From assembly GCF_003403075.1 (NCBI RefSeq), contig NZ_CP031557.1:1488001-1552000 (forward strand): a stretch of DNA of 64,000 bases. Direction: 5' to 3'. Numbering within the stretch: position 1 is the stretch's first letter; each line of letters starts with the position of its first letter. Of this stretch, positions 1-64,000 are shown one piece after another. The stretch comes from Flavobacterium psychrotrophum. GTDB taxonomy: Bacteria > Bacteroidota > Bacteroidia > Flavobacteriales > Flavobacteriaceae. Under the pieces are notes generated by a model that was not told the DNA's origin, did no database searches, and was given only the letters and a program-made list of their open reading frames with translations. Position numbers and translations under genes: made by a program.

Positions 1-2207
1 GTAACCTTCGCATTTTCGTCGGTCACCCTTTGTCCTGAAATGCGCAAATGGTAAGGTCCCGGTTCTTTAACGGTAAGAGCCCCTGTAGTATTGTAGAGGG
101 TTATCATAGTACCGCCATTATTTACATAATTAAGCAGGGCTTCCTGCTTATAAGCTAACCCATCTAATACATTATATGCGCGAATGCCCATAATTACAGC
201 ATCAAATTCTGCTAGCCTTTCCGGTGTAATATCCGTTGTTTTTAGCAGGCTTACATTGTATCCCATTTGTGTAAGGCTTTGCGGAATGTTGTCTCCCGCA
301 CCGGTTACATAGGCAATGTTTTCGCCTTTTATCTTAAGATCGGCACGGGTAAATTTAGCGGTTGATGGCAGTAAAACCTGTTGCGCGTCGATATGAGGGT
401 AGTTGATAATGGTTTGCTCCCTGTCATAATCTTTACCATCAATTGTTGCAATACTTCTTCCTACAGCCTCCATAGGGGTTGTTGGGGGAACTACTTCAAA
501 ATTTGCAATGACTTCACTTCCTTTTAGTTTCAGGTCAAATGGTATGGCTTGTGGCTCTACTTTCCATCCTTCCGGAAGTTCAAAACGCAGGCTGCCTTTA
601 CAATTGTCGCGGCCCGCCTTTATTTTAATGCTAATGGTCTGGCTGCGGGTATTGCTAAAGAGTTGTACTTTGTTAAGTATGCGTGTGGTAACATCAGGAA
701 TTATATCCAGCGGCTGGTAAACTTCGCCCTGCACAGGATCATTAAACTTATACGTTACTTTACGCTCAAACGGAATTTGAGTGCCATTGATATCTACGGT
801 GAAATTTACCGCAAGCTCACGAATGATGTCGGCTTTGCCAATTTTTTTTTGGTCAGTCACTACATACATACCTGATGTACCCTGCTTATCAAGCCAGTAG
901 GGGGTAGTGTAAGCCAGGGTAGCCGGCAATGTCGTAGTAAGTGTATTGTTTTGCCCAACGTTGTTATGAAGGGGAAGATTGATTGCTGTGGAACTGTTTA
1001 TCGGAAGTACAGCAAGCGATACCAGGTTCATGTTTACATTACTACGGTTTACGGCTTCCCACTTAATGCCAAAGTTACTGCCGGGCGTTACAGATTGTGC
1101 TTCTGCCACAGCTTCAAGATATAAGCCTGAACATTCTGCTATAATGTCTGCCAGTTCTTTCTGTTTCAGGTTTTTCCAGTAGCCGTTCTCTAATGTACTT
1201 ATCTGCGCGTATAATTTTACAAGTGCGGGTACAGCTGCCGACGGATTTTTAAAATCGTAATTTTTAAGGATGTGCGCCAGGGCATCGCCAATAGGCTTGC
1301 CGCCCTTAACGCGGTTCCATGAGGTATCAATACCTTCAAAAAGGTTTTGCTTGTTTTTAAGCTCTGGGCCTTTAGTCTGCTCCAGGTATTCCATGTCATC
1401 GCCACGTTCTCCGGAAGTACCAAATCCCTGCGATTTGTGCCTGCTGCGGCTAAGTGCAGCTATCTCCTGGTTAGATTTACCTAAAAGCGAATAATAGGTT
1501 CCTGTAGAAAGATTTACATATTTAGATTTATCGGCTTTTTCAAATTTATCTCGGCCACCAAAAAACCACCATGATATATTAAAAAATACCCTCTCAGGTT
1601 TCCATGTTTGGGTGTAGGCAAGCTGCCCCGGTTCATAGTTGGCATCTGCGGCAAGTTCATAAGCTTCCTGCGTAAGCATGGCGCTGGTAGTGTGGTGCCC
1701 ATGGGTACTGCCGGGTGTGCGGTGGTCAAAACGGGTTACAATTACATCGGGCTTAAAGTTTCGAATTACCCAAACCATGTCCTGTAATACCTCAGTCTTG
1801 TTCCATATCTTAAGGGTTTCGTCGGGCAGTTTGCTGTAGCCAAAATCATTCGCACGGCTAAAGAATTGTTCGCCACCATCAATATTACGGGCTTCGATAA
1901 GCTCCTGGGTGCGTATAACACCAAGCAGTTCGCGCAACTCATTTCCTATAAGGTTTTGCCCACCATCGCCCCGCGTTAGCGAAAGGTAGCCGGTACGTGC
2001 GTGCGTAGTGTTAGACAGGAACGATATTAACCTTGTATTCTCATCATCAGGGTGTGCGGCAATATAGAGTGCAGAACCCAGAAAATTCAGCTTTTCGAGC
2101 TTGTGGTATATTTCTGCCGAAGTAGGCTTGGGCGGCTGCGCGTAACTTATAAATGCTGCAAACAGCATTGCAGGTAGCGGCAGCTTTTGTATTATATTTT
2201 TAATCAT
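1..2207 (-). CDS. PIG-L family deacetylase, secreted (3' end beyond window)
   Basis: Reading the minus strand from the ATG at 2207 gives 735 codons without a stop to the window edge. Residues 1-23 look like a signal peptide ending at SYAQ. The zinc-site motif AAHPDDENT is at residues 50-58 and a second histidine-rich motif HGHHTTS at about 169-175, both typical of LmbE/PIG-L N-acetylglucosamine deacetylases. The N-terminal roughly 300 residues are the deacetylase. The remainder looks like beta-sandwich material followed by a ThuA/GATase-like segment, as in the large Bacteroidota members. It should act in the periplasm or outside on an acetylated amino sugar; the substrate is unknown. The start overlaps the end of the upstream MscS gene by 8 bp, so the two are probably cotranscribed. 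The family is clear, the role is not. Confidence 0.85.
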   Translation of the reverse strand, partial: MIKNIIQKLPLPAMLFAAFISYAQPPKPTSAEIYHKLEKLNFLGSALYIAAHPDDENTRLISFLSNTTHARTGYLSLTRGDGGQNLIGNELRELLGVIRTQELIEARNIDGGEQFFSRANDFGYSKLPDETLKIWNKTEVLQDMVWVIRNFKPDVIVTRFDHRTPGSTHGHHTTSAMLTQEAYELAADANYEPGQLAYTQTWKPERVFFNISWWFFGGRDKFEKADKSKYVNLSTGTYYSLLGKSNQEIAALSRSRHKSQGFGTSGERGDDMEYLEQTKGPELKNKQNLFEGIDTSWNRVKGGKPIGDALAHILKNYDFKNPSAAVPALVKLYAQISTLENGYWKNLKQKELADIIAECSGLYLEAVAEAQSVTPGSNFGIKWEAVNRSNVNMNLVSLAVLPINSSTAINLPLHNNVGQNNTLTTTLPATLAYTTPYWLDKQGTSGMYVVTDQKKIGKADIIRELAVNFTVDINGTQIPFERKVTYKFNDPVQGEVYQPLDIIPDVTTRILNKVQLFSNTRSQTISIKIKAGRDNCKGSLRFELPEGWKVEPQAIPFDLKLKGSEVIANFEVVPPTTPMEAVGRSIATIDGKDYDREQTIINYPHIDAQQVLLPSTAKFTRADLKIKGENIAYVTGAGDNIPQSLTQMGYNVSLLKTTDITPERLAEFDAVIMGIRAYNVLDGLAYKQEALLNYVNNGGTMITLYNTTGALTVKEPGPYHLRISGQRVTDENAKV

Positions 2208-2727
2208 AAAATTCTTTGTCCTCTTGTTTTATGGGTACTATGCTCACGCCCTTTTGCAGCAGCAGGCTGTTAGGGTAGGTTATGAGTTCGCCCTCGCGGG
2301 TTTTTAGTATGGTGTGGAATGCTTTAATGTCTTCAATTTGTGCCTCGATGGGGAAATCTTTATCGTGTATCCGTATTACATCGCCTATGCGGAACGGAAA
2401 GGTAAAGAACATTATTATGCCTGATGTAATATTACTCAGTATGCTCCATTGTGCAAAAAATGCCACGCCTATAACCGTTAGCGCGCCACCCAAAAGCCCG
2501 AATATCTGTTTAGAATCTGTACCCCAAACGGCTATAACACCTATGCAGGCCAGGATAAACATAAATATGTCTATGTATTTAGAAATAAGATTGGTGCGGT
2601 GCTCTGATAAATGCGATGCTTTAGCATACTTTCGGGTAAGCTTTGTAATGATAAAATTGAGCAGTATAAATACCCCAACTAATATCAATGTACTTATTAT
2701 CTGTTGTGTATAGGGAAAATCCTGCAT
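2200..2727 (-). CDS. Small mechanosensitive ion channel, MscS family
   Basis: The product has 175 residues with three predicted membrane helices at about 8-27, 50-68 and 75-105. The third is Gly/Ala-rich (GVAFFAQWSILSNITSGI), the pattern of the pore-lining helix of MscS. A beta domain follows, including the FRIGDVIRI segment that is strongly conserved in the family. At 175 residues it is far shorter than E. coli MscS (about 286), because the C-terminal alpha/beta domain is missing. Short versions like this are common in Bacteroidota. It would release osmolytes on hypo-osmotic shock. It lies 10 bp behind maf and overlaps the next gene, so it is part of a minus-strand operon. Confidence 0.85.
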   Translation of the reverse strand: MQDFPYTQQIISTLILVGVFILLNFIITKLTRKYAKASHLSEHRTNLISKYIDIFMFILACIGVIAVWGTDSKQIFGLLGGALTVIGVAFFAQWSILSNITSGIIMFFTFPFRIGDVIRIHDKDFPIEAQIEDIKAFHTILKTREGELITYPNSLLLQKGVSIVPIKQEDKEFYD

Positions 2728-2737
2728 TTAAAAAGTA

Positions 2738-3325
2738 TTATGCGTTTTTTGTAAGTTTACTTAAATATTGGTACACCTTATCTACCGGAAGCCCCACCAC
2801 ATTAGCATAAGAGCCTTCTATGCGGGCTATAGCCACAAGGCCTATCCATTCCTGTATGCCGTATGACCCGGCCTTATCAAAAGGTTTGTAATTGTCAAGG
2901 TAATATTTTATTTCTTCGTCAGACAGAGGGTTAAAGGTAACACGTGTAGTCTCATTAAATACATCGGCCTTAGTTGTGGTCTTAATACAAACCGATGTTA
3001 TTACCTCATGTGTTTTACCTGCCATAGACTGTAGCATGGCAAAGGCATCGTTATAATCTTTTGGCTTGCCCAGTGCCCTGTTATCCTGCCACACTATGGT
3101 ATCGCTGGTAAGGATGATCTCGTTATCGGCAGCATCAAAAGCATCAGCCTTTAATTTTGCAAGGAAATCGGTTATCTCAGCACCCTGAAGGCTGTCTGGA
3201 TAGATTTCTTCCACGTCCTTAAGGCGTATTTCAAAATCTACATCAAGGTCGCGCAAAAATTGCTGCCTGCGGGGCGACCCCGAAGCCAATACCAGTTTAT
3301 ATCCCTGTAATTTAGTGTTTAACAT
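2738..3325 (-). CDS. maf: Maf family nucleotide pyrophosphatase
   Basis: The product has 195 residues and begins with the family signature LASGSPRRQQFL (residues 13-24), the phosphate-contacting loop. ILTSDTIVWQDNRALGKP carries the catalytic aspartate, and GSYGIQEW and GSYANVVGLP near the C terminus are also typical. Maf proteins hydrolyse the alpha-beta phosphoanhydride of dTTP/UTP or modified nucleotides, clearing non-canonical NTPs or affecting division; which subfamily applies cannot be settled by eye. The start overlaps the upstream UbiA-family gene by 14 bp, which indicates translational coupling. Confidence 0.93.
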   Translation of the reverse strand: MLNTKLQGYKLVLASGSPRRQQFLRDLDVDFEIRLKDVEEIYPDSLQGAEITDFLAKLKADAFDAADNEIILTSDTIVWQDNRALGKPKDYNDAFAMLQSMAGKTHEVITSVCIKTTTKADVFNETTRVTFNPLSDEEIKYYLDNYKPFDKAGSYGIQEWIGLVAIARIEGSYANVVGLPVDKVYQYLSKLTKNA

Positions 3326-4223
3326 AATCGATATTAAAAGTGATGACCATTATAGAAAAAGCGGTAAAAAGCAGTACCAGTTTCAGGATGCTTTCCAGGT
3401 GGATAAAGTCTTTAGTCGCCTTAGCACTAAAAAGCTTAAGCATAAAATAAGCCAGTAGTCCTAATATAAACAGGAGTACATAGCCCAATGCATAAATTAA
3501 GTTTATAAGATATTCGTTAGCATAGTAAAGGACCAGGCCAAGAGGTATAACAGATAATCCCAACACTATTTTCATGGTACGGCCACGTCCCAGTAATATA
3601 GGCAATGTACTTAGGCCTGCGTTGTAATCGGTATCGTTATTAGCAAGGTCGTTTACAAAACTAAGTATAAGGCCAATTATAAATGTAAAGATGGTATAAT
3701 CTATAAATATCCTGAACAACAGGGTAAACTGTGCACGGACTTCTTCCGATACTACGGTAAGTATGGGGAACATCATAAAAAGCGGCACTATAATTACAGG
3801 AAGTGCAATAAGTAGTGCAACGATAACATTACTTACTATCAGCATTTGCTTAAGCCCCGTGGCATATACATACATGGTAGCCGCTGCAAGCACAAACAGC
3901 CCACTAAGCAGCATGGACTTTTCAAGCCCGTTAGAAAGGTAGTAGCTAAGCCCTATGCCTGCAAGATTTAGTGCTATGTAAATGTTGTAGCCTTTTGCCT
4001 CGCTAACATCAGGATTACCATCTTTACCAAAGCCAAATACGCTGTTGATAAAAAAGCCACCCGCCGCAACCAATACCGCCGCCAAAACCAATAAGAAATA
4101 TTGCCACTGGTTAAGTGCCAGTATAATACCTGTCTGCCTGTCTAGGAAACCAAATTTAAGCGTAAGCATTGTTATGGCTAATAGTAAAAGTGCCGGTATA
4201 TTGAAGTGTTTTAAAAGCTTCAT
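3312..4223 (-). CDS. UbiA-family prenyltransferase-like membrane protein with degenerate first motif
   Basis: This is a hydrophobic protein of 303 residues with about eight or nine membrane helices, resembling the UbiA prenyltransferases (annotated as geranylgeranylglycerol-phosphate geranylgeranyltransferase) found next to maf in Flavobacteriaceae. The second Asp-rich region is present at residues 191-199 (NDLANNDTD, followed by YNAGLSTLPILLG). The first motif, normally NDxxDxxxD, reads N60-S-V-F-G-F-G-K-D68, so two of its three magnesium-binding aspartates are gone and the following loop is short. The other two frames across this stretch do not restore the motif, so this is not a local frameshift. 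The enzyme may be inactive, use a changed mechanism, or serve another role. It overlaps maf by 14 bp. Confidence 0.75.
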   Translation of the reverse strand: MKLLKHFNIPALLLLAITMLTLKFGFLDRQTGIILALNQWQYFLLVLAAVLVAAGGFFINSVFGFGKDGNPDVSEAKGYNIYIALNLAGIGLSYYLSNGLEKSMLLSGLFVLAAATMYVYATGLKQMLIVSNVIVALLIALPVIIVPLFMMFPILTVVSEEVRAQFTLLFRIFIDYTIFTFIIGLILSFVNDLANNDTDYNAGLSTLPILLGRGRTMKIVLGLSVIPLGLVLYYANEYLINLIYALGYVLLFILGLLAYFMLKLFSAKATKDFIHLESILKLVLLFTAFSIMVITFNIDYVKH

Positions 4224-4316
4224 TTAAGGTTTGTTGTTTTTAGTTTATGGTTTGTTGTTCAGGGTTCTGTGTAGCTCCGAATTAGCAAATTAACAAATTA
4301 CCGTATCCACAAAGAA

Positions 4317-4844
4317 TTAATCGTATTTTGCGTCGAACAGTTCCATCCATTTGCCCTGAACTTTCATTACCTGCTCTATAACATCGCGCACGCAGCCTGT
4401 ACCGCCTTTTTTGTGTGATATGTATTTGCTGATTTCCTTAATTTCAGGCGCAGCATCCTGCGGGCAGGTAGGCAGGCCTACGAGCTGCATTACAAAAAAG
4501 TCAGGAATATCATCGCCCATATACAGTACCTGCTCCGGTTTAATTTTATAAACATCGGTAAACTCTTTGAAAGTTTCCACCTTATCCGGCACACCCAGGT
4601 GAATATCTGTAATGCCCAGGTTCCGCAGGCGTATGCGCACACCCTCATTACTGCCGCCAGAAATAATGCAAACCGTATAGCCATTTTCTACCGCGGCCTT
4701 CATGGCATAACCATCGCGTATGTGCATATTGCGCAGCATTTCGCCGTTTGGCGCTACGTGTATGGTACCATCGGTTAGTACACCGTCCACATCAAAAACA
4801 AATGTGGTAATATCGTTCATTAACTCTTTATAGCTTTTGCTCAT
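4317..4844 (-). CDS. KdsC-type HAD phosphatase
   Basis: The product has 175 residues, the size of the C0-type HAD phosphatases that lack a cap domain. FDVDGVLTDG at residues 17-26 holds the nucleophile D18 and the acid/base D20. CIISGG is motif II and MGDDIPDFFVMQLVGLPTCP holds the motif IV aspartates. This fits 3-deoxy-D-manno-octulosonate 8-phosphate phosphatase, which acts in the Kdo branch of lipopolysaccharide synthesis in the cytoplasm. The start overlaps the preceding DUF2520 gene by 17 bp. No other Kdo genes are adjacent, so the substrate is inferred from family only. Confidence 0.85.
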   Translation of the reverse strand: MSKSYKELMNDITTFVFDVDGVLTDGTIHVAPNGEMLRNMHIRDGYAMKAAVENGYTVCIISGGSNEGVRIRLRNLGITDIHLGVPDKVETFKEFTDVYKIKPEQVLYMGDDIPDFFVMQLVGLPTCPQDAAPEIKEISKYISHKKGGTGCVRDVIEQVMKVQGKWMELFDAKYD

Positions 4845-5592
4845 GTGTTTGTTGTATCGAATAGGTTAATAAGGTATAAATTTCTTTTAGCTTTTCATCC
4901 TGTAAAAAATCCAGGTGTCGGCTTATGGTTTTCTCGTCGCCACGCAGTGCAGGCCCGGTTTGTGCCTGTAAGGGCGGGAGGGAAGTCGCTTTATCGGCAA
5001 CCTCTTTTATCAATGGTTTTAAAATATCAAAAGGGATATTGTTCTGTGCGCACACTTCGCTGCCCAGTACATACATATGGTTTACAAAGTTGCTCACAAA
5101 CACAGCCGCTACGTGCAGTGCCTGCCGTTGTTTAGAGTCAATGTGATAAAAGCTTTTAGATATGGCCTGCGCCAAGGTGTGCAGCGTTTGAAGATCTTGG
5201 CTAAACTCACTTTCAAGGCATAGTGGCACCGTACTAAAATCTATCGCCTTGGCGGCAGAAAACGTCTGTAAAGGATAAAATACCCCACGGCGGTTCTTAT
5301 TGTCTAAAATTTCTAACGGCGTGCTGCCGGAAGTGTGTACCACCAGTTTACCCTTAAACTGAAGTTCGGCGGAAACAGCTGCAATGGCATCGTCGCTTAC
5401 GCTGATGATATATACATCGGCATCTGCCAAATTGCTTATGACGTTTGTGATTTTTTCAGGGGGAAGCAGGTGCGAAAGCTTCTCAGGATGGCGTGCGTAG
5501 GCCTTCACTAAGTTAACATCTGCCGCAGCAGAAAATGCCTTAATGAGGTGCTGTGCCACATTGCCCGAACCTAAAATTATTACTGATAACAT
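4828..5592 (-). CDS. Rossmann-like/DUF2520 domain protein
   Basis: The product has 254 residues. It starts with a dinucleotide-binding fold (MLSVIILGSGNVAQHL, the GxGxxA/G loop), continues through VYIISVSDDAI and VVHTSGSTPLEIL, and has a C-terminal helical DUF2520 domain with HVAAVFVSNFVNHMY. The architecture resembles ketopantoate or pyrroline-5-carboxylate reductases, so an NAD(P)-dependent reductase is plausible, but the substrate is unknown. It heads the operon with the KdsC-type phosphatase, the UbiA-like protein, Maf and MscS, an order I recall as common in Flavobacteriaceae. Confidence 0.85.
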   Translation of the reverse strand: MLSVIILGSGNVAQHLIKAFSAAADVNLVKAYARHPEKLSHLLPPEKITNVISNLADADVYIISVSDDAIAAVSAELQFKGKLVVHTSGSTPLEILDNKNRRGVFYPLQTFSAAKAIDFSTVPLCLESEFSQDLQTLHTLAQAISKSFYHIDSKQRQALHVAAVFVSNFVNHMYVLGSEVCAQNNIPFDILKPLIKEVADKATSLPPLQAQTGPALRGDEKTISRHLDFLQDEKLKEIYTLLTYSIQQTHEQKL

Positions 5593-5695
5593 AGCGGCTA
5601 AATTATAAAAATAAAACCGTGTATTAAAATGCCGTTGCAGGGAGAGGTTTTGTTGGAAATAGTCTATTGATATTCTTTATGTGATAGATATCAAT

Positions 5696-6435
5696 TTACT
5701 TTTTTAAAGGTATTTTATTGGAACGTATCTGTCCATCAAATATCTCAATTTTATTATATTCCAGTTCATCCAAAATATATTTCGGAAGCTCTGACTTTAA
5801 ACGCTTTGCATTACAACTATAGTTCAATTCAAAAGTATTAGAATTGTTTAAATCACTGTAATTGATTATGCCGCCTCCACCTTCTTTTCTTTCTAATACA
5901 ATAGGTAACATTACTATAGATTTAAATGTTCTTTTCTCACCCGGATAAATTGTTACAGAATTATGAAGGTAGTTATAAACTTCCTGGGAGTATCTGGGCG
6001 TTATTCCTAATTTTTCATATTCGTTTATACGATTTATCATTTGGGAAGATTCGCAATCTCGAGAATATGATTCGGAAAAACTATCTATAATTCCCGGATT
6101 ATATTTTTTAAATACGTTTTTGTCACTAAAAATACTGTAGCCTATAAAAGCCCTTACATAGTCATTTTTATCAGAAAACATCGATTCAGGTGATTCTCTA
6201 TCAAAAACGAGTAAATACTTTTTGTCTGTAGGGTTACTTATGGTGTAAGTTATAATATTTGTTGTTTTTTTCTTATCGTATCATTTTTGTATGTGTATTC
6301 AGCTGTATGTGAGTAGTCAACATATTTTATATACTCATTTGCTAATGTTAATTGAAGTTTATTTTCGGTAGTATTGCAACCCACAATTGCTATTAAAGAA
6401 AATATAGATAATACGCTATTTAAAATCTTGTTCAT
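5696..6435 (-). pseudogene. Lipoprotein of unknown function, split by a one-base frameshift
   Basis: The first part starts at the ATG at 6435 (MNKILNSVLSIFS) with a lipobox LIAIVGC, so it is an exported lipoprotein. This frame stops at 6250 after KNDTIRKKQQIL. The second part is open in a neighbouring frame from about 6265 to 5696, reading TTNIITYTISNPTDKKYLL and then FDRESPESMFSDKNDY and on to the end. The frames join at a run of seven A on the coding strand (near 6267-6273); eight A would make one protein of about 246 residues. There is no recognised domain. The region is more AT-rich than its neighbours. Either the gene is decayed or one base was lost in sequencing. Confidence 0.7.
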
Positions 6436-6572
6436 TATATTCTTGGTTGGTAGATTAGATATCAAATATAACAATCCCATTCAAAAAATCTGCGCCAATC
6501 AGCCAAAATCCGTGTCATCCGCGTTCCGTTTTAAGTTCGCAAACCCTTAACAAAAAGCTCCCCATAAAACTG

Positions 6573-6580
6573 TATCTTTG
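6573..6580 (+). promoter_or_regulatory. Candidate -7 promoter box of uvrA
   Basis: TATCTTTG matches the Bacteroidota -7 consensus TAnnTTTG exactly and lies 18 bp before the uvrA ATG, leaving a very short leader. No clear TTG -33 element is seen at the usual distance. Confidence 0.5.
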
Positions 6581-6597
6581 CGCATTACTTTTTTGCC

Positions 6598-9387
6598 ATG
6601 ATAAAGACGGATTTCTCTACCCTTGAGCCTAAGAAAAACATACTTATAAAAGGTGCGCAGCTGCACAACCTTAAGAATATAGACGTAGCCATACCGCGAA
6701 ATAAACTGGTAGTAGTTACCGGACTTTCGGGTTCTGGTAAGTCAAGCCTGGCGTTCGATACGCTTTATGCTGAGGGTCAGCGCCGCTATGTAGAAAGTTT
6801 ATCGAGCTATGCGCGCCAGTTCCTTGGCCGCTTAGATAAGCCTAAGGTAGAGTATATTAAAGGCATAGCCCCGGCCATTGCCATTGAGCAAAAAGTAAAT
6901 ACCACCAATGCCCGCAGTACCGTGGGTACCAGTACCGAGATATACGATTACCTTAAACTATTGTATGCCCGTGTGGGGCGTACTTATTCGCCTGTTTCAG
7001 GGCGTGAGGTTAAAAAGCATACCGTTACTGACATTGTAAATACTGTTAAGGGCTTTGAGCAGGATAGCCGCTGGCTGCTTCTTGCGCAGGTTCATACTGA
7101 GAAAGGCCGCACGATTGAAGAGAAGCTTGGCATACTCCTGCAACAGGGTTTTGCCCGTATACTGGTAGATAACGAAACGCTAAGGCTTGATGATATTACC
7201 GGAGTAGACTTTACCAACAAAGAAGTACTGCTGGTTGTTGACCGTATTGTGGTTAAGGACGAGGAAGAATTTTACAACCGCCTTGCCGATGCTGTACAAA
7301 CTGCATTTTATGAAGGCAAAGGCGAAGCCTATCTTCAGGACGTAGGCAATGGCAACCGCCTGCCGTTTAGCAACAACTTTGAGTTGGATGGTGTAACGTT
7401 TGTAGAGCCTAACGTACACCTGTTTAGCTTTAACAACCCTTATGGTGCCTGCCCGTCATGCGAAGGCTACGGCAGTATTATAGGCATAGATGAAGAACTG
7501 GTGGTGCCTAACACAGCACTTTCGGTATATGAAAACGCTATTTACCCTTGGCGTGGTGAGAGTATGGGATGGTACCGCGATGAGTTGGTTAAGGCCAGTC
7601 ATAAGTTTGACTTCCCGGTGCATAAGCCGTATTTCCAATTGAGTGAAAGCGACCGCCAGCTGATCTGGACGGGTAATAAATACTTTACCGGGCTTAATGC
7701 CTTTTTTGCTGAACTGGAAGAAAAGAACTATAAGATACAGAACCGTGTGATGCTGAGCCGTTACCGAGGCAAAACCAAATGCCCGGAGTGTAAAGGCAAA
7801 CGCCTACGACCAGAAGCCAACTATGTAAAAATAGCCGACCACACCATTAGCGACCTTGTAGACCAGCCAATAAAACACCTGGTTACCTTTTTTGATAAAT
7901 TAGAACTTAACGAGTACGATGCCAAAGTAGCCAAAAGGCTTTTGACAGAAATAAATAACCGCCTCAGCTTCCTTCAGGAGGTAGGGTTAGATTACCTTAC
8001 ACTAAACCGTAAGTCGGCTACACTTTCAGGTGGTGAAAGCCAGCGTATCAACCTGGCCACGTCTTTAGGCAGTAGCCTTGTTGGCAGTATGTATATACTT
8101 GACGAGCCTTCTATTGGCCTCCACCCAAAAGATACCGAGCGCCTTATAAAGGTGCTTGAAGGCCTGCGCGACCTGGGCAATACCGTTATTGTAGTAGAAC
8201 ATGACGAGGATATTATGAAGATGGCCGACATGATTATCGACATTGGCCCGGAGGCCGGTACCCACGGTGGCGAACTTGTAGCCCAGGGTACCTATGAAGA
8301 GTTATTAAAATCTGATTCGCTTACCGCGAAATACCTTAACGGCGAGCTTGAAATCAGCGTGCCTAAAAAGCGTCGCAAATTTAAGCACCATGTAGAAGTT
8401 ATAGGCGCACGCGAAAACAACCTGCAAAACATAGATGTTACTTTTCCGTTGGACTGCCTTACGGTTATTACCGGGGTATCGGGTAGTGGCAAGAGTACGC
8501 TGGTTAAAAAGATATTGTTCCCTGCCATACAGAAGCAACTGGAAGGCGTAGGGGAGAAAGCCGGGCAGTTTACCGAGCTCCGGGGAAGTTACAGCCACAT
8601 AAAGCATATTGAGTATGTAGACCAAAACCCAATAGGGCGCAGTTCGCGTTCTAACCCGGTTACGTATATAAAGGCGTATGATGACATTCGCGACTTATTT
8701 TCAAAACAGAAGCTAAGCCAGATACGCGGTTATCAAAGCAAGCACTTTTCGTTTAACGTAGATGGTGGCCGTTGCGAAACCTGTAAGGGTGAGGGCGAAG
8801 TAACCATTGAGATGCAGTTTATGGCCGATGTGCACCTGCTGTGCGAAACCTGTAACGGCAAACGCTTTAAGAAAGAAGTACTTGAAGTTACCTTTAACGA
8901 TAAGAACATAGACGATGTACTAAGCATGACCATTGATGATGCCGTTGCGTTTTTTAGCGAGCATAAGCAAACCAAGATCATGACCAAGCTACAGCCGCTT
9001 CAGGACGTAGGCTTAGGCTATGTACAGTTGGGGCAAAGTTCGTCTACACTTTCGGGTGGGGAGGCACAGCGTATTAAGCTGGCATCGTTCCTGGTTAAGG
9101 GGGCTACTAAAGATAAGGCTCTTTTCGTGTTTGATGAGCCTACTACGGGGCTGCATTTTCACGATATTAAAAAGCTGTTAGCCAGTTTTGAGGCACTGCT
9201 TGAAAAGGGGCATTCCATCATAGTCATAGAGCACAACCTTGACCTTATAAAATGTGCTGACTATATCATTGACATTGGCCCTGAAGGTGGCGAGAACGGT
9301 GGGCACCTCGTAGCCTTTGGTACACCTGAGGAAGTTGCTAAGAACCCTAAGAGTATTACGGGGGAGTATTTGAGGGAGAAGCTTTAG
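6598..9387 (+). CDS. uvrA: Excinuclease ABC subunit UvrA
   Basis: The product has 929 residues, close to the usual length of about 940. There are two ABC ATPase halves: Walker [21 protein letters not shown] near residues 43-62 and [10 protein letters not shown] near 629, and signature/Walker B pairs LSGGESQR...[10 protein letters not shown] and LSGGEAQR...FDEPTTGLH. Zinc-binding cysteine pairs are [25 protein letters not shown] and CETCNGKR. UvrA scans DNA for bulky lesions and loads UvrB in nucleotide excision repair. The second zinc finger, which contacts damaged DNA, is intact. It is a single gene behind its own promoter; Flavobacteria often carry a second uvrA paralogue, and whether this is the primary one cannot be told here. 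Confidence 0.97.
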
Positions 9388-9735
9388 TTGTTGATAGGAA
9401 ATTAAGTGACTTATTTTTTATTTATTTATTATAACGCAGAGAACTCATCTTGACTTTTTTGATTGAAGCGAAATATAGGGATTTTTGTTTCAGATTTTGC
9501 CTTTTTTTGCGCTGTATAACAGTACTACGGAGTAAGAATCAGGTAAAGTATAAGGCTAGTTTACTGGTAATTAAGAAAAAGTTAAGACGAGTTCCCAGTT
9601 AATCTTCATGAGAAGATAATTAAGCTAAATTTTAACAAATGATTAACTGTCTTTTTTTTTTAAAAAGTATAATTTTGAAATCCTATTTATAGGTAAATAC
9701 AATTAAAAATTTTAAACCAATCAACATTTGTAATC
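9388..9735. other. 348-bp AT-rich intergenic region between uvrA and a lipoprotein gene
   Basis: No open reading frame or clear terminator hairpin was seen. The region is rich in T runs. It ends in a promoter-like segment with the -7 box described separately. Confidence 0.6.
9670..9677 (+). promoter_or_regulatory. Candidate -7 promoter box before the glycine-zipper lipoprotein gene
   Basis: TAATTTTG matches TAnnTTTG exactly, 58 bp before the ATG at 9736. It follows a long T run. No exact TTG is found about 20 bp upstream. Confidence 0.45.
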
Positions 9736-10650
9736 ATGAAAAAATTTTCATTCTATTCTGCTTTTTTTTTACCGCTCTTTATAATTTGTGGATGTTCCAG
9801 TGATAGTGTGACAGGAGAAAACAGAAACACTGCTCTGCGTACTTCAAGCTCGAGCGACAATAGTGTTATTCTACCAGAATATTTTGATTTCATAGGAGAA
9901 GCTCATAATTCAGGATTGGATTATGTTTATGATAACGCAATCAAAAACAATGGTAATTTAAAGTATGCTGATATCAAAGGAGCTTCATTATATTATTTTG
10001 ATAATATTTATAATTTAACGAAAGGTAATGCAAAACAGAATTACACTCCTGAGCACGATACTATTGTTAAGATAAGTGTTGAGAGTAATAAACTTATGCC
10101 TGCAGGGCACGATTATTCATCTTTCTCAAAAGAAGAAATTTCATTTATCAATAACTTAGAATTAATAATTGATGAAAATTCGGATATTGTTGATAAAATT
10201 AAAAAGATAGATTTACTTAACAAAAAAATTTATATGTCTGATTTGGAAGATAATCAGTTGACAAGGCTTTATATGACAAATTCTGTAGCAAAAAGTTCAT
10301 TAACATATTGGAATAGCAGCAAAAGAGACAAATGGCTTGATACTTTTCCAATTGGTAATCCCGCTAGTCCTACTGGTCCTACGTATCCAATAACTACTAT
10401 GGGTAAAATTGATTGGTCAAATGTGGCCAAAGCTGACATTGCTGCGTTTCTAATGGCTTTTCCATTTGGTGTAAAAGCGGGAGCTATAAAAGGAGCAATT
10501 GTTCTCGGTTTAGCATCGGGTGGAACAGGTGCCGTTGCAGGTGCTATTATAGGTGCATTAGGCGGAGGTGCTGCTGCTGGTGCCACCGCTGCAGTGGGTG
10601 CTTCAGCTGCTTGGTTAGGTGCAGAAGCAATCGTTAGTTGGTGGCAATAA
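9736..10650 (+). CDS. Lipoprotein with C-terminal glycine-zipper membrane segment
   Basis: The product has 304 residues. A lipoprotein signal peptide ends at the lipobox FIICGC (about residues 15-20). The middle is hydrophilic and Asn/Asp/Lys-rich with no recognised domain. The last 70 or so residues (about 232-304) are almost only Gly, Ala, Ile and Val, with repeated GxxxG-type spacing such as GAVAGAIIGALGGGAAAGAT, and end in VSWWQ. Glycine-zipper segments of this type occur in pore-forming peptides, bacteriocins and outer-membrane stability proteins. The function here is unknown. A 58-residue two-helix membrane protein starts 12 bp downstream. The gene is more AT-rich than uvrA, which suggests lineage-specific or transferred DNA. 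Confidence 0.75.
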   Translation: MKKFSFYSAFFLPLFIICGCSSDSVTGENRNTALRTSSSSDNSVILPEYFDFIGEAHNSGLDYVYDNAIKNNGNLKYADIKGASLYYFDNIYNLTKGNAKQNYTPEHDTIVKISVESNKLMPAGHDYSSFSKEEISFINNLELIIDENSDIVDKIKKIDLLNKKIYMSDLEDNQLTRLYMTNSVAKSSLTYWNSSKRDKWLDTFPIGNPASPTGPTYPITTMGKIDWSNVAKADIAAFLMAFPFGVKAGAIKGAIVLGLASGGTGAVAGAIIGALGGGAAAGATAAVGASAAWLGAEAIVSWWQ

Positions 10651-10662
10651 GATTAATATAAG

Positions 10663-10839
10663 ATGAAAAATATAAATTTGTATTCAAGTATACTTGAGCT
10701 TTTAGCCTATTTTATAAGTGCTGTTATACTTACTGCACTTGCAATGAAGTATGAGCCGCAATTAGCATTATTACCATGCTTGTTTTTTGGTCTTTATACT
10801 TCAAAACTGGTTGTAAAAAGAATCAAAAAAGGAAAGTGA
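10663..10839 (+). CDS. 58-residue membrane protein of unknown function
   Basis: ATG at 10663 to TGA at 10837-10839. The product begins MKNINLYSSILELLAYFISA and has two hydrophobic helices (about 8-27 and 32-47) and a basic tail KRIKKGK, which suggests both ends are cytoplasmic. It begins 12 bp behind the glycine-zipper lipoprotein and is followed by a strong terminator, so the two form one transcript. A small basic two-helix protein next to a possible pore-forming partner resembles an immunity protein in layout; that is inference only. Confidence 0.6.
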   Translation: MKNINLYSSILELLAYFISAVILTALAMKYEPQLALLPCLFFGLYTSKLVVKRIKKGK

Positions 10840-10863
10840 CTTTATAAGATAATTGTTAACTTA

Positions 10864-10895
10864 AGCGGAGTAGATTAAGATCTACTCCGCTTTTT
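10864..10895 (+). terminator. Rho-independent terminator
   Basis: A perfect 12-bp stem AGCGGAGTAGAT / ATCTACTCCGCT with a four-base loop runs into TTTTT. It ends the two-gene lipoprotein/membrane protein transcript. Confidence 0.9.
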
Positions 10896-10921
10896 CATTC
10901 CAGCTAAAATATCCCTAGCTA

Positions 10922-10973
10922 GCGCGAGCATCTTGCTCGTGAATATAAACCGGCAGGAGCGGGACGCTCGCGC
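10922..10973. repeat. REP-like inverted repeat element, copy 1
   Basis: The element begins GCGCGAGCATCTTG and ends GCTCGCGC, so the outer eight bases are inverted repeats. An inner hairpin is CGAGCA-TCT-TGCTCG. A second, diverged copy with the same start and an inverted end lies at 18429-18476. It lies in noncoding DNA and is GC-rich against its surroundings. Confidence 0.6.
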
Positions 10974-11128
10974 CAGCCATAACTTACCTAACAAATCAGT
11001 ACAAAAAAACCGCCTTTGGAGGTTTTCCTATATACTATCTTATAGCCTAAATAAAATGACCGACTACAAACTCAATAAGCTTTCGTGACTCATCATTACA
11101 TCATAAATTTGTAAATTGCCGTCCCTGA

Positions 11129-11821
11129 ATGTTTCGGATGAAAAACTACTATCACATATTGGGCTTAAGCCCTGATTGCGCGCCTGCTGATATTAAAAAA
11201 GCGTACCGGCAGCTTGCGGTGCAGCACCATCCGGATAAAAACAACGGCGACAAGGCGAGTGAGGAGCGTTTTAAGGAAATATCAGAAGCCTATACCATAC
11301 TTATTGAAGACGATACCCGTAGCGAGTACGACTATCTTAAAGGATACAAAACTACCTACCGCAGTGTGCTCTTTCAGGCAGGGCAACCCACACCGGTAAC
11401 ATTCCTTACACAATTTCAGCGGATAAAAACTACCGTGCTAAATGCCGGCGGACGTATCAACAGGCAGGCTTTATTTAAGGTGCTGGAAGATTTACTTTCA
11501 GATACAAATATACACCTGCTTGTAAGAGAGAGGGATATTGTAGTAAACAGCCGCATTATGGATGAGGTGCTTACCTGCTGTGTATTTCTGGAAGATGATG
11601 CAAAAGCAGTCTTACATACAAAGCTTTTAAAACTTGCTGATAACAATACACGTTTAGTAGAAAAGCTAAGCCTGCGCAATAGCCAGAGTGTTACTGTAAG
11701 CTCAGAGAGCCTAACGCATAATAAAGTGAATAACAGTAGTAATGACGGACAGCCGGCAATGACTACAGTATTGATATTTATATTGTTCGTGCTGTTGTTT
11801 ATACTATTGCTGTTTGTTTAA
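11129..11821 (+). CDS. J-domain (DnaJ-like) protein with C-terminal membrane anchor
   Basis: The product has 230 residues. Residues 4-70 form a J domain: YYHILGLSPDCAPADIKKAY, the HPD motif in VQHHPDKNNGD, and RSEYDYLKGYK. The middle 120 residues have no recognised domain. The last 22 or so (TTVLIFILFVLLFILLLFV) form a single membrane helix, so this is probably a tail-anchored co-chaperone that stimulates DnaK ATPase at the inner membrane. The ATG at 11138 (MKNYYHILG) is an equally likely start. The Sel1-repeat gene follows after 21 bp. Confidence 0.85.
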   Translation: MFRMKNYYHILGLSPDCAPADIKKAYRQLAVQHHPDKNNGDKASEERFKEISEAYTILIEDDTRSEYDYLKGYKTTYRSVLFQAGQPTPVTFLTQFQRIKTTVLNAGGRINRQALFKVLEDLLSDTNIHLLVRERDIVVNSRIMDEVLTCCVFLEDDAKAVLHTKLLKLADNNTRLVEKLSLRNSQSVTVSSESLTHNKVNNSSNDGQPAMTTVLIFILFVLLFILLLFV

Positions 11822-11842
11822 TCCAGTTCAAACATTACTAAA

Positions 11843-12520
11843 ATGATTCCTGTAATTCAAACTAAAGAGGAGTGGCAAGAGCTTTTGAAACTTGCTGAAA
11901 ATAATGATAGCAATGCACAATTTGATGTAGCAATGTATTATGAAGATGGTATCGTGGTAGATGATGAACAGATTATTGTCATTGATGAAGTACAGGCTTT
12001 TACCTGGATAAAAAAGGCATATGAAAATGGGAATACTGAAGCGCTGGTTCGTTATGCTGATTACCTGAGTGCAGGTGAGTTTTGCGAAAAAGATAAATAT
12101 AATGCGATAGAATTATATAAAAAAGGTATCTCCCTGGGCAATGGCATAGCGGCATTTAACCTTGGTGTTGAATATCGTGACAGATACGATTATGAAAGCG
12201 CTTTTAAATGTTATGAACAATCTTTGCAATTAGGTCATCCGGCAGAATTTACCATAGCCAAATGTTACTATTATGGTATAGGGGTAGAGAAGGATAAAAA
12301 TAAAGCGTTTTCGATTTTAAAAAGTGATAGAATTAAAGAAAGTTCGCAGTATGAAATGGACGAGGCTAATTATTTGATTGGTCTTTTGTATTTAAAGGGA
12401 GAAGTTGTAGATAAATCTTTGCAAAATGCCCGCTACTATCTGGAACTTGCTAATGAAGACGGAGATCACCGTTCTGCCCAAGAGATTTTATTTATAATTG
12501 GTAGGAGTGAATATGATTAA
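11843..12520 (+). CDS. Sel1/TPR-like repeat protein
   Basis: The product has 225 residues built from alpha-helical Sel1-type repeats: AQFDVAMYYEDGI, ALVRYADYLSAG, AAFNLGVEYRDRY, FTIAKCYYYGIGVEKDKNKA, LIGLLYLKGE and ARYYLELANEDGD. There is no signal peptide, so it is cytoplasmic. Sel1 repeats are protein-binding scaffolds; the partner is unknown. It may be cotranscribed with the J-domain gene 21 bp upstream. Confidence 0.8.
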   Translation: MIPVIQTKEEWQELLKLAENNDSNAQFDVAMYYEDGIVVDDEQIIVIDEVQAFTWIKKAYENGNTEALVRYADYLSAGEFCEKDKYNAIELYKKGISLGNGIAAFNLGVEYRDRYDYESAFKCYEQSLQLGHPAEFTIAKCYYYGIGVEKDKNKAFSILKSDRIKESSQYEMDEANYLIGLLYLKGEVVDKSLQNARYYLELANEDGDHRSAQEILFIIGRSEYD

Positions 12521-12535
12521 TAAAATTAATTACAC

Positions 12536-12560
12536 AAAAAAGCAGCCCTAAAGCTGCTTC
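12536..12560 (-). terminator. Rho-independent terminator of the acyl-CoA synthetase gene
   Basis: On the minus strand, AGCAGC...GCTGCT with a six-base loop is followed by a run of T. It lies between convergent genes and could also act on the Sel1 transcript. Confidence 0.75.
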
Positions 12561-12622
12561 TCCAAATTATCTTATAAAGTCCTACGGTCTGAAAATCTAA
12601 TCATCCCATATTCTGAAAAAAT

Positions 12623-14401
12623 CTATTTATCACCGCCATATATTTTATCATACAGCTTTTTATATTTTTCTTTAACTGCCTTACGTTTTAGTTTTAGGGT
12701 AGGAGTCATTTCGCCACCTTCGGTACTCCAAACGTCAGGAGTAAGTTCAAATTTTTTGATTTGCTCCCAGTGTCCAAACTTTTTATTAATAGCATCTACC
12801 TCTTCCTGTAAACGTTCATGTACCTCTTTGCTGTCGGCAATTTCCTGGTTGCTGTTTACAGAAAGTCCCTTGCGCGAAGCCCACGATTTTACAAAGGCAA
12901 AATCTGGCTGAATAAAGGCAGCCGGCATTTTTTCGCCATCGCCTATAACCATTATCTGCTCTATAAAACGGCTTTGCTTCATGGCATTTTCTATCAGCTG
13001 CGGGGCAATATACTTACCGCCTGATGTTTTGAACATTTCTTTTTTACGGTCAGTAATTTTCAGGAAACCGTCTTTGTCAATCTCTCCTATATCACCCGTG
13101 TGGAAATAACCATCTGTAATAGCTTCGGCCGTTTTTTCAGGGTCGTTAAAGTACCCCATCATTACGCTGTCGCTTTTGGTCAGTATCTCGCCATCCTCGG
13201 CAATTTTAACTTCAACACCTTTAAGCGGCCTGCCAACAGTGCCTATTTTAAAGCCCTTGTTACGCATATCATTCACCGCAATAACGGGAGATGTTTCGGT
13301 AAGGCCATAACCTTCCATAACCGGAATTTCTGCTGCTGCAAATACACGTGCCAGCCTTGGCTGTATCGCAGCGCTACCACTTACCATCAGGCCCAGTTTG
13401 CCGCCAAGTCCTGCCTTCCATTTACTAAATATCAGTTTGCGTGCCAGCCATAGCTTTAAGCCATACCAAGGGCCATTTGCACCATAGGGTTCATATTCGT
13501 GGCCAACATCAACTGCCCAGAAAAATAATTTCTTCTTAATGCCTGTCAGGTCTGTACCCTTCGCTATAATGGCATCATAAACTTTTTCCAATAGCCTTGG
13601 CACTGCGGTAATAACATCCGGGCTAACCTCTTTAATGTTAGCACTAACCTTTTCAATGCTTTCGGCAAAGTAAATAGATACACCCACATACTGGTAAATG
13701 TATAGTATCATGCGCTCATAAATATGGCACACCGGTAAAAAACTAAGGGCAACACTTTTACCATGTTCAAATGGTACACGTTCCTCGCTCATAAGCACAT
13801 TGCTTACAATGTTTTTGTGCGAAAGCATAACGCCTTTTGGCCTGCCAGTAGTACCCGATGTATAAATTATTGTAGCAAGATCTTCTGTAGTGATTGTTTT
13901 CTTAATATCTTCAACCTCCTGCTGGTTAGCAGTGTCTTTACCAAGCTCCAGTATCTCATTCCAGCTTTTGCAACCCGCTATATCTTCAAAAGAATAAATT
14001 TCTTTAAGCTTTGGCACATTGGCTTTAACCGAAGAAATTTTATTGAACAGGTCTTCGTTAGATACAATTACATACTGCGATTCTGAATGATTTAGGATAT
14101 ACTCAAAATCTTCCTCAGATATGGTAGGGTAAACCGGTACGTTCTGCGCCCCGGTTTGCAATATGCCAATATCAACAATATTCCATTCAGTGCGGTTGTT
14201 GTGCGATATTACAGCAATTTTATCATCTTTTTTAATGCCCATGCGTAGTAACCCACGGCTAAAGGCATTAGCTTTATCTATATATTCCTGCGTAGAGGTG
14301 GCAACCCATTTTTCGCCATACTTGGTTGCCAGCGCTTCAGTAAGCTTATATTTTTCGAGCTGGTAATAGGGGAAATCAAACAGGCGTGTTATTGTATCCA
14401 T
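12623..14401 (-). CDS. Long-chain fatty acid-CoA ligase (AMP-binding)
   Basis: The product has 592 residues. It carries the adenylate-forming family P-loop TIIYTSGTTGRPKGVMLSH (about residues 177-195), the motif GYGLTETSPV, DGYFHTGDIG and the lysine-containing C-terminal hinge ITDRKKEMFKTSGGKYIAP. It makes acyl-CoA from fatty acid, ATP and CoA, at the inner membrane, either for beta-oxidation or for recycling fatty acids. The length matches the FAA1/FadD15-like class of Bacteroidota. It is a lone gene with its own terminator. The exact chain length preference is not visible. Confidence 0.93.
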   Translation of the reverse strand: MDTITRLFDFPYYQLEKYKLTEALATKYGEKWVATSTQEYIDKANAFSRGLLRMGIKKDDKIAVISHNNRTEWNIVDIGILQTGAQNVPVYPTISEEDFEYILNHSESQYVIVSNEDLFNKISSVKANVPKLKEIYSFEDIAGCKSWNEILELGKDTANQQEVEDIKKTITTEDLATIIYTSGTTGRPKGVMLSHKNIVSNVLMSEERVPFEHGKSVALSFLPVCHIYERMILYIYQYVGVSIYFAESIEKVSANIKEVSPDVITAVPRLLEKVYDAIIAKGTDLTGIKKKLFFWAVDVGHEYEPYGANGPWYGLKLWLARKLIFSKWKAGLGGKLGLMVSGSAAIQPRLARVFAAAEIPVMEGYGLTETSPVIAVNDMRNKGFKIGTVGRPLKGVEVKIAEDGEILTKSDSVMMGYFNDPEKTAEAITDGYFHTGDIGEIDKDGFLKITDRKKEMFKTSGGKYIAPQLIENAMKQSRFIEQIMVIGDGEKMPAAFIQPDFAFVKSWASRKGLSVNSNQEIADSKEVHERLQEEVDAINKKFGHWEQIKKFELTPDVWSTEGGEMTPTLKLKRKAVKEKYKKLYDKIYGGDK

Positions 14402-14707
14402 AAGAAATGTAGGTCAGATTTTATATGCAAATTATGAAAAAAATATATAACGCCCGAGTAAAACTTGAAATATTAAATTATTTCTAAGAAAAATTATTAT
14501 TCTGATATTAATATTAAAAATTCTAATATAAGGTATTGATGATTAGTGAAATACTATCTTTCTGTCATTATTACATATACAGGTTTTGTATCACGTTATA
14601 ATTTGTATGTGAATTTCATTTTTATGTGAAATTTAATAAAATATTCACAATATTGTTTCTTGTTTAATATATTTACTAACCTAATAATCGCTTAAAATCA
14701 TTTTAAC
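14402..14707. other. 306-bp AT-rich divergent intergenic region
   Basis: It lies between the divergent acyl-CoA ligase and GH85 genes, so it must hold both promoters. TATATTTA at 14668-14675 resembles the -7 box with one mismatch on the GH85 side. No other structure was seen. Confidence 0.5.
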
Positions 14708-16699
14708 TTGAAAAAAATTACTCTTTTTACATTTTTACTATTTGGTGGTGCTCTTTTTGCGCAAATTGTGAATACGGCTCCGTATATTTTAACGATAGAT
14801 CAGTTAAAGTCCTGGACACCGGACGGTGCTACAGCTTCTGAAGATCTTATAAGCACAATACCACTTGCTACAAGGTTTAGTAATCCCGATACCCAGTTCA
14901 ACCCGGCGCTTAGCAACAATATGCAAATTGCTTACCTGCCCGATGGTATGAACAATTTTGGCAACTACCACGGCGAACAAAGCCAGTTTAATCTTTACAA
15001 CTTTACTCACTGGGCTTATATAGATAAGTTTGTCTGGTTTGGAGGCACATCTACCCAAACGGTTCAAATACCTTCATCGCCCTGGGCAAATGCCGCGCAT
15101 AAAAATGGAGTTAAAATTTTTGGAGATATATTCTTTTCGCCATTAGCATACGGTGGTTCAACGGCTACGTTGCAAAGTTTTTTAGAACGCGATGAGCAGG
15201 GCAACTTTTTAGCGGTGCCAAAACTTGTTGCCATTATGCAATATTATAAGTTTGATGGTTGGTTTATTAATCAGGAGACAGGAACCACAGCAGCAGTTGC
15301 TACAGAAATGCGTGCGTTTGTTAGTGCCCTTACTGCCGAAGTAGAAGCAAAAGGTAAAGAAGTTATGTGGTATGATGCCATGACACCCACCGGAGCTGTG
15401 GGCTGGCAAAATAGGCTTAATACTGTAAACAGTCCTTTTTTGCAGGATGATGCAGATGGCGATAGCGCTAATGGTTTTGAAACCCGTGTGAGCAGTAGTA
15501 TGTTTATCAATTTTTTCTGGAATAGTTCGGCAGGGCCCATAGCTTCGCGTAACCGTGCAAGAGCTATCGGACGTTCTGAATTTGATGTATTTACGGGAGC
15601 AGATATCTGGCCTAATCGTAATCAGGGCAGTTTTGCTACAAATGGTAATAGTTTTATGACTGCATTACACGATGGCGCCACTACACCTTACACATCGCTG
15701 GGCCTGTTTGCAACCAACTGTCTTTATAACTATTCAGGCTTTACTAATTTTAATAATGATCCTACAGATGTAGATTCTTTTTATAGCGCAGAAAACCATA
15801 TGTTTGGTGGGTTAGACCGTAATCCTGCTCTTGTAGACGCTACGGGTTTTAAAGGATTTGGGAACTGGGTTCCGGAAGCATCGGTTATTATCAGCCTGCC
15901 TTTTGAAACCGGATTTTCTACCGGTCATGGGACTAAAAAATTTATAGAAGGTGTACAAACAAGCAGCGATGCCTGGCATAATGTAGGTGTTCAGGATATT
16001 TTGCCAACCTGGACGTGGGCTTTCTCTCAAAATGGTACACTATCGGCAAAGTACGATTTTGACGATGCTTATACTTTGGGTAATTCAATTAAAATAAGCG
16101 GAACGCTTCCTGCAACTACTACTGTAGATTTAATGCTTTATAAAACAAAGCTTACTGTAGTTCCCGGTACAGCGATAGAACTGGCTGCGCGAAGCACATC
16201 GCACCTAAAACTTATAGTAGTTTTTGCCGATAGCCCAACTGAGAGAGTTGAGTTTGCATTATCTGATGCTGCCGACGCAAGCTGGCATAAGCAAACAGTG
16301 GTATTACCATCAGCTTATAACGGTAAGGAAATTGCGGCTATTGGCCTGCGTTTTTATTCAGAGGCTACGCTTAACGATTATGCGGTAAATGTAGGAGGTC
16401 TTAAAGTATATGCCGACCCGGATCTTGCTACTGCTAATTACAATATGGGCAGAGATATGGTTACAGTAAGTTACCCGTCAGGCACTAAAGATGTGGTATT
16501 TACGCTAAACACTAACCTGGGTAGCAAAGTAGGTTACACTATTTTTGACCTTCAGGGTAAGCAGATACGTCAGGGTAATATTCCTGCCGGAAGTACCGAT
16601 TACAGACCGGATACCAACGGTATAAGTGCAGGTATGTATATGGTTCGTTTTACCGATACACGTAACATGGCTGACACAAAAAAGATCTTTATCAAGTAA
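14708..16699 (+). CDS. Secreted GH85 endo-beta-N-acetylglucosaminidase with type IX sorting tail
   Basis: The product has 663 residues. A signal peptide ends at LFGGALFAQ. The GH85 pattern is clear: HWAYIDKFVWFGG (about 101-113), NAAHKNGVKIFGD, FDGWFINQET with N188 and E190 at the positions of the catalytic Asn/Glu pair of Endo-A and Endo-D, and MWYDAMTPTG...WQNRLN. The enzyme cleaves between the two GlcNAc residues of N-glycan cores. A beta-sandwich region follows, and the last 80 or so residues end in GMYMVRFTDTRNMADTKKIFIK-like sequence typical of type A Por/T9SS C-terminal domains, so it is secreted through the T9SS. The start is TTG at 14708; an in-frame stop lies just upstream and no ATG start gives the signal peptide. 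Confidence 0.88.
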   Translation: MKKITLFTFLLFGGALFAQIVNTAPYILTIDQLKSWTPDGATASEDLISTIPLATRFSNPDTQFNPALSNNMQIAYLPDGMNNFGNYHGEQSQFNLYNFTHWAYIDKFVWFGGTSTQTVQIPSSPWANAAHKNGVKIFGDIFFSPLAYGGSTATLQSFLERDEQGNFLAVPKLVAIMQYYKFDGWFINQETGTTAAVATEMRAFVSALTAEVEAKGKEVMWYDAMTPTGAVGWQNRLNTVNSPFLQDDADGDSANGFETRVSSSMFINFFWNSSAGPIASRNRARAIGRSEFDVFTGADIWPNRNQGSFATNGNSFMTALHDGATTPYTSLGLFATNCLYNYSGFTNFNNDPTDVDSFYSAENHMFGGLDRNPALVDATGFKGFGNWVPEASVIISLPFETGFSTGHGTKKFIEGVQTSSDAWHNVGVQDILPTWTWAFSQNGTLSAKYDFDDAYTLGNSIKISGTLPATTTVDLMLYKTKLTVVPGTAIELAARSTSHLKLIVVFADSPTERVEFALSDAADASWHKQTVVLPSAYNGKEIAAIGLRFYSEATLNDYAVNVGGLKVYADPDLATANYNMGRDMVTVSYPSGTKDVVFTLNTNLGSKVGYTIFDLQGKQIRQGNIPAGSTDYRPDTNGISAGMYMVRFTDTRNMADTKKIFIK

Positions 16700-16718
16700 A
16701 TTGCATCATGTAGAAGTT

Positions 16719-16746
16719 AAGGGCTGCCAATCGGCAGCCCTTTTTT
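16719..16746 (+). terminator. Rho-independent terminator of the GH85 gene
   Basis: AAGGGCTGCC / GGCAGCCCTT with loop AATC, followed by a T run. Confidence 0.92.
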
Positions 16747-16814
16747 GTAAGATAAAATTATAATTGATATATTTTTAAAACTTAATTTGCGTTACGATAT
16801 TATATCATTTGTAA

Positions 16815-17708
16815 ATGAAAGTTTTTACCTCGCTGTTTTTGCTGTTTGCTGTATGCTCTGGTTTTGCCCAGAGAGTAGATTCGCTCTACATTGCACCTTA
16901 CCCGCAAAAAATGTCTATTTCGCCTTTTGTGGCAAACAATACTTTACTGGTAAGTAATAATGATGTTGAATACAGCCCTAACAACCCGATTACTGTAGGC
17001 GTGGGTTTTTCTATAAAAAACACCGTTGTTAATGCCCGGTTAAGCTATGGTGCGGCCGACCTGCAGGGCAAGGAGTATGGCAAAACAAAAGTGGTCGACT
17101 TCCAGCTACACAATTACGGGCGAAAGTTTATAATTGATGTATTTATCCAGAATTATAAAGGTTTTTATAATGAAGACAAACAAAACATAACGCTGTATCC
17201 TGACATGGCTGTACGGCAGATAGGAGCAGAGGGCACATATCTATTTAACGGTGGGCAGTTCTCTGCTAAGGCAGCCTTTCAGCACAGCGAAAAGCAATTA
17301 CAATCTGCCGGAAGCTTTGCTATTGGAGCTGGATTATATAACTACCGTATGCACCTTGGCGATGTACTGCCAGATTCTGGTGACGAATATATTGATAACA
17401 TACAATTTGGTGCCAATGCCGGATATGCTTATTCGTGGGTGGTAAACAAATACTGGCTACTGTCGGGTATGATTACTGCCGGAGCTAATGTGGGCAATAA
17501 CCCTGATAACCTCAAAAATATAAAGCTTAATGTTTACCCCACAGCTTTTGCCCGTGGTGCTGCCGCTTACAGAAAAAATGACTGGTCTGTAGCATTCTCT
17601 ATGCTCATACAAAACAAGCTTGTATATGCCACAAAGGGAAACGAGTTTAGTGTTGCCTCATTGGGACTGCAGTTAATGTATGTAAAACGGTTTGATAGTT
17701 TCAGGTAG
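16815..17708 (+). CDS. DUF4421-type outer-membrane barrel protein
   Basis: The product has 297 residues with a signal peptide (MKVFTSLFLLFAVCSGFAQ). The N-terminal pattern DSLYIAPYPQKMSI and the alternating aromatic/Gly strands through to the end (LQLMYVKRF) match the DUF4421 family of Bacteroidota, predicted beta-barrels of the outer membrane. Function is unknown. It is separated from the GH85 gene by a terminator, so it is expressed alone. Confidence 0.75.
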   Translation: MKVFTSLFLLFAVCSGFAQRVDSLYIAPYPQKMSISPFVANNTLLVSNNDVEYSPNNPITVGVGFSIKNTVVNARLSYGAADLQGKEYGKTKVVDFQLHNYGRKFIIDVFIQNYKGFYNEDKQNITLYPDMAVRQIGAEGTYLFNGGQFSAKAAFQHSEKQLQSAGSFAIGAGLYNYRMHLGDVLPDSGDEYIDNIQFGANAGYAYSWVVNKYWLLSGMITAGANVGNNPDNLKNIKLNVYPTAFARGAAAYRKNDWSVAFSMLIQNKLVYATKGNEFSVASLGLQLMYVKRFDSFR

Positions 17709-17813
17709 GAGAAGAGGTTAACAGAATAGTGAATCTCTCTAAGAAAATAACTTTATTGGTAGCGAGGATATTAAATAAATAATCTCCATTCAAAGAGCTT
17801 TTTAAAATGTCTC

Positions 17814-17893
17814 GCAAAGGCGCTAAGACGCAAAGTTTATCGAGACAGATACTCTTATTATCGACACAAAGCTTTGCGTCTTAGCGCCTTTGC
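17814..17893. repeat. Perfect 22-bp inverted repeat with a 36-nt loop
   Basis: The left arm is at 17814-17835 (core GCGCTAAGACGCAAAG) and the right arm at 17872-17893 is its exact reverse complement. There is no T run, so it is not a normal terminator, although it sits between convergent genes. The arm sequence resembles a dispersed element I recall from Bacteroidota genomes. It may be a remnant of a mobile repeat. Confidence 0.8.
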
Positions 17894-17951
17894 TTGAAAT
17901 AATAGCCTACATTGTTTTGGCCACAGCAACCTAATATACACCTATACTAAA

Positions 17952-18389
17952 TTATACTTCCCTACAAGCACACTCATGGTTCTCGTTAAGATAGGCAATA
18001 GTTGCTTTACAGATTTTCTCTAAAGCATCAATATTAATATCAGATAATTTTTTAACGTAGATGCAGGCTTTCCCCATTTTGAACTTACCCAAATCATCTA
18101 ATAGCGGTTTGTTTTCTTCGGTAGGAGAGTACACATACAATGAAAATTCCGCCTTGCGTGGCGAAAATCCAAGTATTGGTGCATCGCCCTCATGCCCACT
18201 GGCATATTTATAGTGGTAACTGCCAAAGCCGATAATGGTTGGTCCCCACATTTTTGGCTCAAACCCGGACCATTCGCGCAGTAGTGCTATCAGTTGAAAA
18301 CTGTCTTCTTTCTTTTGGTCATTATCCACATAGGTGTTAATGAAGTCGGTAACGTTGATGGCGGTTTCGGTAGTTTTATTTTTTGCCAT
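17952..18389 (-). CDS. DUF1801 domain protein
   Basis: The product has 145 residues. The pattern FQLIALLREWSGFEPKMWGPTIIGFGSYHYKYASGHEG with FSPRKAEFSLYV matches DUF1801 (YdhG-like), small cytoplasmic proteins of unknown function with a fold related to frataxin/Iron-sulfur scaffold-like domains. No partner gene adjoins it. Confidence 0.8.
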   Translation of the reverse strand: MAKNKTTETAINVTDFINTYVDNDQKKEDSFQLIALLREWSGFEPKMWGPTIIGFGSYHYKYASGHEGDAPILGFSPRKAEFSLYVYSPTEENKPLLDDLGKFKMGKACIYVKKLSDINIDALEKICKATIAYLNENHECACREV

Positions 18390-18428
18390 GGGTAAGGGTT
18401 GTGATTTGTTGTTGTTTTTAGTTCGCTT

Positions 18429-18476
18429 GCGCGAGCATCTTGGTAATGCGTGTATATTTTAAAAGAAAAGCTCGCG
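18429..18476. repeat. REP-like inverted repeat element, copy 2
   Basis: The element starts GCGCGAGCATCTTG, identical over 14 bases to the copy at 10922, and ends GCTCGCG, the inverted complement of the start. The middle has diverged. It lies between the DUF1801 gene and the GT51 gene. Confidence 0.55.
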
Positions 18477-18501
18477 ACAGATCGGAGTTCTCACTATGAA
18501 A

Positions 18502-19803
18502 TTATATAGGTCTTAATTTTCCTTCCCTAATTAATCTATTGTAAATGTTATCTAATAAGCTTCGTTCAATAGGCAGCTGTGTTCTTGTAAGTAAATGGTT
18601 AATTCTTGTCCAATTGACTGTAGAGCTAATATTGGATAGTCTTTCGACAAGAAAAAAAGATTCTTCATTAGTTAATTTCATATTTTGAATATCATTCTGA
18701 AAGAAGTGTTTGATTGCAAATGAAAGCCCCATTTTTCCTTTTTCATACCTAACAGAAGCAACGTATAATTTTAATATATCAGATTTTACAAAAGTTTTAT
18801 TAATCCATATAGATAATAATATCTCAATCATCTTTCTTAAGTATATATTTTGGTTAGAAGGAATGAATAGAGTTCTAGCGAGTTGCATTGTTAATGTCGA
18901 CCCCCCATTTTTAATTATTGAATGTCGCCTCCTGAACATCTTAAAAATACTGAAAAAACCTCTCATTAAAGATTTTATTGAAAATCCAGAATTATTATGA
19001 AAGCTTTTATCTTCGATATCTACGAGTATTTTTTCTAAGTTTTTGTAATTTACATTTAACCTATCAAGTTCAATATATGAAAGTTTAGCTCTGTAAATTA
19101 TATATTCAAAATTTGGTAATAATTTTATTCTAATAATCTTGGACAAATTCTTAGTAAATACTAAAAGTAAATTTTCATGTTGTTCGAACAATTGGCATCT
19201 AAATATGTAAATATATCCTGCCAAAGTAATTAAAATGAGAGTTATTTCAGAATATTTATCAGAAAAAATTATATCTAATAATACACTATTATTACATGCA
19301 AATCGCCAGACCAAGATATTGATAAATGTTAGCATCCAAAAAGGAACAGTCTGAAACCAAAACCATCCATTAAAAAATTTTATAACAAATGGATTAGTTG
19401 CTCCTTCAACTCGAAAATTTGGTAGTGTCAAATGTATGTTCCCATAATCTAAGCCTAACATTAGCCGTAATGACACTACTTTTCTAGCGTTAAAAACAAT
19501 TTGTCTTTGTAATTCAACAAAGTATCGCAACAAAAATCCTCCCAAGAATGTTATAAAGAGTGCGAATAGAAATGAGTTTTCTTGCAAAATAGTTAGATTC
19601 GCGTTTAAAGCTTCTTTTTCCTGATTAAAAAAAAGAGGTATTAAAACAGCGGTAATTGCAACTAAAACACTTGCTACTTGAGCATAAATTTTTGTTTGTG
19701 AATTTGCTACTTTTTGAGCTTCTTCAAATTCTATTAATACAACATCCCTGTTATTCAAGTCAAACCTGTATGTCGGATAAAATTGTTCCCCCTTGCTTTC
19801 CAT
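18502..19803 (-). CDS. Four-helix membrane protein fused to a GT51 transglycosylase domain
   Basis: The product has 433 residues. Predicted membrane helices are at about 42-60, 77-95, 150-168 and 186-204. Residues 255-400 carry the peptidoglycan glycosyltransferase (GT51) motifs: EDKSF at 264-268 (the catalytic Glu motif EDxxF), GGSTLTMQLAR at 300-310, RKMIE at 323-327 (the second Glu) and SDILKLYVAS at 341-350 in place of the usual EILExYLN. There is no transpeptidase domain. Normal GT51 enzymes have one N-terminal anchor; four helices before the domain is unusual and affects which side of the membrane it faces. The gene is much more AT-rich than purL next to it and sits alone next to a REP-like repeat, so it may be acquired. 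Function is not established. Confidence 0.75.
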   Translation of the reverse strand: MESKGEQFYPTYRFDLNNRDVVLIEFEEAQKVANSQTKIYAQVASVLVAITAVLIPLFFNQEKEALNANLTILQENSFLFALFITFLGGFLLRYFVELQRQIVFNARKVVSLRLMLGLDYGNIHLTLPNFRVEGATNPFVIKFFNGWFWFQTVPFWMLTFINILVWRFACNNSVLLDIIFSDKYSEITLILITLAGYIYIFRCQLFEQHENLLLVFTKNLSKIIRIKLLPNFEYIIYRAKLSYIELDRLNVNYKNLEKILVDIEDKSFHNNSGFSIKSLMRGFFSIFKMFRRRHSIIKNGGSTLTMQLARTLFIPSNQNIYLRKMIEILLSIWINKTFVKSDILKLYVASVRYEKGKMGLSFAIKHFFQNDIQNMKLTNEESFFLVERLSNISSTVNWTRINHLLTRTQLPIERSLLDNIYNRLIREGKLRPI

Positions 19804-19840
19804 CTATTTTTTCTTATTGATAAAGATATAGTTTTTTAAC

Positions 19841-19868
19841 AAAAAAACGCCCCTGTTTCCAGAGGCGT
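19841..19868 (-). terminator. Rho-independent terminator of purL
   Basis: On the minus strand, ACGCCTCT / AGGGGCGT (one wobble pair) with a six-base loop runs into seven T. Confidence 0.88.
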
Positions 19869-19925
19869 CTATCATCTTACGTCTATTTGTCTTCTTCCGA
19901 ATAAACAAATAACCGCATAACCGAA

Positions 19926-22900
19926 TTACCTTTTCTCAATCCACTCACGCGCATTTACAAACGCTTCGTGCCAAGGGCTTACCTCATCGGTACGGCCTTC
20001 AGGGTAGTAGGCCCAGTTCCATTGGAACATAGAGCGCTCTATGTGCGGCATCATTACCAGGTGGCGGCCATCGTTGCTGCTCATCATTGCAATGTCAAAG
20101 TGAGAGCCGTTAGGGTTAGCCGGGTAGCCGTTGTAGGCATATTTAGCCACCACGCTATATTTATCTTCCTGGTACGGAAGCTCAAATTTACCTTCACCGT
20201 GGCTAATCCATACGCCCAGCGTGCTGCCCGCAAGCGTGTTTAGCATCACCGAATTGTTTTCCTGTACTTTAACCGATGTAAAGGCACTTTCGTGCTTGTG
20301 GCTATCGTTAAAGTGCATGCGTGGTTTTACCTCATGCTCAGGGTTAATAAGGCCAAGCTCTATAAACAATTGGCAGCCGTTACAAATACCAACTGATAGT
20401 GTATCTTCACGTTTAAAGAAGTTCTCTAATGCGGTTTTAGCTTTCTCGTTATACAGGAACGCACCTGCCCAGCCTTTAGCCGAACCCAGTACATCTGAAT
20501 TTGAGAAACCACCCACAGCACCTATAAATTGTATATCTTCCAGCGTTTCGCGACCCGAGATTAGATCGGTCATGTGCACGTCTTTCACATCAAAGCCGGC
20601 AAGGTACATAGCATTTGCCATTTCGCGTTCCGAGTTAGAACCCTTCTCACGGATTATAGCTGCTTTAGGCCTTGGTTTGCTTGCATCGATAACAACTTTC
20701 TTACCTGTAAACTGAGTAGGGAAGTTATATACCAGCGGTTGCGACTTATAGTTTACATAACGCTCTTTAGCTTTCTGTACACCAGACTGTTTCTGGTCTA
20801 AAAGGTATGATGTTTTATACCAGGTATCGCGTGTTTCGGCAACGTCAAAAGTAAGATTGGTATCACCGTTTTTCACGGTTATTTCAGTGCCTTCTTTTGG
20901 CTGTCCTATTTTTATAAAGTCAATGCCATTAGCAGCAAGTTCCGCTTCAATAGAGGCATCTGCCTGTAGTACCACGGCAATATTTTCTGCGAAAAGCACC
21001 TTAACCGTATCAGCCTCATTAAGGTTGGTCAGGTCATATTCAGCACCCAGGTTTACTTCTGCAAAGCTCATTTCAAGCAGGGTAGTAATAAGTCCGCCGC
21101 TGCCTATATCGTGGCCAGCTGCAATTTTACCCGCCTTTATAAGATCCTGAATGGTATTGAATGATGTTTTAAAGTTGGCAGCATCGGTAATTGTTGGTAC
21201 TTCTGTACCCACTTTATTCAATACCTGCGCAAATGATGATCCGCCCAGTTTAAAGCCATCATTGCTCAGGTTGATGTAGTATATGTTGCCGCCGTTTCGT
21301 TTTAGTACCGGCTCTACTACTTTAGTAATGTCGTTACAGTTACCCGCAGCAGAGATAATTACTGTACCCGGGGCAATAACGTCGCCGTCAGGGTATTTTT
21401 GTTTCATACTAAGTGAATCCTTACCGGTTGGGATGTTGATGCCCAATTCAATAGCAAATTCACTACAGGCTTCTACAGCTTCGTATAGCCTTGCGTCTTC
21501 ACCCTCATTCTTACACGCCCACATCCAGTTGGCCGAAAGCGACACACTTTTTAAACCGTCTTTTAGCGGAGCAAATACGATGTTACTAAGCGACTCAGCA
21601 ATAGCGGTACGGCTTGCGGCAGCAGGTTCAATCAGCGCTGAAACAGGGGAGTGGCCTATAGTGGTAGCAATACCTTCTTTACCGGCATAGTCAAGCGCCA
21701 TAACGCCCACGTTATTCAGCGGAAGCTGTATAGGTCCCGCCGTTTGTTGCTTGGCAACTTTACCACCCACGCAGCGGTCTACCTTATTTGTTAGCCAGTC
21801 TTTACAGGCTACAGCTTCAAGCTGCAGTACCTGATTAAGATAGTCGTGTATTTTATCCTGAGAATATGTTACCTCGCTATAATTAGGGGTAACCGTTTTA
21901 TCGTTCATTACAGTTTTTGGCGATGCGCCAAACATATCTTCCAACGCAAAGTCCATTGGTTTTTCGCCGGTAGTAGCACTTTTAAAGGTAAACCTGTGGT
22001 CGCCGGTTACTTCGCCTACAGTATACATTGGGCTACGCTCACGGTCGGCAATGCGCTGTAATGTGTCAATATCTTTCTGACCAATGATAAGGCCCATACG
22101 TTCCTGGCTCTCGTTACCAATGATCTCCTTAGCAGAAAGGGTAGGGTCGCCTACAGGAAGCTTATCAAGGTCGATAAGCCCGCCGGTTTCCTCAACAAGT
22201 TCGCTAAGGCAGTTTAAGTGTCCGCCCGCACCGTGGTCGTGGATAGAAACAATAGTATTATCATCACTCTCTACCATACCACGAACGGCATTGGCAGCAC
22301 GTTTTTGCATTTCAGGGTTAGAACGCTGCACTGCATTAAGCTCAATACCAGATGCAAACGCTCCGGTATCTGCGCTTGAAACGGCAGCACCACCCATACC
22401 TATGCGGTAGTTTTCACCACCCAGGATAACTACTTTATCGCCTTCCTGTGGTTTTTGTTTTTTGCTTTGGCTCTCTTTACCGTAGCCTATACCGCCTGCA
22501 AGCATTATCACTTTATCAAAGCCCAGTTTACGCCCGGCTTCTTCGTGTTCAAATGTAAGTACTGAACCTGTAATTAGCGGCTGCCCGAATTTGTTACCAA
22601 AATCTGACGCACCGTTAGATGCCTTTATCAATATGTCCATCGGGGTTTGGTACAGCCATTTGCGCTCGTCCATACCTTCTTCCCAAGGGCGGTTTTCTTC
22701 TAATCTAGAATAGGCCGTCATATACACCGCTGTTCCCGCTAATGGAAGCGAGCCCTGGCCTCCTGCAAGCCTGTCGCGAATTTCTCCACCTGCACCGGTA
22801 GCAGCACCGTTAAAAGGCTCAACCGTAGTAGGGAAGTTATGCGTTTCTGCTTTTATAGATATAACAGAATCAAATTCTTTTACATCATAAAAATCAGGCT

Positions 22901-23585
22901 TGTCTGCTGTTTTAGGTGCGAACTGCTGTACGCGTGGCCCTTTTATAAAGGCTACGTTGTCTTTGTAAGCCGAAACAATATCGTTAGGGTTTTCCTGAGA
23001 TGTTTTCTTGATCAGTTTGAATAGTGACGATGGTTTTTCTTCGCCATCAATAACAAACGTACCGTTGAATATCTTGTGGCGGCAGTGCTCTGAGTTTACC
23101 TGGCTAAAGCCAAAAACTTCGCTATCCGTCAGTTTCCTGCCCAGTTTTACGGCAAGTTCATTAAGATAATCTACCTCTTCTTCGCTAAGCGAAAGCCCTT
23201 CTTTAGTATTATAAGCCGCAATGTCATCTATCTCGAGAATAGGCTCCGGCTGTATGTTTATGGTATAAATATCCTGGTTAAGGCCATCGTACTTTTGCGA
23301 CAGCATCGGGTCGAATTTAGCATCAGCCTCATTCACCTTGATAAACTCCTCAATGCGAATAATACCTTCAATACCCATGTTCTGGGTAATTTCTACGGCG
23401 TTAGTGCTCCACGGGGTAATCATGGTGGCGCGCGGTCCAACAAAAAAATCCGCGAGTACGGATTTTTCTATTTTATGTGCGTTGCCAAAAAGCCAGTTAA
23501 GTTTTGAAATGTCCTCTGCCGTTAGTTCGTTTTGCGACTGTACCGCAAAAACCGTAGTGGTCTGGTTTCCGAAGAAATGGATCAT
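19926..23585 (-). CDS. purL: Phosphoribosylformylglycinamidine synthase, large single-chain form
   Basis: The product has 1219 residues, the fused PurS-like/PurL/PurQ form usual in Bacteroidota and Proteobacteria (about 1290 in E. coli). Seen are the synthetase motifs SEHCRHKIFNG, KAETHNFPTTVEPFNGAATGAGGEIRD and HDHGAGGHLNCLSEL, and a C-terminal glutaminase domain with GICNGCQLFIELGL (nucleophile Cys) and HGEGKFELP. It converts FGAR, glutamine and ATP to FGAM in purine synthesis in the cytoplasm. It stands as a single gene with its own promoter and terminator. Confidence 0.97.
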   Translation of the reverse strand: MIHFFGNQTTTVFAVQSQNELTAEDISKLNWLFGNAHKIEKSVLADFFVGPRATMITPWSTNAVEITQNMGIEGIIRIEEFIKVNEADAKFDPMLSQKYDGLNQDIYTINIQPEPILEIDDIAAYNTKEGLSLSEEEVDYLNELAVKLGRKLTDSEVFGFSQVNSEHCRHKIFNGTFVIDGEEKPSSLFKLIKKTSQENPNDIVSAYKDNVAFIKGPRVQQFAPKTADKPDFYDVKEFDSVISIKAETHNFPTTVEPFNGAATGAGGEIRDRLAGGQGSLPLAGTAVYMTAYSRLEENRPWEEGMDERKWLYQTPMDILIKASNGASDFGNKFGQPLITGSVLTFEHEEAGRKLGFDKVIMLAGGIGYGKESQSKKQKPQEGDKVVILGGENYRIGMGGAAVSSADTGAFASGIELNAVQRSNPEMQKRAANAVRGMVESDDNTIVSIHDHGAGGHLNCLSELVEETGGLIDLDKLPVGDPTLSAKEIIGNESQERMGLIIGQKDIDTLQRIADRERSPMYTVGEVTGDHRFTFKSATTGEKPMDFALEDMFGASPKTVMNDKTVTPNYSEVTYSQDKIHDYLNQVLQLEAVACKDWLTNKVDRCVGGKVAKQQTAGPIQLPLNNVGVMALDYAGKEGIATTIGHSPVSALIEPAAASRTAIAESLSNIVFAPLKDGLKSVSLSANWMWACKNEGEDARLYEAVEACSEFAIELGINIPTGKDSLSMKQKYPDGDVIAPGTVIISAAGNCNDITKVVEPVLKRNGGNIYYINLSNDGFKLGGSSFAQVLNKVGTEVPTITDAANFKTSFNTIQDLIKAGKIAAGHDIGSGGLITTLLEMSFAEVNLGAEYDLTNLNEADTVKVLFAENIAVVLQADASIEAELAANGIDFIKIGQPKEGTEITVKNGDTNLTFDVAETRDTWYKTSYLLDQKQSGVQKAKERYVNYKSQPLVYNFPTQFTGKKVVIDASKPRPKAAIIREKGSNSEREMANAMYLAGFDVKDVHMTDLISGRETLEDIQFIGAVGGFSNSDVLGSAKGWAGAFLYNEKAKTALENFFKREDTLSVGICNGCQLFIELGLINPEHEVKPRMHFNDSHKHESAFTSVKVQENNSVMLNTLAGSTLGVWISHGEGKFELPYQEDKYSVVAKYAYNGYPANPNGSHFDIAMMSSNDGRHLVMMPHIERSMFQWNWAYYPEGRTDEVSPWHEAFVNAREWIEKR

Positions 23586-23610
23586 CGTAGTAGTGTTGTT
23601 GTTTAAGGTG

Positions 23611-23641
23611 CAAAATTAATCTAAAAATGGCAGATGGGCAA
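23611..23641 (-). promoter_or_regulatory. Promoter of purL (TTG-N20-TAATTTTG)
   Basis: On the minus strand TTG (23639-23641), a 20-bp spacer and TAATTTTG (23611-23618) match the Bacteroidota -33/-7 consensus, 25 bp before the purL ATG. Confidence 0.7.
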
Positions 23642-23697
23642 ATGTAAGTTAAGACTGAAATTAATTATTTTAAACAATAGCTACTTGCAGTTTTTAA

Positions 23698-23733
23698 TTA
23701 AACAATACCGTAGTTTTTTGCGGTACTGTTTAA
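23698..23733 (-). terminator. Hairpin terminator after the outer-membrane barrel gene
   Basis: TTAAACAGTACCG / CGGTATTGTTTAA on the minus strand, 13-bp stem with one G-U pair and a ten-base loop, followed by AT-rich DNA. It begins 5 bp after the stop codon of the gene at 23738. Confidence 0.65.
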
Positions 23734-23737
23734 TAAA

Positions 23738-24970
23738 TTAGAAAATTTTATAGCCAAGTATAATCCCTATGCTGCTGTAGCTTGCTGATGCTACATTATA
23801 TTGTAATAATTCTCTTTTTACAGCATAGCGAAAGCCAATACTTGCCCTTTCTTTATAAGTAAAACCTGTACCTATGGCAAGCCCGGAAGATGATGAAGCA
23901 TCATATATGGCTACGCCTCCCCGTTCTATAGAAGTGCTTTTTAACAGTACGGCAAGTGTATAAGCTGCTTCAAGATATACTTTAGAATTGGTGTTTAAAA
24001 ACATATAATGCCGCGCACCAAAAGGAATTTCTATAAAATTATATTTGAAACTCCATGTGCTAGTATTTGTTGTACCGCCGTAAGTGGTCGTTATATCGTC
24101 AGTTTTATTATAAAACTGTAATGATGGGTTTACAAACAACGACCATTTGTTATTGTTAAAAGGTAAAACACATTCTGCCTCAAAACCAAATCCCGGTACT
24201 ATAGCATTACCAAAATTATAATTAACGGTAGAATACCCGCCGCCGCCAATACCGCCATAACGATATACTGCCCCGGATGTTTTTAATGATGCTAACCCTG
24301 TGCTGGCGGTAACTTTAAAATTAAAGCTTGTTTTATTTTGAGTTTGTGTATGGTCTGTAACAGTACCTTTATCGGTATTATATTTTATGATAAGTCGGCT
24401 AAGGCTTTCTTTGTTATACTGCAGCCTTTCAAATGTTGTAATGCTGTAACCTTCGTCTCTCATAATATTTATGAGTTCCTGTTTGTAAAGGTTGTTTTCT
24501 AATATAGACGAATCTTTAAGATATTGTTTATAAAGCAATTGTTTTGCATTTTCATGATTGCCTGTACTTATAAAATATTTTACAAGGTTACCGTCTTCAT
24601 AAGAATACAGGTTTATTGTACCTTCTACTAGTATTTTCAGGAAAATGGTAGTATTTTCAGGATGGAACACTTTATCTGATGTAAGGCTTTGGATACTTTT
24701 TTCAGACCTGTCGATGTCTACGATAAAACGGGTAAATTGATATCCACCTACCTCAAAAGAAGCAACGTCCTTAAGCAATGCCGTTTTTATTTCTCCGTTC
24801 TCAGATAATTTATATTCAAATGAATCCGGAGTGTTTTTCCAGGCAAGGTTCTTTATAAAACAATTTGTTGTATTGTTATTATTTCCGGTAAAATTTCCGG
24901 CTTCAAACTTAATTTGGGCAAGCATTACAATAGGAGCAAGTATTGCGATAAACAATAAAGATTTTTTCAT
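23738..24970 (-). CDS. Outer-membrane beta-barrel protein
   Basis: The ATG at 24970 gives 410 residues starting MKKSLLFIAILAPIVMLAQ, a clear signal peptide; a longer reading from 25039 would bury it. The N-terminal half is mixed (a helical segment around LLYKQYLKDSSILENNLYKQELI). The C-terminal half, from FNFKVTASTGLASL onward, shows amphipathic strands and ends GIILGYKIF, as in porin-family/PorT-like barrels. The exact function is unknown. The terminator of the preceding gene overlaps its upstream region, so it is transcribed separately. Confidence 0.75.
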   Translation of the reverse strand: MKKSLLFIAILAPIVMLAQIKFEAGNFTGNNNNTTNCFIKNLAWKNTPDSFEYKLSENGEIKTALLKDVASFEVGGYQFTRFIVDIDRSEKSIQSLTSDKVFHPENTTIFLKILVEGTINLYSYEDGNLVKYFISTGNHENAKQLLYKQYLKDSSILENNLYKQELINIMRDEGYSITTFERLQYNKESLSRLIIKYNTDKGTVTDHTQTQNKTSFNFKVTASTGLASLKTSGAVYRYGGIGGGGYSTVNYNFGNAIVPGFGFEAECVLPFNNNKWSLFVNPSLQFYNKTDDITTTYGGTTNTSTWSFKYNFIEIPFGARHYMFLNTNSKVYLEAAYTLAVLLKSTSIERGGVAIYDASSSSGLAIGTGFTYKERASIGFRYAVKRELLQYNVASASYSSIGIILGYKIF

Positions 24971-25037
24971 TAAGACTGGTGGTTCAAAGGTTATTGGCTG
25001 GAGACAAAAGTAGTATAAATTAGTTAAATTTTTTAAC

Positions 25038-25067
25038 AAAAAAATGCCGCCCTATAAGAGGCGGCAT
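25038..25067 (-). terminator. Rho-independent terminator after the lipocalin-like gene
   Basis: On the minus strand ATGCCGCC / GGCGGCAT with an eight-base loop, followed by seven T. Confidence 0.92.
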
Positions 25068-25085
25068 ATCATTTCCAGGTAGAAA

Positions 25086-25487
25086 TTATCGTTTAAATAC
25101 TTTAGTCAGGTTTTTAATATTGTCAGGATCGGTACTTATTACAAGATTTGAACCTGTATTGGCAAAAGCACCCTGCTCATGGCCTTCAACATACAGATAG
25201 CTTTTATTTGCTTCGTTAATTATAGTGTAATCATAAAAACCAGTAGGCAAGCCAGACATAATGTTTTCAGGCCCTGCGGTCTTAATGTTATTTTGCACGA
25301 CGAGCGTTTTAGCGTTCTCGTTAAACGTCCACATTACCTCACCGGTTTCATATTCAAGGCTTGGGCCATCGGTTACTGTGGCATTAGTAAGCTTCCACGA
25401 TCCGTTAAGGCTATTACCCTCAGGGTCATCACTACAGGATATTGCAACCAGGGCAATAAGGCTATATGTTAAAGCTTTTAACTTCAT
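25086..25487 (-). CDS. Small lipocalin-like lipoprotein
   Basis: The product has 133 residues. The lipobox LVAISC (about residues 13-18) marks a lipoprotein. NSLNGSWKLTNATV is the opening GxW strand of lipocalin-like domains of Bacteroidota, followed by VMWTFNENAKTLVV and YDYTI. Such proteins are small beta-barrels, probably binding a hydrophobic ligand at the cell envelope; the ligand is unknown. It is a monocistronic gene. Confidence 0.7.
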   Translation of the reverse strand: MKLKALTYSLIALVAISCSDDPEGNSLNGSWKLTNATVTDGPSLEYETGEVMWTFNENAKTLVVQNNIKTAGPENIMSGLPTGFYDYTIINEANKSYLYVEGHEQGAFANTGSNLVISTDPDNIKNLTKVFKR

Positions 25488-25683
25488 AATAAACAGTTTA
25501 CGTTAAATTTGTTTTATTATTCAGCTGGTTTGGCTGGGCTAAAATATTAAAAATTTCTTAAAACTACTTCGTTTGAGCAAAAATTTAATATTGCAGTTCA
25601 TCCCTTTCAAATTACAGTTCGGTCAGCTTTTTTATTTTATGAGATGATGGCATCGCAAATTTGCAGTATCAAAATCAACCGGA

Positions 25684-27837
25684 ATGAAAACAACAATTAC
25701 CCTTTTGCTACTTTTTGTTACTGCCTTTGCACAGTCTCAAACCACTATTAGCGGCACTGTGACCGATGATAAAGGTAAACCTGCCGCTGCCGCTAATGTA
25801 TTTATAGATGGTACTTATGATGGTGGCACTACAGCAGCAGATGGTACTTTTAGTTTTACTACAGATGTTACCGGAAGCCAGGTACTAGTAATAACTTTTT
25901 TAGGCTTTGATGATGCACGCATAACTATAGATGTTGCTAACTATACTGCACAAACTTTTAAACTTCAGGAAAATGTAAATACGTTAGATGCTGTTGTAAT
26001 TTCTGCCGGAACATTTAGTGCCGGCGATAATACAAAGGTTACAGCCTTAAACGCGCTTGATATTGTTACCACGGCAGGCAGCGCCGGTAATATTATAGCT
26101 GCCCTGCAAACGCTTCCGGGTACACAAACTGTGGGAGAGAGCGGCCGCCTGTTTGTGCGTGGTGGCGAGGCAGACGAAACCCAAACGTTTGTAGATGGTA
26201 TACGCGTGGCACAACCTTATAATGCAACTGCAAACAACCTGCCCACACGTGGCCGCTTTTCGCCGTTTTTATTTAAAGGGATGATGTTTTCTACAGGTGG
26301 TTATTCGGCTGAGTTTGGGGAGGCGCTTAGCAGTGTGCTGTTACTTAATACCATTGAAGAACCTGACCAGGAGCAGACCGATATATCATTAATGACCGTA
26401 GGGCTTGGCCTTGCCAATACACAAAAGTGGGGCAGGAGCTCTCTAAGCGTAAATGCTGCATATATGAACTTACAGCCCTATCAGGTAGTAGTACCGCAAG
26501 ATGTAAGCTGGAATAAGCCTTATCAGTCATTCTCGGGAGAAACGGTATATCGTTACAAAACAGAGAATGGTATTTTTAAAGTATATGCGGCTTTTGACCG
26601 AGCCAATTTTAGCCTGAACCAAAAAGACATTAATCAGCCTCAACTAATTCGCACCAGCATTACTAATGATAACTTTTATACAAACAGCTCTTATAAGGGA
26701 GTGTTTGGTACTCAGTGGACGGTGCAGGCGGGCATAGCATACGGTTACAGCCATAATGATATAGGCCTTGATGAAAATACCGTGACTAACGGTGAACACA
26801 GCAGCCATATGAAGCTGAAGTTTACCAAAGGTTTTAGCAGCAGGGTAAAATTATCCTTCGGAGCAGATTATTTCCTGACAGATTTTACAGAACGCTATAC
26901 TGAGCCTTCTGGGTTTACTTACACCAGTGGTTATGTTAATAATATAGCAGCTACTTATGCTGAAGCAGATTTTATATTTTCAAAAAAGTTTGCGCTTAAA
27001 ACGGGTATTCGTGCTACTTATAGTGATGTAATAGGGCAAAGCAATATCGAACCGCGCATAGCACTGGCTTACAAAGCAGGGGCAAAGGGGCAGTTCTCAT
27101 TAGCGTATGGCGATTTTCATCAGACACCAAAAGCCGATTACCTGAAATATTTTAAAGACTTTGAATTTGAAAAAACGGCACATTACATCTTTAACTATAT
27201 GTACAATGGTGATGGAAAAACTTTTAGGGCAGAGTTTTATTATAAAGATTATGCCAACCTTGTAAAATACAATTCGTTATTGCCGGAGTATAACAGTACC
27301 TACAGTAACAAGGGTAAAGGCTTTGCGCAGGGTATTGACCTGTTTTACCGCGACAGCCGCAGTATCAAAAATCTTGATTACTGGATATCGTATTCATATA
27401 TTGACAGTAAACGCGATTATAAAAATTATGAAAAGGAAGTAACGCCATCGTATATTGCACGTCATAACTTCTCTATAGTAACAAAATACTGGATAAGCGA
27501 CTTGCGCTCGCAACTTGGGGTTACCTATAGTTTTAATAGTGGCCGCCCTTATGATAACCCTAATCAGTCCGCATTTATGGCTGGGCAAACCAAAAGCTAC
27601 AATAACTTAAGCCTGAGTTGGGCTTATTTACTTAGTCAGCAAAAAATACTTTATTTTTCAGTATCAAATGTGTTGGGGTATGATAACACGTTTGGTTATA
27701 CCTATGCAAATAATGCGGGAGCCGATGGTATGTATGCCCGCCAGGCTATAACACAGCCCGCCAGCAGGTTCTTTTTTGTAGGTTTCTTTTGGAGCATTAG
27801 CGATGACAAAAAATCTAACCAGCTGGAAAATCTTTAA
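25684..27837 (+). CDS. TonB-dependent receptor with carboxypeptidase-like N-terminal domain
   Basis: The product has 717 residues with a signal peptide ending FAQSQ. Residues 20-105 are the CarboxypepD_reg-like/DUF4480-type domain (TISGTVTDDKGKPAAAANVFIDGTYDGG). The plug domain follows with AALQTLPGTQTVGESGRLFVRGGEADETQTFVDG, then a barrel with many aromatic strand ends to FFFVGFFWSISD. At 717 residues it is on the short side for SusC-type proteins and there is no SusD gene next to it, so it is probably a receptor for a siderophore, cofactor or peptide. The substrate cannot be read from the sequence. Confidence 0.9.
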   Translation: MKTTITLLLLFVTAFAQSQTTISGTVTDDKGKPAAAANVFIDGTYDGGTTAADGTFSFTTDVTGSQVLVITFLGFDDARITIDVANYTAQTFKLQENVNTLDAVVISAGTFSAGDNTKVTALNALDIVTTAGSAGNIIAALQTLPGTQTVGESGRLFVRGGEADETQTFVDGIRVAQPYNATANNLPTRGRFSPFLFKGMMFSTGGYSAEFGEALSSVLLLNTIEEPDQEQTDISLMTVGLGLANTQKWGRSSLSVNAAYMNLQPYQVVVPQDVSWNKPYQSFSGETVYRYKTENGIFKVYAAFDRANFSLNQKDINQPQLIRTSITNDNFYTNSSYKGVFGTQWTVQAGIAYGYSHNDIGLDENTVTNGEHSSHMKLKFTKGFSSRVKLSFGADYFLTDFTERYTEPSGFTYTSGYVNNIAATYAEADFIFSKKFALKTGIRATYSDVIGQSNIEPRIALAYKAGAKGQFSLAYGDFHQTPKADYLKYFKDFEFEKTAHYIFNYMYNGDGKTFRAEFYYKDYANLVKYNSLLPEYNSTYSNKGKGFAQGIDLFYRDSRSIKNLDYWISYSYIDSKRDYKNYEKEVTPSYIARHNFSIVTKYWISDLRSQLGVTYSFNSGRPYDNPNQSAFMAGQTKSYNNLSLSWAYLLSQQKILYFSVSNVLGYDNTFGYTYANNAGADGMYARQAITQPASRFFFVGFFWSISDDKKSNQLENL

Positions 27838-27860
27838 TGAGAAAAGAATAAAATAATAAA

Positions 27861-27897
27861 AGCGGGACAAGTAGTGAAAACTGTCCCGCTCCTTTTT
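27861..27897 (+). terminator. Rho-independent terminator of the TonB-dependent receptor gene
   Basis: AGCGGGACA / TGTCCCGCT with a 12-base loop, followed by CCTTTTT. Confidence 0.85.
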
Positions 27898-27956
27898 GGA
27901 TCAGGTTCTGAACTTTAAAAATTCGTACGTCTGACCCGGTAAAAAAATTATCCCTG

Positions 27957-28115
27957 TTATTCTTCAGGTTCATACCAGCCAAAACGGCTGTTTCCCCTGT
28001 TATATTCGCTGTGGTCGCTGTTTATGTAATCGCCTGCATCACGTTGTTCATCATCATAAGTATAATCAACCGGCTGGCTTATAATTGTCCTTGGTTTTTT
28101 ATCTATAGTTTTCAT
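27957..28115 (-). CDS. 52-residue acidic protein of unknown function
   Basis: ATG at 28115 to TAA at 27957. The product starts MKTIDKKPRTIISQPVDYTY and is rich in Asp, Glu, Asn and Tyr (DDEQRDAGDYINSDHSEY), ending RFGWYEPEE. It has no membrane segment. It follows the 65-residue hydrophilic gene by 16 bp in the same direction, and the two look like small disordered stress-type proteins. The coding call rests on codon structure and context only. Confidence 0.5.
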   Translation of the reverse strand: MKTIDKKPRTIISQPVDYTYDDEQRDAGDYINSDHSEYNRGNSRFGWYEPEE

Positions 28116-28131
28116 ATCGTATGGCTTTTAA

Positions 28132-28329
28132 TTAATATTCTTTTTTACTTTCTTCAAGATTACCGTTTTGTATTTTCTGGGGTGTTTTTGTAGCCCCGGT
28201 TTTGTGCTGAGCACTTTTTTCGGCTTCGCTAATCTTGGTTTTTAAATTGCTCTCATTCTTTTCGCTGGTATCCTTACCGCTAGACACCTTAGGAGCCGGG
28301 GTTTGGTTTTTATCATCTTTAGCAATCAT
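28132..28329 (-). CDS. 65-residue disordered hydrophilic protein
   Basis: The product has 65 residues, is very rich in Lys, Glu, Ser, Thr and Asn (MIAKDDKNQTPAPKVSSGKD...), has no hydrophobic segment and is predicted disordered. This composition is seen in small stress-response proteins of Flavobacteria. It forms a likely pair with the 52-residue gene 16 bp downstream. Confidence 0.5.
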   Translation of the reverse strand: MIAKDDKNQTPAPKVSSGKDTSEKNESNLKTKISEAEKSAQHKTGATKTPQKIQNGNLEESKKEY

Positions 28330-28643
28330 AACAGTTTGATTTTAGGTGTTTTGTAAAGTTCGCAATTGTTATAGTTACATCAGATAAGGTTTAACACCGC
28401 TTTTTGATGTTGTTTCTTACAGTTTTATACTTATTTATTTAATATGCTGTCTTTCAGTGTTTTGTGTGTTGTTGAAAAGCTTACAGATTCAAAGTTTAAC
28501 AAATAATTTACGCCTTAAAAACCTCCGGAGAGCATATTCTGTGTAAATTAGTGATGGCTTAACAGGGATTTACTTATAAAACTATTTTGAGGTTATCATT
28601 AAATCACTGTCAGCTACTAATAATCAACATAAATAATGTTTTT
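28330..28643. other. 314-bp intergenic region, nothing recognised
   Basis: It lies between the divergent small hydrophilic gene and yceI. No reading frame of coding quality, no terminator and no exact TAnnTTTG box in a useful position were seen. Confidence 0.5.
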
Positions 28644-29183
28644 ATGGCTACAAAACACTGGGTTTTAGACCCTGCACATTCAGATATTCATTTTCGCATC
28701 CGCCATCTGGTTATTTCTTCTGTTACGGGTACATTTAAAGTATTTAGCGGAAGGTTTGTAACGCCGCAGCACGATGATTTTTCAGAGGCGTATTTTACCA
28801 TTAAAATTGATGTCTATAGCATAGATACCAATAATCGGGATAGGGACGAACACCTTAAATCGCCCGATTTTTTTAATGCAGATGCGTTTCCTGATATAGA
28901 ATTCCTTTCAACCGAGTTTAAACATATAGAAGGTGATAAGCATACTCTTACCGGAGATCTTACTATTAAAGGCATTACAAAACAGGTAACGCTTGATGTG
29001 TTGTTTGGTGGTGAGGCTAAAGACGGTTTTGGTGTAGAACGTGCCGGTTTTGAAATTAATGGCTTTGTAAATCGCAACGATTTTGGTATTCATGCCAATG
29101 ATGTTACAGAGGCTGGTGGGCTTGTACTGGGCGAAGATATTAAACTACACGCAAACCTGCAGTTTACAAATCAGGTTGATTAA
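28644..29183 (+). CDS. YceI family protein
   Basis: The ATG at 28644 (MATKHWVLDPAHSDIHFRIRH) gives 179 residues and the family-typical start; an upstream extension is not conserved-looking. The pattern WxxDPAHS...FxIxHLxxSxVxGxF, followed by HLKSPDFFNADAFPDIEF and GDLTIKGITKQVTLDV, is the YceI lipocalin-like fold that binds isoprenoid or lipid ligands. There is no signal peptide, so this member is cytoplasmic, unlike E. coli YceI. It is monocistronic and convergent with the WYL regulator. Confidence 0.93.
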   Translation: MATKHWVLDPAHSDIHFRIRHLVISSVTGTFKVFSGRFVTPQHDDFSEAYFTIKIDVYSIDTNNRDRDEHLKSPDFFNADAFPDIEFLSTEFKHIEGDKHTLTGDLTIKGITKQVTLDVLFGGEAKDGFGVERAGFEINGFVNRNDFGIHANDVTEAGGLVLGEDIKLHANLQFTNQVD

Positions 29184-29199
29184 TTAAAGATATTTATTT

Positions 29200-29253
29200 A
29201 ATCAGGCAGGCATTAAGCACTCTAACAAAATGCTATCTACTGCTTGCCTGATT
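29200..29253. terminator. Inverted repeat between convergent genes, possible bidirectional terminator
   Basis: AATCAGGCAGGCA at 29200-29212 pairs with TGCTTGCCTGATT at 29241-29253, one wobble, with a 28-nt loop. T runs are weak on both sides, so the terminator role is uncertain. Confidence 0.45.
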
Positions 29254-29256
29254 AAC

Positions 29257-30243
29257 TTATCCATTGAAATTTTCTACAGCGGGAGCTATACCTAATCCGT
29301 TCTTTTCAATAATTTTTTCAACTAAAGCAGTTGTCTTTTCCTTAAGCCACAACGGCTCTACAATTTCAGCGCAGTCTGCAAACATCATAAACCATCTCAG
29401 AAGTCCTTCTTCTGCCCAATGGGTTACAAAAGTCATTTCGATATTGTCTCCATTTTCAACTTCAGATACGAAACCATAAAAGTGTTTCCTATCCTGTATA
29501 TATGGTACACAGTGTTTTGCTACGCAGAGGATAACTTTTTCCAGCGGGTATTTTTCCCATTCTTTAGGATAAAGCTCACGGTATTCTTTTAAGCTTACAT
29601 GCTCTTGCTGTGCTATATCTGTAAGCTGTATTGCTATAATACGGTCTGTCCTGAACTGGCGGTACATTTCGCGCAGGTGGCAGTAGGCAATTGTATGCCA
29701 GTTATTATCTTCATGAAAAACACCTATAGGCTCAGCAATGCGGTTTGTTACATCATCACTGCCAAAAGCCTTATACGTCATTTGTACTGCTTTTTTCTCC
29801 CCAATGGCTTTTAGCAAAACATCCAAGCTGTTAGTCCCGGCTGGGGTAGCACGGCGGTGGTCGAATGTATCAATATGGTCTTCAAGGTTATTAACCAGAT
29901 CCTTTTCTGTATTGCGCAATACTGCCTTTACCTTATATAATGCCGAAGCAAAATTATCGGTCAGCGCCTTGTCTGAAAATTTTTCCATGAGTTTGCCCGC
30001 GGTAATAAAAGCCATCGCTTCTTCGGGTGTAAACATAACAGGAGGCAGGCGATAGCCGTCTACCAGAGAGTACCCAATACCGGCTTCGCCATATAGTGGT
30101 ACACCGGCTTCTTCCAGCGAACGTATGTCGCGGTATACCGTGCGCAGGCTGATGCTAAAACGGTCAGCAAGGTCCTGCGCTTTTACAACCTTTTTAGATT
30201 GCAGCTGAATTAATATGGCTGTTATGCGGTCAAAGCGGTTCAT
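29257..30243 (-). CDS. HTH/WYL-domain transcriptional regulator (YafY type)
   Basis: The product has 328 residues. An N-terminal winged helix (MNRFDRITAILIQLQSKKVVKAQDLADRF with RTVYRDIRSLEEAGVPLYG) is followed by a WYL domain (KAVQMTYKAF...EPIGVFHEDNNWHTIAYCHLREMYRQFRTDRI) and a WCX extension. WYL proteins sense ligands, often nucleic-acid-derived, and repress or activate neighbouring genes. It precedes the DUF1697 gene on the map and follows it in transcription by 6 bp, so the two form an operon. Confidence 0.92.
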   Translation of the reverse strand: MNRFDRITAILIQLQSKKVVKAQDLADRFSISLRTVYRDIRSLEEAGVPLYGEAGIGYSLVDGYRLPPVMFTPEEAMAFITAGKLMEKFSDKALTDNFASALYKVKAVLRNTEKDLVNNLEDHIDTFDHRRATPAGTNSLDVLLKAIGEKKAVQMTYKAFGSDDVTNRIAEPIGVFHEDNNWHTIAYCHLREMYRQFRTDRIIAIQLTDIAQQEHVSLKEYRELYPKEWEKYPLEKVILCVAKHCVPYIQDRKHFYGFVSEVENGDNIEMTFVTHWAEEGLLRWFMMFADCAEIVEPLWLKEKTTALVEKIIEKNGLGIAPAVENFNG

Positions 30244-30249
30244 AATTGA

Positions 30250-30810
30250 CTATTTAGTATTGCGTTCCTGCAGCATTTCAAGCATCTTGAGTGTGGTATT
30301 CCAGTTGCGTGTGGTAGATTTAAGCCCCATTTTACTTTCAATAAATGAATTTGAAAGTTTAGAATCGGCGGCGCTTTGGGCTAATTTTAAATACATAGTA
30401 GTACCCACGGCTTTAAACTCATCGTTACTACGGTTATATTTTTTCATCTGGTCAAGTCCCTGTGTAGTGGCCTCGCCTGAAAGAAACGTAACAAAATACT
30501 TTTTAATGCCCGATGGCTCTGGTTCGCGCTTTGTGTAAGGGTTGTTATCTACAGCTTTTTCCAGATCGGTTTCGTCAAGTATAAAGGTAAAAACGTCGTG
30601 CCCATACTCTTTATATAAAAGTACTTCTATAGCGCGGCCCACCTTAGCTTTATCTGTTTCGTCCATATCAAAAACAACATTGCCACTTTGTATGTAAGTA
30701 GCCACGTTGTTAAATCCGTTGGTTTCCATTAGCTTACGCAGGTGTTCCATTTTAATGACGTTATGGCCACTAACGTTAACGGCGCGAAATAAGGCTAGGT
30801 ATGAGGGCAT
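30250..30810 (-). CDS. DUF1697 domain protein
   Basis: The product has 186 residues. MPSYLALFRAVNVSGHNVIKMEHLRKLMETNGFNNVATYIQSGNVVF is the standard start of DUF1697 proteins, split here by eye into the alpha/beta core. Members are cytoplasmic and of unknown function. It is the first gene of a two-gene operon with the WYL regulator and is divergent from rlmD. Confidence 0.9.
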   Translation of the reverse strand: MPSYLALFRAVNVSGHNVIKMEHLRKLMETNGFNNVATYIQSGNVVFDMDETDKAKVGRAIEVLLYKEYGHDVFTFILDETDLEKAVDNNPYTKREPEPSGIKKYFVTFLSGEATTQGLDQMKKYNRSNDEFKAVGTTMYLKLAQSAADSKLSNSFIESKMGLKSTTRNWNTTLKMLEMLQERNTK

Positions 30811-30834
30811 GTTATTTGGAATAATGATTAATTA

Positions 30835-30842
30835 CAAATTTA
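30835..30842 (-). promoter_or_regulatory. Candidate -7 box for the DUF1697-WYL operon
   Basis: TAAATTTG on the minus strand, an exact TAnnTTTG match 25 bp before the ATG. A TTG sits 15 bp further upstream, closer than usual. Confidence 0.45.
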
Positions 30843-30865
30843 TTTAAATTTAATGACCAATAACG

Positions 30866-30873
30866 TATTTTTG
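30866..30873 (+). promoter_or_regulatory. Candidate -7 box of rlmD
   Basis: TATTTTTG, an exact TAnnTTTG match ending 4 bp before the ATG, which implies transcription starting at or next to the start codon, so a nearly leaderless transcript. Confidence 0.4.
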
Positions 30874-30877
30874 CGCC

Positions 30878-32293
30878 ATGGGAAAAAGAAAAACGACAGA
30901 CAAGATTGTTTTTACAAATGTAGATGTGCTTGATGCCGGCGCTAAAGGCGTATCGGTAGCTAAGGCACCAGATGGCAAAGTTATATTTATACCTAATGTA
31001 GTGCCGGGCGATGTTGTAGATATACAAACGTTTAAAAAACGTAAAGCCTATTATGAGGGTAAGGCCATACATTTTCATGAATACAGTGCAGACAGGGTAA
31101 TACCCCAGTGTCAGCATTTTGGGTCGTGTGGTGGCTGTAAATGGCAAAACATGCAGTATGAAAAGCAGCTTTTTTACAAAAACCGTGAGGTATTTAACCA
31201 CCTTAAGCGCATAGGTAAGGTAGAACTACCCGAATTTGAGCCTATTAAAGGCAGCGAAAAGCAGTTTTATTATCGTAATAAAATGGAGTTCTCATTCTCT
31301 AATGCACGCTGGATAACCGAAGAGGAATCTAAAAGTGGCGAGGAGATTGATAACCGTAACGCGCTTGGTTTCCACATTCCGCGTATGTGGGATAAGATAC
31401 TAGACATAAACCATTGCCACCTTCAGGAAGACCCGAGCAACATGATACGCAACTCGGTTCGTGAGTTTGCTATTAAGCACGACCTGGCGTTTTTTAACCC
31501 ACGCGAGCATAGCGGCCTTTTGCGCACGCTTATGATACGTACGGCAAGTACCGGAGAGATCATGGTATTGATACAGTTCTTTGATAATAATAAAGAAGAA
31601 CGAGAGCTGATACTTAACCATCTTGCAGAGCAGTTTCCTAGTATTACATCATTACAGTATGTGGTTAACCAAAAAGCTAACGACACGCTGTATGACCAGG
31701 ATATAAAACTCTTTAAAGGTCGTGACTATATATTAGAGCAAATGGAGGGCCTTAGCTTTAGCATAAACGCTAAGTCTTTTTACCAGACTAATAGCGATCA
31801 GGCTTATGAGCTGTACAGCATAACCCGCGATTTTGCCGGCCTTACCGGAGAAGAACTGGTATATGACCTTTATACAGGTACGGGTACCATAGCCCAGTTT
31901 GTATCGCGCAAAGCAAAAAAAGTGGTAGGGGTAGAGGCAGTGCCGGAGGCTATTGCTGATGCTAAAGAAAACGCAAGGCGCAATAATATTATTAATTGTG
32001 AGTTTTTTGTAGGTGACATGAAAGATGTGTTCAATGCAGAATTTATTGAAACACATGGCTATCCTGATGTTATTATTACCGATCCTCCGCGCGATGGTAT
32101 GCATAAAGATGTGGTGGCAGAGATACTGCGTATAGCACCACAAAAAGTGGTGTATGTAAGCTGTAACTCGGCTACACAGGCACGCGACCTGGCGCTTATG
32201 GATGAGGTTTATAAAGTAACACGTGTACGCCCTGTAGATATGTTTCCGCAAACGCACCACGTAGAAAATGTTGTACTTTTAGAAAAAAGATAA
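30878..32293 (+). CDS. rlmD: 23S rRNA (uracil-C5)-methyltransferase, RlmD/RumA family
   Basis: The product has 471 residues. An N-terminal TRAM domain is followed by the iron-sulfur cysteine set CQHFGSCGGCKWQNMQY, the SAM-binding motif YDLYTGTGTIAQF, DPPRDGMH, and the catalytic VVYVSCNSATQARDL (nucleophile Cys). It methylates a uracil of 23S rRNA (U1939 in E. coli) or a related site. The two following envelope genes are close behind, a synteny I recall in Flavobacteriaceae. Confidence 0.92.
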   Translation: MGKRKTTDKIVFTNVDVLDAGAKGVSVAKAPDGKVIFIPNVVPGDVVDIQTFKKRKAYYEGKAIHFHEYSADRVIPQCQHFGSCGGCKWQNMQYEKQLFYKNREVFNHLKRIGKVELPEFEPIKGSEKQFYYRNKMEFSFSNARWITEEESKSGEEIDNRNALGFHIPRMWDKILDINHCHLQEDPSNMIRNSVREFAIKHDLAFFNPREHSGLLRTLMIRTASTGEIMVLIQFFDNNKEERELILNHLAEQFPSITSLQYVVNQKANDTLYDQDIKLFKGRDYILEQMEGLSFSINAKSFYQTNSDQAYELYSITRDFAGLTGEELVYDLYTGTGTIAQFVSRKAKKVVGVEAVPEAIADAKENARRNNIINCEFFVGDMKDVFNAEFIETHGYPDVIITDPPRDGMHKDVVAEILRIAPQKVVYVSCNSATQARDLALMDEVYKVTRVRPVDMFPQTHHVENVVLLEKR

Positions 32294-32309
32294 TAGAACC
32301 ACCTGCCTG

Positions 32310-32837
32310 ATGAAAAAACTTATTGGTTGCATACTTGTTCTTTGTGTCACAGCCATCTACCTTATCAGTTGTGAAAAGGATGATATATGTGCAGAAACTA
32401 CGCCTACTACACCAAACATGATTGTGTCTTTTTATTATAATGATAACAGGACATCTTATAACCATGTAACTAACCTGCAGTATTATGAAGTAGACAATGA
32501 GCAAAATATCATTTCTGTAGGAACTGTAGATAGTACCAGGGTGCCACTTCGCGTTGATGCAAACCACACAAAATGGGCTTTTGTTTTTAACCAGGTTGTA
32601 GCTAATGGAATTGATAAAAGAACTGACTATGTAGATTTTAAATATACAGTATGGCAGGAGTTTGTATCGCGTGCCTGTGGCTATAAAACCCAGTTTTTAC
32701 TCGATCAGGACAATCCGCGTGGCAGTAACCCTGTTGTTACCGATGGCGATGGTAAAGGACGCTGGATACAGGGTATTGAAATTGTAAGAGACAGTATAAC
32801 AGACGAAAACGAGGCGCATGTTAAAGTATATTTTTAG
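32310..32837 (+). CDS. DUF6452-type lipoprotein
   Basis: The product has 175 residues with a lipobox YLISC in MKKLIGCILVLCVTAIYLIS-C. The paired cysteines (DDICAETTPTTP and RACGYKTQFLL) and the position directly behind rlmD and before the DUF6048-like gene fit the DUF6452 family. It should sit in the outer membrane or periplasm; function unknown. Its end overlaps the next gene by 20 bp. Confidence 0.75.
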   Translation: MKKLIGCILVLCVTAIYLISCEKDDICAETTPTTPNMIVSFYYNDNRTSYNHVTNLQYYEVDNEQNIISVGTVDSTRVPLRVDANHTKWAFVFNQVVANGIDKRTDYVDFKYTVWQEFVSRACGYKTQFLLDQDNPRGSNPVVTDGDGKGRWIQGIEIVRDSITDENEAHVKVYF

Positions 32838-33588
32838 GCTTATTATACTTCTTCCTGTTATTGCCTTAGGTCAGCAGGATTTGAAAGTAGAAAAAATGGA
32901 TACTGTGCAGGCACCGGTTTCTGTGCTACCTACCCAGCAGCGTTATGGCCTTAGGGTAGGTGTAGACTTGCACCGCCTTACACGATCTTTTTATGACGAT
33001 GGCTTTAGGGCAATAGAAGTTGTGGGCGATTTCAGGCTGAATAAAAAACTCTATGCTGCTGCAGAGCTTGGCAATGTTGATTATACTGTAGACGACCGAC
33101 AGCTAAATTTTACTACAAAGGGCAGCTATCTTAAAATAGGGCTTGATGTTAACGCATATGAGAACTGGCTGGATATGGAAAACATGATTTACTTTGGTTT
33201 CCGTTATGGTTTTTCTACTTTTAATCATACTCTCAATTCCTATACGATATACCAAAACAGCGATGTGGGTAATGCCGAAGGACAGGGGAATTATTTTGAA
33301 GATGTAACGGTACAGTCTGGCGAAAAATTCAGTGGGCTTTCTGCGCATTGGGTAGAATTGGTGGGTGGTGTTAAGGCAGAACTTTTTGCAAACATCTATC
33401 TTGGTTTTAGTGTTCGCATCAATAGCCTTATTAGTAATAAAAAGCCTAAAGAATTTGATAACCTTTACATCCCGGGGTTTAACCGTACGTATGATGGAAG
33501 TTTTGGTGTAGGATTTAATTATACGCTTTCTTATCTTATTCCGTTATATAAGAAAACAGAGGTAGAGAAACAGGCTAAGAAAAAATAA
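32818..33588 (+). CDS. DUF6048-type outer-membrane protein
   Basis: The product has 256 residues. A signal peptide (YIFRLIILLPVIALGQ) is followed by a barrel-like series of strands (RYGLRVGVDLHRLTRSFYDDGFRAIEVVGDF) and a basic end KKTEVEKQAKKK. It overlaps the DUF6452 gene by 20 bp, so the two are translationally coupled and probably form one envelope complex. No catalytic motif is visible. Confidence 0.75.
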   Translation: MLKYIFRLIILLPVIALGQQDLKVEKMDTVQAPVSVLPTQQRYGLRVGVDLHRLTRSFYDDGFRAIEVVGDFRLNKKLYAAAELGNVDYTVDDRQLNFTTKGSYLKIGLDVNAYENWLDMENMIYFGFRYGFSTFNHTLNSYTIYQNSDVGNAEGQGNYFEDVTVQSGEKFSGLSAHWVELVGGVKAELFANIYLGFSVRINSLISNKKPKEFDNLYIPGFNRTYDGSFGVGFNYTLSYLIPLYKKTEVEKQAKKK

Positions 33589-33637
33589 CAAACAGCCTGT
33601 TAAAAGTTAAAATTCTGTTAAGGTAGATTTAAACCAT

Positions 33638-33645
33638 TATCTTTG
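33638..33645 (+). promoter_or_regulatory. Candidate -7 box upstream of the 79-residue membrane protein
   Basis: TATCTTTG matches TAnnTTTG exactly. It lies 127 bp before the ATG at 33772, so the transcript would have a long leader or encode something small in between. Confidence 0.35.
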
Positions 33646-33771
33646 CCCCGTAAATATGTAGAGGGCAACTGTTTTTTAAACAAGGATATACAATAAATAT
33701 TTAATAATTTTTTAGTTACCCAATTTTTGATATAAAACTACTTTTACGGATTTTGTTTAAATTATCAGGGC

Positions 33772-34011
33772 ATGAAATTATTTTCATTATTACTATCCAT
33801 TATTGTATTTTTTGTATCGCTTTACTTTTTAGTAGGTGAAATAACCTATGGTATATATACTTTTAATGAAGTTATTTATATACTGCTTCTTGTCATTTTA
33901 ATGGTAATATGTGTTACTGGCGTAATTATAAACTGGAGTGTTTTTTCTAAAAAAAGGCGTGGCTCAGTTTATCTTTTTGTGTCAAACAATTTTTCAAAAA
34001 AGGCAAAATAA
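33772..34011 (+). CDS. 79-residue two-helix membrane protein
   Basis: The product has 79 residues. Two hydrophobic helices (about 4-22 and 32-54) surround a short loop GEITYGIYTFNEV; the tail is basic (SKKRRGSVYLFVSNNFSKKAK). No family is recognised. It lies directly before the Ter operon but is separated from it by about 160 bp with a promoter candidate, so it is probably not part of it. Confidence 0.55.
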   Translation: MKLFSLLLSIIVFFVSLYFLVGEITYGIYTFNEVIYILLLVILMVICVTGVIINWSVFSKKRRGSVYLFVSNNFSKKAK

Positions 34012-34110
34012 AATTTTTCTCATTTTTAATCTTTGTGGTTTAAAATAATTTTGACTTTGCTGAAACCCTGTTAAATATAGCCATTGCACACATTCTTAAT
34101 AAAAATTTAA

Positions 34111-34141
34111 TTGTATCTGCACATTTAAAATCCTATATTTA
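34111..34141 (+). promoter_or_regulatory. Candidate promoter of the Ter operon (TTG-N20-TATATTTA)
   Basis: TTG at 34111-34113, 20 bp, then TATATTTA at 34134-34141, one mismatch from TAnnTTTG. The first ATG of the operon follows 30 bp later. Confidence 0.5.
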
Positions 34142-34170
34142 CCGTCATTTATATATTGAAATGTTATAAA

Positions 34171-34881
34171 ATGATGATGCAGGAGTTACCCGAATTATAT
34201 AAATACAAACATATTTCTTTCGATTTGTGGCTTACCCTTATTAAGTCGCACCCGGAATTTAAACCAAAGCGTAATCTTCTTTTCAGAGATTATTTCGCCA
34301 TCAATAAACCTATTGATGCCGTTTCTGCAGTAATACGCAAGTTTGATGTGCTTACAAATTCAATTAACGAAAAAGTATGCCGCAACTTTAACACCTACGA
34401 AATTTATTATCTTATACTCGATGCGCTCGATGTAGACATTAACACGGTTACAGCTACCCATCTTGATGGCTTTTACAAGGCGACAGAAGATTTGCTGATG
34501 CAATATAAGCCTGTATTGCTTTATCCTGAAATTCCTGAACTTTTCAGGCAATTGCACAGCGAAGGTAAAACCATGAATATACTGAGCAATACAGCTTTTA
34601 TAAAAGGAAGTTCGCTTAAAAAGGTATTGACTTCACACGGGCTTGAAGAATATTTTGCCTTTCAGGGATACTCTGATGAAACCGGATATTCTAAGCCGGG
34701 AACTGAGATGTACCAGTATGCCTGGGATAACATCCTTAAAATAGGCGATATTCAAAAACACGAAGTATTGCACGTTGGCGATAATGCCCTGTCTGACCAG
34801 CAGGGAGCCCTGCAATTTGGCTTCGATGCATATTTATTAACCAACCCAATCAATAATGAACCTAAGTTACAGCCTGCATAA
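34171..34881 (+). CDS. HAD-family hydrolase of the Ter operon
   Basis: From the ATG at 34171 the product has 236 residues (neighbouring ATGs at 34174 and 34177 are equally possible). Motif I is SFDLWLTLIKS: the nucleophile Asp is present but the +2 position, Asp in most HAD phosphatases, is Trp. Motif II is MNILSNTAF and motif III/IV are SKPGTEMYQYA and VLHVGDNALSDQQGAL. HADs are recurrent partners in Ter systems, where they are proposed to act with phosphoribosyltransferases in making a nucleoside-like metabolite. Loss of the +2 Asp suggests another hydrolase chemistry or a changed substrate. It overlaps the next gene by 26 bp. Confidence 0.85.
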   Translation: MMMQELPELYKYKHISFDLWLTLIKSHPEFKPKRNLLFRDYFAINKPIDAVSAVIRKFDVLTNSINEKVCRNFNTYEIYYLILDALDVDINTVTATHLDGFYKATEDLLMQYKPVLLYPEIPELFRQLHSEGKTMNILSNTAFIKGSSLKKVLTSHGLEEYFAFQGYSDETGYSKPGTEMYQYAWDNILKIGDIQKHEVLHVGDNALSDQQGALQFGFDAYLLTNPINNEPKLQPA

Positions 34882-35716
34882 AATTACCGATAAAAACAAC
34901 AGCCCGTTTTGCGAGGCAGAGTACAGCAAGTTTAAATTTGGCGATAGTAGCATTGCACAAAAGTTTGCCGATGAACTTTTTGACGGTTTTATAGCAAAGC
35001 ATTCAGATTTAATACTGGCGCACGATGAAGTGGTGATATTGCCAAGCCCGTACCACAGCATACCTACAGCATCTAACTATCTTAGTTCATACTTTAAGCT
35101 AAAGATGAATGCGTTTTTATACACTCATGGTAAAAAGGCATTGTCTGAATCTAAAATATACCGTAACCAGACGTATACTACAGATTATGGTAGCCTAAGC
35201 TTTGCAGACAGGGTAAAACTAATAGCTAACGATACTTACTATATAGACCGTAATTATATTAACGGTAAACTATGCCTGTTTATGGATGACATAAAGATAA
35301 CGGGCAGCCATGAGCTTATCGTTAAAAAAATACTTAATGAGTATGATGTGCAGGGCGAATTTGTATTTGTATATTTCGCTGAGTTAATAAATAAGGACAT
35401 TCATCCTAATATTGAGAATTATTATAATTACTTTTATGTTAAGGATACTGAGAGCCTTGGGGAGGTTATCAATGCGCCGTCGTTTGTGTTTAACACGCGT
35501 ACAGTAAAATACATACTGAAGCTTGAGGAGCCTGAATTTATGGCGTTGCTTGATATTATTAATCCAAATGTACTGCCGCAATTGTTTAACCTGGCGGTTA
35601 GTAATAATTATCATACCATTGAAGATTACAGGGTTAACCTGCATTATATAAACCAAAGTATAACCAATAAAAAATCTAATCATTATGGCTATCAACTTAC
35701 AGAAAGGTCAACGTGA
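34856..35716 (+). CDS. Phosphoribosyltransferase-like protein of the Ter operon
   Basis: The product has 286 residues. The core resembles a type I PRTase: VVILPSPYHSIPTAS near residue 60 and GKLCLFMDDIKITGSHE near 137-153, which matches the hhhhDDhxxTG PRPP-binding loop. The C-terminal third has no recognised motif. Ter systems often carry a PRTase with the HAD upstream; together they are proposed to make a modified base or nucleoside. It overlaps the HAD gene by 26 bp and the first terD by 32 bp, so expression is tightly coupled. Confidence 0.75.
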   Translation: MNLSYSLHKITDKNNSPFCEAEYSKFKFGDSSIAQKFADELFDGFIAKHSDLILAHDEVVILPSPYHSIPTASNYLSSYFKLKMNAFLYTHGKKALSESKIYRNQTYTTDYGSLSFADRVKLIANDTYYIDRNYINGKLCLFMDDIKITGSHELIVKKILNEYDVQGEFVFVYFAELINKDIHPNIENYYNYFYVKDTESLGEVINAPSFVFNTRTVKYILKLEEPEFMALLDIINPNVLPQLFNLAVSNNYHTIEDYRVNLHYINQSITNKKSNHYGYQLTERST

Positions 35717-36239
35717 AACACTTAATGCTCCAAAATTTACCATAGGCTTAGGCTGGGATACAAACACATCTTCTACAGGTGCGGCATTTGATCTTGATGC
35801 CTCGGTATTTGTTATGGGCGATAACAGGAAGCTGCTTGCTGACGAATTTTTTGTATTTTATAACAACCTTACTTCTCCGGATGAGGCGGTACAGCACACG
35901 GGCGATAACCTTACCGGTGAAGGAGATGGAGATGATGAATCTGTAAATGTAGACCTTGCTAAGATAGACCCACGTGCTACAGAGCTTTGTGTGGTAGTAA
36001 CCATACATGATGCTGAAATACGCAAGCAAAACTTTGGACAGGTGCGTAACTCTTATGTGCGTATTGTTGATGCTTCTAACGGAAATGAGCTTGTAAAATA
36101 TGAGCTCGAAGAAGATTTCTCTATTGAAACTGCTGTAGAGTTTGGCCGTATCTATAAAAGAAACGGCGAATGGAAGTTTGAGGCAGTAGGTGTAGGCCAG
36201 CGTGGCGGGCTACAGGAATATTTAAACAAATACAACTAA
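35685..36239 (+). CDS. terD: TerD family protein, copy 1
   Basis: The product has 184 residues with the complete TerD fold: [62 protein letters not shown] (acidic calcium-binding sites) and GRIYKRNGEWKFEAVG. TerD proteins bind calcium and are thought to sense stress or act as a scaffold at the cytoplasmic side of the membrane. It is the canonical, 190-residue type. The sister copy at 38963-39516 is very similar but frameshifted. Confidence 0.95.
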   Translation: MAINLQKGQRETLNAPKFTIGLGWDTNTSSTGAAFDLDASVFVMGDNRKLLADEFFVFYNNLTSPDEAVQHTGDNLTGEGDGDDESVNVDLAKIDPRATELCVVVTIHDAEIRKQNFGQVRNSYVRIVDASNGNELVKYELEEDFSIETAVEFGRIYKRNGEWKFEAVGVGQRGGLQEYLNKYN

Positions 36240-36249
36240 TAAAATTACA

Positions 36250-36858
36250 ATGGCTATAAATTTAGAAAAAGGGCAGCGCATTAACCTTGAAAAAAGCAAC
36301 GGCAGTAAACTACTTAACCTTTGTGTGGGGGTAAACTGGGGTGCTATAGAAAAAAAGGGGTTCTTCAGCACTAAAAAAGAGGCGGTAGACCTTGATGCAA
36401 GCTGCGCCATATATGATGAAGGTAAAAGAAATATTGACACCGTTAGCTTCCGTCAGCTTAAGAGCAACGATCAGGCCATTCGCCATAGTGGCGATGACCT
36501 TACGGGCGACCTTAATGGTAATGATGGCTTAGATAATGAAGTCATTACTGTAGATCTTTCACGCCTTACACCATCTGCAAATTACGTGGCGTTTTTTATA
36601 AACAGCTTCCGCGGGCAGGACTTTAAAGATATTCCGTTTGCATCCATCAGGATTTACGAAGGTACACCAACCCGTGTAAACGAGGTATTTGCCAAGTACG
36701 ACATTGCTAACGAGGCTACTTTTGCAGGCAGTGTATCTATGGTGCTGGGTGTGTTTTATAAAAGAAATGGCGAGTGGAAATTTAATGCTGTAGGCGAACC
36801 TACAACTGATAAAAAATTAGAACAAACCATAGTAACCATTCAACAAAAGTTTCTGTAA
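36250..36858 (+). CDS. TerD-like protein, variant copy 2
   Basis: The product has 202 residues. It starts like TerD ([15 protein letters not shown]) but has LCVGVNWGAIEKKGFFSTKKEAVDLDASC, a form with an inserted loop before the DLDAS strand, and ends IVTIQQKFL instead of the canonical tail. The acidic site HSGDDLTGDLNGNDGLDNE is kept. This is the divergent TerD/TerE-like subfamily that usually pairs with a canonical TerD. It lies 10 bp behind terD copy 1 and is most similar to copy 4 (39575-40234). Confidence 0.9.
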   Translation: MAINLEKGQRINLEKSNGSKLLNLCVGVNWGAIEKKGFFSTKKEAVDLDASCAIYDEGKRNIDTVSFRQLKSNDQAIRHSGDDLTGDLNGNDGLDNEVITVDLSRLTPSANYVAFFINSFRGQDFKDIPFASIRIYEGTPTRVNEVFAKYDIANEATFAGSVSMVLGVFYKRNGEWKFNAVGEPTTDKKLEQTIVTIQQKFL

Positions 36859-36861
36859 GCT

Positions 36862-37959
36862 ATGGAAAACAACGATTTAACAGCGCCGCAGCCACAGGCT
36901 TCGATTGCGCCAATAGATAAAGAAGGTAATGTAAACCTGGCTAATATACAGCCGGGTGATATGGCACAATATGAAGCTATTACAAACCAGCTTTCTGAAA
37001 AAGATACTAACTCAATACTAAACTTTGGTGCTGAGATACAAAATAACATTGCCCGCCAGAGTGATACGTTTTTAAATAACGTACGCACACAGCAGGGGGG
37101 CGAAGTAGGCAACCTTATAACGGAGCTTCTTACCGAGCTTAATTATATTGATGTTGATGAACTCAACAAAAATGGTTTCCAACGCTTTATCTCGGGTATA
37201 CCATTACTTAATAAACTGGTTATCGACGTTAAAAAGATCTTCCAGAAGTATGATAAGATCACGGCTAATGTAGACCGTATTAGTAACAAGGTTAAGGCTG
37301 GGATGATCAATTCGGTAAAAGATAATACCTCGCTGCAAACTATGTTTGACAGTAATGTAAACCTTATCAAAGACCTTGAAAAGTATATTATTGCAGGCCA
37401 GCTTAAGTTTAAACAACTTAGCGAAGAACTTGCGGTAATGGAAGGTAATCCATCTAATTATCAGGATTATGAAATTTCTGATAAGCGTAACTTTACGACC
37501 CGCCTTGATAAAAGGCTGGCTGATATGAAGGTGGTGCGTTTTATACTCCTGCAATCATTAGCGCAAATAAGGGTGGTGCAAAATAACAACACCTCTATTG
37601 CCGAAAAAGCGCAGACGATACTTACCACAACCATGCCGGTATGGAAGAACCAGCTTACACTTGCAGTAGCGCTGCAAAGGCAAAAGCAGCACATTGAGGT
37701 ACAGAAGAAAGTAAGTGAGACGACCAACACCATTCTTCAGAAAAATGCTGAAATGCTAAAAACAAACAGTATTGAGGTGGCCAGGGAGAACGAAAAAACG
37801 GTGGTGTCTTTAGATACGCTTAGATCTACTACAAGGTCGCTTATAGATACACTTAGCGAAGTAAAACAAATACACGAACAGGGTGCCCAAACGCGCAGGG
37901 AGCTAGATGCCGGCCTGCAAAACCTTGAGGCAGAACTGAAAAAAGGTGTAGTGAGCTAG
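36862..37959 (+). CDS. telA: Toxic anion resistance protein TelA
   Basis: The product has 365 residues. The long helical body with INLNLANIQPGDMA-like start, SILNFGAEIQNNIARQSDTFL, LLNKLVIDVKKIFQKYDKITANVDRI, and TTMPVWKNQLTLAVALQRQKQHIE is diagnostic for the TelA/KlaA family. TelA is a cytoplasmic, coiled-coil-rich protein linked to tellurite and colicin resistance; its mechanism is not known. It starts 3 bp after the TerD-like gene and is within the operon. Confidence 0.93.
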   Translation: MENNDLTAPQPQASIAPIDKEGNVNLANIQPGDMAQYEAITNQLSEKDTNSILNFGAEIQNNIARQSDTFLNNVRTQQGGEVGNLITELLTELNYIDVDELNKNGFQRFISGIPLLNKLVIDVKKIFQKYDKITANVDRISNKVKAGMINSVKDNTSLQTMFDSNVNLIKDLEKYIIAGQLKFKQLSEELAVMEGNPSNYQDYEISDKRNFTTRLDKRLADMKVVRFILLQSLAQIRVVQNNNTSIAEKAQTILTTTMPVWKNQLTLAVALQRQKQHIEVQKKVSETTNTILQKNAEMLKTNSIEVARENEKTVVSLDTLRSTTRSLIDTLSEVKQIHEQGAQTRRELDAGLQNLEAELKKGVVS

Positions 37960-37982
37960 AAACAGCAACATAAAGAAGGTAG

Positions 37983-38963
37983 ATGCAGGAAGGGCAGCAG
38001 GAAATTTACGCTCAGGCTATAAAAGATAGTAATAAAAGGTTATTGGTTTTAAAAACATTGTCTAATTTTTTTAACCATAAGGATCTCTTTGCGGTTTATA
38101 TTCGCACTAAGGTTATCCATAATCTTTTTGAATCGAATACTGGTCTTGATCCTAATAAGCTGGAGCTCTTTCATATACAATATACCAGTAGCCTGATCGA
38201 TTTGTTTCAAAAGCTCAAAAAAGCAAAGGAGCAGCAGTACCTGTTAGTTAATGATGAAATCTATATTAATGATGAGCTGGTAGGCAAACTGGAGAAGCAA
38301 ACCCAAAGCCTTGATTTTACAGGCGAGTCGCGAAAGCACAGCCAAAACATGGGTGCTAAATTGCGCGAACTTTACAGCATATTGGAAAGTGGCACGGCAG
38401 GCAAGCCCTTTAGCTGGGGCGATGCACTTATGCTTAGTACGCGTTTTGGGCAGGAGTTTTACCGGGAGTTTACGGATGCCGAAAAGTTTCTGCAACTTAC
38501 AGAGGCAGAAACTAAAAAAACATACAGGAGCGACTATGCAGCCATAGAGCGAAAGCTGATGGGCAGGCTTAATAAGCTAAACTTCAGGATAAAATTTACC
38601 TGTGGGCTGCGTTATCAAAATGATTACCTGGAGGTTTTTGAATTTGTAGATTCTAATGATAAGTTCATCTTTATAGAGGCCATCAAAACCTTTTTACTGT
38701 TGGATAATGAAATGGCAGCAGGGCTTGATTTTTCTAAAAATATGTCTAACAAGGCGGATATAGTAAATAGCCTGCGCCAAAAAAATGATATGCTGCACGA
38801 TAAACTGGGCAGTATTAAAACGTCGCTCCCTACTGATGTGGAGGATGTGTTAGAAAGTTATCTCGAAAAAATATCAGGGGTAGATTTCCTTGAGGAGCTG
38901 CAAAATGTAGATGAGCAGACCAATATTTTAAGAGCAATGTTAAATATAAATATTACAAAATAA
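37983..38963 (+). CDS. Unknown Ter-operon protein, 326 residues
   Basis: No family recognised. The product is predicted mostly helical, with charged heptad-like stretches near [18 protein letters not shown] and [18 protein letters not shown], no signal peptide and no membrane segment. A middle segment ([23 protein letters not shown]) looks like a folded helical domain. Its stop overlaps the start of terD copy 3 (TAATG) and it lies 23 bp behind telA, so it belongs to the operon. It may be an adaptor for TelA or the TerD proteins; that is inference. Confidence 0.7.
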
Positions 38964-39516
38964 TGGCAATAAATCTTGAAAAAGGGCAGAGGCAAAGCAT
39001 TGCTGCACCTAAATTTACCGTAGGTCTGGGCTGGGATACTAATAACAGTAATACCGGCGAGGCGTTTGACCTCGATGCTTCGGTATTTGTGCTGGGCGCT
39101 AATGGTAAACTGGTGAGTGATAATCACTTTGTTTTTTATAATAACCTTACCACACCAGATGGTGCTGTAACCCATGCAGGCGATAACCTTACGGGTGAAG
39201 GCGATGGCGATGATGAAAAAGTATTTATCGACCTTTCTAAAATTTCATCGATGTAAGCGAGATCACGTTTGTAGCAACGATACACAAAGCCGCAGACCGC
39301 AGGCAAAATTTTGGACAGGTGCGCAACTCATTCATTCGTATTGTAGATGGTTCAAATAATACAGAGCTTGTAAAATATGAGTTGGATGAAGATTTCTCTA
39401 TAGAAACAGCTGTAGAGTTTGGTCGTATCTATAAACGAAATGATGAGTGGAAATTTGAAGCTGTTGGTGCCGGTATGAAAGGTGGCTTGCAAGATTTTCT
39501 TAACAAATATAATTAA
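38963..39516 (+). pseudogene. TerD family protein, copy 3, split by a one-base frameshift
   Basis: The first frame gives [20 protein letters not shown] through [11 protein letters not shown] and a stop at 39254-39256. The rest of TerD ([19 protein letters not shown], then the NFGQVRNSFIRIVD region to the end LNKYN) continues in the neighbouring frame from about 39250 to 39516. Aligned with copy 1 exactly one base is missing near 39249-39250; restoring it gives a complete TerD of about 184 residues. The calcium-site acidic loop is in the first part. Either the gene is broken in this strain or the base was lost in sequencing. It is not in a homopolymer. Confidence 0.85.
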
Positions 39517-39574
39517 GATAAATTCTTTAATTAGTTAATATTTGTATATTTAAACCAACCAATAAACATAAATC

Positions 39575-40234
39575 ATGGCAATTAACCTATCCAAGGGTCA
39601 GAAGATAGACCTTAAAAAATCTTCAGGCGAAACCCTTACTAATTTTTGTGTAGGTGTTAACTGGGGTGCTATAGAGTCAAAAGGCTTTTTAGGCCTTGGT
39701 AAAAAAGTGCAGAGCATTGACCTCGACCTAAGTTGCATTCTTATAGACGACCAGAATAACCTGTGCGATCACCTGTACTCACCACTTTATCGTGTAGAGA
39801 TACTACAGCAGTTTGGTTTGCCAAAAGGTAAGCTACAAACTACCGATGGTGCTATGCGCCACACTGGCGACGACCTTCAGGGAGATACCGGTGGTGATGA
39901 TGGTCTTGATAACGAAATTATTACAGTAGATCTTTCTAAATTGCGTCCTAATGTAACGCAGATATTTTTCTTCCTGAACAATGCAGGTAAAGAAGATTTC
40001 TCGCAAATACCATACTCAAAAATCCGTATGTATGAGGGTACTCCTACTTATGTAAAAGAGGTTTTTGCATCTTATAACGTTTCTGCCGAAGGGCAGTATG
40101 TGGGTAAGCAAAGTATCATCATGGGCAAGCTGTACAAACGAAATGGCGAATGGAAATTCAGTGCCATTGGCGACCCTACAGAAGATACATTCCTTGGACA
40201 AACCATTCACCGTATTGTAAAGTCTTACCTTTAA
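39575..40234 (+). CDS. TerD-like protein, variant copy 4
   Basis: The product has 219 residues, of the same divergent type as copy 2 (LTNFCVGVNWGAIESKGFLGLGKK and SIDLDLSCILID) with a longer insert (HLYSPLYRVEILQQFGLPKG) before the acidic site HTGDDLQGDTGGDDGLDNE. It ends IHRIVKSYL. The 58 bp before it form the largest gap inside this part of the operon, so an internal promoter is possible. Confidence 0.9.
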   Translation: MAINLSKGQKIDLKKSSGETLTNFCVGVNWGAIESKGFLGLGKKVQSIDLDLSCILIDDQNNLCDHLYSPLYRVEILQQFGLPKGKLQTTDGAMRHTGDDLQGDTGGDDGLDNEIITVDLSKLRPNVTQIFFFLNNAGKEDFSQIPYSKIRMYEGTPTYVKEVFASYNVSAEGQYVGKQSIIMGKLYKRNGEWKFSAIGDPTEDTFLGQTIHRIVKSYL

Positions 40235-40245
40235 TTTTATAGCTT

Positions 40246-40659
40246 ATGCAAATCAAAAATATTGATGGGCTATCCGTATCCCAAATCAGGAGGATGGTAA
40301 ATGAAGGCGGTAAATTCGTAATCTTTCCATATACGGTATCTATAGTAGTAATGACGTTTAAAAGATCATCTTCTATTTATTTTATACCGCCCGGTGAAAA
40401 TACCATCAAGCATTCTTATAAGCATGTGCTTACTAATGGTGTACTGGGTTGGTGGGGTATCCCGTGGGGGCCTATTTACACTATAGGCAGTATGTATCAC
40501 CATTTAAGCGGCGGTAAAGATGTAACATCTGATGTTATGACCCATCTTATACAGCATGACCCTGAGGCCAATACGTCTACTTATAATATTAATGGCGTAG
40601 TATCTTCAAATACGGCAGTACCTGCACAACAGCAGGATACTTATAACATACCCAGGTAA
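40246..40659 (+). CDS. Unknown Ter-operon protein with GWWGIPWGP segment
   Basis: The product has 137 residues. The first 60 residues look like a small beta-domain (KFVIFPYTVSIVVMTFKRSSSIYFIPPGE). A short hydrophobic stretch LGWWGIPWGPIYTIGSMYHH (about 83-102) could anchor it in or at a membrane. The last 35 residues are Asn/Thr/Gln-rich and probably disordered. I recall similar WGIPWGP segments in unannotated Bacteroidota proteins but no function. It is 11 bp behind the TerD-like gene and 9 bp before the vWA gene. Confidence 0.7.
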   Translation: MQIKNIDGLSVSQIRRMVNEGGKFVIFPYTVSIVVMTFKRSSSIYFIPPGENTIKHSYKHVLTNGVLGWWGIPWGPIYTIGSMYHHLSGGKDVTSDVMTHLIQHDPEANTSTYNINGVVSSNTAVPAQQQDTYNIPR

Positions 40660-40668
40660 TCTTAGCAT

Positions 40669-41304
40669 ATGAGAAGGCTACCTGTTTATTTTTTGCTGGA
40701 CACGTCCGGCTCTATGTATGGCGAACCCATACAGGCGCTTAACAATGCCCTTAGCGGTATGGTTAATACGTTGCGCAGCGATCCGCAGGCGCTTGACTCG
40801 CTGTGGCTTAGTATCATTACGTTTGACCGTGAGGTTAAAGAACTGGTACCACTTACTGAGTTGGTGCAGTTTCGTTTGCCTGAAATTACCTGTCCGCAGA
40901 GTGGGCCTACCAATACCGGTGCCGCACTCGATTTTGTTATGGATAGGGTAAGTAAAGATGTAATTAAAGGATCTGATACGCAAAAAGGCGACTGGAAACC
41001 ATTGCTGTTTCTTTTTACCGATGGCAAACCCAGCGACATACAGCTGTATCGCGAAAAAACAGCCGAAGTGCGTAAATTCGATTTTGGTGCTGTTGTAGGC
41101 TGTGCTGCCGGCCACCTTGCTAACGATGCCATGCTTAAGGAACTTACCGATAATGTGGTACACCTTGATTCGGCAGACAGCCAGACGCTTAAAGCCTTTT
41201 TTAAGTGGGTAAGCGAAACCATAGAGCAGGGTAACAAAAGCCAGGGAACAGGAGAAGCGCCTAAGTTGCCTCCGCCGCCAGATGAGATAACGGTAGTAAT
41301 TTAA
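40669..41304 (+). CDS. vWA domain protein (TerY-like), copy 1
   Basis: The product has 211 residues, a lone von Willebrand A domain: MIDAS DTSGSMYGEP at residues 10-19, threonine in SGPTNTGAALD, and FLFTDGKPSD. It binds a divalent metal and through it protein partners, in the cytoplasm. It ends with a Pro-rich tail PPPPDE. In TerY-P systems the vWA protein acts with PP2C and a kinase that follow downstream. Confidence 0.9.
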   Translation: MRRLPVYFLLDTSGSMYGEPIQALNNALSGMVNTLRSDPQALDSLWLSIITFDREVKELVPLTELVQFRLPEITCPQSGPTNTGAALDFVMDRVSKDVIKGSDTQKGDWKPLLFLFTDGKPSDIQLYREKTAEVRKFDFGAVVGCAAGHLANDAMLKELTDNVVHLDSADSQTLKAFFKWVSETIEQGNKSQGTGEAPKLPPPPDEITVVI

Positions 41305-41317
41305 TACAGGACCAACC

Positions 41318-42367
41318 ATGAGAAGATTACCCATTTATTTTTTGATAGACATTTCTGAATCGATGGTAGGCGAACCCATACAACAGGTAGAGGAGGGGCT
41401 TGCCGCGATTATACAGGCGCTTAAGTCAGATCCTTACGCGCTCGAAACCGTTTGGATATCAATTATCGTATTTGCGGGTCAGCCAAAAACACTGGTGCCT
41501 TTGCAGGAAATCGTTACATTTTATCCGCCAAGATTTCCTATTGGGGGTGGTACTTCGCTTAGTAAAGGCTTGGGCCACCTGATGTATGAACTGCGTAAAA
41601 ATATCGTAAAGACTACTTATGAGCAAAAAGGCGACTGGAAACCCATTGTGTTTTTGTTTACAGATGGTGTTCCTACAGATGATACCGCATCTGCTATAAC
41701 AGAGTGGAAACAAAACTGGCAAAAATCGGCCAATATGGTAGCCATATCGTTTGGCGATGAGGCCTATACGTCATTATTGGGCCAACTAACCTATAATGTA
41801 CTGCATTTTAAAAATACTAATGCACAGTCATATAAAGAGTTCTTTCGCTGGGTTTCAGATTCTATTAAAACCAGCAGCATAAGTGTAGACAGTAACGGTT
41901 CGGGCTTTGAACTTGCCAAAACCGACGATGACACCCTTTCAAAAATAGACCTTACAAAACCCGCAGATCGTAAACCAGCTTATGATGATAATTTTGTAGT
42001 ACTGGCCGCTAAATGCCAAAACACAAAACGCCCTTACCTGATGAAGTATGCCCGTAACCTGGCATCAAACAACTTTGGCGGGGTAGATTTGTATACCAAA
42101 TCTTATAGGCTTACCGGTGCTTTTCCGGTTGATAATTCTTATTTTGAACTGGCCGATGCTAAAATTGACACTAAGGTAAGCAGCGAAGAGCTTGTAGGTG
42201 CACCTACCTGTCCATGCTGTGGCAACCCTTATGGCCTTGCAGTATGCAGTTGTGGTAACATACACTGCATAGGCGAAGAAAAAGAAAGTACCTGCCCTTG
42301 GTGTGGTAATAGGGGAACTTACGGCATAGGCAGCGGTGGTTTTGATATTAACCGTGCACAAGGCTAA
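41318..42367 (+). CDS. vWA domain protein with C-terminal zinc ribbon (TerY with TerY-C)
   Basis: The product has 349 residues. vWA domain with MIDAS DISESMVGEP, GGGTSLSKGLG and FLFTDGVPTDD. The C-terminal half contains NFVVLAAKCQNTKRPYLMKY and the cysteine pairs CPCCGNP, CSCGNIHC and CPWCGNRG, a double zinc ribbon called TerY-C. It is likely the metal-binding platform on which the PP2C and kinase act. The stop overlaps the PP2C start (TAATG). Confidence 0.92.
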   Translation: MRRLPIYFLIDISESMVGEPIQQVEEGLAAIIQALKSDPYALETVWISIIVFAGQPKTLVPLQEIVTFYPPRFPIGGGTSLSKGLGHLMYELRKNIVKTTYEQKGDWKPIVFLFTDGVPTDDTASAITEWKQNWQKSANMVAISFGDEAYTSLLGQLTYNVLHFKNTNAQSYKEFFRWVSDSIKTSSISVDSNGSGFELAKTDDDTLSKIDLTKPADRKPAYDDNFVVLAAKCQNTKRPYLMKYARNLASNNFGGVDLYTKSYRLTGAFPVDNSYFELADAKIDTKVSSEELVGAPTCPCCGNPYGLAVCSCGNIHCIGEEKESTCPWCGNRGTYGIGSGGFDINRAQG

Positions 42368-43766
42368 TGGATGAAACAGAAAAATATCTCTACGCACTAC
42401 TGCAACAGCAGGGTATAAGCAGCCATGAACGCTTAAGGGAGTTGTTTAATGAATTTGTTAGCAGAGAAGAAAATATAAATTACGTAAAAAGCATAAAACT
42501 GCTACAGGAAAAAATGACAAAAAACTGGCAGATTTTTGCGCGCGGCGAAGATATAAAAACACTTCAGGTGGCACTTCCTAACGGCAACCAGGGCAAAGCG
42601 TATAAAGCAGTTTTTGATTTTGAAGCTTTTGGTTTAGCTGACATTACCCGTTATGAACTTACTGGTTTTGAAGGTACAGGCCTTGCATATGACCCTGAAA
42701 ACAAAATAATTGAGGGTTTACCGGCAAACAGCGGCGACATTGTTTTAAATTTTAGCTATAACTTTGAGGGTGAGCCTGAAGATGCTGAATTCAACCAAAA
42801 AAAAGTTACCATCATCATCAATCCGGATCCTAAGTCGCTCTGGAGAGATATTCCCAGTGATCCTGATGGGCAGTTTGCCGTACCGGACAGGTTAAGCGAA
42901 ACCGTTTCTTTTTTAGGAAAAACACTTGTGGTAGCTTCTACCCGTGGGCGTTCGCACGCTATTAAAGGTTCTTATAGAGATGATAGTTATGCCTATGCCG
43001 AATTACTTTCCGGATGGGGTGTAATTGCAATTTCAGATGGTGCGGGTTCAGCAAAATTTTCCCGTAAGGGGCAGAAATTGCCTGCAAATCTGTTATAGAT
43101 TATCTAGAGAGAAATTTTACTAAAGAAAATGCAGCATTGCTTGATGAAGCTATCAGTATATATTCAGTTGATGCTTCGGTAAAAGACAGGCTTGAGGATA
43201 TAGCATTTCCATATCTTTCGGAGGCAGCCAAAAATGCACATACTACTATTGAGGCCTTTGCTCATACAAATGATGCTGCTATCGGCGATTTTCATGCCAC
43301 GCTTTCTTTTGCGTTAGTCAAAAAATACGAGACGGGTTATGCCTTTTTAAGTTTTGGTGTAGGCGATTGCCCTATTGTTTTAGTAGCTAAAGATTTTAGT
43401 GAAGTGATACCGCTTAATATACTTGATTCAGGAGATTTTGGAGGAGGAACACGCTTTGTAACGATGCCGGAAATTTTTAAAAAAGAAGACTACGACAGCC
43501 GTTTTAGATTTGAATTCGTAAACGGTTTCCCATATGTTGTATTGATGACTGATGGCATTTATGACCCTAAGTTTGAGGTGGAGGCTAATTTAGCAAAAGC
43601 CGAGAAATGGCAACATTTTTTTAAAAATCTTCAGGGAAATAATGATGAGGATGTAACTATTTCCTTTGATGTACGTACAAGTACTATAGATACATCACTT
43701 TTAAAGTGGATGGATTTCTGGAGCCCGGGTAACCATGACGACCGCACCCTGGCAATCTTGTTTTAA
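42367..43766 (+). pseudogene. PP2C phosphatase with Ig-like extension, split by a one-base frameshift
   Basis: The first frame runs from ATG 42367 to 43098. It has a helical head, an Ig-like domain (about residues 60-140, KAYKAVFDFEAFGLADITRY and IIEGLPANSGDIVLNFSY, as in He_PIG repeats), and the start of PP2C with GVIAISDGAGSAKFSRKG. After that the correct reading (GAEIACKSVIDYLERNF onward to DDRTLAILF at 43766) is in another frame. The frames join at GGGG (43068-43071): one more G would restore a protein of about 466 residues. The second part holds GDFHATLSFALV, GVGDCPIVL, MTDGIYDP and NHDDRT, the metal-binding Asp set of PP2C. It overlaps the vWA stop and is 8 bp before the kinase. Confidence 0.85.
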
Positions 43767-43774
43767 AATTTAGT

Positions 43775-45283
43775 ATGAATATTACAACCGTACGGTCTGT
43801 TAACGACCCTGATAAAACCTACCAGTTTAATGACAACGGCGCCCCAATGCGCGGCGGGGTAAAAGACGTATACTTTAGCCCGGACCGTAGTTATGTGGTA
43901 GCGCTTTTTAGGGAGCGGCTGGACGACAACCAAAAGGAACGCCTTAAGCGTATTACCACCCAGTATCTTACCCAGATAAAAAATAAAGATGCCGCAGAAT
44001 ATTTTTTAGAGGAAGTATTCCGTTGGCCTACAGATGTTGTAGAACATAAGGGGCTTACCGGCATTATTGTGCCCACTTATAAGCAGAAGTTCTTTTTTAA
44101 GCAAGGGCAGGAAACTGCTAACCTGATTAAAGGAAAAGAAAAGAATGGTAAATGGTTTGCAGCTGCAAAGTTCAGGAACGAGCAGTTTCCGCTACGGCTT
44201 GCCAAGGCAGAACTGGGTAACTGGCTGAGCTATTTTCAGATATGCTTAAACATAGTACGGGGCATCAAGAAGATGCACGCCATGGGCCTGGCACACTCTG
44301 ACCTTTCATACAACAATATTCTTATTGACCCCATTGAGAAATCGGCTTGTATGATCGACCTCGATGGGCTTGTGGTACCAGGGCTGTTTCCGGCGGAGGT
44401 AATAGGTACGGCTGAGTTTATAGCGCCAGAGGTTTTGGCTACAAGGCACCTGGATAAGGCTGACCCTAAACGTATTTTACCAAGCCGTTATACTGACCTG
44501 CACGCGCTGCCCGTGCTCATTTATATGTTTTTGCTACACCGCCACCCGTTAAAAGGGAGCAAAGTGCATGACCTTGATGCCGAAAAAGATGACCTACTTT
44601 CTATGGGAGAAAAGGCATTGTTTATAGAACACCCTACAGACCATAGTAACCGCCCTAAAATAAGCCGTTTCTCTAAATGGGAAATGCCCTGGAGCGATAT
44701 TGATAAATTGCCTTACAGTATTACAGGGCCCTACCTTGCTGAAATGTTTGATCGGGCTTTTATTACCGGGCTACACAACCCACAGGAACGTCCACCGGCC
44801 GAGAGCTGGGAACAGGCAATTTTAAAAACAGTCGACTTAATGCAGCAATGCGCTAATACTGCCTGCAGCCAGGGATGGTATGTGTTTGACAATTCGGTGG
44901 CTCCAAAATGCCCTTTTTGCGGAACAAAACACCAGGGAACGCTGCCAATGCTCGATTTTTATTACGAATTTAGCCCCGGTGTATGGAAGCCCGATAACCA
45001 AAGGCTGATGGTGTATAATAATCAGTACCTCTTTAACTGGCATGTAAACCGAAATGTGGTACGTAATGAAAAAACAGATCCACGCGATAAGATACCTGTA
45101 GGCTATTTTACTTTTTTTGAAGGGAAGTGGATGCTGGTAAATCAAAAGCTGGATAGCATGAAAGATATTACCGAGGGTAAAGATGTGCCTGTAAACAGCA
45201 TGACAGAACTTACACAGGGTAAAAAGCTGCTTCTTTCTGGCAAAGAAGGAGGGAGGCTTGTACTTATAACAATTACAAATTAA
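43775..45283 (+). CDS. Protein kinase-like protein with zinc ribbon (TerY-P kinase)
   Basis: The product has 502 residues. Kinase-like fold with catalytic loop HSDLSYNN (174-181, Ser in place of the Arg of HRD) and metal loop DLDG (195-198), then APEV. The N lobe is unusual but GVKDVYFSPDRSYVVALF probably holds the ATP-binding lysine region. Around residues 365-400 a four-Cys zinc ribbon (CANTACSQGW...CPFCG) follows, then about 100 residues of beta structure. It belongs to the TerY-P triad of vWA, PP2C and kinase, the proposed phosphorylation switch. HSD/DLDG forms are the usual ones in this family. Confidence 0.85.
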   Translation: MNITTVRSVNDPDKTYQFNDNGAPMRGGVKDVYFSPDRSYVVALFRERLDDNQKERLKRITTQYLTQIKNKDAAEYFLEEVFRWPTDVVEHKGLTGIIVPTYKQKFFFKQGQETANLIKGKEKNGKWFAAAKFRNEQFPLRLAKAELGNWLSYFQICLNIVRGIKKMHAMGLAHSDLSYNNILIDPIEKSACMIDLDGLVVPGLFPAEVIGTAEFIAPEVLATRHLDKADPKRILPSRYTDLHALPVLIYMFLLHRHPLKGSKVHDLDAEKDDLLSMGEKALFIEHPTDHSNRPKISRFSKWEMPWSDIDKLPYSITGPYLAEMFDRAFITGLHNPQERPPAESWEQAILKTVDLMQQCANTACSQGWYVFDNSVAPKCPFCGTKHQGTLPMLDFYYEFSPGVWKPDNQRLMVYNNQYLFNWHVNRNVVRNEKTDPRDKIPVGYFTFFEGKWMLVNQKLDSMKDITEGKDVPVNSMTELTQGKKLLLSGKEGGRLVLITITN

Positions 45284-45313
45284 AATAACTAAATCAAATA
45301 AAATAACTAATAA

Positions 45314-46312
45314 ATGGACAGCTTAATTAATCATCCGGGCATTATTGCCGTTTTTTCCGTCGTTGTACTAATCATGCTTCTCCTTGACCTGGGAGTATTT
45401 AACAAAAACAGCCATGCAGTAACAAATAAAGAAGCCATAACATGGTCGCTGGTCTGGATTACGCTTTCTATGGGCTTTAGTGGTGTAATATACTATTACA
45501 TGGGGGTAGAAAAGTTCTCCCAGTTTCAGAGTGCTTATTGGATAGAGAAGGCTTTATCTGTAGATAACTTATTTGTATTCATATTAGTATTTAGCTTTTT
45601 TAATGTACAAAAAGAAAATCAGCACAAAGTACTTTTTTGGGGTATCATTGGGGCATTAGTGCTCAGGGCAATATTTATTTTTAGCGGTGTAGCTCTTATT
45701 AACGTTACATATCTGCCTGAATTTGAGCTTTGGGGCTATAATATGAGGGTAAATATCTTACTTACAATATTTGGACTTTTCCTTGTATATGCCGGTATAA
45801 AATCTGCTTTTGCAGAAGACGATGATGATGAAGAGAAAGACTTTAATAAGAGCCCGGGTGCACGTATTGTAACTAAATTTTTTAAAGTAAGTAAAAACTA
45901 TGATAAGGATAACTTCTTTACTATAGAAAATGGCAAAAAACTCGCTACACCATTACTTGTAGTTGTAGGTGTTATCGAATTTACCGACCTTTTATTTGCG
46001 GTAGACTCTATTCCTGCAATTTTTGCCATAGCACCGGATGACCCTTTTATTCTGTACACGTCTAACATTTTTGCCATATTAGGCTTAAGAGCACTTTACT
46101 TCTTATTAGCTAACTTTATACACCTGTTTAGTAAATTAAAATATGGGCTTGCTATCATCCTTTCATTTATTGGTGTTAAGATGGTTATATCGCCTATATA
46201 TCATATCGAATCGATGCATTCGCTTATGGTAGTGGCTGGCGTACTAGTACTTTCTGTATTAGCATCAGTATTATTTCCTGAAAAGGAAGAAGTTAAAGAA
46301 ACAGAAGTTTAG
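45314..46312 (+). CDS. terC: TerC family integral membrane protein
   Basis: The product has 332 residues with about eight or nine membrane helices. Key family stretches are WIEKALSVDNLFVFILVFSFF, LRAIFIFSGVALI and FTDLLFAVDSIPAIFAI, the last with the conserved acidic pair in the membrane. An acidic cytoplasmic insert (AEDDDDEEKDFNKSPG) lies in the middle. TerC proteins are proposed metal (manganese) exporters or the membrane core of Ter complexes. It ends the operon and is followed by a terminator; 30 bp separate it from the kinase, with repeated AATAACTAA stretches. Confidence 0.95.
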   Translation: MDSLINHPGIIAVFSVVVLIMLLLDLGVFNKNSHAVTNKEAITWSLVWITLSMGFSGVIYYYMGVEKFSQFQSAYWIEKALSVDNLFVFILVFSFFNVQKENQHKVLFWGIIGALVLRAIFIFSGVALINVTYLPEFELWGYNMRVNILLTIFGLFLVYAGIKSAFAEDDDDEEKDFNKSPGARIVTKFFKVSKNYDKDNFFTIENGKKLATPLLVVVGVIEFTDLLFAVDSIPAIFAIAPDDPFILYTSNIFAILGLRALYFLLANFIHLFSKLKYGLAIILSFIGVKMVISPIYHIESMHSLMVVAGVLVLSVLASVLFPEKEEVKETEV

Positions 46313-46332
46313 TCTTCATCTAAATAGTAAAT

Positions 46333-46372
46333 ACAAAACAGGCCGCCCAATTTGGGAGGCCTGTTGTATTTT
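46333..46372 (+). terminator. Rho-independent terminator of the Ter operon
   Basis: AACAGGCC / GGCCTGTT with a bulge and inner GCCCAATTTGGGA hairpin, extended by ATACA/TGTAT, and followed by TTTTA. It may serve both convergent genes. Confidence 0.85.
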
Positions 46373-46389
46373 ATAGCTATGGGTAATAG

Positions 46390-47100
46390 TTATTCTTCTT
46401 CGCCCTCTTCGTCATCATCTTCATCTGCTTCAAATTCATCAAGCAGAAAATCAACTACAAGCTCTATGGTATCTCCATTTTCATTTAACCCAAAGTAAGC
46501 CGGGAAATAGCCATCTCCCCATCCTGATGCAAACATAACAATGTTGTTATCACTTTCAGGATTTGGTTTATGGTCGTTCCAGTCGCCAAGCTCACGTGAG
46601 AATGTGTTTTTACCGGAATACTCCCTGAACTCTTCAGATAGCACACTGTCGTAATAATTATATTCAGGATTAGCCTCTTGAAGCACGTCCAGTTTTTCAT
46701 TAAACTCTTCGCTGGTTTCTTCATCCATAAAACATGCCAGGCCAGATTCTACAGCAAAACCATAAAATTCGCCTTCTTCGAGTTCTCCAAGCTCCTCCGT
46801 AGTGATATCTTCGGTAAGGGCAAGTATCCACTTCGTAGCATCTTCCGGCCTGAATTTTATTTTGGCGTAAGCAATACGGTGGTGTAATTTATCTATTTCA
46901 GACACATAAATGTACACAGGGTACTTATCGGGTTCTACAGAGCGTGCAAAAGCAGCCTGTTCAGCCGAAAAAAAAGGGTCTGAAGCTACGATACGTCCTG
47001 TTGGCAGGTTAACATCGCCTATATGTATTTCAACAAGTTCGCGTTCGCCCATTTCTCCGGAAAGGTCAAACGGAAGCTCAAAGTCACTAACGTTTTTCAT
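46390..47100 (-). CDS. DUF4241 domain protein
   Basis: The product has 236 residues. The pattern LPTGRIVASDPF and the C-terminal FASGWGDGYFPAYFGLNENGD match DUF4241, a small beta-rich family of unknown function found near toxin/immunity genes in some genomes. The end is very acidic (DEFEADEDDDEEGEEE). It is a single gene, convergent with terC. Confidence 0.85.
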   Translation of the reverse strand: MKNVSDFELPFDLSGEMGERELVEIHIGDVNLPTGRIVASDPFFSAEQAAFARSVEPDKYPVYIYVSEIDKLHHRIAYAKIKFRPEDATKWILALTEDITTEELGELEEGEFYGFAVESGLACFMDEETSEEFNEKLDVLQEANPEYNYYDSVLSEEFREYSGKNTFSRELGDWNDHKPNPESDNNIVMFASGWGDGYFPAYFGLNENGDTIELVVDFLLDEFEADEDDDEEGEEE

Positions 47101-47175
47101 TGGTTTTAATTTTGGATTTTAAATTTAAGGAATTAACGTTTAAAAAGCTCTAGTTTATAAAATCTTTAACCCAAA

Positions 47176-47211
47176 AAAACAGCCTTTCAACAATTGTTGA
47201 AAGGCTGTTTT
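47176..47211 (-). terminator. Rho-independent terminator of the SRPBCC gene
   Basis: A perfect 36-bp palindrome centred on CAACAATTGTTG, with AACAGCCTTT stem and T/A runs at both ends, so it can work on either strand. Confidence 0.9.
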
Positions 47212-47232
47212 ATATTTTTGTATATGATTAGC

Positions 47233-47625
47233 TTATAACTTGTTCATGTTGTTAGCAAGAGTTTCTATAAATTTAGTTATAGGTCCTTTTATCATCATGG
47301 CCATCATAGCGTTAAACTCGCCGTCAAAGTTAAGTACTACAGTACTGCTGTTTTCATCAATTGCGGTAATATTTCCGGTAAGGGTAAAAGGTATCTTATC
47401 GCTTGCAGCACCTAAAATTACTTTATTAGGCGCCTGCCTTTCTTTAAGTTTCAGCTTAATTTCGGGCATTCCCTTAAGGGCAAATATAAACGACTCATCG
47501 CCGGTAACCTCAAATTTTGCAATATTTTCCGGCATTAGCTTTTCAAAATTTTTAACATCGCTAAGTGCGTCAAAAATATACTGTGCCGGTTTTTGTACGG
47601 TAACCTTCGGGCTTTCTAAATTCAT
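47233..47625 (-). CDS. SRPBCC (START-like) family protein
   Basis: The product has 130 residues with the SRPBCC pattern: VQKPAQYIFDALSDVKNFEKLMPE, the central MPEIKLKLKERQAPN, and a C-terminal long helix FNAMMAMMIKGPITKFIETL. These proteins form a pocket for lipids or hydrophobic ligands; the ligand is unknown. It lies 12 bp behind the secreted-protein gene to its right on the map and probably shares a transcript with it. Confidence 0.8.
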   Translation of the reverse strand: MNLESPKVTVQKPAQYIFDALSDVKNFEKLMPENIAKFEVTGDESFIFALKGMPEIKLKLKERQAPNKVILGAASDKIPFTLTGNITAIDENSSTVVLNFDGEFNAMMAMMIKGPITKFIETLANNMNKL

Positions 47626-47637
47626 GCTGTTGTTTAA

Positions 47638-48096
47638 TTATTTCTTTTTACCAAAAAGCTTATCAACTTGTTTTTTTGATAGTGCAGCCGTTAAGCCAGT
47701 TACATCAGTATTCTTCAATGTAATATACATATTCAGGTTTACTATACCTAATGCTTTAGTATAGTCTAAAGTAATTATATAGTTTGGTAATGATAACACT
47801 ACATCTTCCTTAGGAGTATTTTCAAAGCCATCAATTATTGTTTTATATAGATCTTCAAATGTATTATCAACATCATCAAATGAAAATTCCTTGTAAGCCT
47901 CAATACTAGTCAATTTCATATCTCTATACTCAAAGGTATATGTATTGCCTGTTTTAGTACATTCGATACTTTTTGGCGTCCCTAATGCTCCTCCAACTTT
48001 GCCAATTGGCTCTGCCTTTACAACATCAACTTTTTTAAGCTGTGCAAATGATACCGATGATACAAGCAGTACTACAAATAATGTGAATTTTTTCAT
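47638..48096 (-). CDS. Secreted protein of unknown function
   Basis: The product has 152 residues with signal peptide MKKFTLFVVLLVSSVSFAQ. The rest is a small alpha/beta domain (SIECTKTGNTYTFEYRDMKLTSI and VLSLPNYIITLDY) and the C terminus is basic. No family recognised. It is upstream of the SRPBCC gene on the minus strand. Confidence 0.7.
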   Translation of the reverse strand: MKKFTLFVVLLVSSVSFAQLKKVDVVKAEPIGKVGGALGTPKSIECTKTGNTYTFEYRDMKLTSIEAYKEFSFDDVDNTFEDLYKTIIDGFENTPKEDVVLSLPNYIITLDYTKALGIVNLNMYITLKNTDVTGLTAALSKKQVDKLFGKKK

Positions 48097-48177
48097 TGTG
48101 TTTATTAAATTGATTGGTTATTAATTTGGTGCAAGATATATAAAATCTTATAAATAAGAAAATAATCTTAATATTTT

Positions 48178-48819
48178 TTACTGTCCCCAGGTATCAGGTG
48201 TAATACGCCATTCTTTAAGGGTTTCATGTTCAGCTTCAGTAATATATTGTTTAGCTGTGGCAAGTTCTAATAGCGTATCGTAATTACCAAGTGTATGCAG
48301 GTTTACATTTGCAGCTTTAAAATTTTCTACAGAAATATCAAATCCATATGTAAAAATAGCAACCATACCCTTTACATTAACGCCTGCCTCGCGTAGTGCC
48401 TCTACAGCAAGCAGGCTGCTTTTGCCAGTACTTATAAGGTCTTCGACAACTACTACGTTCTGACCTTTTTGTATAAAGCCTTCTACCTGGTTTTGACGGC
48501 CGTGTTTTTTAGGTTCCGGGCGTACATATACAAAGGGTAGCCCCATGTACTCTGCAACCAGCATACCTATACCTATAGCGCCAGTTGCTACACCGGCTAT
48601 TACATCGGGCTTGCCATATTCTTTCTCAATATATTTAGCAAATTCCTCACGAATGTAGTTCCTAATTGGTGGAAATGAAAGAGTTATCCTGTTATCGCAG
48701 TAAATGGGAGATTTCCATCCGGAAGCCCATGTAAAAGGATTTGAAGGATTTAATTTAATTGCGTTTATTTGCAGCAGCAACTCGGCTGTTTTTTTAGCTG
48801 TGTCTGTGTTAAAAATCAT
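48178..48819 (-). CDS. pyrE: Orotate phosphoribosyltransferase
   Basis: The product has 213 residues, the usual size. It carries SGWKSPIYCDNRI, AGVATGAIGIGMLVA, FVYVRPEPKKHGRQN, and the PRPP-binding loop NVVVVEDLISTGKSSLLA. It forms OMP from orotate and PRPP in pyrimidine synthesis. The ATG at 48819 is 7 bp from the ATG of the divergent NUDIX gene, so the promoters of both must lie inside the opposite gene or overlap. Confidence 0.97.
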   Translation of the reverse strand: MIFNTDTAKKTAELLLQINAIKLNPSNPFTWASGWKSPIYCDNRITLSFPPIRNYIREEFAKYIEKEYGKPDVIAGVATGAIGIGMLVAEYMGLPFVYVRPEPKKHGRQNQVEGFIQKGQNVVVVEDLISTGKSSLLAVEALREAGVNVKGMVAIFTYGFDISVENFKAANVNLHTLGNYDTLLELATAKQYITEAEHETLKEWRITPDTWGQ

Positions 48820-48823
48820 ATTG

Positions 48824-48831
48824 CAAATGTA
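48824..48831 (-). promoter_or_regulatory. Possible -7 box of pyrE overlapping the NUDIX start codon
   Basis: TACATTTG on the minus strand matches TAnnTTTG exactly; on the plus strand it covers the NUDIX ATG. Transcription would start at about the pyrE ATG. Confidence 0.35.
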
Positions 48832-49438
48832 TAAAGTTTTTGTAAACGATAAGCCTCTTTTTTTAACTTCTGTAGTAGAGAAAGAAACCGACTTTCAGCT
48901 GTTCCTGCTTGAAAGCATTGACATTGAGCAGCTTATTGCAAAGATGTTTAGTGGCCGTATAGAAAAGGCTTTTTTATATTACCCTGATGAAAAGCAGGGA
49001 CTTAAGCTCTTGAAAGAAAAAATACCTGTAGCTAAAGCGGGCGGAGGTCTTGTGTATAATAAAAAGGGCGAAATACTTTTTATATTTCGAAACGGTAAGT
49101 GGGATCTGCCTAAGGGGGGTATTGAGAAAAATGAGGATATTGAAGATACTGCTGTGCGTGAAGTAGAGGAGGAGACAGGGGTTAAAGGACTAAAAATTAC
49201 GGGCAAGCTCCAAAAAACATATCACATTTTTAAGAGAAACGGAAACTATAAGCTTAAAATTACCAGCTGGTACGAAATGACCACTAAGTATGACGGTATC
49301 CTTACCGGACAGATTGAAGAAGGTATAGAAAAGGTTGCATGGTTAAAGCCGGCAGAAATTACTGAGGCGCTTAAAAATTCTTACGAAAATATAAAACTGC
49401 TGTTTGAAGAAGACAGTATTAAACAAACACTATTATGA
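48827..49438 (+). CDS. NUDIX hydrolase
   Basis: From the ATG at 48827 (MYKVFVNDKPLFLTSV) the product has 203 residues; a longer reading would run back through pyrE and is not credible. The NUDIX box is GIEKNEDIEDTAVREVEEETGV, matching GX5EX7REUXEEXGU, after the strand KWDLPKG. The N-terminal 65 residues are a separate small domain common to this Bacteroidota subfamily. It hydrolyses a nucleoside diphosphate linked to another moiety; substrate unknown. Confidence 0.9.
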   Translation: MYKVFVNDKPLFLTSVVEKETDFQLFLLESIDIEQLIAKMFSGRIEKAFLYYPDEKQGLKLLKEKIPVAKAGGGLVYNKKGEILFIFRNGKWDLPKGGIEKNEDIEDTAVREVEEETGVKGLKITGKLQKTYHIFKRNGNYKLKITSWYEMTTKYDGILTGQIEEGIEKVAWLKPAEITEALKNSYENIKLLFEEDSIKQTLL

Positions 49439-49607
49439 TGTTGCTATATGTTTTAAGAACAGTTTAACTAATCGTTTACTGTTTTTAACAACAAGAGGTA
49501 GTAATTTTATAATAGCAAAAATATCTGGCCAATAAAATATATACTGTTACAGAATATACTTTTAGAAGGGTTTAAAGATAATTTGTGTTTGTTTTATTGG
49601 TTAATGG

Positions 49608-49645
49608 CCCCGGCCCTGTTTTTTAGAAAACAGCCGGGGTTTTTT
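49608..49645 (+). terminator. Rho-independent terminator of the NUDIX gene
   Basis: CCCCGGC / GCCGGGG with an inner TGTTTT/AAAACA pairing, followed by six T. Its end touches the last codons of the convergent XRE gene. Confidence 0.9.
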
Positions 49646-50108
49646 ATTGTCCCGGACTGTAGTTTTTAAAAGTACCGTCTTTATAAAATACTACTATTCT
49701 TTCAATGCTTCCACCATCATTTATTTTGTTGTCAGATAATGAGGATATTTCCGGTGCTTTTTCTTGGCTTGTAAAATCTGAGGTTGAAAAAAGATCATTT
49801 CCTTGAGCAGCTAAATTATCTTCTGGCGCTTTTTTTACAGCTGGGGCAGGTATAGGTATTACGGGTGTATGTAAATTTTCTTTGGCAGGAAAACTCCCTG
49901 TGCCATTTAATAACCAATACAAATTTACTTCGGGGTAGGTGTCTGAAATTTTCATTACCAAATCCAGGCTGGGTTTATTTCTACCAGACATAAGGTGTGA
50001 TAAACCGGAGCGTTGTACGCCCAATGCATCGGCAAATGCAGAAGCAGAGAGGGAATAGTATTCCAGTATTGCCTCTATGCGTTTAATAAAGCTATCTATG
50101 TTTATCAT
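49644..50108 (-). CDS. XRE-family HTH transcriptional regulator
   Basis: From the ATG at 50108 the product has 154 residues (an in-frame TTG at 50117 is the alternative). The HTH is at residues 20-50 (ASAFADALGVQRSGLSHLMSGRNKPSLD). A proline/alanine-rich linker (VIPIPAPAVKKAPEDN) and a small C-terminal motif IERIVVFYKDGTFKNYSP follow. It is a cytoplasmic DNA-binding protein. Multiple copies of one operator-like sequence lie just upstream and over the promoter of the divergent M14 gene, so it very likely represses itself and that gene. Confidence 0.88.
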   Translation of the reverse strand: MINIDSFIKRIEAILEYYSLSASAFADALGVQRSGLSHLMSGRNKPSLDLVMKISDTYPEVNLYWLLNGTGSFPAKENLHTPVIPIPAPAVKKAPEDNLAAQGNDLFSTSDFTSQEKAPEISSLSDNKINDGGSIERIVVFYKDGTFKNYSPGQ

Positions 50109-50160
50109 TGTAAACAAATATTTGTTTTACAAATGTAAACAAATTTTAATTGTAAACAAA
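50108..50160. promoter_or_regulatory. Operator array, XRE-proximal: three sites
   Basis: TTGTAAACAAA at 50108-50118 and 50150-50160, and TTTACAAATGTAAA at 50126-50139. The middle site contains, on the minus strand, TACATTTG (50130-50137), an exact -7 box that would start transcription about 15 bp before the XRE ATG, so binding there would block the promoter. Confidence 0.65.
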
Positions 50161-50291
50161 ACAATTCATAATTAGGTTAGTCTATTTAATTAATAACTTT
50201 AATAATAAATGTTTAATTCGTTGAAATGTAATGTATTAAACCGTTAGTTTTAATTTCTCATAATGTTATTGGATTACGCAAACACCTTTTG

Positions 50292-50362
50292 TTTACAAAT
50301 GTAACTAATTCATTAAATCGAGTTGTTTACAAATGTAAAAAAGGCATTGTTTACTTTTGTAA
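50292..50362. promoter_or_regulatory. Operator array, M14-proximal: three sites and -7 box
   Basis: TTTACAAATGTAA at 50292-50304, TTTACAAATGTAAA at 50326-50339 and TTTACTTTTGTAA at 50350-50362. The last includes TACTTTTG (50352-50359), an exact -7 box 18 bp before the M14 peptidase ATG. Spacing is irregular and spacers are unrelated, so this is not a CRISPR array. Confidence 0.65.
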
Positions 50363-50376
50363 TCAAATAAACACAC

Positions 50377-51537
50377 ATGGATTTAGAGTATATATATACA
50401 TCAGTTAGGGAGTCTTTGTTATATGGGCGATACGTTACAAACGAACATATAGAACCATTACTTACTAAACATTCGGCTGCATTTAAAACAACTATTATAG
50501 GAGAATCTGTGCAACAGAAACCTATTTATAGTATAGAGGCTGGTACCGGAAATACAAGAATTTTTATATGGTCTCAGATGCATGGTAATGAATCTACCAC
50601 TACCAAGGCTATATTTGATTTCCTGAATTTTGTTTCCTCTACAGATATCCTTGCTAAAAGCTTTCTTGATCGTTTTACTTTTTACATTATCCCTATTCTC
50701 AATCCTGACGGGGCAGAACTTTATACCCGCGAAAATGCTAATAAAGTTGACCTTAACCGCGATTCGGTAAACCTTACACAACCTGAAAGTCAATTGTTGC
50801 GAAAGGTCTTTGAAGATTTTAAACCTGATTACTGCTATAATATGCACGATCAGCGCACAATATTTGGTTTAGGGGAGGATAATCCCAAGCCTGCTACGGT
50901 ATCTTTTTTAGCGCCATCATATAATGATGAACGGGAAGTAAATGAATGCCGTCAAAAGGCAATAAACGTTATTGCGGCCATGAATGATACTCTGCAAGCA
51001 TATATACCCAATCAGGTGGGGCGTTTTGACGATTCTTTTAATATAAACTGTATTGGAGATATGTTCCAGTCGCTTGGAGTGCCCACTATATTATTTGAGG
51101 CGGGACATTATGAGGGAGACTATGAACGTGAAATAACACGTAAATTTATATTTTTTGCATTATTTTCAGGATTTAAAGCAATTAACGAAAACGTTATAGC
51201 TGTTAACAAAAAGGATGATTATTTCAATATTCCTCAAAATAAGATTATATTTTATGATTTCATCTACAAAAAAGTTAAAATAAATTATGAAAATAAAGAA
51301 AAAATCACGAATTTTGCATCACAATATAAGGAAGTTGTATTTGACAAATCTGTAATTTTTCAAGCATTTATCAGAGAAATAGGCAATCTTGATGGTTTTT
51401 ATGCTCACGCAGAGATTGACTGCAATGAAGGTGTTTTTGAAGATTTAAAGGGTAATAATATACCGGTTGTTGATGAAAAAGCTGATTTTTTTATAGGAAA
51501 AAGCAGGAAATTTGTTAACGGAAAGGAGATTTTTTAA
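50377..51537 (+). CDS. M14 family zinc carboxypeptidase
   Basis: The product has 386 residues. The zinc site is QMHGNEST (HxxE) plus NMHDQRT, the substrate loop NPDGAELYTRENANKVDLNRDS, and the catalytic Glu in TILFEAGHYEGD. These are the carboxypeptidase A/succinylglutamate-desuccinylase-like features of M14. There is no signal peptide, so it is cytoplasmic, which suggests peptide or peptidoglycan-fragment turnover rather than extracellular digestion. The C-terminal 100 residues are extra. It is divergent from the XRE gene and shares its operator array. Confidence 0.88.
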   Translation: MDLEYIYTSVRESLLYGRYVTNEHIEPLLTKHSAAFKTTIIGESVQQKPIYSIEAGTGNTRIFIWSQMHGNESTTTKAIFDFLNFVSSTDILAKSFLDRFTFYIIPILNPDGAELYTRENANKVDLNRDSVNLTQPESQLLRKVFEDFKPDYCYNMHDQRTIFGLGEDNPKPATVSFLAPSYNDEREVNECRQKAINVIAAMNDTLQAYIPNQVGRFDDSFNINCIGDMFQSLGVPTILFEAGHYEGDYEREITRKFIFFALFSGFKAINENVIAVNKKDDYFNIPQNKIIFYDFIYKKVKINYENKEKITNFASQYKEVVFDKSVIFQAFIREIGNLDGFYAHAEIDCNEGVFEDLKGNNIPVVDEKADFFIGKSRKFVNGKEIF

Positions 51538-51616
51538 GAATTCTTCCTTATAAATGTAAATAGTTTGAACATATATCGACCTTAGACCAGATACATAAAC
51601 TTAAAAACACACATTT

Positions 51617-52096
51617 ATGAGCAAATTTCGTTTAGATGAAGTTGATCACCAGATACTTGATATGCTGATAGACAACACCAGGGTACCATTTACTGATATT
51701 GCAAAAAAATTGCTTATTTCTGCCGGTACCGTTCACGTAAGGGTAAAAAAGATGGAAGATGCAGGCATTATCATGGGCTCATCCCTTACATTAGATTATG
51801 AAAAATTAGGTTACTCTTTTATTGCTTACGTAGGTGTATTTCTTCACAATACTTCGCAAACTAAATTTGTATTAGAGCGAATCAACGAAATACCATTTGT
51901 AACTGTAGCTCATGTAACTACAGGTAAGTTCAACATCTTTTGCAAAATAAGGGCAAAAGATACTAAACATGCTAAAGAGGTTATCTTTATGATTGATGAC
52001 ATTGAAGGCGTTTACAGGACAGAAACAATGATATCTCTTGAAGAGAGCATAAACGACAAGAAAAGGCTGATGCACACCATCTTCAAAGACTTGTAA
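51617..52096 (+). CDS. Lrp/AsnC family transcriptional regulator
   Basis: The product has 159 residues. N-terminal HTH (LDEVDHQILDMLIDNTRVPFTDIAKKLLISAGTVHVRVKKMEDAG) followed by the RAM ligand-binding domain (AYVGVFLHNTSQ...VTTGKFNIFCKIRAKD). It probably responds to an amino acid. It follows the M14 gene by 79 bp and has its own terminator. Confidence 0.95.
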   Translation: MSKFRLDEVDHQILDMLIDNTRVPFTDIAKKLLISAGTVHVRVKKMEDAGIIMGSSLTLDYEKLGYSFIAYVGVFLHNTSQTKFVLERINEIPFVTVAHVTTGKFNIFCKIRAKDTKHAKEVIFMIDDIEGVYRTETMISLEESINDKKRLMHTIFKDL

Positions 52097-52117
52097 GAAT
52101 TTTATAGAAAGATTAAG

Positions 52118-52149
52118 ACCCTCATGTTTTTTACATGGGGGTTTTTTTA
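52118..52149 (+). terminator. Rho-independent terminator of the Lrp gene
   Basis: ACCCTCATG / CATGGGGGT (one wobble) with a seven-base loop, followed by seven T. Confidence 0.9.
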
Positions 52150-52174
52150 TTAATTTCATCAAAAAATATTCCCC

Positions 52175-54751
52175 ATGTACCCAGCTACAAGAACAGAACG
52201 CTTTTACGAGAATGTGCAGTTAAAATACCAGTTGTTTAACAGCATCTTTATAACATTGCCTTTTAGGGCTATAGATAACACAGGGGCATTGTTGCCGCTG
52301 TTTTCTGAACTTTGTGATGAAGGATTTAAACACGGTAAGAGCCCCGAAGAGATATTTAATGAGTTTTCTGATAAATACCTGCAGGAGTTTGATGAGGAAA
52401 AGAAAATAGGGCTGATGTTCCGTTTTATCCAATATGTAGAACGCCAGGTAGTGTTGTTTGATGCTATTGAAGATGCTGCATTTTCTACATTGCACAACCT
52501 TGAGGGAAGTGGTACCCTGCGTGAAGCCCGTGAAAAAGCAGAGACACACGGCAGTATGCCGGAGTTGCGGGAGTTTTTAGAAGACTTTAGCATTCGCCCG
52601 GTACTTACTGCGCACCCTACACAGTTTTATCCGGGATCTGTACTTGGTATTATTACAGATCTTACTGATGCTATCAAGAAAAATAACCTTACAGAGATAC
52701 AAACGCTGCTGGCTCAGCTTGGTAAAACACCATTTATCAAAAAAGAAAAGCCTACTCCGTTTGATGAGGCAGTAAGTTTACTGTGGTATTTAGAAAACGT
52801 GTTTTATAAGGCCGCAGGAGATATTTCGACCTATATTCAGGATGCCGTATATCAAGGTGAGCTATTGTCAGATCCTGTAATGTCTTTTGGCTTTTGGCCG
52901 GGTGGTGACCGCGATGGTAATCCATTTGTAACTACAGAAATTACGCTTAATGTTGCCGACAGGCTGCGTACTACCATACTTAAATGCTATTATAATGATA
53001 TTAGAAACCTTAAGAGGCATCTAACCTTTAATAGTGTGCATGATATGGTAGGCTTGCTGGAAGATAAGCTGTATCGCTCTGTATTCTATTCTAAAGGCGA
53101 TATATTTATTACTAAAGAAGAATTAAAAGAAGCGTTACTGGAAATCAGGGCTATTATTATAGAAAAACACCAGTCGTTATACCTGGATGAAGTTGATAAT
53201 CTTATTAATAAACTAAACCTTTTTGGTTTCCATTTTGCAACACTGGATATTCGCCAGAACAGTAAGATACATAATGCAGTTTTTGCTGATATCATAAAGT
53301 ATTTGCAGGAGCACCATGAGTTTGATGCAGATTACAATGACCTTGATGAAATAGGTAAGATAAAGGCATTGGGGACAATTAAAACTACAATTTCTCCTGA
53401 GCTTTTTGATGATGAGGATACCCGTAAAACACTGGAGTCGATACTGGCTATTAAAATCATTCAGGAGCGTAATGGTGAAAAGGGCAGCAACCGTTACATT
53501 ATAAGCAACAACGAGAGCGCGCTTAATGTATTAGAACTTCTTACCATGTTTTCACTATTGGGTTATAAAAACCCGCAGGTAGATATTATGCCGCTTTTTG
53601 AAACGGTAGACGACCTTGAAGATGCCGGCCATGTAATGCAGTTGTTATACGAAAACGACCGCTATGCTGCCCATCTTAAAAATCGTGGTAATAAGCAAAG
53701 TATTATGCTGGGCTTTAGCGATGGTACTAAAGATGGTGGTTACCTGATGGCTAACTGGGGTATTTTTAAAGCCAAAGAAAGCCTTACGCAAATGGCTAGG
53801 AGTCATGATGTTAAAGTAGTGTTTTTTGATGGTCGTGGTGGGCCACCGGCACGTGGAGGCGGTAAAACACACAAATTCTACGCATCATTAGGTAATACTA
53901 TCGAGAATAAAGAGATACAAATAACCATACAGGGGCAAACCATAAGCTCAAATTTTGGTACGCTTGATAGCTGCCGCTTTAACCTGGAGAATCTTTTGAG
54001 TGCCGGTATTACAAACGGTGTATTTAAAAAAGACGATAAAGAGTTTACCCAGGATCAGAAAGCGATGCTTGACGAACTTGCAAAACTTGGTTATGAAAAA
54101 TATATGGCTTTTAAAGGGCATCCTAAGTTTTTGCCGTACCTGGATCAAATGAGTACGCTAAACTATTATGCTAAAACAAACATAGGTAGCAGGCCAAGTA
54201 AGCGGAATAGTGGTACTGAGCTTGATTTTAGCGCACTTAGGGCTATACCGTTTGTAGGATCGTGGAGCCAGTTGAAACAGAATGTACCCGGATTTTTTGG
54301 CGTAGGTCACGCTTTAGGACAGTTTGAAAAAGAGGGCAGGTGGGAAGAGGTACAAAGCTTGTATCATGAGTCGCTGTTTTTTCGTACGTTGTTAGAAAAT
54401 AGTATGATGTCACTTAGTAAGTCATTTTTTCCGCTTACGGCATATATGAAAAATGACTCTGAATTTGGTGAGTTCTGGACCATTATTCACGAAGAGTATA
54501 AAGAAACAAGGCGTTTACTACTTAAACTTTCAGGGTATAAAGAGTTGATGGAAAACTATCCTGATGGATGGGCTTCTATAAAAGTACGCGAAAATATAGT
54601 ACTTCCTTTATTAACAATTCAGCAATACGCACTTACAAAAATAAGGCAGATAAAAAGTGGAAAAGGAGACGAAGGGATGCTGGAAACCTATGAAAAAATA
54701 GTAACCCGTTCGCTGTTTGGCAACATTAACGCAAGCCGCAATTCAGCTTAA
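52175..54751 (+). CDS. ppc: Phosphoenolpyruvate carboxylase
   Basis: The product has 858 residues, close to the usual 850-930. The catalytic histidine is in VLTAHPTQFYPGSV (about residue 147), and the other conserved loops are FWPGGDRDGNPFVT, GFSDGTKDGGYLMANWG, and FFDGRGGPPARGGGKTHKF. It fixes bicarbonate on PEP to make oxaloacetate, refilling the TCA cycle. It is followed 2 bp later by the DinB gene, with which it may be coexpressed. Confidence 0.97.
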   Translation: MYPATRTERFYENVQLKYQLFNSIFITLPFRAIDNTGALLPLFSELCDEGFKHGKSPEEIFNEFSDKYLQEFDEEKKIGLMFRFIQYVERQVVLFDAIEDAAFSTLHNLEGSGTLREAREKAETHGSMPELREFLEDFSIRPVLTAHPTQFYPGSVLGIITDLTDAIKKNNLTEIQTLLAQLGKTPFIKKEKPTPFDEAVSLLWYLENVFYKAAGDISTYIQDAVYQGELLSDPVMSFGFWPGGDRDGNPFVTTEITLNVADRLRTTILKCYYNDIRNLKRHLTFNSVHDMVGLLEDKLYRSVFYSKGDIFITKEELKEALLEIRAIIIEKHQSLYLDEVDNLINKLNLFGFHFATLDIRQNSKIHNAVFADIIKYLQEHHEFDADYNDLDEIGKIKALGTIKTTISPELFDDEDTRKTLESILAIKIIQERNGEKGSNRYIISNNESALNVLELLTMFSLLGYKNPQVDIMPLFETVDDLEDAGHVMQLLYENDRYAAHLKNRGNKQSIMLGFSDGTKDGGYLMANWGIFKAKESLTQMARSHDVKVVFFDGRGGPPARGGGKTHKFYASLGNTIENKEIQITIQGQTISSNFGTLDSCRFNLENLLSAGITNGVFKKDDKEFTQDQKAMLDELAKLGYEKYMAFKGHPKFLPYLDQMSTLNYYAKTNIGSRPSKRNSGTELDFSALRAIPFVGSWSQLKQNVPGFFGVGHALGQFEKEGRWEEVQSLYHESLFFRTLLENSMMSLSKSFFPLTAYMKNDSEFGEFWTIIHEEYKETRRLLLKLSGYKELMENYPDGWASIKVRENIVLPLLTIQQYALTKIRQIKSGKGDEGMLETYEKIVTRSLFGNINASRNSA

Positions 54752-54753
54752 AT

Positions 54754-55272
54754 ATGAAGATAACCGATATTAAAGAAGGTGAATATGCACCTTACCAAAT
54801 AAACTATTTAAACCTTGTAAGCGATGAGTGGACGCTTATAGAAGAACTTGAGGTTAGCCTTGCTAACTTTATTCATTTTGTAAGAGATATCCCGATGGAT
54901 AAATATGAATACCGCTATGCCGAAGGTAAGTGGGATATTAAAGATATTATTCAGCATGTTATAGATACTGAGCGTATTTTTGCTTACAGGGCGCTTCGCA
55001 TTGCCCGGGGAGATAAAACGCCTCTTCCTGGTTTTGAAGAGAATGATTACGCGATTTCGGCAAATGCAGGAAGAAGGCATTTACAGGAATTGCTTACAGA
55101 ATTATCATTGGTAAGGCAGTCGTCTATATTTTTATTTAAGTCGCTTACACAGGATGATCTTTTAAAGACAGGAACGGCAAGTGGTTACACAGTTTCAGTA
55201 AGGGCTTTGGGCTTTATCCTTATAGGGCATCAAAATCACCATGTCAAAATTTTTAAAGAAAGATATTTGTAG
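54754..55272 (+). CDS. DinB family protein
   Basis: The product has 172 residues of four-helix-bundle type with the metal-binding histidines of DinB/YfiT proteins: KWDIKDIIQHVIDTERIF and LIGHQNHHVKIFKERYL. The family includes thiol-dependent transferases. BshA (bacillithiol synthesis) is encoded next to it and DinB-type BstA enzymes use bacillithiol, so a bacillithiol-dependent role is plausible but not proven. Confidence 0.88.
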   Translation: MKITDIKEGEYAPYQINYLNLVSDEWTLIEELEVSLANFIHFVRDIPMDKYEYRYAEGKWDIKDIIQHVIDTERIFAYRALRIARGDKTPLPGFEENDYAISANAGRRHLQELLTELSLVRQSSIFLFKSLTQDDLLKTGTASGYTVSVRALGFILIGHQNHHVKIFKERYL

Positions 55273-55343
55273 TTATGCGGTGCAATTAAGATTGCTTATT
55301 TCACTTAAAAAGCACTGACCAAAACATATAAAGTTCATACTCT

Positions 55344-55368
55344 AAAAACGGCTTATGCCGTTTTTTTT
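55344..55368 (+). terminator. Rho-independent terminator of ppc-DinB
   Basis: AAAACGGC / GCCGTTTT with loop TTAT, then eight T in all. Confidence 0.92.
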
Positions 55369-55399
55369 CGTTAATTTCGTTACTTTATTCAAATTCATT

Positions 55400-56530
55400 A
55401 TGAAAATCGCAATAGTATGTTATCCCACCTTTGGCGGAAGCGGTGTTGTGGCTACAGAACTTGGCCTTGAACTCGCACGCCGTGGGCACGAAATACACTT
55501 TATAACCTACAGGCAGCCTGTTCGCCTGGCACTTTTAAACCCAAATATTCATTATCACGAAGTACACGTACCGGAATATCCGCTGTTTCATTATCAACCA
55601 TACGAACTGGCACTGAGTAGTAAACTGGTAGATATGGTAAAGTTGCACGGCATTGAGCTGCTGCATGTGCATTATGCCATACCGCATGCTTATGCCGGTT
55701 ATATGGCTAAGAAAATGCTGAAAGAGCAGGGTATACGCATACCTATGGTTACTACGCTGCACGGAACAGATATTACCCTTGTGGGTAACCACCCGTTCTA
55801 TAAGCCGGCTGTTAGCTTTAGTATAAACCACAGCGATGTAGTAACATCTGTATCTCAGGATTTAAAAGACGATACCTACAGGCTTTTTGACATTAAAAGG
55901 GAGATTTATGTTATTCCTAACTTTATAGAGGTTAAAAAGTCGAAAGTAGAGGCGCCATGCCAACGTTCTGCAATAGCAGGAGAAACCCAAAAGATCATTA
56001 CGCACATTAGTAACTTCAGGGAGGTGAAGCGCATTCCGGATGTTGTAAAGATATTTAATGAAATACAGAAAAAAATACCGGCTAAGCTAATGATGGTGGG
56101 AGATGGCCCGGAGCGTGAACCCGCAGAAAAACTAGTTGAAGAACTAGGGATTACAGATAAGGTTGTGTTCTTTGGTAATAGTCATGAAATTAACGAAATA
56201 CTTTGCCTGAGCGATTTATTTTTGCTGCCATCTCAAACCGAAAGTTTTGGACTTGCTGCGCTTGAAGCTATGGCTGTAGGTGTTCCTGTTATTTCTACCA
56301 ATTCAGGTGGGCTGCCGGAAGTTAACCGAGATGGATTTAGTGGTTACCTGGGTAATGTAGGCGACATAGATTATATGGCAGAAAAGGCGGTATCTATACT
56401 ATCTGACGAACATAAGCTTGCTGCTTTTAAGCAAAATGCGCTTGATGTAGCTAAAGAATTTGATATACAAAAGATTATGCCAATGTACGAAAATATTTAC
56501 CGCAGGGCGCTAAAACAGCAATTTGTATAG
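55400..56530 (+). CDS. bshA: N-acetyl-alpha-D-glucosaminyl L-malate synthase (bacillithiol synthesis)
   Basis: From the ATG at 55400 (MKIAIVCYPTFGGSGVVATELGL) the product has 376 residues, the BshA length. GT4-type fold with HVHYAIPHAYAGYMAKK, TTLHGTDITLVGNHP, and the donor site LFLLPSQTESFGLAALEAMA. It transfers GlcNAc from UDP-GlcNAc to L-malate, the first step of bacillithiol synthesis in the cytoplasm. The upstream in-frame extension contains the terminator hairpin and is not coding. Confidence 0.93.
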   Translation: MKIAIVCYPTFGGSGVVATELGLELARRGHEIHFITYRQPVRLALLNPNIHYHEVHVPEYPLFHYQPYELALSSKLVDMVKLHGIELLHVHYAIPHAYAGYMAKKMLKEQGIRIPMVTTLHGTDITLVGNHPFYKPAVSFSINHSDVVTSVSQDLKDDTYRLFDIKREIYVIPNFIEVKKSKVEAPCQRSAIAGETQKIITHISNFREVKRIPDVVKIFNEIQKKIPAKLMMVGDGPEREPAEKLVEELGITDKVVFFGNSHEINEILCLSDLFLLPSQTESFGLAALEAMAVGVPVISTNSGGLPEVNRDGFSGYLGNVGDIDYMAEKAVSILSDEHKLAAFKQNALDVAKEFDIQKIMPMYENIYRRALKQQFV

Positions 56531-56597
56531 CCTCAGGAAAATACTACAATACTGGCATGACTTTTGGGTTGGTATTAGAAATCAAAACCGAATAATT

Positions 56598-57029
56598 ATG
56601 AAACGATTGTTACAATTGGGCCTTATGGCTGTACTGCTCTCATCATGCAGTATTAATGTGTTAAACAACATGAATGCCAGTGTAGGAACAACTTTTGAAG
56701 TACTTAAGCAGGAAGTTTACGGCGGGTGGGATGATGAATCTAATCTTATTATCTCAAAACAATCTGAACTGGATAAGCTTTATAAAGAACTGAACCAGGG
56801 TGATGCACCTAAAATTAACTTTGAAACAAATAAAGTTGTGGCGCTTTTTATGGGGCAAAAAAGGACAGGAGGTTACAGTATAAGTGTAAGGAAGATTACT
56901 GTAAATGGTAACACCACAACTGTGTCTGTAAAACGCTCTACTCCTGAGGGCAATATGGTTACTATGGCGCTTACGGCACCATATTGTATTGCCATCATAC
57001 CTAATACAGAGAAAGTAGTTGTAGAATAG
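56598..57029 (+). CDS. PrcB-like lipoprotein
   Basis: From the ATG at 56598 the product has 143 residues: lipobox LLSSCS, then a small domain with VVALFMGQKRTGGYSISVRKI and LTAPYCIAIIPNTEKVVVE, the PrcB_C fold. PrcB is a component of the dentilisin protease complex of Treponema; homologues elsewhere are of unknown function. It begins 67 bp behind bshA and is followed by a terminator. Confidence 0.85.
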   Translation: MKRLLQLGLMAVLLSSCSINVLNNMNASVGTTFEVLKQEVYGGWDDESNLIISKQSELDKLYKELNQGDAPKINFETNKVVALFMGQKRTGGYSISVRKITVNGNTTTVSVKRSTPEGNMVTMALTAPYCIAIIPNTEKVVVE

Positions 57030-57045
57030 TACAATCGTCATTTAT

Positions 57046-57082
57046 AAAATCAAAACCCTGCCACTGGCAGGGTTTTGATTTT
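57046..57082. terminator. Bidirectional rho-independent terminator
   Basis: An 18-bp stem starting AAAATCAAAACCCTGCCA with a one-base loop and A/T tracts at both ends, between convergent genes. Confidence 0.92.
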
Positions 57083-57085
57083 AAA

Positions 57086-57439
57086 CTATATTTTTTCAAG
57101 GTTGTTGTGCCAGTTTTTATGATGTTCAAAATTACCATCGCGTAAAAACAGAAATGCGTGATCTAAAAGGGTTTCAAAATCGCTATTGGTGAAATCCCTG
57201 AATTTTTCAGCGCGCCTTCCTCCACCTTCAAAATATATAAATGTTACATCGCCGTTTGAACTGATTTCAACAGTTGCGGGGATGTTTCCAAAGTTCATCC
57301 ACACGGTTAGTCCGTTTCCGCTGGTATTATACTGGTAGGCAAAATCTATACCCTCCTTATCACAGCGGGTTGCCAGTTCTGCCGCATATTTGTCAAAACC
57401 TTTTTCGTTGATAAGGCTTTGTAATGTTTCGTTATTCAT
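57086..57439 (-). CDS. Small conserved protein of unknown function
   Basis: The ATG at 57439 (MNNETLQSLINEKGFDKY) gives 117 residues with no signal peptide. Strands VTFIYFEGGGRRAEKF and helix NSDFETLLDHAFLFL are visible. No family recognised. It lies 4 bp from the end of the endonuclease/phosphatase gene and probably shares its transcript. Confidence 0.65.
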   Translation of the reverse strand: MNNETLQSLINEKGFDKYAAELATRCDKEGIDFAYQYNTSGNGLTVWMNFGNIPATVEISSNGDVTFIYFEGGGRRAEKFRDFTNSDFETLLDHAFLFLRDGNFEHHKNWHNNLEKI

Positions 57440-57443
57440 GATT

Positions 57444-58283
57444 TTATTTTTCAATATTAATATCGGCAAGTACAGCCAGGTGGTCACTTAGATAATGTTT
57501 ATTATTGCTATCGCTTAATACCGCATATTTAGTAACGGTTACTCCCTTTTTAGGTACAAATATATAATCCAGTCGTTCTGTAACGGGTTTGTCAAATTCA
57601 AAGGCATTCCATGTTCCTGAAGGGCCGTGCTTAAGCTTTGATACCTGTTTGCTATCATCAAGTTCTGTCAAGATATGTTTAATGCTCTCATTATCATCTG
57701 TCAGGTTAAAATCTCCTGTAAGTACAAATGGTAACTTTTGTTTGTTTACTGCCTTAATTTTTTCAAGTATCATTTTAGCGCTTTCCATCCGGGCTACATT
57801 GCCTACATGATCAAAATGCGTATTGAAAACCCAAAACTTCTGCTTTGTTTTTATATTTTCAAAAAGTCCATAGGTGCATACGCGATTGTAGGCAGCATCC
57901 CAGCCTTTTGATGGTTTATCTGGTGTTGGTGAAAGCCAAAATGTATGATTCTCCAGAACCTTGAATTTAATTTTGTTATAAAAAATGGCGCTATGCTCGC
58001 CCTGGCTTTTGCCGTCATCACGGCCTACGCCAATGTAATCATAAGCGGTAAGCGTGCTGTCTAGATATGTCATTTGCTGTGGTAATGCTTCCTGCACACC
58101 CATAAAATCGGGTTCATAAAAAAGCACCTGGTTTGCCAGTAATGTTTTGCGTGCATCCCAGCGGTTATCGCCATCACTGGCAGCATCAAGCCGAAGGTTA
58201 TAGGTCATTACCCGTGTAGCCTGCGCCTGTGTTTTAGTAAATATTGTTAAAATGCAAAGGCTTAAAAATAAGTTTCTTATCAT
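57444..58283 (-). CDS. Secreted endonuclease/exonuclease/phosphatase family protein
   Basis: The product has 279 residues with signal peptide (MIRNLFLSLCILTIFTKTQAQ). EEP motifs: TYNLRLDAASDG, VQEALPQQMTYL (metal Glu), FNTHFDHVG, LTGDFNLTDD, and YLSDHLAVL (catalytic His). The exported family includes phospholipid and nucleic acid phosphodiesterases; which applies here is unknown. It is 12 bp downstream of the ABC ATPase gene. Confidence 0.9.
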   Translation of the reverse strand: MIRNLFLSLCILTIFTKTQAQATRVMTYNLRLDAASDGDNRWDARKTLLANQVLFYEPDFMGVQEALPQQMTYLDSTLTAYDYIGVGRDDGKSQGEHSAIFYNKIKFKVLENHTFWLSPTPDKPSKGWDAAYNRVCTYGLFENIKTKQKFWVFNTHFDHVGNVARMESAKMILEKIKAVNKQKLPFVLTGDFNLTDDNESIKHILTELDDSKQVSKLKHGPSGTWNAFEFDKPVTERLDYIFVPKKGVTVTKYAVLSDSNNKHYLSDHLAVLADINIEK

Positions 58284-58295
58284 GGTTAATGTTTT

Positions 58296-58958
58296 TTATG
58301 TATTTAAGTATCCAAGAGACGTAAGACCGGCTTCATTTTTTATGGAATGCAATGCTCCATCTTTCAGCAAAAAGTTTTTATTGCTAATTTCGAGTACGTC
58401 CTTATAGTAATGGTCGGTTACAATAATACCCTTTTTATGGGTAAGGCTAAATAAAAGTTCTTTTATCTTTTCTTTATATAATGGCTCAACCATCGAGAAG
58501 GGTTCATCAAGCAATAGGAATGGATGGGGTAGGTTTGCGATAAGCAAAAGTTCAAAATAACGCAACTCGCCCATAGACAACTTGCCTGCTACTATATTGG
58601 CTATCTTGTGAATATTTGGAGCATAGAAAATTTTGTCCTGCCCGGCGCTATCTGTAAAATATAGCGAAATTATATCTCTAACTTTTAAGTGTTTTGGCAG
58701 AAATTGATCTTGCGGTAAATAGCTTATCAACTGTTTTGAAATAACATCTTTTGTTTTTACTTCTGTACCATCATAGGTCAGTGTAATTTTTTCTGCTTTT
58801 TCTTTACCAAATAATATCTTTAAAAGCGTAGACTTACCACAACCATTACTGCCAAATAGCCCCAATATTTCACCCGTATTTAGTTCAAATGAAATATTGT
58901 TTAGCACAGTTTTATTGCTAAAAGACTTGGTGAGGTGTTGTATAGATAAATTATGCAT
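58296..58958 (-). CDS. ABC transporter ATP-binding protein
   Basis: The product has 220 residues with Walker A GLFGSNGCGKSTLL, signature KLSMGELRYFELLL, Walker B FLLLDEPFS and H-loop IIVTDH. The signature is LSMGE rather than LSGGQ. Its ATG shares one base with the stop codon of the 90-residue membrane protein gene upstream, so the two are translationally coupled and probably form one complex. Confidence 0.92.
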   Translation of the reverse strand: MHNLSIQHLTKSFSNKTVLNNISFELNTGEILGLFGSNGCGKSTLLKILFGKEKAEKITLTYDGTEVKTKDVISKQLISYLPQDQFLPKHLKVRDIISLYFTDSAGQDKIFYAPNIHKIANIVAGKLSMGELRYFELLLIANLPHPFLLLDEPFSMVEPLYKEKIKELLFSLTHKKGIIVTDHYYKDVLEISNKNFLLKDGALHSIKNEAGLTSLGYLNT

Positions 58959-59230
58959 TATAATAAGGCTATGATTGCCAGGAGTGGAAGCGCGATTGCC
59001 AAATTAAAAACAAAAGTTATAGTTATTAACCTGAGTTTGCTGTACCCAAGATTGTGATAAAAATAGTATTGATTTTGAAAATAAAAATTATAGCAAAGTA
59101 TCGCCAGACCAAGACCAAAAGTACAAAATACTACGGGCAGCCATATAAAGCCGCTAATAATTGCTACAATAAGTGAAACGGCACAGTTAAAAAGATTTAC
59201 CGTAAGGTAGTACGTAAAAAAAGCCTTCAA
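58958..59230 (-). CDS. 90-residue membrane protein partner of the ABC ATPase
   Basis: The product has 90 residues and three hydrophobic helices (about 4-30, 31-50 and 66-89), with few charges. It is far shorter than a normal ABC permease of five or six helices. Its stop codon shares one base with the ATPase start. A homo-oligomer could replace a normal permease, or a larger partner is encoded elsewhere. Confidence 0.75.
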   Translation of the reverse strand: MKAFFTYYLTVNLFNCAVSLIVAIISGFIWLPVVFCTFGLGLAILCYNFYFQNQYYFYHNLGYSKLRLITITFVFNLAIALPLLAIIALL

Positions 59231-59233
59231 TTA

Positions 59234-59545
59234 TTACTGCTTGTTGTGCGATAAAAGTTTTTTAATGATGCTGCTTTCTGCATTTCCTGTAAGTGCATCA
59301 TTTCCTGTAACAAGCAAACCTTTATGGCCTGTGTTCGACTCTATGCCATAAACCGTGGCCTCATCATCCGGGTTAGTAGCACCTTCATAAAAATATACAT
59401 GTACAATGTCAAAATCAGCATCGCCAAAACGGCCTGCATGGCTGGTAAGATAGTTGTCTTCAAGGTTAAAGTCTTCTGTAAAGCCTTTTTCGCGAAGTTC
59501 GTCTATGGCTTTAGCTACCGTGGCGTAGTGGTAAGTGATGCTCAT
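59234..59545 (-). CDS. Small conserved Bacteroidota protein
   Basis: The product has 103 residues: YHYATVAKAIDELREKGFTEDFNLEDNYL and VYFYEGATNPDDEATVYGIES, then TGHKGLLVTG. I recall this family as common in Bacteroidota and often misnamed phosphoribosylpyrophosphate synthetase; no PRPP synthase motif is seen. It is 3 bp before the membrane protein gene. Confidence 0.7.
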   Translation of the reverse strand: MSITYHYATVAKAIDELREKGFTEDFNLEDNYLTSHAGRFGDADFDIVHVYFYEGATNPDDEATVYGIESNTGHKGLLVTGNDALTGNAESSIIKKLLSHNKQ

Positions 59546-59612
59546 AATAGTAAGTTTTGCAGGTTAATACCCAAATTTACATAATTGATATTACATCTGC
59601 CACAACCGTGTG

Positions 59613-60131
59613 TTAATTTGTGGCGGTAATGCTGTAAAATTTAAACTTGCCGTTTACTTTTATAAATCGAAATGCCTGCCTTGTACCCGCATGACCCTTA
59701 GAAAGTTCGTTTGGAAGGTAGGTGTCTACCCATACGTCGTACACCCTGGTTTCTTTACTGTTGGCAGGTAATCCCGGCACCTTAAGGTTTTTGATGACAA
59801 CAGAGCTAAACCCATAGCCACGTTTTGATAATGCCCTGTAAATAGCCGATTTTGTAAAGCTCTTGCTCGCCCCCTCGAAATACTCGGCAGCGGGTACAAA
59901 AAATCCGGAAGGATTATATTCTCCCGCCTCAGCGCATTGCTCACATTCTACTTTAGATAAAGAAAGTGCAAGGAACTTTACCTGGTCGCCTTTTGTAAAA
60001 GCCTCTATAAGGCTTATAAAGGTTTTATCGAGTACATCCCACTCGTTATTGCTTTTTTGGGCAGTGGGAGCAGGATTTTGTGCATAAGCAAGGCTTGTAA
60101 GCAGGCAGAAAATAAAAACGATTTTTTTCAT
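59613..60131 (-). CDS. Secreted protein of unknown function
   Basis: The ATG at 60131 (MKKIVFIFCLLTSLAYAQ) gives 172 residues with a clear signal peptide. A conserved-looking pair CEQC and a segment RVYDVWVDTYLP follow. Length and position suggest an NTF2-like or similar small domain, but no family is recognised. Confidence 0.65.
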   Translation of the reverse strand: MKKIVFIFCLLTSLAYAQNPAPTAQKSNNEWDVLDKTFISLIEAFTKGDQVKFLALSLSKVECEQCAEAGEYNPSGFFVPAAEYFEGASKSFTKSAIYRALSKRGYGFSSVVIKNLKVPGLPANSKETRVYDVWVDTYLPNELSKGHAGTRQAFRFIKVNGKFKFYSITATN

Positions 60132-60174
60132 GTAGATGATAACAGCTTTTTGGCAAAAATAGTATTTATTATGA

Positions 60175-60201
60175 AACAAAAACGCCGGTTAGTACCAGCG
60201 T
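60175..60201 (-). terminator. Rho-independent terminator overlapping the DEAD-box helicase stop codon
   Basis: On the minus strand ACGCTGGT / ACCGGCGT (one wobble), loop ACTA, then a T run. The stem begins in the last codons of the helicase gene; its stop codon TAA is in the loop. Confidence 0.8.
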
Positions 60202-61478
60202 TTTTTATTTTTTTTAGATGCTTCAGATTTTCTTGAACCATCACCGCCGCCAGCGGGCTTTGCTTTCCCACTACGTTGGTTTGTATTTTTAGGTTTGTTG
60301 CGAAGATCTGGCTTTTGCCCTTCAGGCTTCGGTGCATTAGCATCAAAAGGATAAGGATGCCCATCTATAACCTTGATCTTCATTTTTATAAGTTTCTCAA
60401 TATCCTTAAGGTAGGTAAGTTCGTCGCTTCCGCAAAAAGATATGGCAAGTCCGCTGTTACCGGCGCGTCCTGTACGCCCTATACGGTGCACATACGTTTC
60501 AGGTATATTAGGCAGGTCAAAGTTTATAACATAAGGCAGGCTCTCAATATCAATACCACGGGCTGCAATATCTGTAGCCACAAGTACAGGTATCTCCTTG
60601 TTTTTAAAAGCATCAAGCACACGCTGGCGCGAGTTTTGCGATTTATCGCCGTGTATGGCACCACTTTCTACGCCGTTCTTTTTAAGCGCTTTAACAACAT
60701 TATCGGCACCGTGTTTTGTACGGGTAAATACCAATACGTTGTTAAGGCTTTCGTTGCGAATAAGGTGGTATAGTAGTTTACGCTTGTCTCCCTTATCTAC
60801 AAAATAGACCTGCTGCTTTACCTTTTCGGCCGTAGATGATATTGGTGTAACCGATACATACTGCGGCTTGGTAAGGAACGAATCTGCCAGTTCCCTGATA
60901 GGAATAGGCATTGTAGCAGAGAACAATAGCGTTTGCCTGTTTTCGGGCGTTAGCTTTATAATCTTTTTTACATCGTTAATAAAGCCCATGTCCAGCATTT
61001 GGTCGGCCTCATCAAGCACCAGGTGGTGCATGTGGTCAAGGTTTATATGGCCTTGTTTGTGCAGGTCGAGTAAACGCCCGGGCGTTGCCACCAGTACATC
61101 TACACCCTTTTTTAACTGGTCTACCTGAGATACCTGGTTTACACCACCAAAAATAGTCAACTGACGAATGTTAGTATACTTACCATACGTATCAAAGCTT
61201 TCGCCTATTTGCAGGGCAAGTTCGCGGGTAGGGGTTACTATAAGTGCACGAATGTATTTTACTTTTTTATTAGAGCCAACAATACGGTGAATGTTGTTGA
61301 TAATAGGAATAGCAAATGCAGCTGTTTTACCGGTACCCGTCTGGGCACAGCCCACAAGGTCAATACCTTCAAGAATGATAGGAATGGCTTGCTCTTGTAT
61401 AGGGGTAGGGGCTTCATAACCTTCTTCGGCTAGTGCCTGCTGTATATTTTTTATTAAATTAAGATCTTCAAATTTCAT
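60189..61478 (-). CDS. DEAD-box RNA helicase
   Basis: From the ATG at 61478 (MKFEDLNLIKNIQ) the product has 429 residues; a longer start at 61508 is less likely. Motifs: AQTGTGKTAAFAIP (I), TPTRELALQI (Ia), VATPGRLLDL, VLDEADQMLDMGF (II), LFSATMP (III), VATDIAARGIDIE, and HRIGRTGRAGNSG (VI). The basic, disordered tail (KSEASKKNKKRWY) is typical of RhlE-type helicases acting in ribosome assembly and cold growth. Confidence 0.95.
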   Translation of the reverse strand: MKFEDLNLIKNIQQALAEEGYEAPTPIQEQAIPIILEGIDLVGCAQTGTGKTAAFAIPIINNIHRIVGSNKKVKYIRALIVTPTRELALQIGESFDTYGKYTNIRQLTIFGGVNQVSQVDQLKKGVDVLVATPGRLLDLHKQGHINLDHMHHLVLDEADQMLDMGFINDVKKIIKLTPENRQTLLFSATMPIPIRELADSFLTKPQYVSVTPISSTAEKVKQQVYFVDKGDKRKLLYHLIRNESLNNVLVFTRTKHGADNVVKALKKNGVESGAIHGDKSQNSRQRVLDAFKNKEIPVLVATDIAARGIDIESLPYVINFDLPNIPETYVHRIGRTGRAGNSGLAISFCGSDELTYLKDIEKLIKMKIKVIDGHPYPFDANAPKPEGQKPDLRNKPKNTNQRSGKAKPAGGGDGSRKSEASKKNKKRWY

Positions 61479-61521
61479 AAGTACAGTACCGCTAATGGGT
61501 ACAAACAATTAGATTAAGCTG

Positions 61522-61529
61522 CAAAGGTA
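61522..61529 (-). promoter_or_regulatory. Candidate -7 box of the DEAD-box helicase
   Basis: TACCTTTG on the minus strand, an exact TAnnTTTG match 43 bp before the chosen ATG. This also argues for the ATG at 61478. Confidence 0.45.
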
Positions 61530-61589
61530 ATGATTTTAGGCGGGTTTTGCAGGTTTAGGAATAAAATGCTGATGGCTAAATAATTATGG

Positions 61590-63068
61590 TTAGCTAAATT
61601 TTGCAGTAAGCTCTTTTACAACATCTTCTGTCTTTTTGTTCTGTAGTTTTTTTTGCAGCCTTACAGGAGCTGCGGCACGCACCTCACAGTTAAGTATGTC
61701 GCAGGTTTCGCAGGTAACACCTACAAGCATACGGGGTATGGGGTTTTGTTTAAGAAAAGGCACTTTAGCCTGTAGTTCTTTATTATGCAATATACCCAGT
61801 GCGATGCTTCTGTACTTGCCTGCCTTAAAAGGGTCTTCCATAGAAGATGACAATACAAGATATTCATTATCAGTATGCACATATTCGGATATTTGCGCAC
61901 CAAAGGCGGCCTTACTTTTAGTAGCGGCTATTTGTTTCAGGGTGCGCATGCCTACCCAGCGGCGGCAGTAATGCTCATTATTGTCGTTAGCGTGTGGCTC
62001 CTGAAGGTTAGTAATGTGCAGTTCTTTTTCCAGGCGAAACTCATCATGTTCAGGATCGTGCGAAAACCTCAGGAAGAAAATGTTGCGCATGTTAAAATCG
62101 CGGGGCAGTATGTTTGTAAGGCGCTGGTAAAACGTTTCGGGCGAATCGGTAAAAGAGTTCATCATTTCCAGTAATAACTGAGGTTTCCAGTTCTCTTCTG
62201 CAAAAAAGTCTTTTAGTTTGGCTACCAGGTTACGTCGCGGAATAATAAGTGCACCGGCAAAATATGACGCGTAAAAGTTATTAAGAACCTGGTCAAAGGT
62301 ATCAAACTTTATCCATGAAAAGGTATAAAGCCTGTCTTGTATGCCCAGGTAATTATAGGCTATTTCCTTAGCATAAATAAATGTTTTTTGCGATTCGTCT
62401 ATACCATCACTTAGTAGCAATGTTTTAGACGATGGCACAAAAACCGACCTAAGGCTCGTTAGCTCGTTGTACTGGCTCAGCGCATCAGAATTAACGGTAT
62501 ACCCGTTTTCTTCCAAAAGTACGTCGTGCAATTCCTGCGGATTTATTTTTTGGTCAAGGTCAATGTTGTAGGCTTTTGCAAAAAGCTCAGCTTTCTTTTC
62601 GAGTTCGTCAAAATAATTATTCTGGGCTTCCTGATAGGAGCGTAGCGCAGCCAGAAAGAAACTTTCGCGACCCAGGTTATAATGTTTGGCAATTTCGATA
62701 AGGGTTGATATAAAGGCATTGACTTTAACCGGTGCTTCGGCAATAATGTCAATAAGGTCGCTTTCGCGAATACCAAACAGGTCGAGCGGAATTTCTTTTA
62801 GAAGGCGTGATTGTAAGATTTCGCCAATAGGCGCAAGGTTCTTGTCCAGTTTTAAAGACACCAGATGGTCATAACTGGTTTCGAGCGCTTCGGCAATCAG
62901 GAGTATCTTGTCGCGTTTGGGGTATTTTTTTCCTTTTTCAATCTCGTTAAGGTATGATTTAGATAAGCCTGTTTTTTTAGACAGCCCAAACAGCGAGAGG
63001 TCTTTCTCGTTGCGGATCTGCTTCATCTTAAGCCCAAAAATAAGGCGTATGTACTCTTCTTCAACCAT
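61590..63068 (-). CDS. ScfR/RamB-type XRE regulator
   Basis: The product has 492 residues. HTH at about 14-70 (LSLFGLSKKTGLSKSYLNEIEKGKKYPKRDK), then an IrrE/peptidase-M78-like core in which HExxH is replaced by KEIAY (234-238), so protease activity is not expected, and a C-terminal DUF2083-like domain with C453, C456 and C461 (CETCDILNC). ScfR regulators such as RamB sense short-chain acyl-CoA and control glyoxylate-cycle genes. It is divergent from malate synthase, with a palindrome in between. Confidence 0.88.
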   Translation of the reverse strand: MVEEEYIRLIFGLKMKQIRNEKDLSLFGLSKKTGLSKSYLNEIEKGKKYPKRDKILLIAEALETSYDHLVSLKLDKNLAPIGEILQSRLLKEIPLDLFGIRESDLIDIIAEAPVKVNAFISTLIEIAKHYNLGRESFFLAALRSYQEAQNNYFDELEKKAELFAKAYNIDLDQKINPQELHDVLLEENGYTVNSDALSQYNELTSLRSVFVPSSKTLLLSDGIDESQKTFIYAKEIAYNYLGIQDRLYTFSWIKFDTFDQVLNNFYASYFAGALIIPRRNLVAKLKDFFAEENWKPQLLLEMMNSFTDSPETFYQRLTNILPRDFNMRNIFFLRFSHDPEHDEFRLEKELHITNLQEPHANDNNEHYCRRWVGMRTLKQIAATKSKAAFGAQISEYVHTDNEYLVLSSSMEDPFKAGKYRSIALGILHNKELQAKVPFLKQNPIPRMLVGVTCETCDILNCEVRAAAPVRLQKKLQNKKTEDVVKELTAKFS

Positions 63069-63126
63069 AAATGCAAATATTAGATTTTTTTGCGGACAAT
63101 CAAATAAAATTTAAATTTTAAAATTT

Positions 63127-63140
63127 AGCGAACGTTCGCT
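63127..63140. promoter_or_regulatory. Candidate operator palindrome between the ScfR gene and aceB
   Basis: AGCGAACGTTCGCT is a perfect 14-bp palindrome in otherwise AT-rich DNA, 58 bp before the regulator gene start and 64 bp before the aceB ATG. TAATATTG at 63173-63180 may be the aceB -7 box. Confidence 0.6.
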
Positions 63141-63204
63141 TGTTTTGTAAAAATTTAATTTATAATATTGCCCTGTACTTAGTAACCCAAACTCAATCAG
63201 CATT

Positions 63205-64000
63205 ATGGAAACAAAAGTTGAAAAAAGCACAGTAGCAATAACGGGCCAGCCCTATAGTCGTATACTTACGCCAAGGGCATTACAATTCCTGTCTGCCCTA
63301 CACGAAAATTTTAATAATAAAAGACTTGGCCTGCTAAGCGACAGAGCGGCGCTGCAAGAACGGTTTGATAAAGGCGAGTTGCCTGTTTTTCCGCCGGAAA
63401 CAGAGTATGTGCGCGATGGTAAGTGGACTGCGGCAAAACTGCCGGCAGACCTGATAGACCGCCGTGTAGAAATTACCGGGCCGGTAGACCGTAAAATGGT
63501 AATAAATGCGCTAAACAGCGGTGCTAATGTTTTTATGGCCGATTTTGAAGACAGTTGCTCTCCAACGTGGGCAAACCTTATGGAGGGGCAGCAGAACCTT
63601 AAAGATGCTGTAGATAAAACTATCAGTATGGAACAAAATGGCAAAAGCTATACGTTAAACAATGAAACGGCCACACTGCTGGTACGCCCGCGGGGTTTAC
63701 ATCTTGAAGAAAAGCACCTGCAAATAAACGGTGAAAATATGAGTGCTTCATTGGTCGATTTCGGCCTTTATTTTTATCATAATACGCAAACGTTATCGTT
63801 AAATAATTCAGGGCCATATTTTTATTTGCCCAAGTTAGAACATTATAAAGAGGCACGGTGGTGGAACGAGGTTTTTGTCTTTGCTCAGCAATACCTTAAT
63901 ATTTCGCGTGGTACAATAAAAGCCACCGTGCTTATTGAAACAATCACGGCGAGTTTTCAGCTCGACGAGATTATTTACGAGCTGCGGGATCATATTGCAG
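63205..64000 (+). CDS. aceB: Malate synthase A (5' part; continues past the window)
   Basis: The ATG at 63205 starts 265 codons that run off the end; a full enzyme is about 530 residues. Family features: [83 protein letters not shown] and [17 protein letters not shown]. It makes malate from glyoxylate and acetyl-CoA in the glyoxylate shunt, used for growth on acetate or fatty acids. Isocitrate lyase probably lies beyond the window. The divergent ScfR regulator is its likely controller. Confidence 0.97.

Follow-up and report, generated by a model that had tools for sequence, protein, structure and literature searches.

A Ter stress operon in Flavobacterium psychrotrophum with a HAD–PRTase–TerD–TelA–U326 core and two broken reading frames

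Introduction

Ter systems are widespread, and they have been linked to resistance against tellurite, zinc, phages and envelope stress. A row of fourteen genes in Flavobacterium psychrotrophum, which an initial annotation had read as a complete Ter-dependent stress operon, raises the question of which of these genes belong together, whether the operon is still intact in this organism and what it might do. Ter-dependent stress response systems were reportedly defined by Anantharaman, Iyer and Aravind in 2012, and the operon studied here has in common with them TerD, TerC, TelA, a phosphoribosyltransferase-like protein (PRTase), a HAD-fold protein and the triad of a vWA protein, a PP2C phosphatase and a kinase. 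It differs from them in that a protein we call U326 is a fixed member of the core, the HAD has Trp in place of its second Asp, the triad is optional and two of the genes are broken; moreover TerB, a frequent member, had no match among the fourteen genes in Pfam scans with E up to 1. The U326 or HAD feature may already be described in the founding study. The enterobacterial ter operon has the gene order terZABCDEF, and the operon of the window resembles it in its TerD-family proteins and TerC and differs from it in giving no TerB match among the fourteen genes and in having TelA, U326 and the triad.

A literature search for such an operon in Bacteroidota gave no study among the matches listed, and no functional data for this phylum were found. 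A passage of PMC7824862 assigns signal synthesis to the PRTase and HAD, sensing to TerD and TerB, a membrane response to TerC and sub-membrane structures to TelA, and passages of PMC5395568 cite calcium binding by TerD and do no more than mention TerZ/TerD of Flavobacterium branchiophilum.

Results

Fourteen genes in one direction

The window, that is the whole stretch of 64,000 nucleotides that was analysed, carries the fourteen genes on its + strand between positions 34171 and 46312, in the order given in Table 1 and with intergenic gaps of −32 to +58 bases. These measurements bear out the initial annotation in that all genes run in one direction and the stated domains are present. This spacing suggests that the operon would be read as a single transcript. 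The earlier description of a ‘paired TerD’ was right as to the pair and an understatement as to the number, as the operon has two TerD pairs. In a profile search of the single-contig genome (4,843,008 bases), five TerD matches were found, which correspond to four genes, all inside the operon. The word ‘complete’ does not hold, since both TerD3 and PP2C are frame-broken.

Table 1. Features of the Ter operon and its flanks, in window coordinates
Feature	Position	Strand	Evidence and remarks
Weak promoter candidate, TTG-N20-TATATTTA	34111..34141	+	Not above chance
HAD-fold protein, D-x-W-x-T in motif I	34171..34881	+	PF00702 E 1.3e-12
PRTase_3 phosphoribosyltransferase-like protein	34856..35716	+	PF15610 E 2.4e-81
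TerD1	35685..36239	+	PF02342 E 7e-71; solved TerD 2kxt is a relative, E 1.3e-52
TerD2	36250..36858	+	PF02342 E 8.1e-33
TelA	36862..37959	+	PF05816 E 8.8e-93
U326, core protein	37983..38963	+	Mostly helical; conserved C-terminal tail; homologues with PF26677
TerD3, frame-broken	38963..39516	+	Two out-of-frame pieces, 38963–39256 and open frame 39241–39516; PF02342
TerD4	39575..40234	+	PF02342 E 4.1e-29
U137, small protein	40246..40659	+	No domain match
Stand-alone vWA, D-x-S-x-S intact	40669..41304	+	PF00092 E 2.1e-13
TerY, vWA with TerY_C metal-binding domain	41318..42367	+	PF15616 E 1.6e-48; PF00092 E 7.2e-11
PP2C phosphatase, frame-broken	42367..43766	+	Two out-of-frame pieces, 42367–43098 and open frame 43068–43766; PF13672 (PP2C_2) in both
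Protein kinase; C-terminal extension and four conserved, zinc-ribbon-like cysteines	43775..45283	+	PF00069 (Pkinase) E 8.3e-10
TerC, TerC/Alx type	45314..46312	+	PF03741 E 3.6e-50; TIGR03718 above cut-off
Hairpin, likely terminator, common to TerC and the convergent DUF4241 gene	46338..46364	+	

The signals at the two ends of the operon fared differently. Upstream, the promoter candidate, TTG-N20-TATATTTA, has one mismatch to a Bacteroidota promoter consensus. The + strand of the window has 106 sites of this kind, or 1.66 per kb, and the candidate is therefore no better than chance; nor were sigma-70-like sites enriched in the promoter scan, with 27 found against 36.5 expected. Downstream, a stable hairpin does follow TerC (−25.4 kcal/mol for the folded 61-base stretch, z −4.71), in accordance with the strong terminator that had been proposed, although a terminator scan that requires a T run did not list it. 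The hairpin lies between TerC and a DUF4241 gene (46390–47100) that converges on it. On the other flank, rumA and the DUF6452 and DUF6048 genes occupy positions 30878–33588; they are neighbours across the genus, with DUF6048 found in 61/61 genomes and the three together in all 12 relatives fetched with longer flanks. In a search for an empty insertion site among these 12, the genes that follow the operon lay beyond the fetched flank in every case, and no such site emerged. A small hydrophobic open frame of 79 residues (33772–34011) stands alone in the gap that separates DUF6048 from the HAD gene.

U326 belongs to a conserved core

To compare gene order we used 58 loci, of which 44 were picked by U326; a phylum sample supplied another 13 and a genus sample the last one, and not all of the loci are independent. 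The same order recurs across these relatives far beyond chance, and HAD, PRT, a TerD, TelA and U326 are present in 58/58 loci, a conservation that is conditional on U326 because the first loci were picked by it. The linkage of the parts that the reading as a Ter-dependent system implies is thus conserved. An unconditional test is provided by the co-occurrence of the families across 395 Bacteroidota genomes, that of the window included: the 15 genomes that carry U326 are the very ones in which PRTase_3 scores over its cut-off, with PRTase_3 matches below the cut-off in three further ones. TerD is found in 21 of the 395, among them all 15 with U326, and is thus not confined to genomes with this core. 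TerC accompanies the core in 53/58 loci. Two of the loci without it (L014 and L033) run into the end of their sequence, and in three others (L010, L011 and L016) TerC is absent next to an intact core although the sequence goes on for several kb. L010 and L011, both Flavobacterium operons, are also without TerD4 and the triad, and have an open frame of 121 residues between TelA and U326. We conclude that the identification as a Ter operon is firm, with a core of HAD, PRTase, TerD, TelA and U326 that is usually joined by TerC. The component list of the initial annotation was correct in its domains and did not name U326, the gene whose strict pairing with the PRTase marks it as the core component worth testing first.

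U326 itself matched no model in local copies of Pfam, NCBIfam or PADLOC and no solved structure, while in a database listing its homologues carried PF26677 on the 120 matches listed of 376. A structure model built from 18 of the 44 sequences, with a mean pLDDT of 83.5, shows long helices next to a small beta portion, and fold comparison gave no trustworthy match to this predicted model. Across 59 sequences, the C-terminal tail is the most conserved window of 20 residues (0.881), nearly tied with residues 55–74 (0.875), and it is the tail where model confidence is lowest (39–53). This conservation suggests that the tail may be a partner-binding element, and the long helices of the predicted model would be compatible with a scaffold role for U326.

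Trp replaces the usual second Asp of the HAD

Phosphatases of the HAD fold usually have Asp where Trp stands in motif I of the HAD protein studied here. This motif reads D-x-W-x-T in 58/58 loci, counting one whose gene start had been placed too far downstream, and D18, T22, S139, K175, D204 and D209 are conserved at 97% or more. The Trp at this place raises the possibility that the HAD is no typical phosphatase, and it weakens the case for a simple phosphatase step; counting the other way is 2om6, a solved HAD that also has Trp at this position and is named as a probable phosphoserine phosphatase. The initial annotation had proposed a biosynthetic HAD and PRTase, and of this proposal the two domains stand (PF00702 and PF15610), whereas the usual catalytic signature of the HAD lacks its second Asp throughout.

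The triad is an optional cassette

The vWA, PP2C and kinase genes that had been counted as part of the system are all present in the window, but elsewhere they come and go. TerY occurs in 39/58 loci and is accompanied by PP2C and a full kinase in 37, standing alone in L014, at a contig end, and in L016. TerY is absent from the remaining 19 loci, among which L046 retains a kinase relic of 59 residues. When 10 of the 19 genomes were searched as a whole for TerY_C, none gave a match (0/10), while both controls were positive (2/2). On a quick tree the presence of the triad needs 7 changes, counted over 57 of the 59 rows (all except L014 and L150) with L016 taken as present. The triad is an optional cassette and not part of the core. 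Where the kinase is present it keeps H-x-D-x4-N in 37/38 rows, the exception being the L046 relic, and it has four conserved cysteines, at positions 359, 364, 379 and 382, after the kinase domain.

The small protein U137 follows TerY in its occurrence. No model in local copies of Pfam, NCBIfam or PADLOC matched it, and in the loci examined it is found only with TerY, in 27/39 against 0/19 (Fisher p 1.5e-7, uncorrected for relatedness). Its family occurs in 17/395 Bacteroidota genomes, several of them outside the 15 with the operon.

TerD3 and PP2C are broken in this genome

Both TerD3 and PP2C lie in two out-of-frame pieces in the window (Table 1). In relatives they are whole: the TerD after U326 is intact, with 182–184 aa, in 44/44 relatives (loci fetched with U326), and PP2C is a single frame in 37/37 loci that carry it among the 58 examined, its length being 421–502 aa in the 44 loci fetched with U326. 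An intact copy of the operon is present, for example, in a record of F. johnsoniae (L031). Given these single-frame relatives, we rejected programmed frameshifting as an explanation for the splits.

Among the matches listed (120 of 3700), the closest whole PP2C has an identity of 85.4% to the N-terminal piece and 84.1% to the C-terminal piece, so the break is either recent or a sequencing error. The breaks in both genes may be such errors, from sequencing or assembly, in which case the operon would be whole and working in this organism; the nearly equal conservation of the PP2C halves, which leaves no room for long decay, and a short G run adjoining the PP2C break both speak for it. The break in TerD3, however, lies outside any long homopolymer, and it is visible as two matches in the same kind of search in which 44 ABC_tran and 33 TonB-barrel matches from the same genome show no internal stop and no split. 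These unsplit controls favour real breaks, without proof, and we give the error reading a sizeable minority share of our belief. Our preferred reading is that the operon is a recently damaged form here, which is one part of the joint explanation that we hold with evenly divided confidence (see Discussion).

An accessory operon with a patchy distribution

In a genus sample, the operon's U326 was found in 12/199 genomes. A tree of joined PRT, TelA and U326 places the window next to two Pedobacter operons (support 88, not starred), and these three sit among Flavobacterium rows with support 100. A constraint that unites the window with the 37 named Flavobacterium rows in a single clade was rejected (AU p 5.9e-7) in a test on 50 of the 59 rows, four further rows of the same genus and those without a genus name being set aside; the clade was chosen after inspection of the tree, and the trees were built quickly and have long branches. 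One row of the same genus (L159) is identical to F. frigidimaris (L018) over the proteins used for the tree. Taken together, the tree placement and the patchy presence suggest transfer between families, and the operon, which is accessory in the genus, has probably spread by transfer, again as part of the joint explanation. Separately, L107, a genome of the same genus, carries a divergent operon that clusters in the tree with operons from a different family.

Discussion

Which function could such an operon serve? The analysis shows which genes are present and in what order, how far they are conserved and co-occur, which motifs they have and where frames are broken; each functional step of the following model is inferred. 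Faced with a threat from phage, metal or envelope stress, the cell would use the PRTase and its unusual HAD to make or modify a nucleotide-like small molecule. The TerD proteins would bind calcium and possibly also the nucleotide-like molecule, while TelA and the long-helix U326 would form a scaffold at the inner membrane, to which the conserved tail of U326 would bind a partner. TerC would transport a divalent metal across the membrane, and the vWA/PP2C/kinase cassette would add an optional layer of switching by phosphorylation. The break in PP2C has probably cost this switch its off-arm, and one of the four TerD proteins would be lost through the break in TerD3. The best explanation of the locus in our view, to which we assign about an even chance, is thus an accessory, probably transferred Ter stress operon of a Bacteroidota type, recently damaged here, that works as just proposed. 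Its link to metal, membrane or phage stress, which the initial annotation had also suggested, is drawn by analogy with other bacteria.

One alternative is that the operon serves chiefly metal homeostasis, in which TerC would do the work and the other genes would regulate it. The TerC/Alx-type match lies above the cut-off and 53 of the 58 loci carry TerC; in Klebsiella, according to passages of PMC12054061, terC has phenotypes for tellurite, Zn, Mn and phage and ter is induced by Zn, and the abstract of PMC12096827 describes a role in Mn for TerC in Bacillus. Three loci nonetheless keep the core without TerC, and it is HAD, PRT, TelA and U326 that are found in every locus of this set picked by U326. 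We consider a chiefly metal-related function rather unlikely. Another alternative is a chiefly anti-phage operon, in which the triad would act as in TerY-P defence and the Ter core would serve as its effector, and it agrees with the patchy presence and likely transfer of the operon, with the protection of Pseudomonas against phages by TerY-P (passages of PMC10889362 and PMC7699616) and with the effect of terC on phage growth in the Klebsiella work, but it is unlikely given that the triad is absent from 19/58 loci, that PADLOC scans, with a library that may or may not contain TerY-P models, gave no TerY-P row, and that passages of PMC11090510 give the stand-alone anti-phage type an OB fold after the kinase and the Ter-linked or CoCoNuT type a zinc ribbon, the window kinase having four conserved cysteines.

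Going beyond the preferred reading of a damaged accessory stress operon, one could imagine that the Ter signal arm of Bacteroidota always passes through U326. The signal made by the PRTase and a HAD other than an ordinary phosphatase would act on a coiled TelA–U326 assembly under the membrane, the U326 tail would dock this assembly to TerD or TerC, and the phospho-triad would be a bolt-on regulator that is being lost here, phosphatase first. We regard this as a speculative and improbable scheme. Since natural operons occur with and without the triad, and this one has only the phosphatase and one TerD broken, core and switch could be tested apart.

The stand-alone TerY-P system against phages (Gao et al. 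2020, as described in passages of PMC11090510 and PMC7699616) likewise has consecutive genes for vWA, PP2C and kinase, whereas the window triad is embedded in a Ter operon, has a broken PP2C, gave no PADLOC row and has a kinase followed by conserved, zinc-ribbon-like cysteines where the stand-alone type has an OB fold. In the triads of Type II and III-A CoCoNuTs, as described in passages of PMC11090510, the kinase followed by a zinc ribbon, the TerY-like vWA and the PP2C are common features, and the difference is that the fourteen genes of the window include no restriction-type genes. Around the triad, many loci have a stretch of ∼700 bases 5′ of TerY that the window does not have, and two stand-alone vWA genes are present in 28 of the 58 loci (L018 and L020 among the examples).
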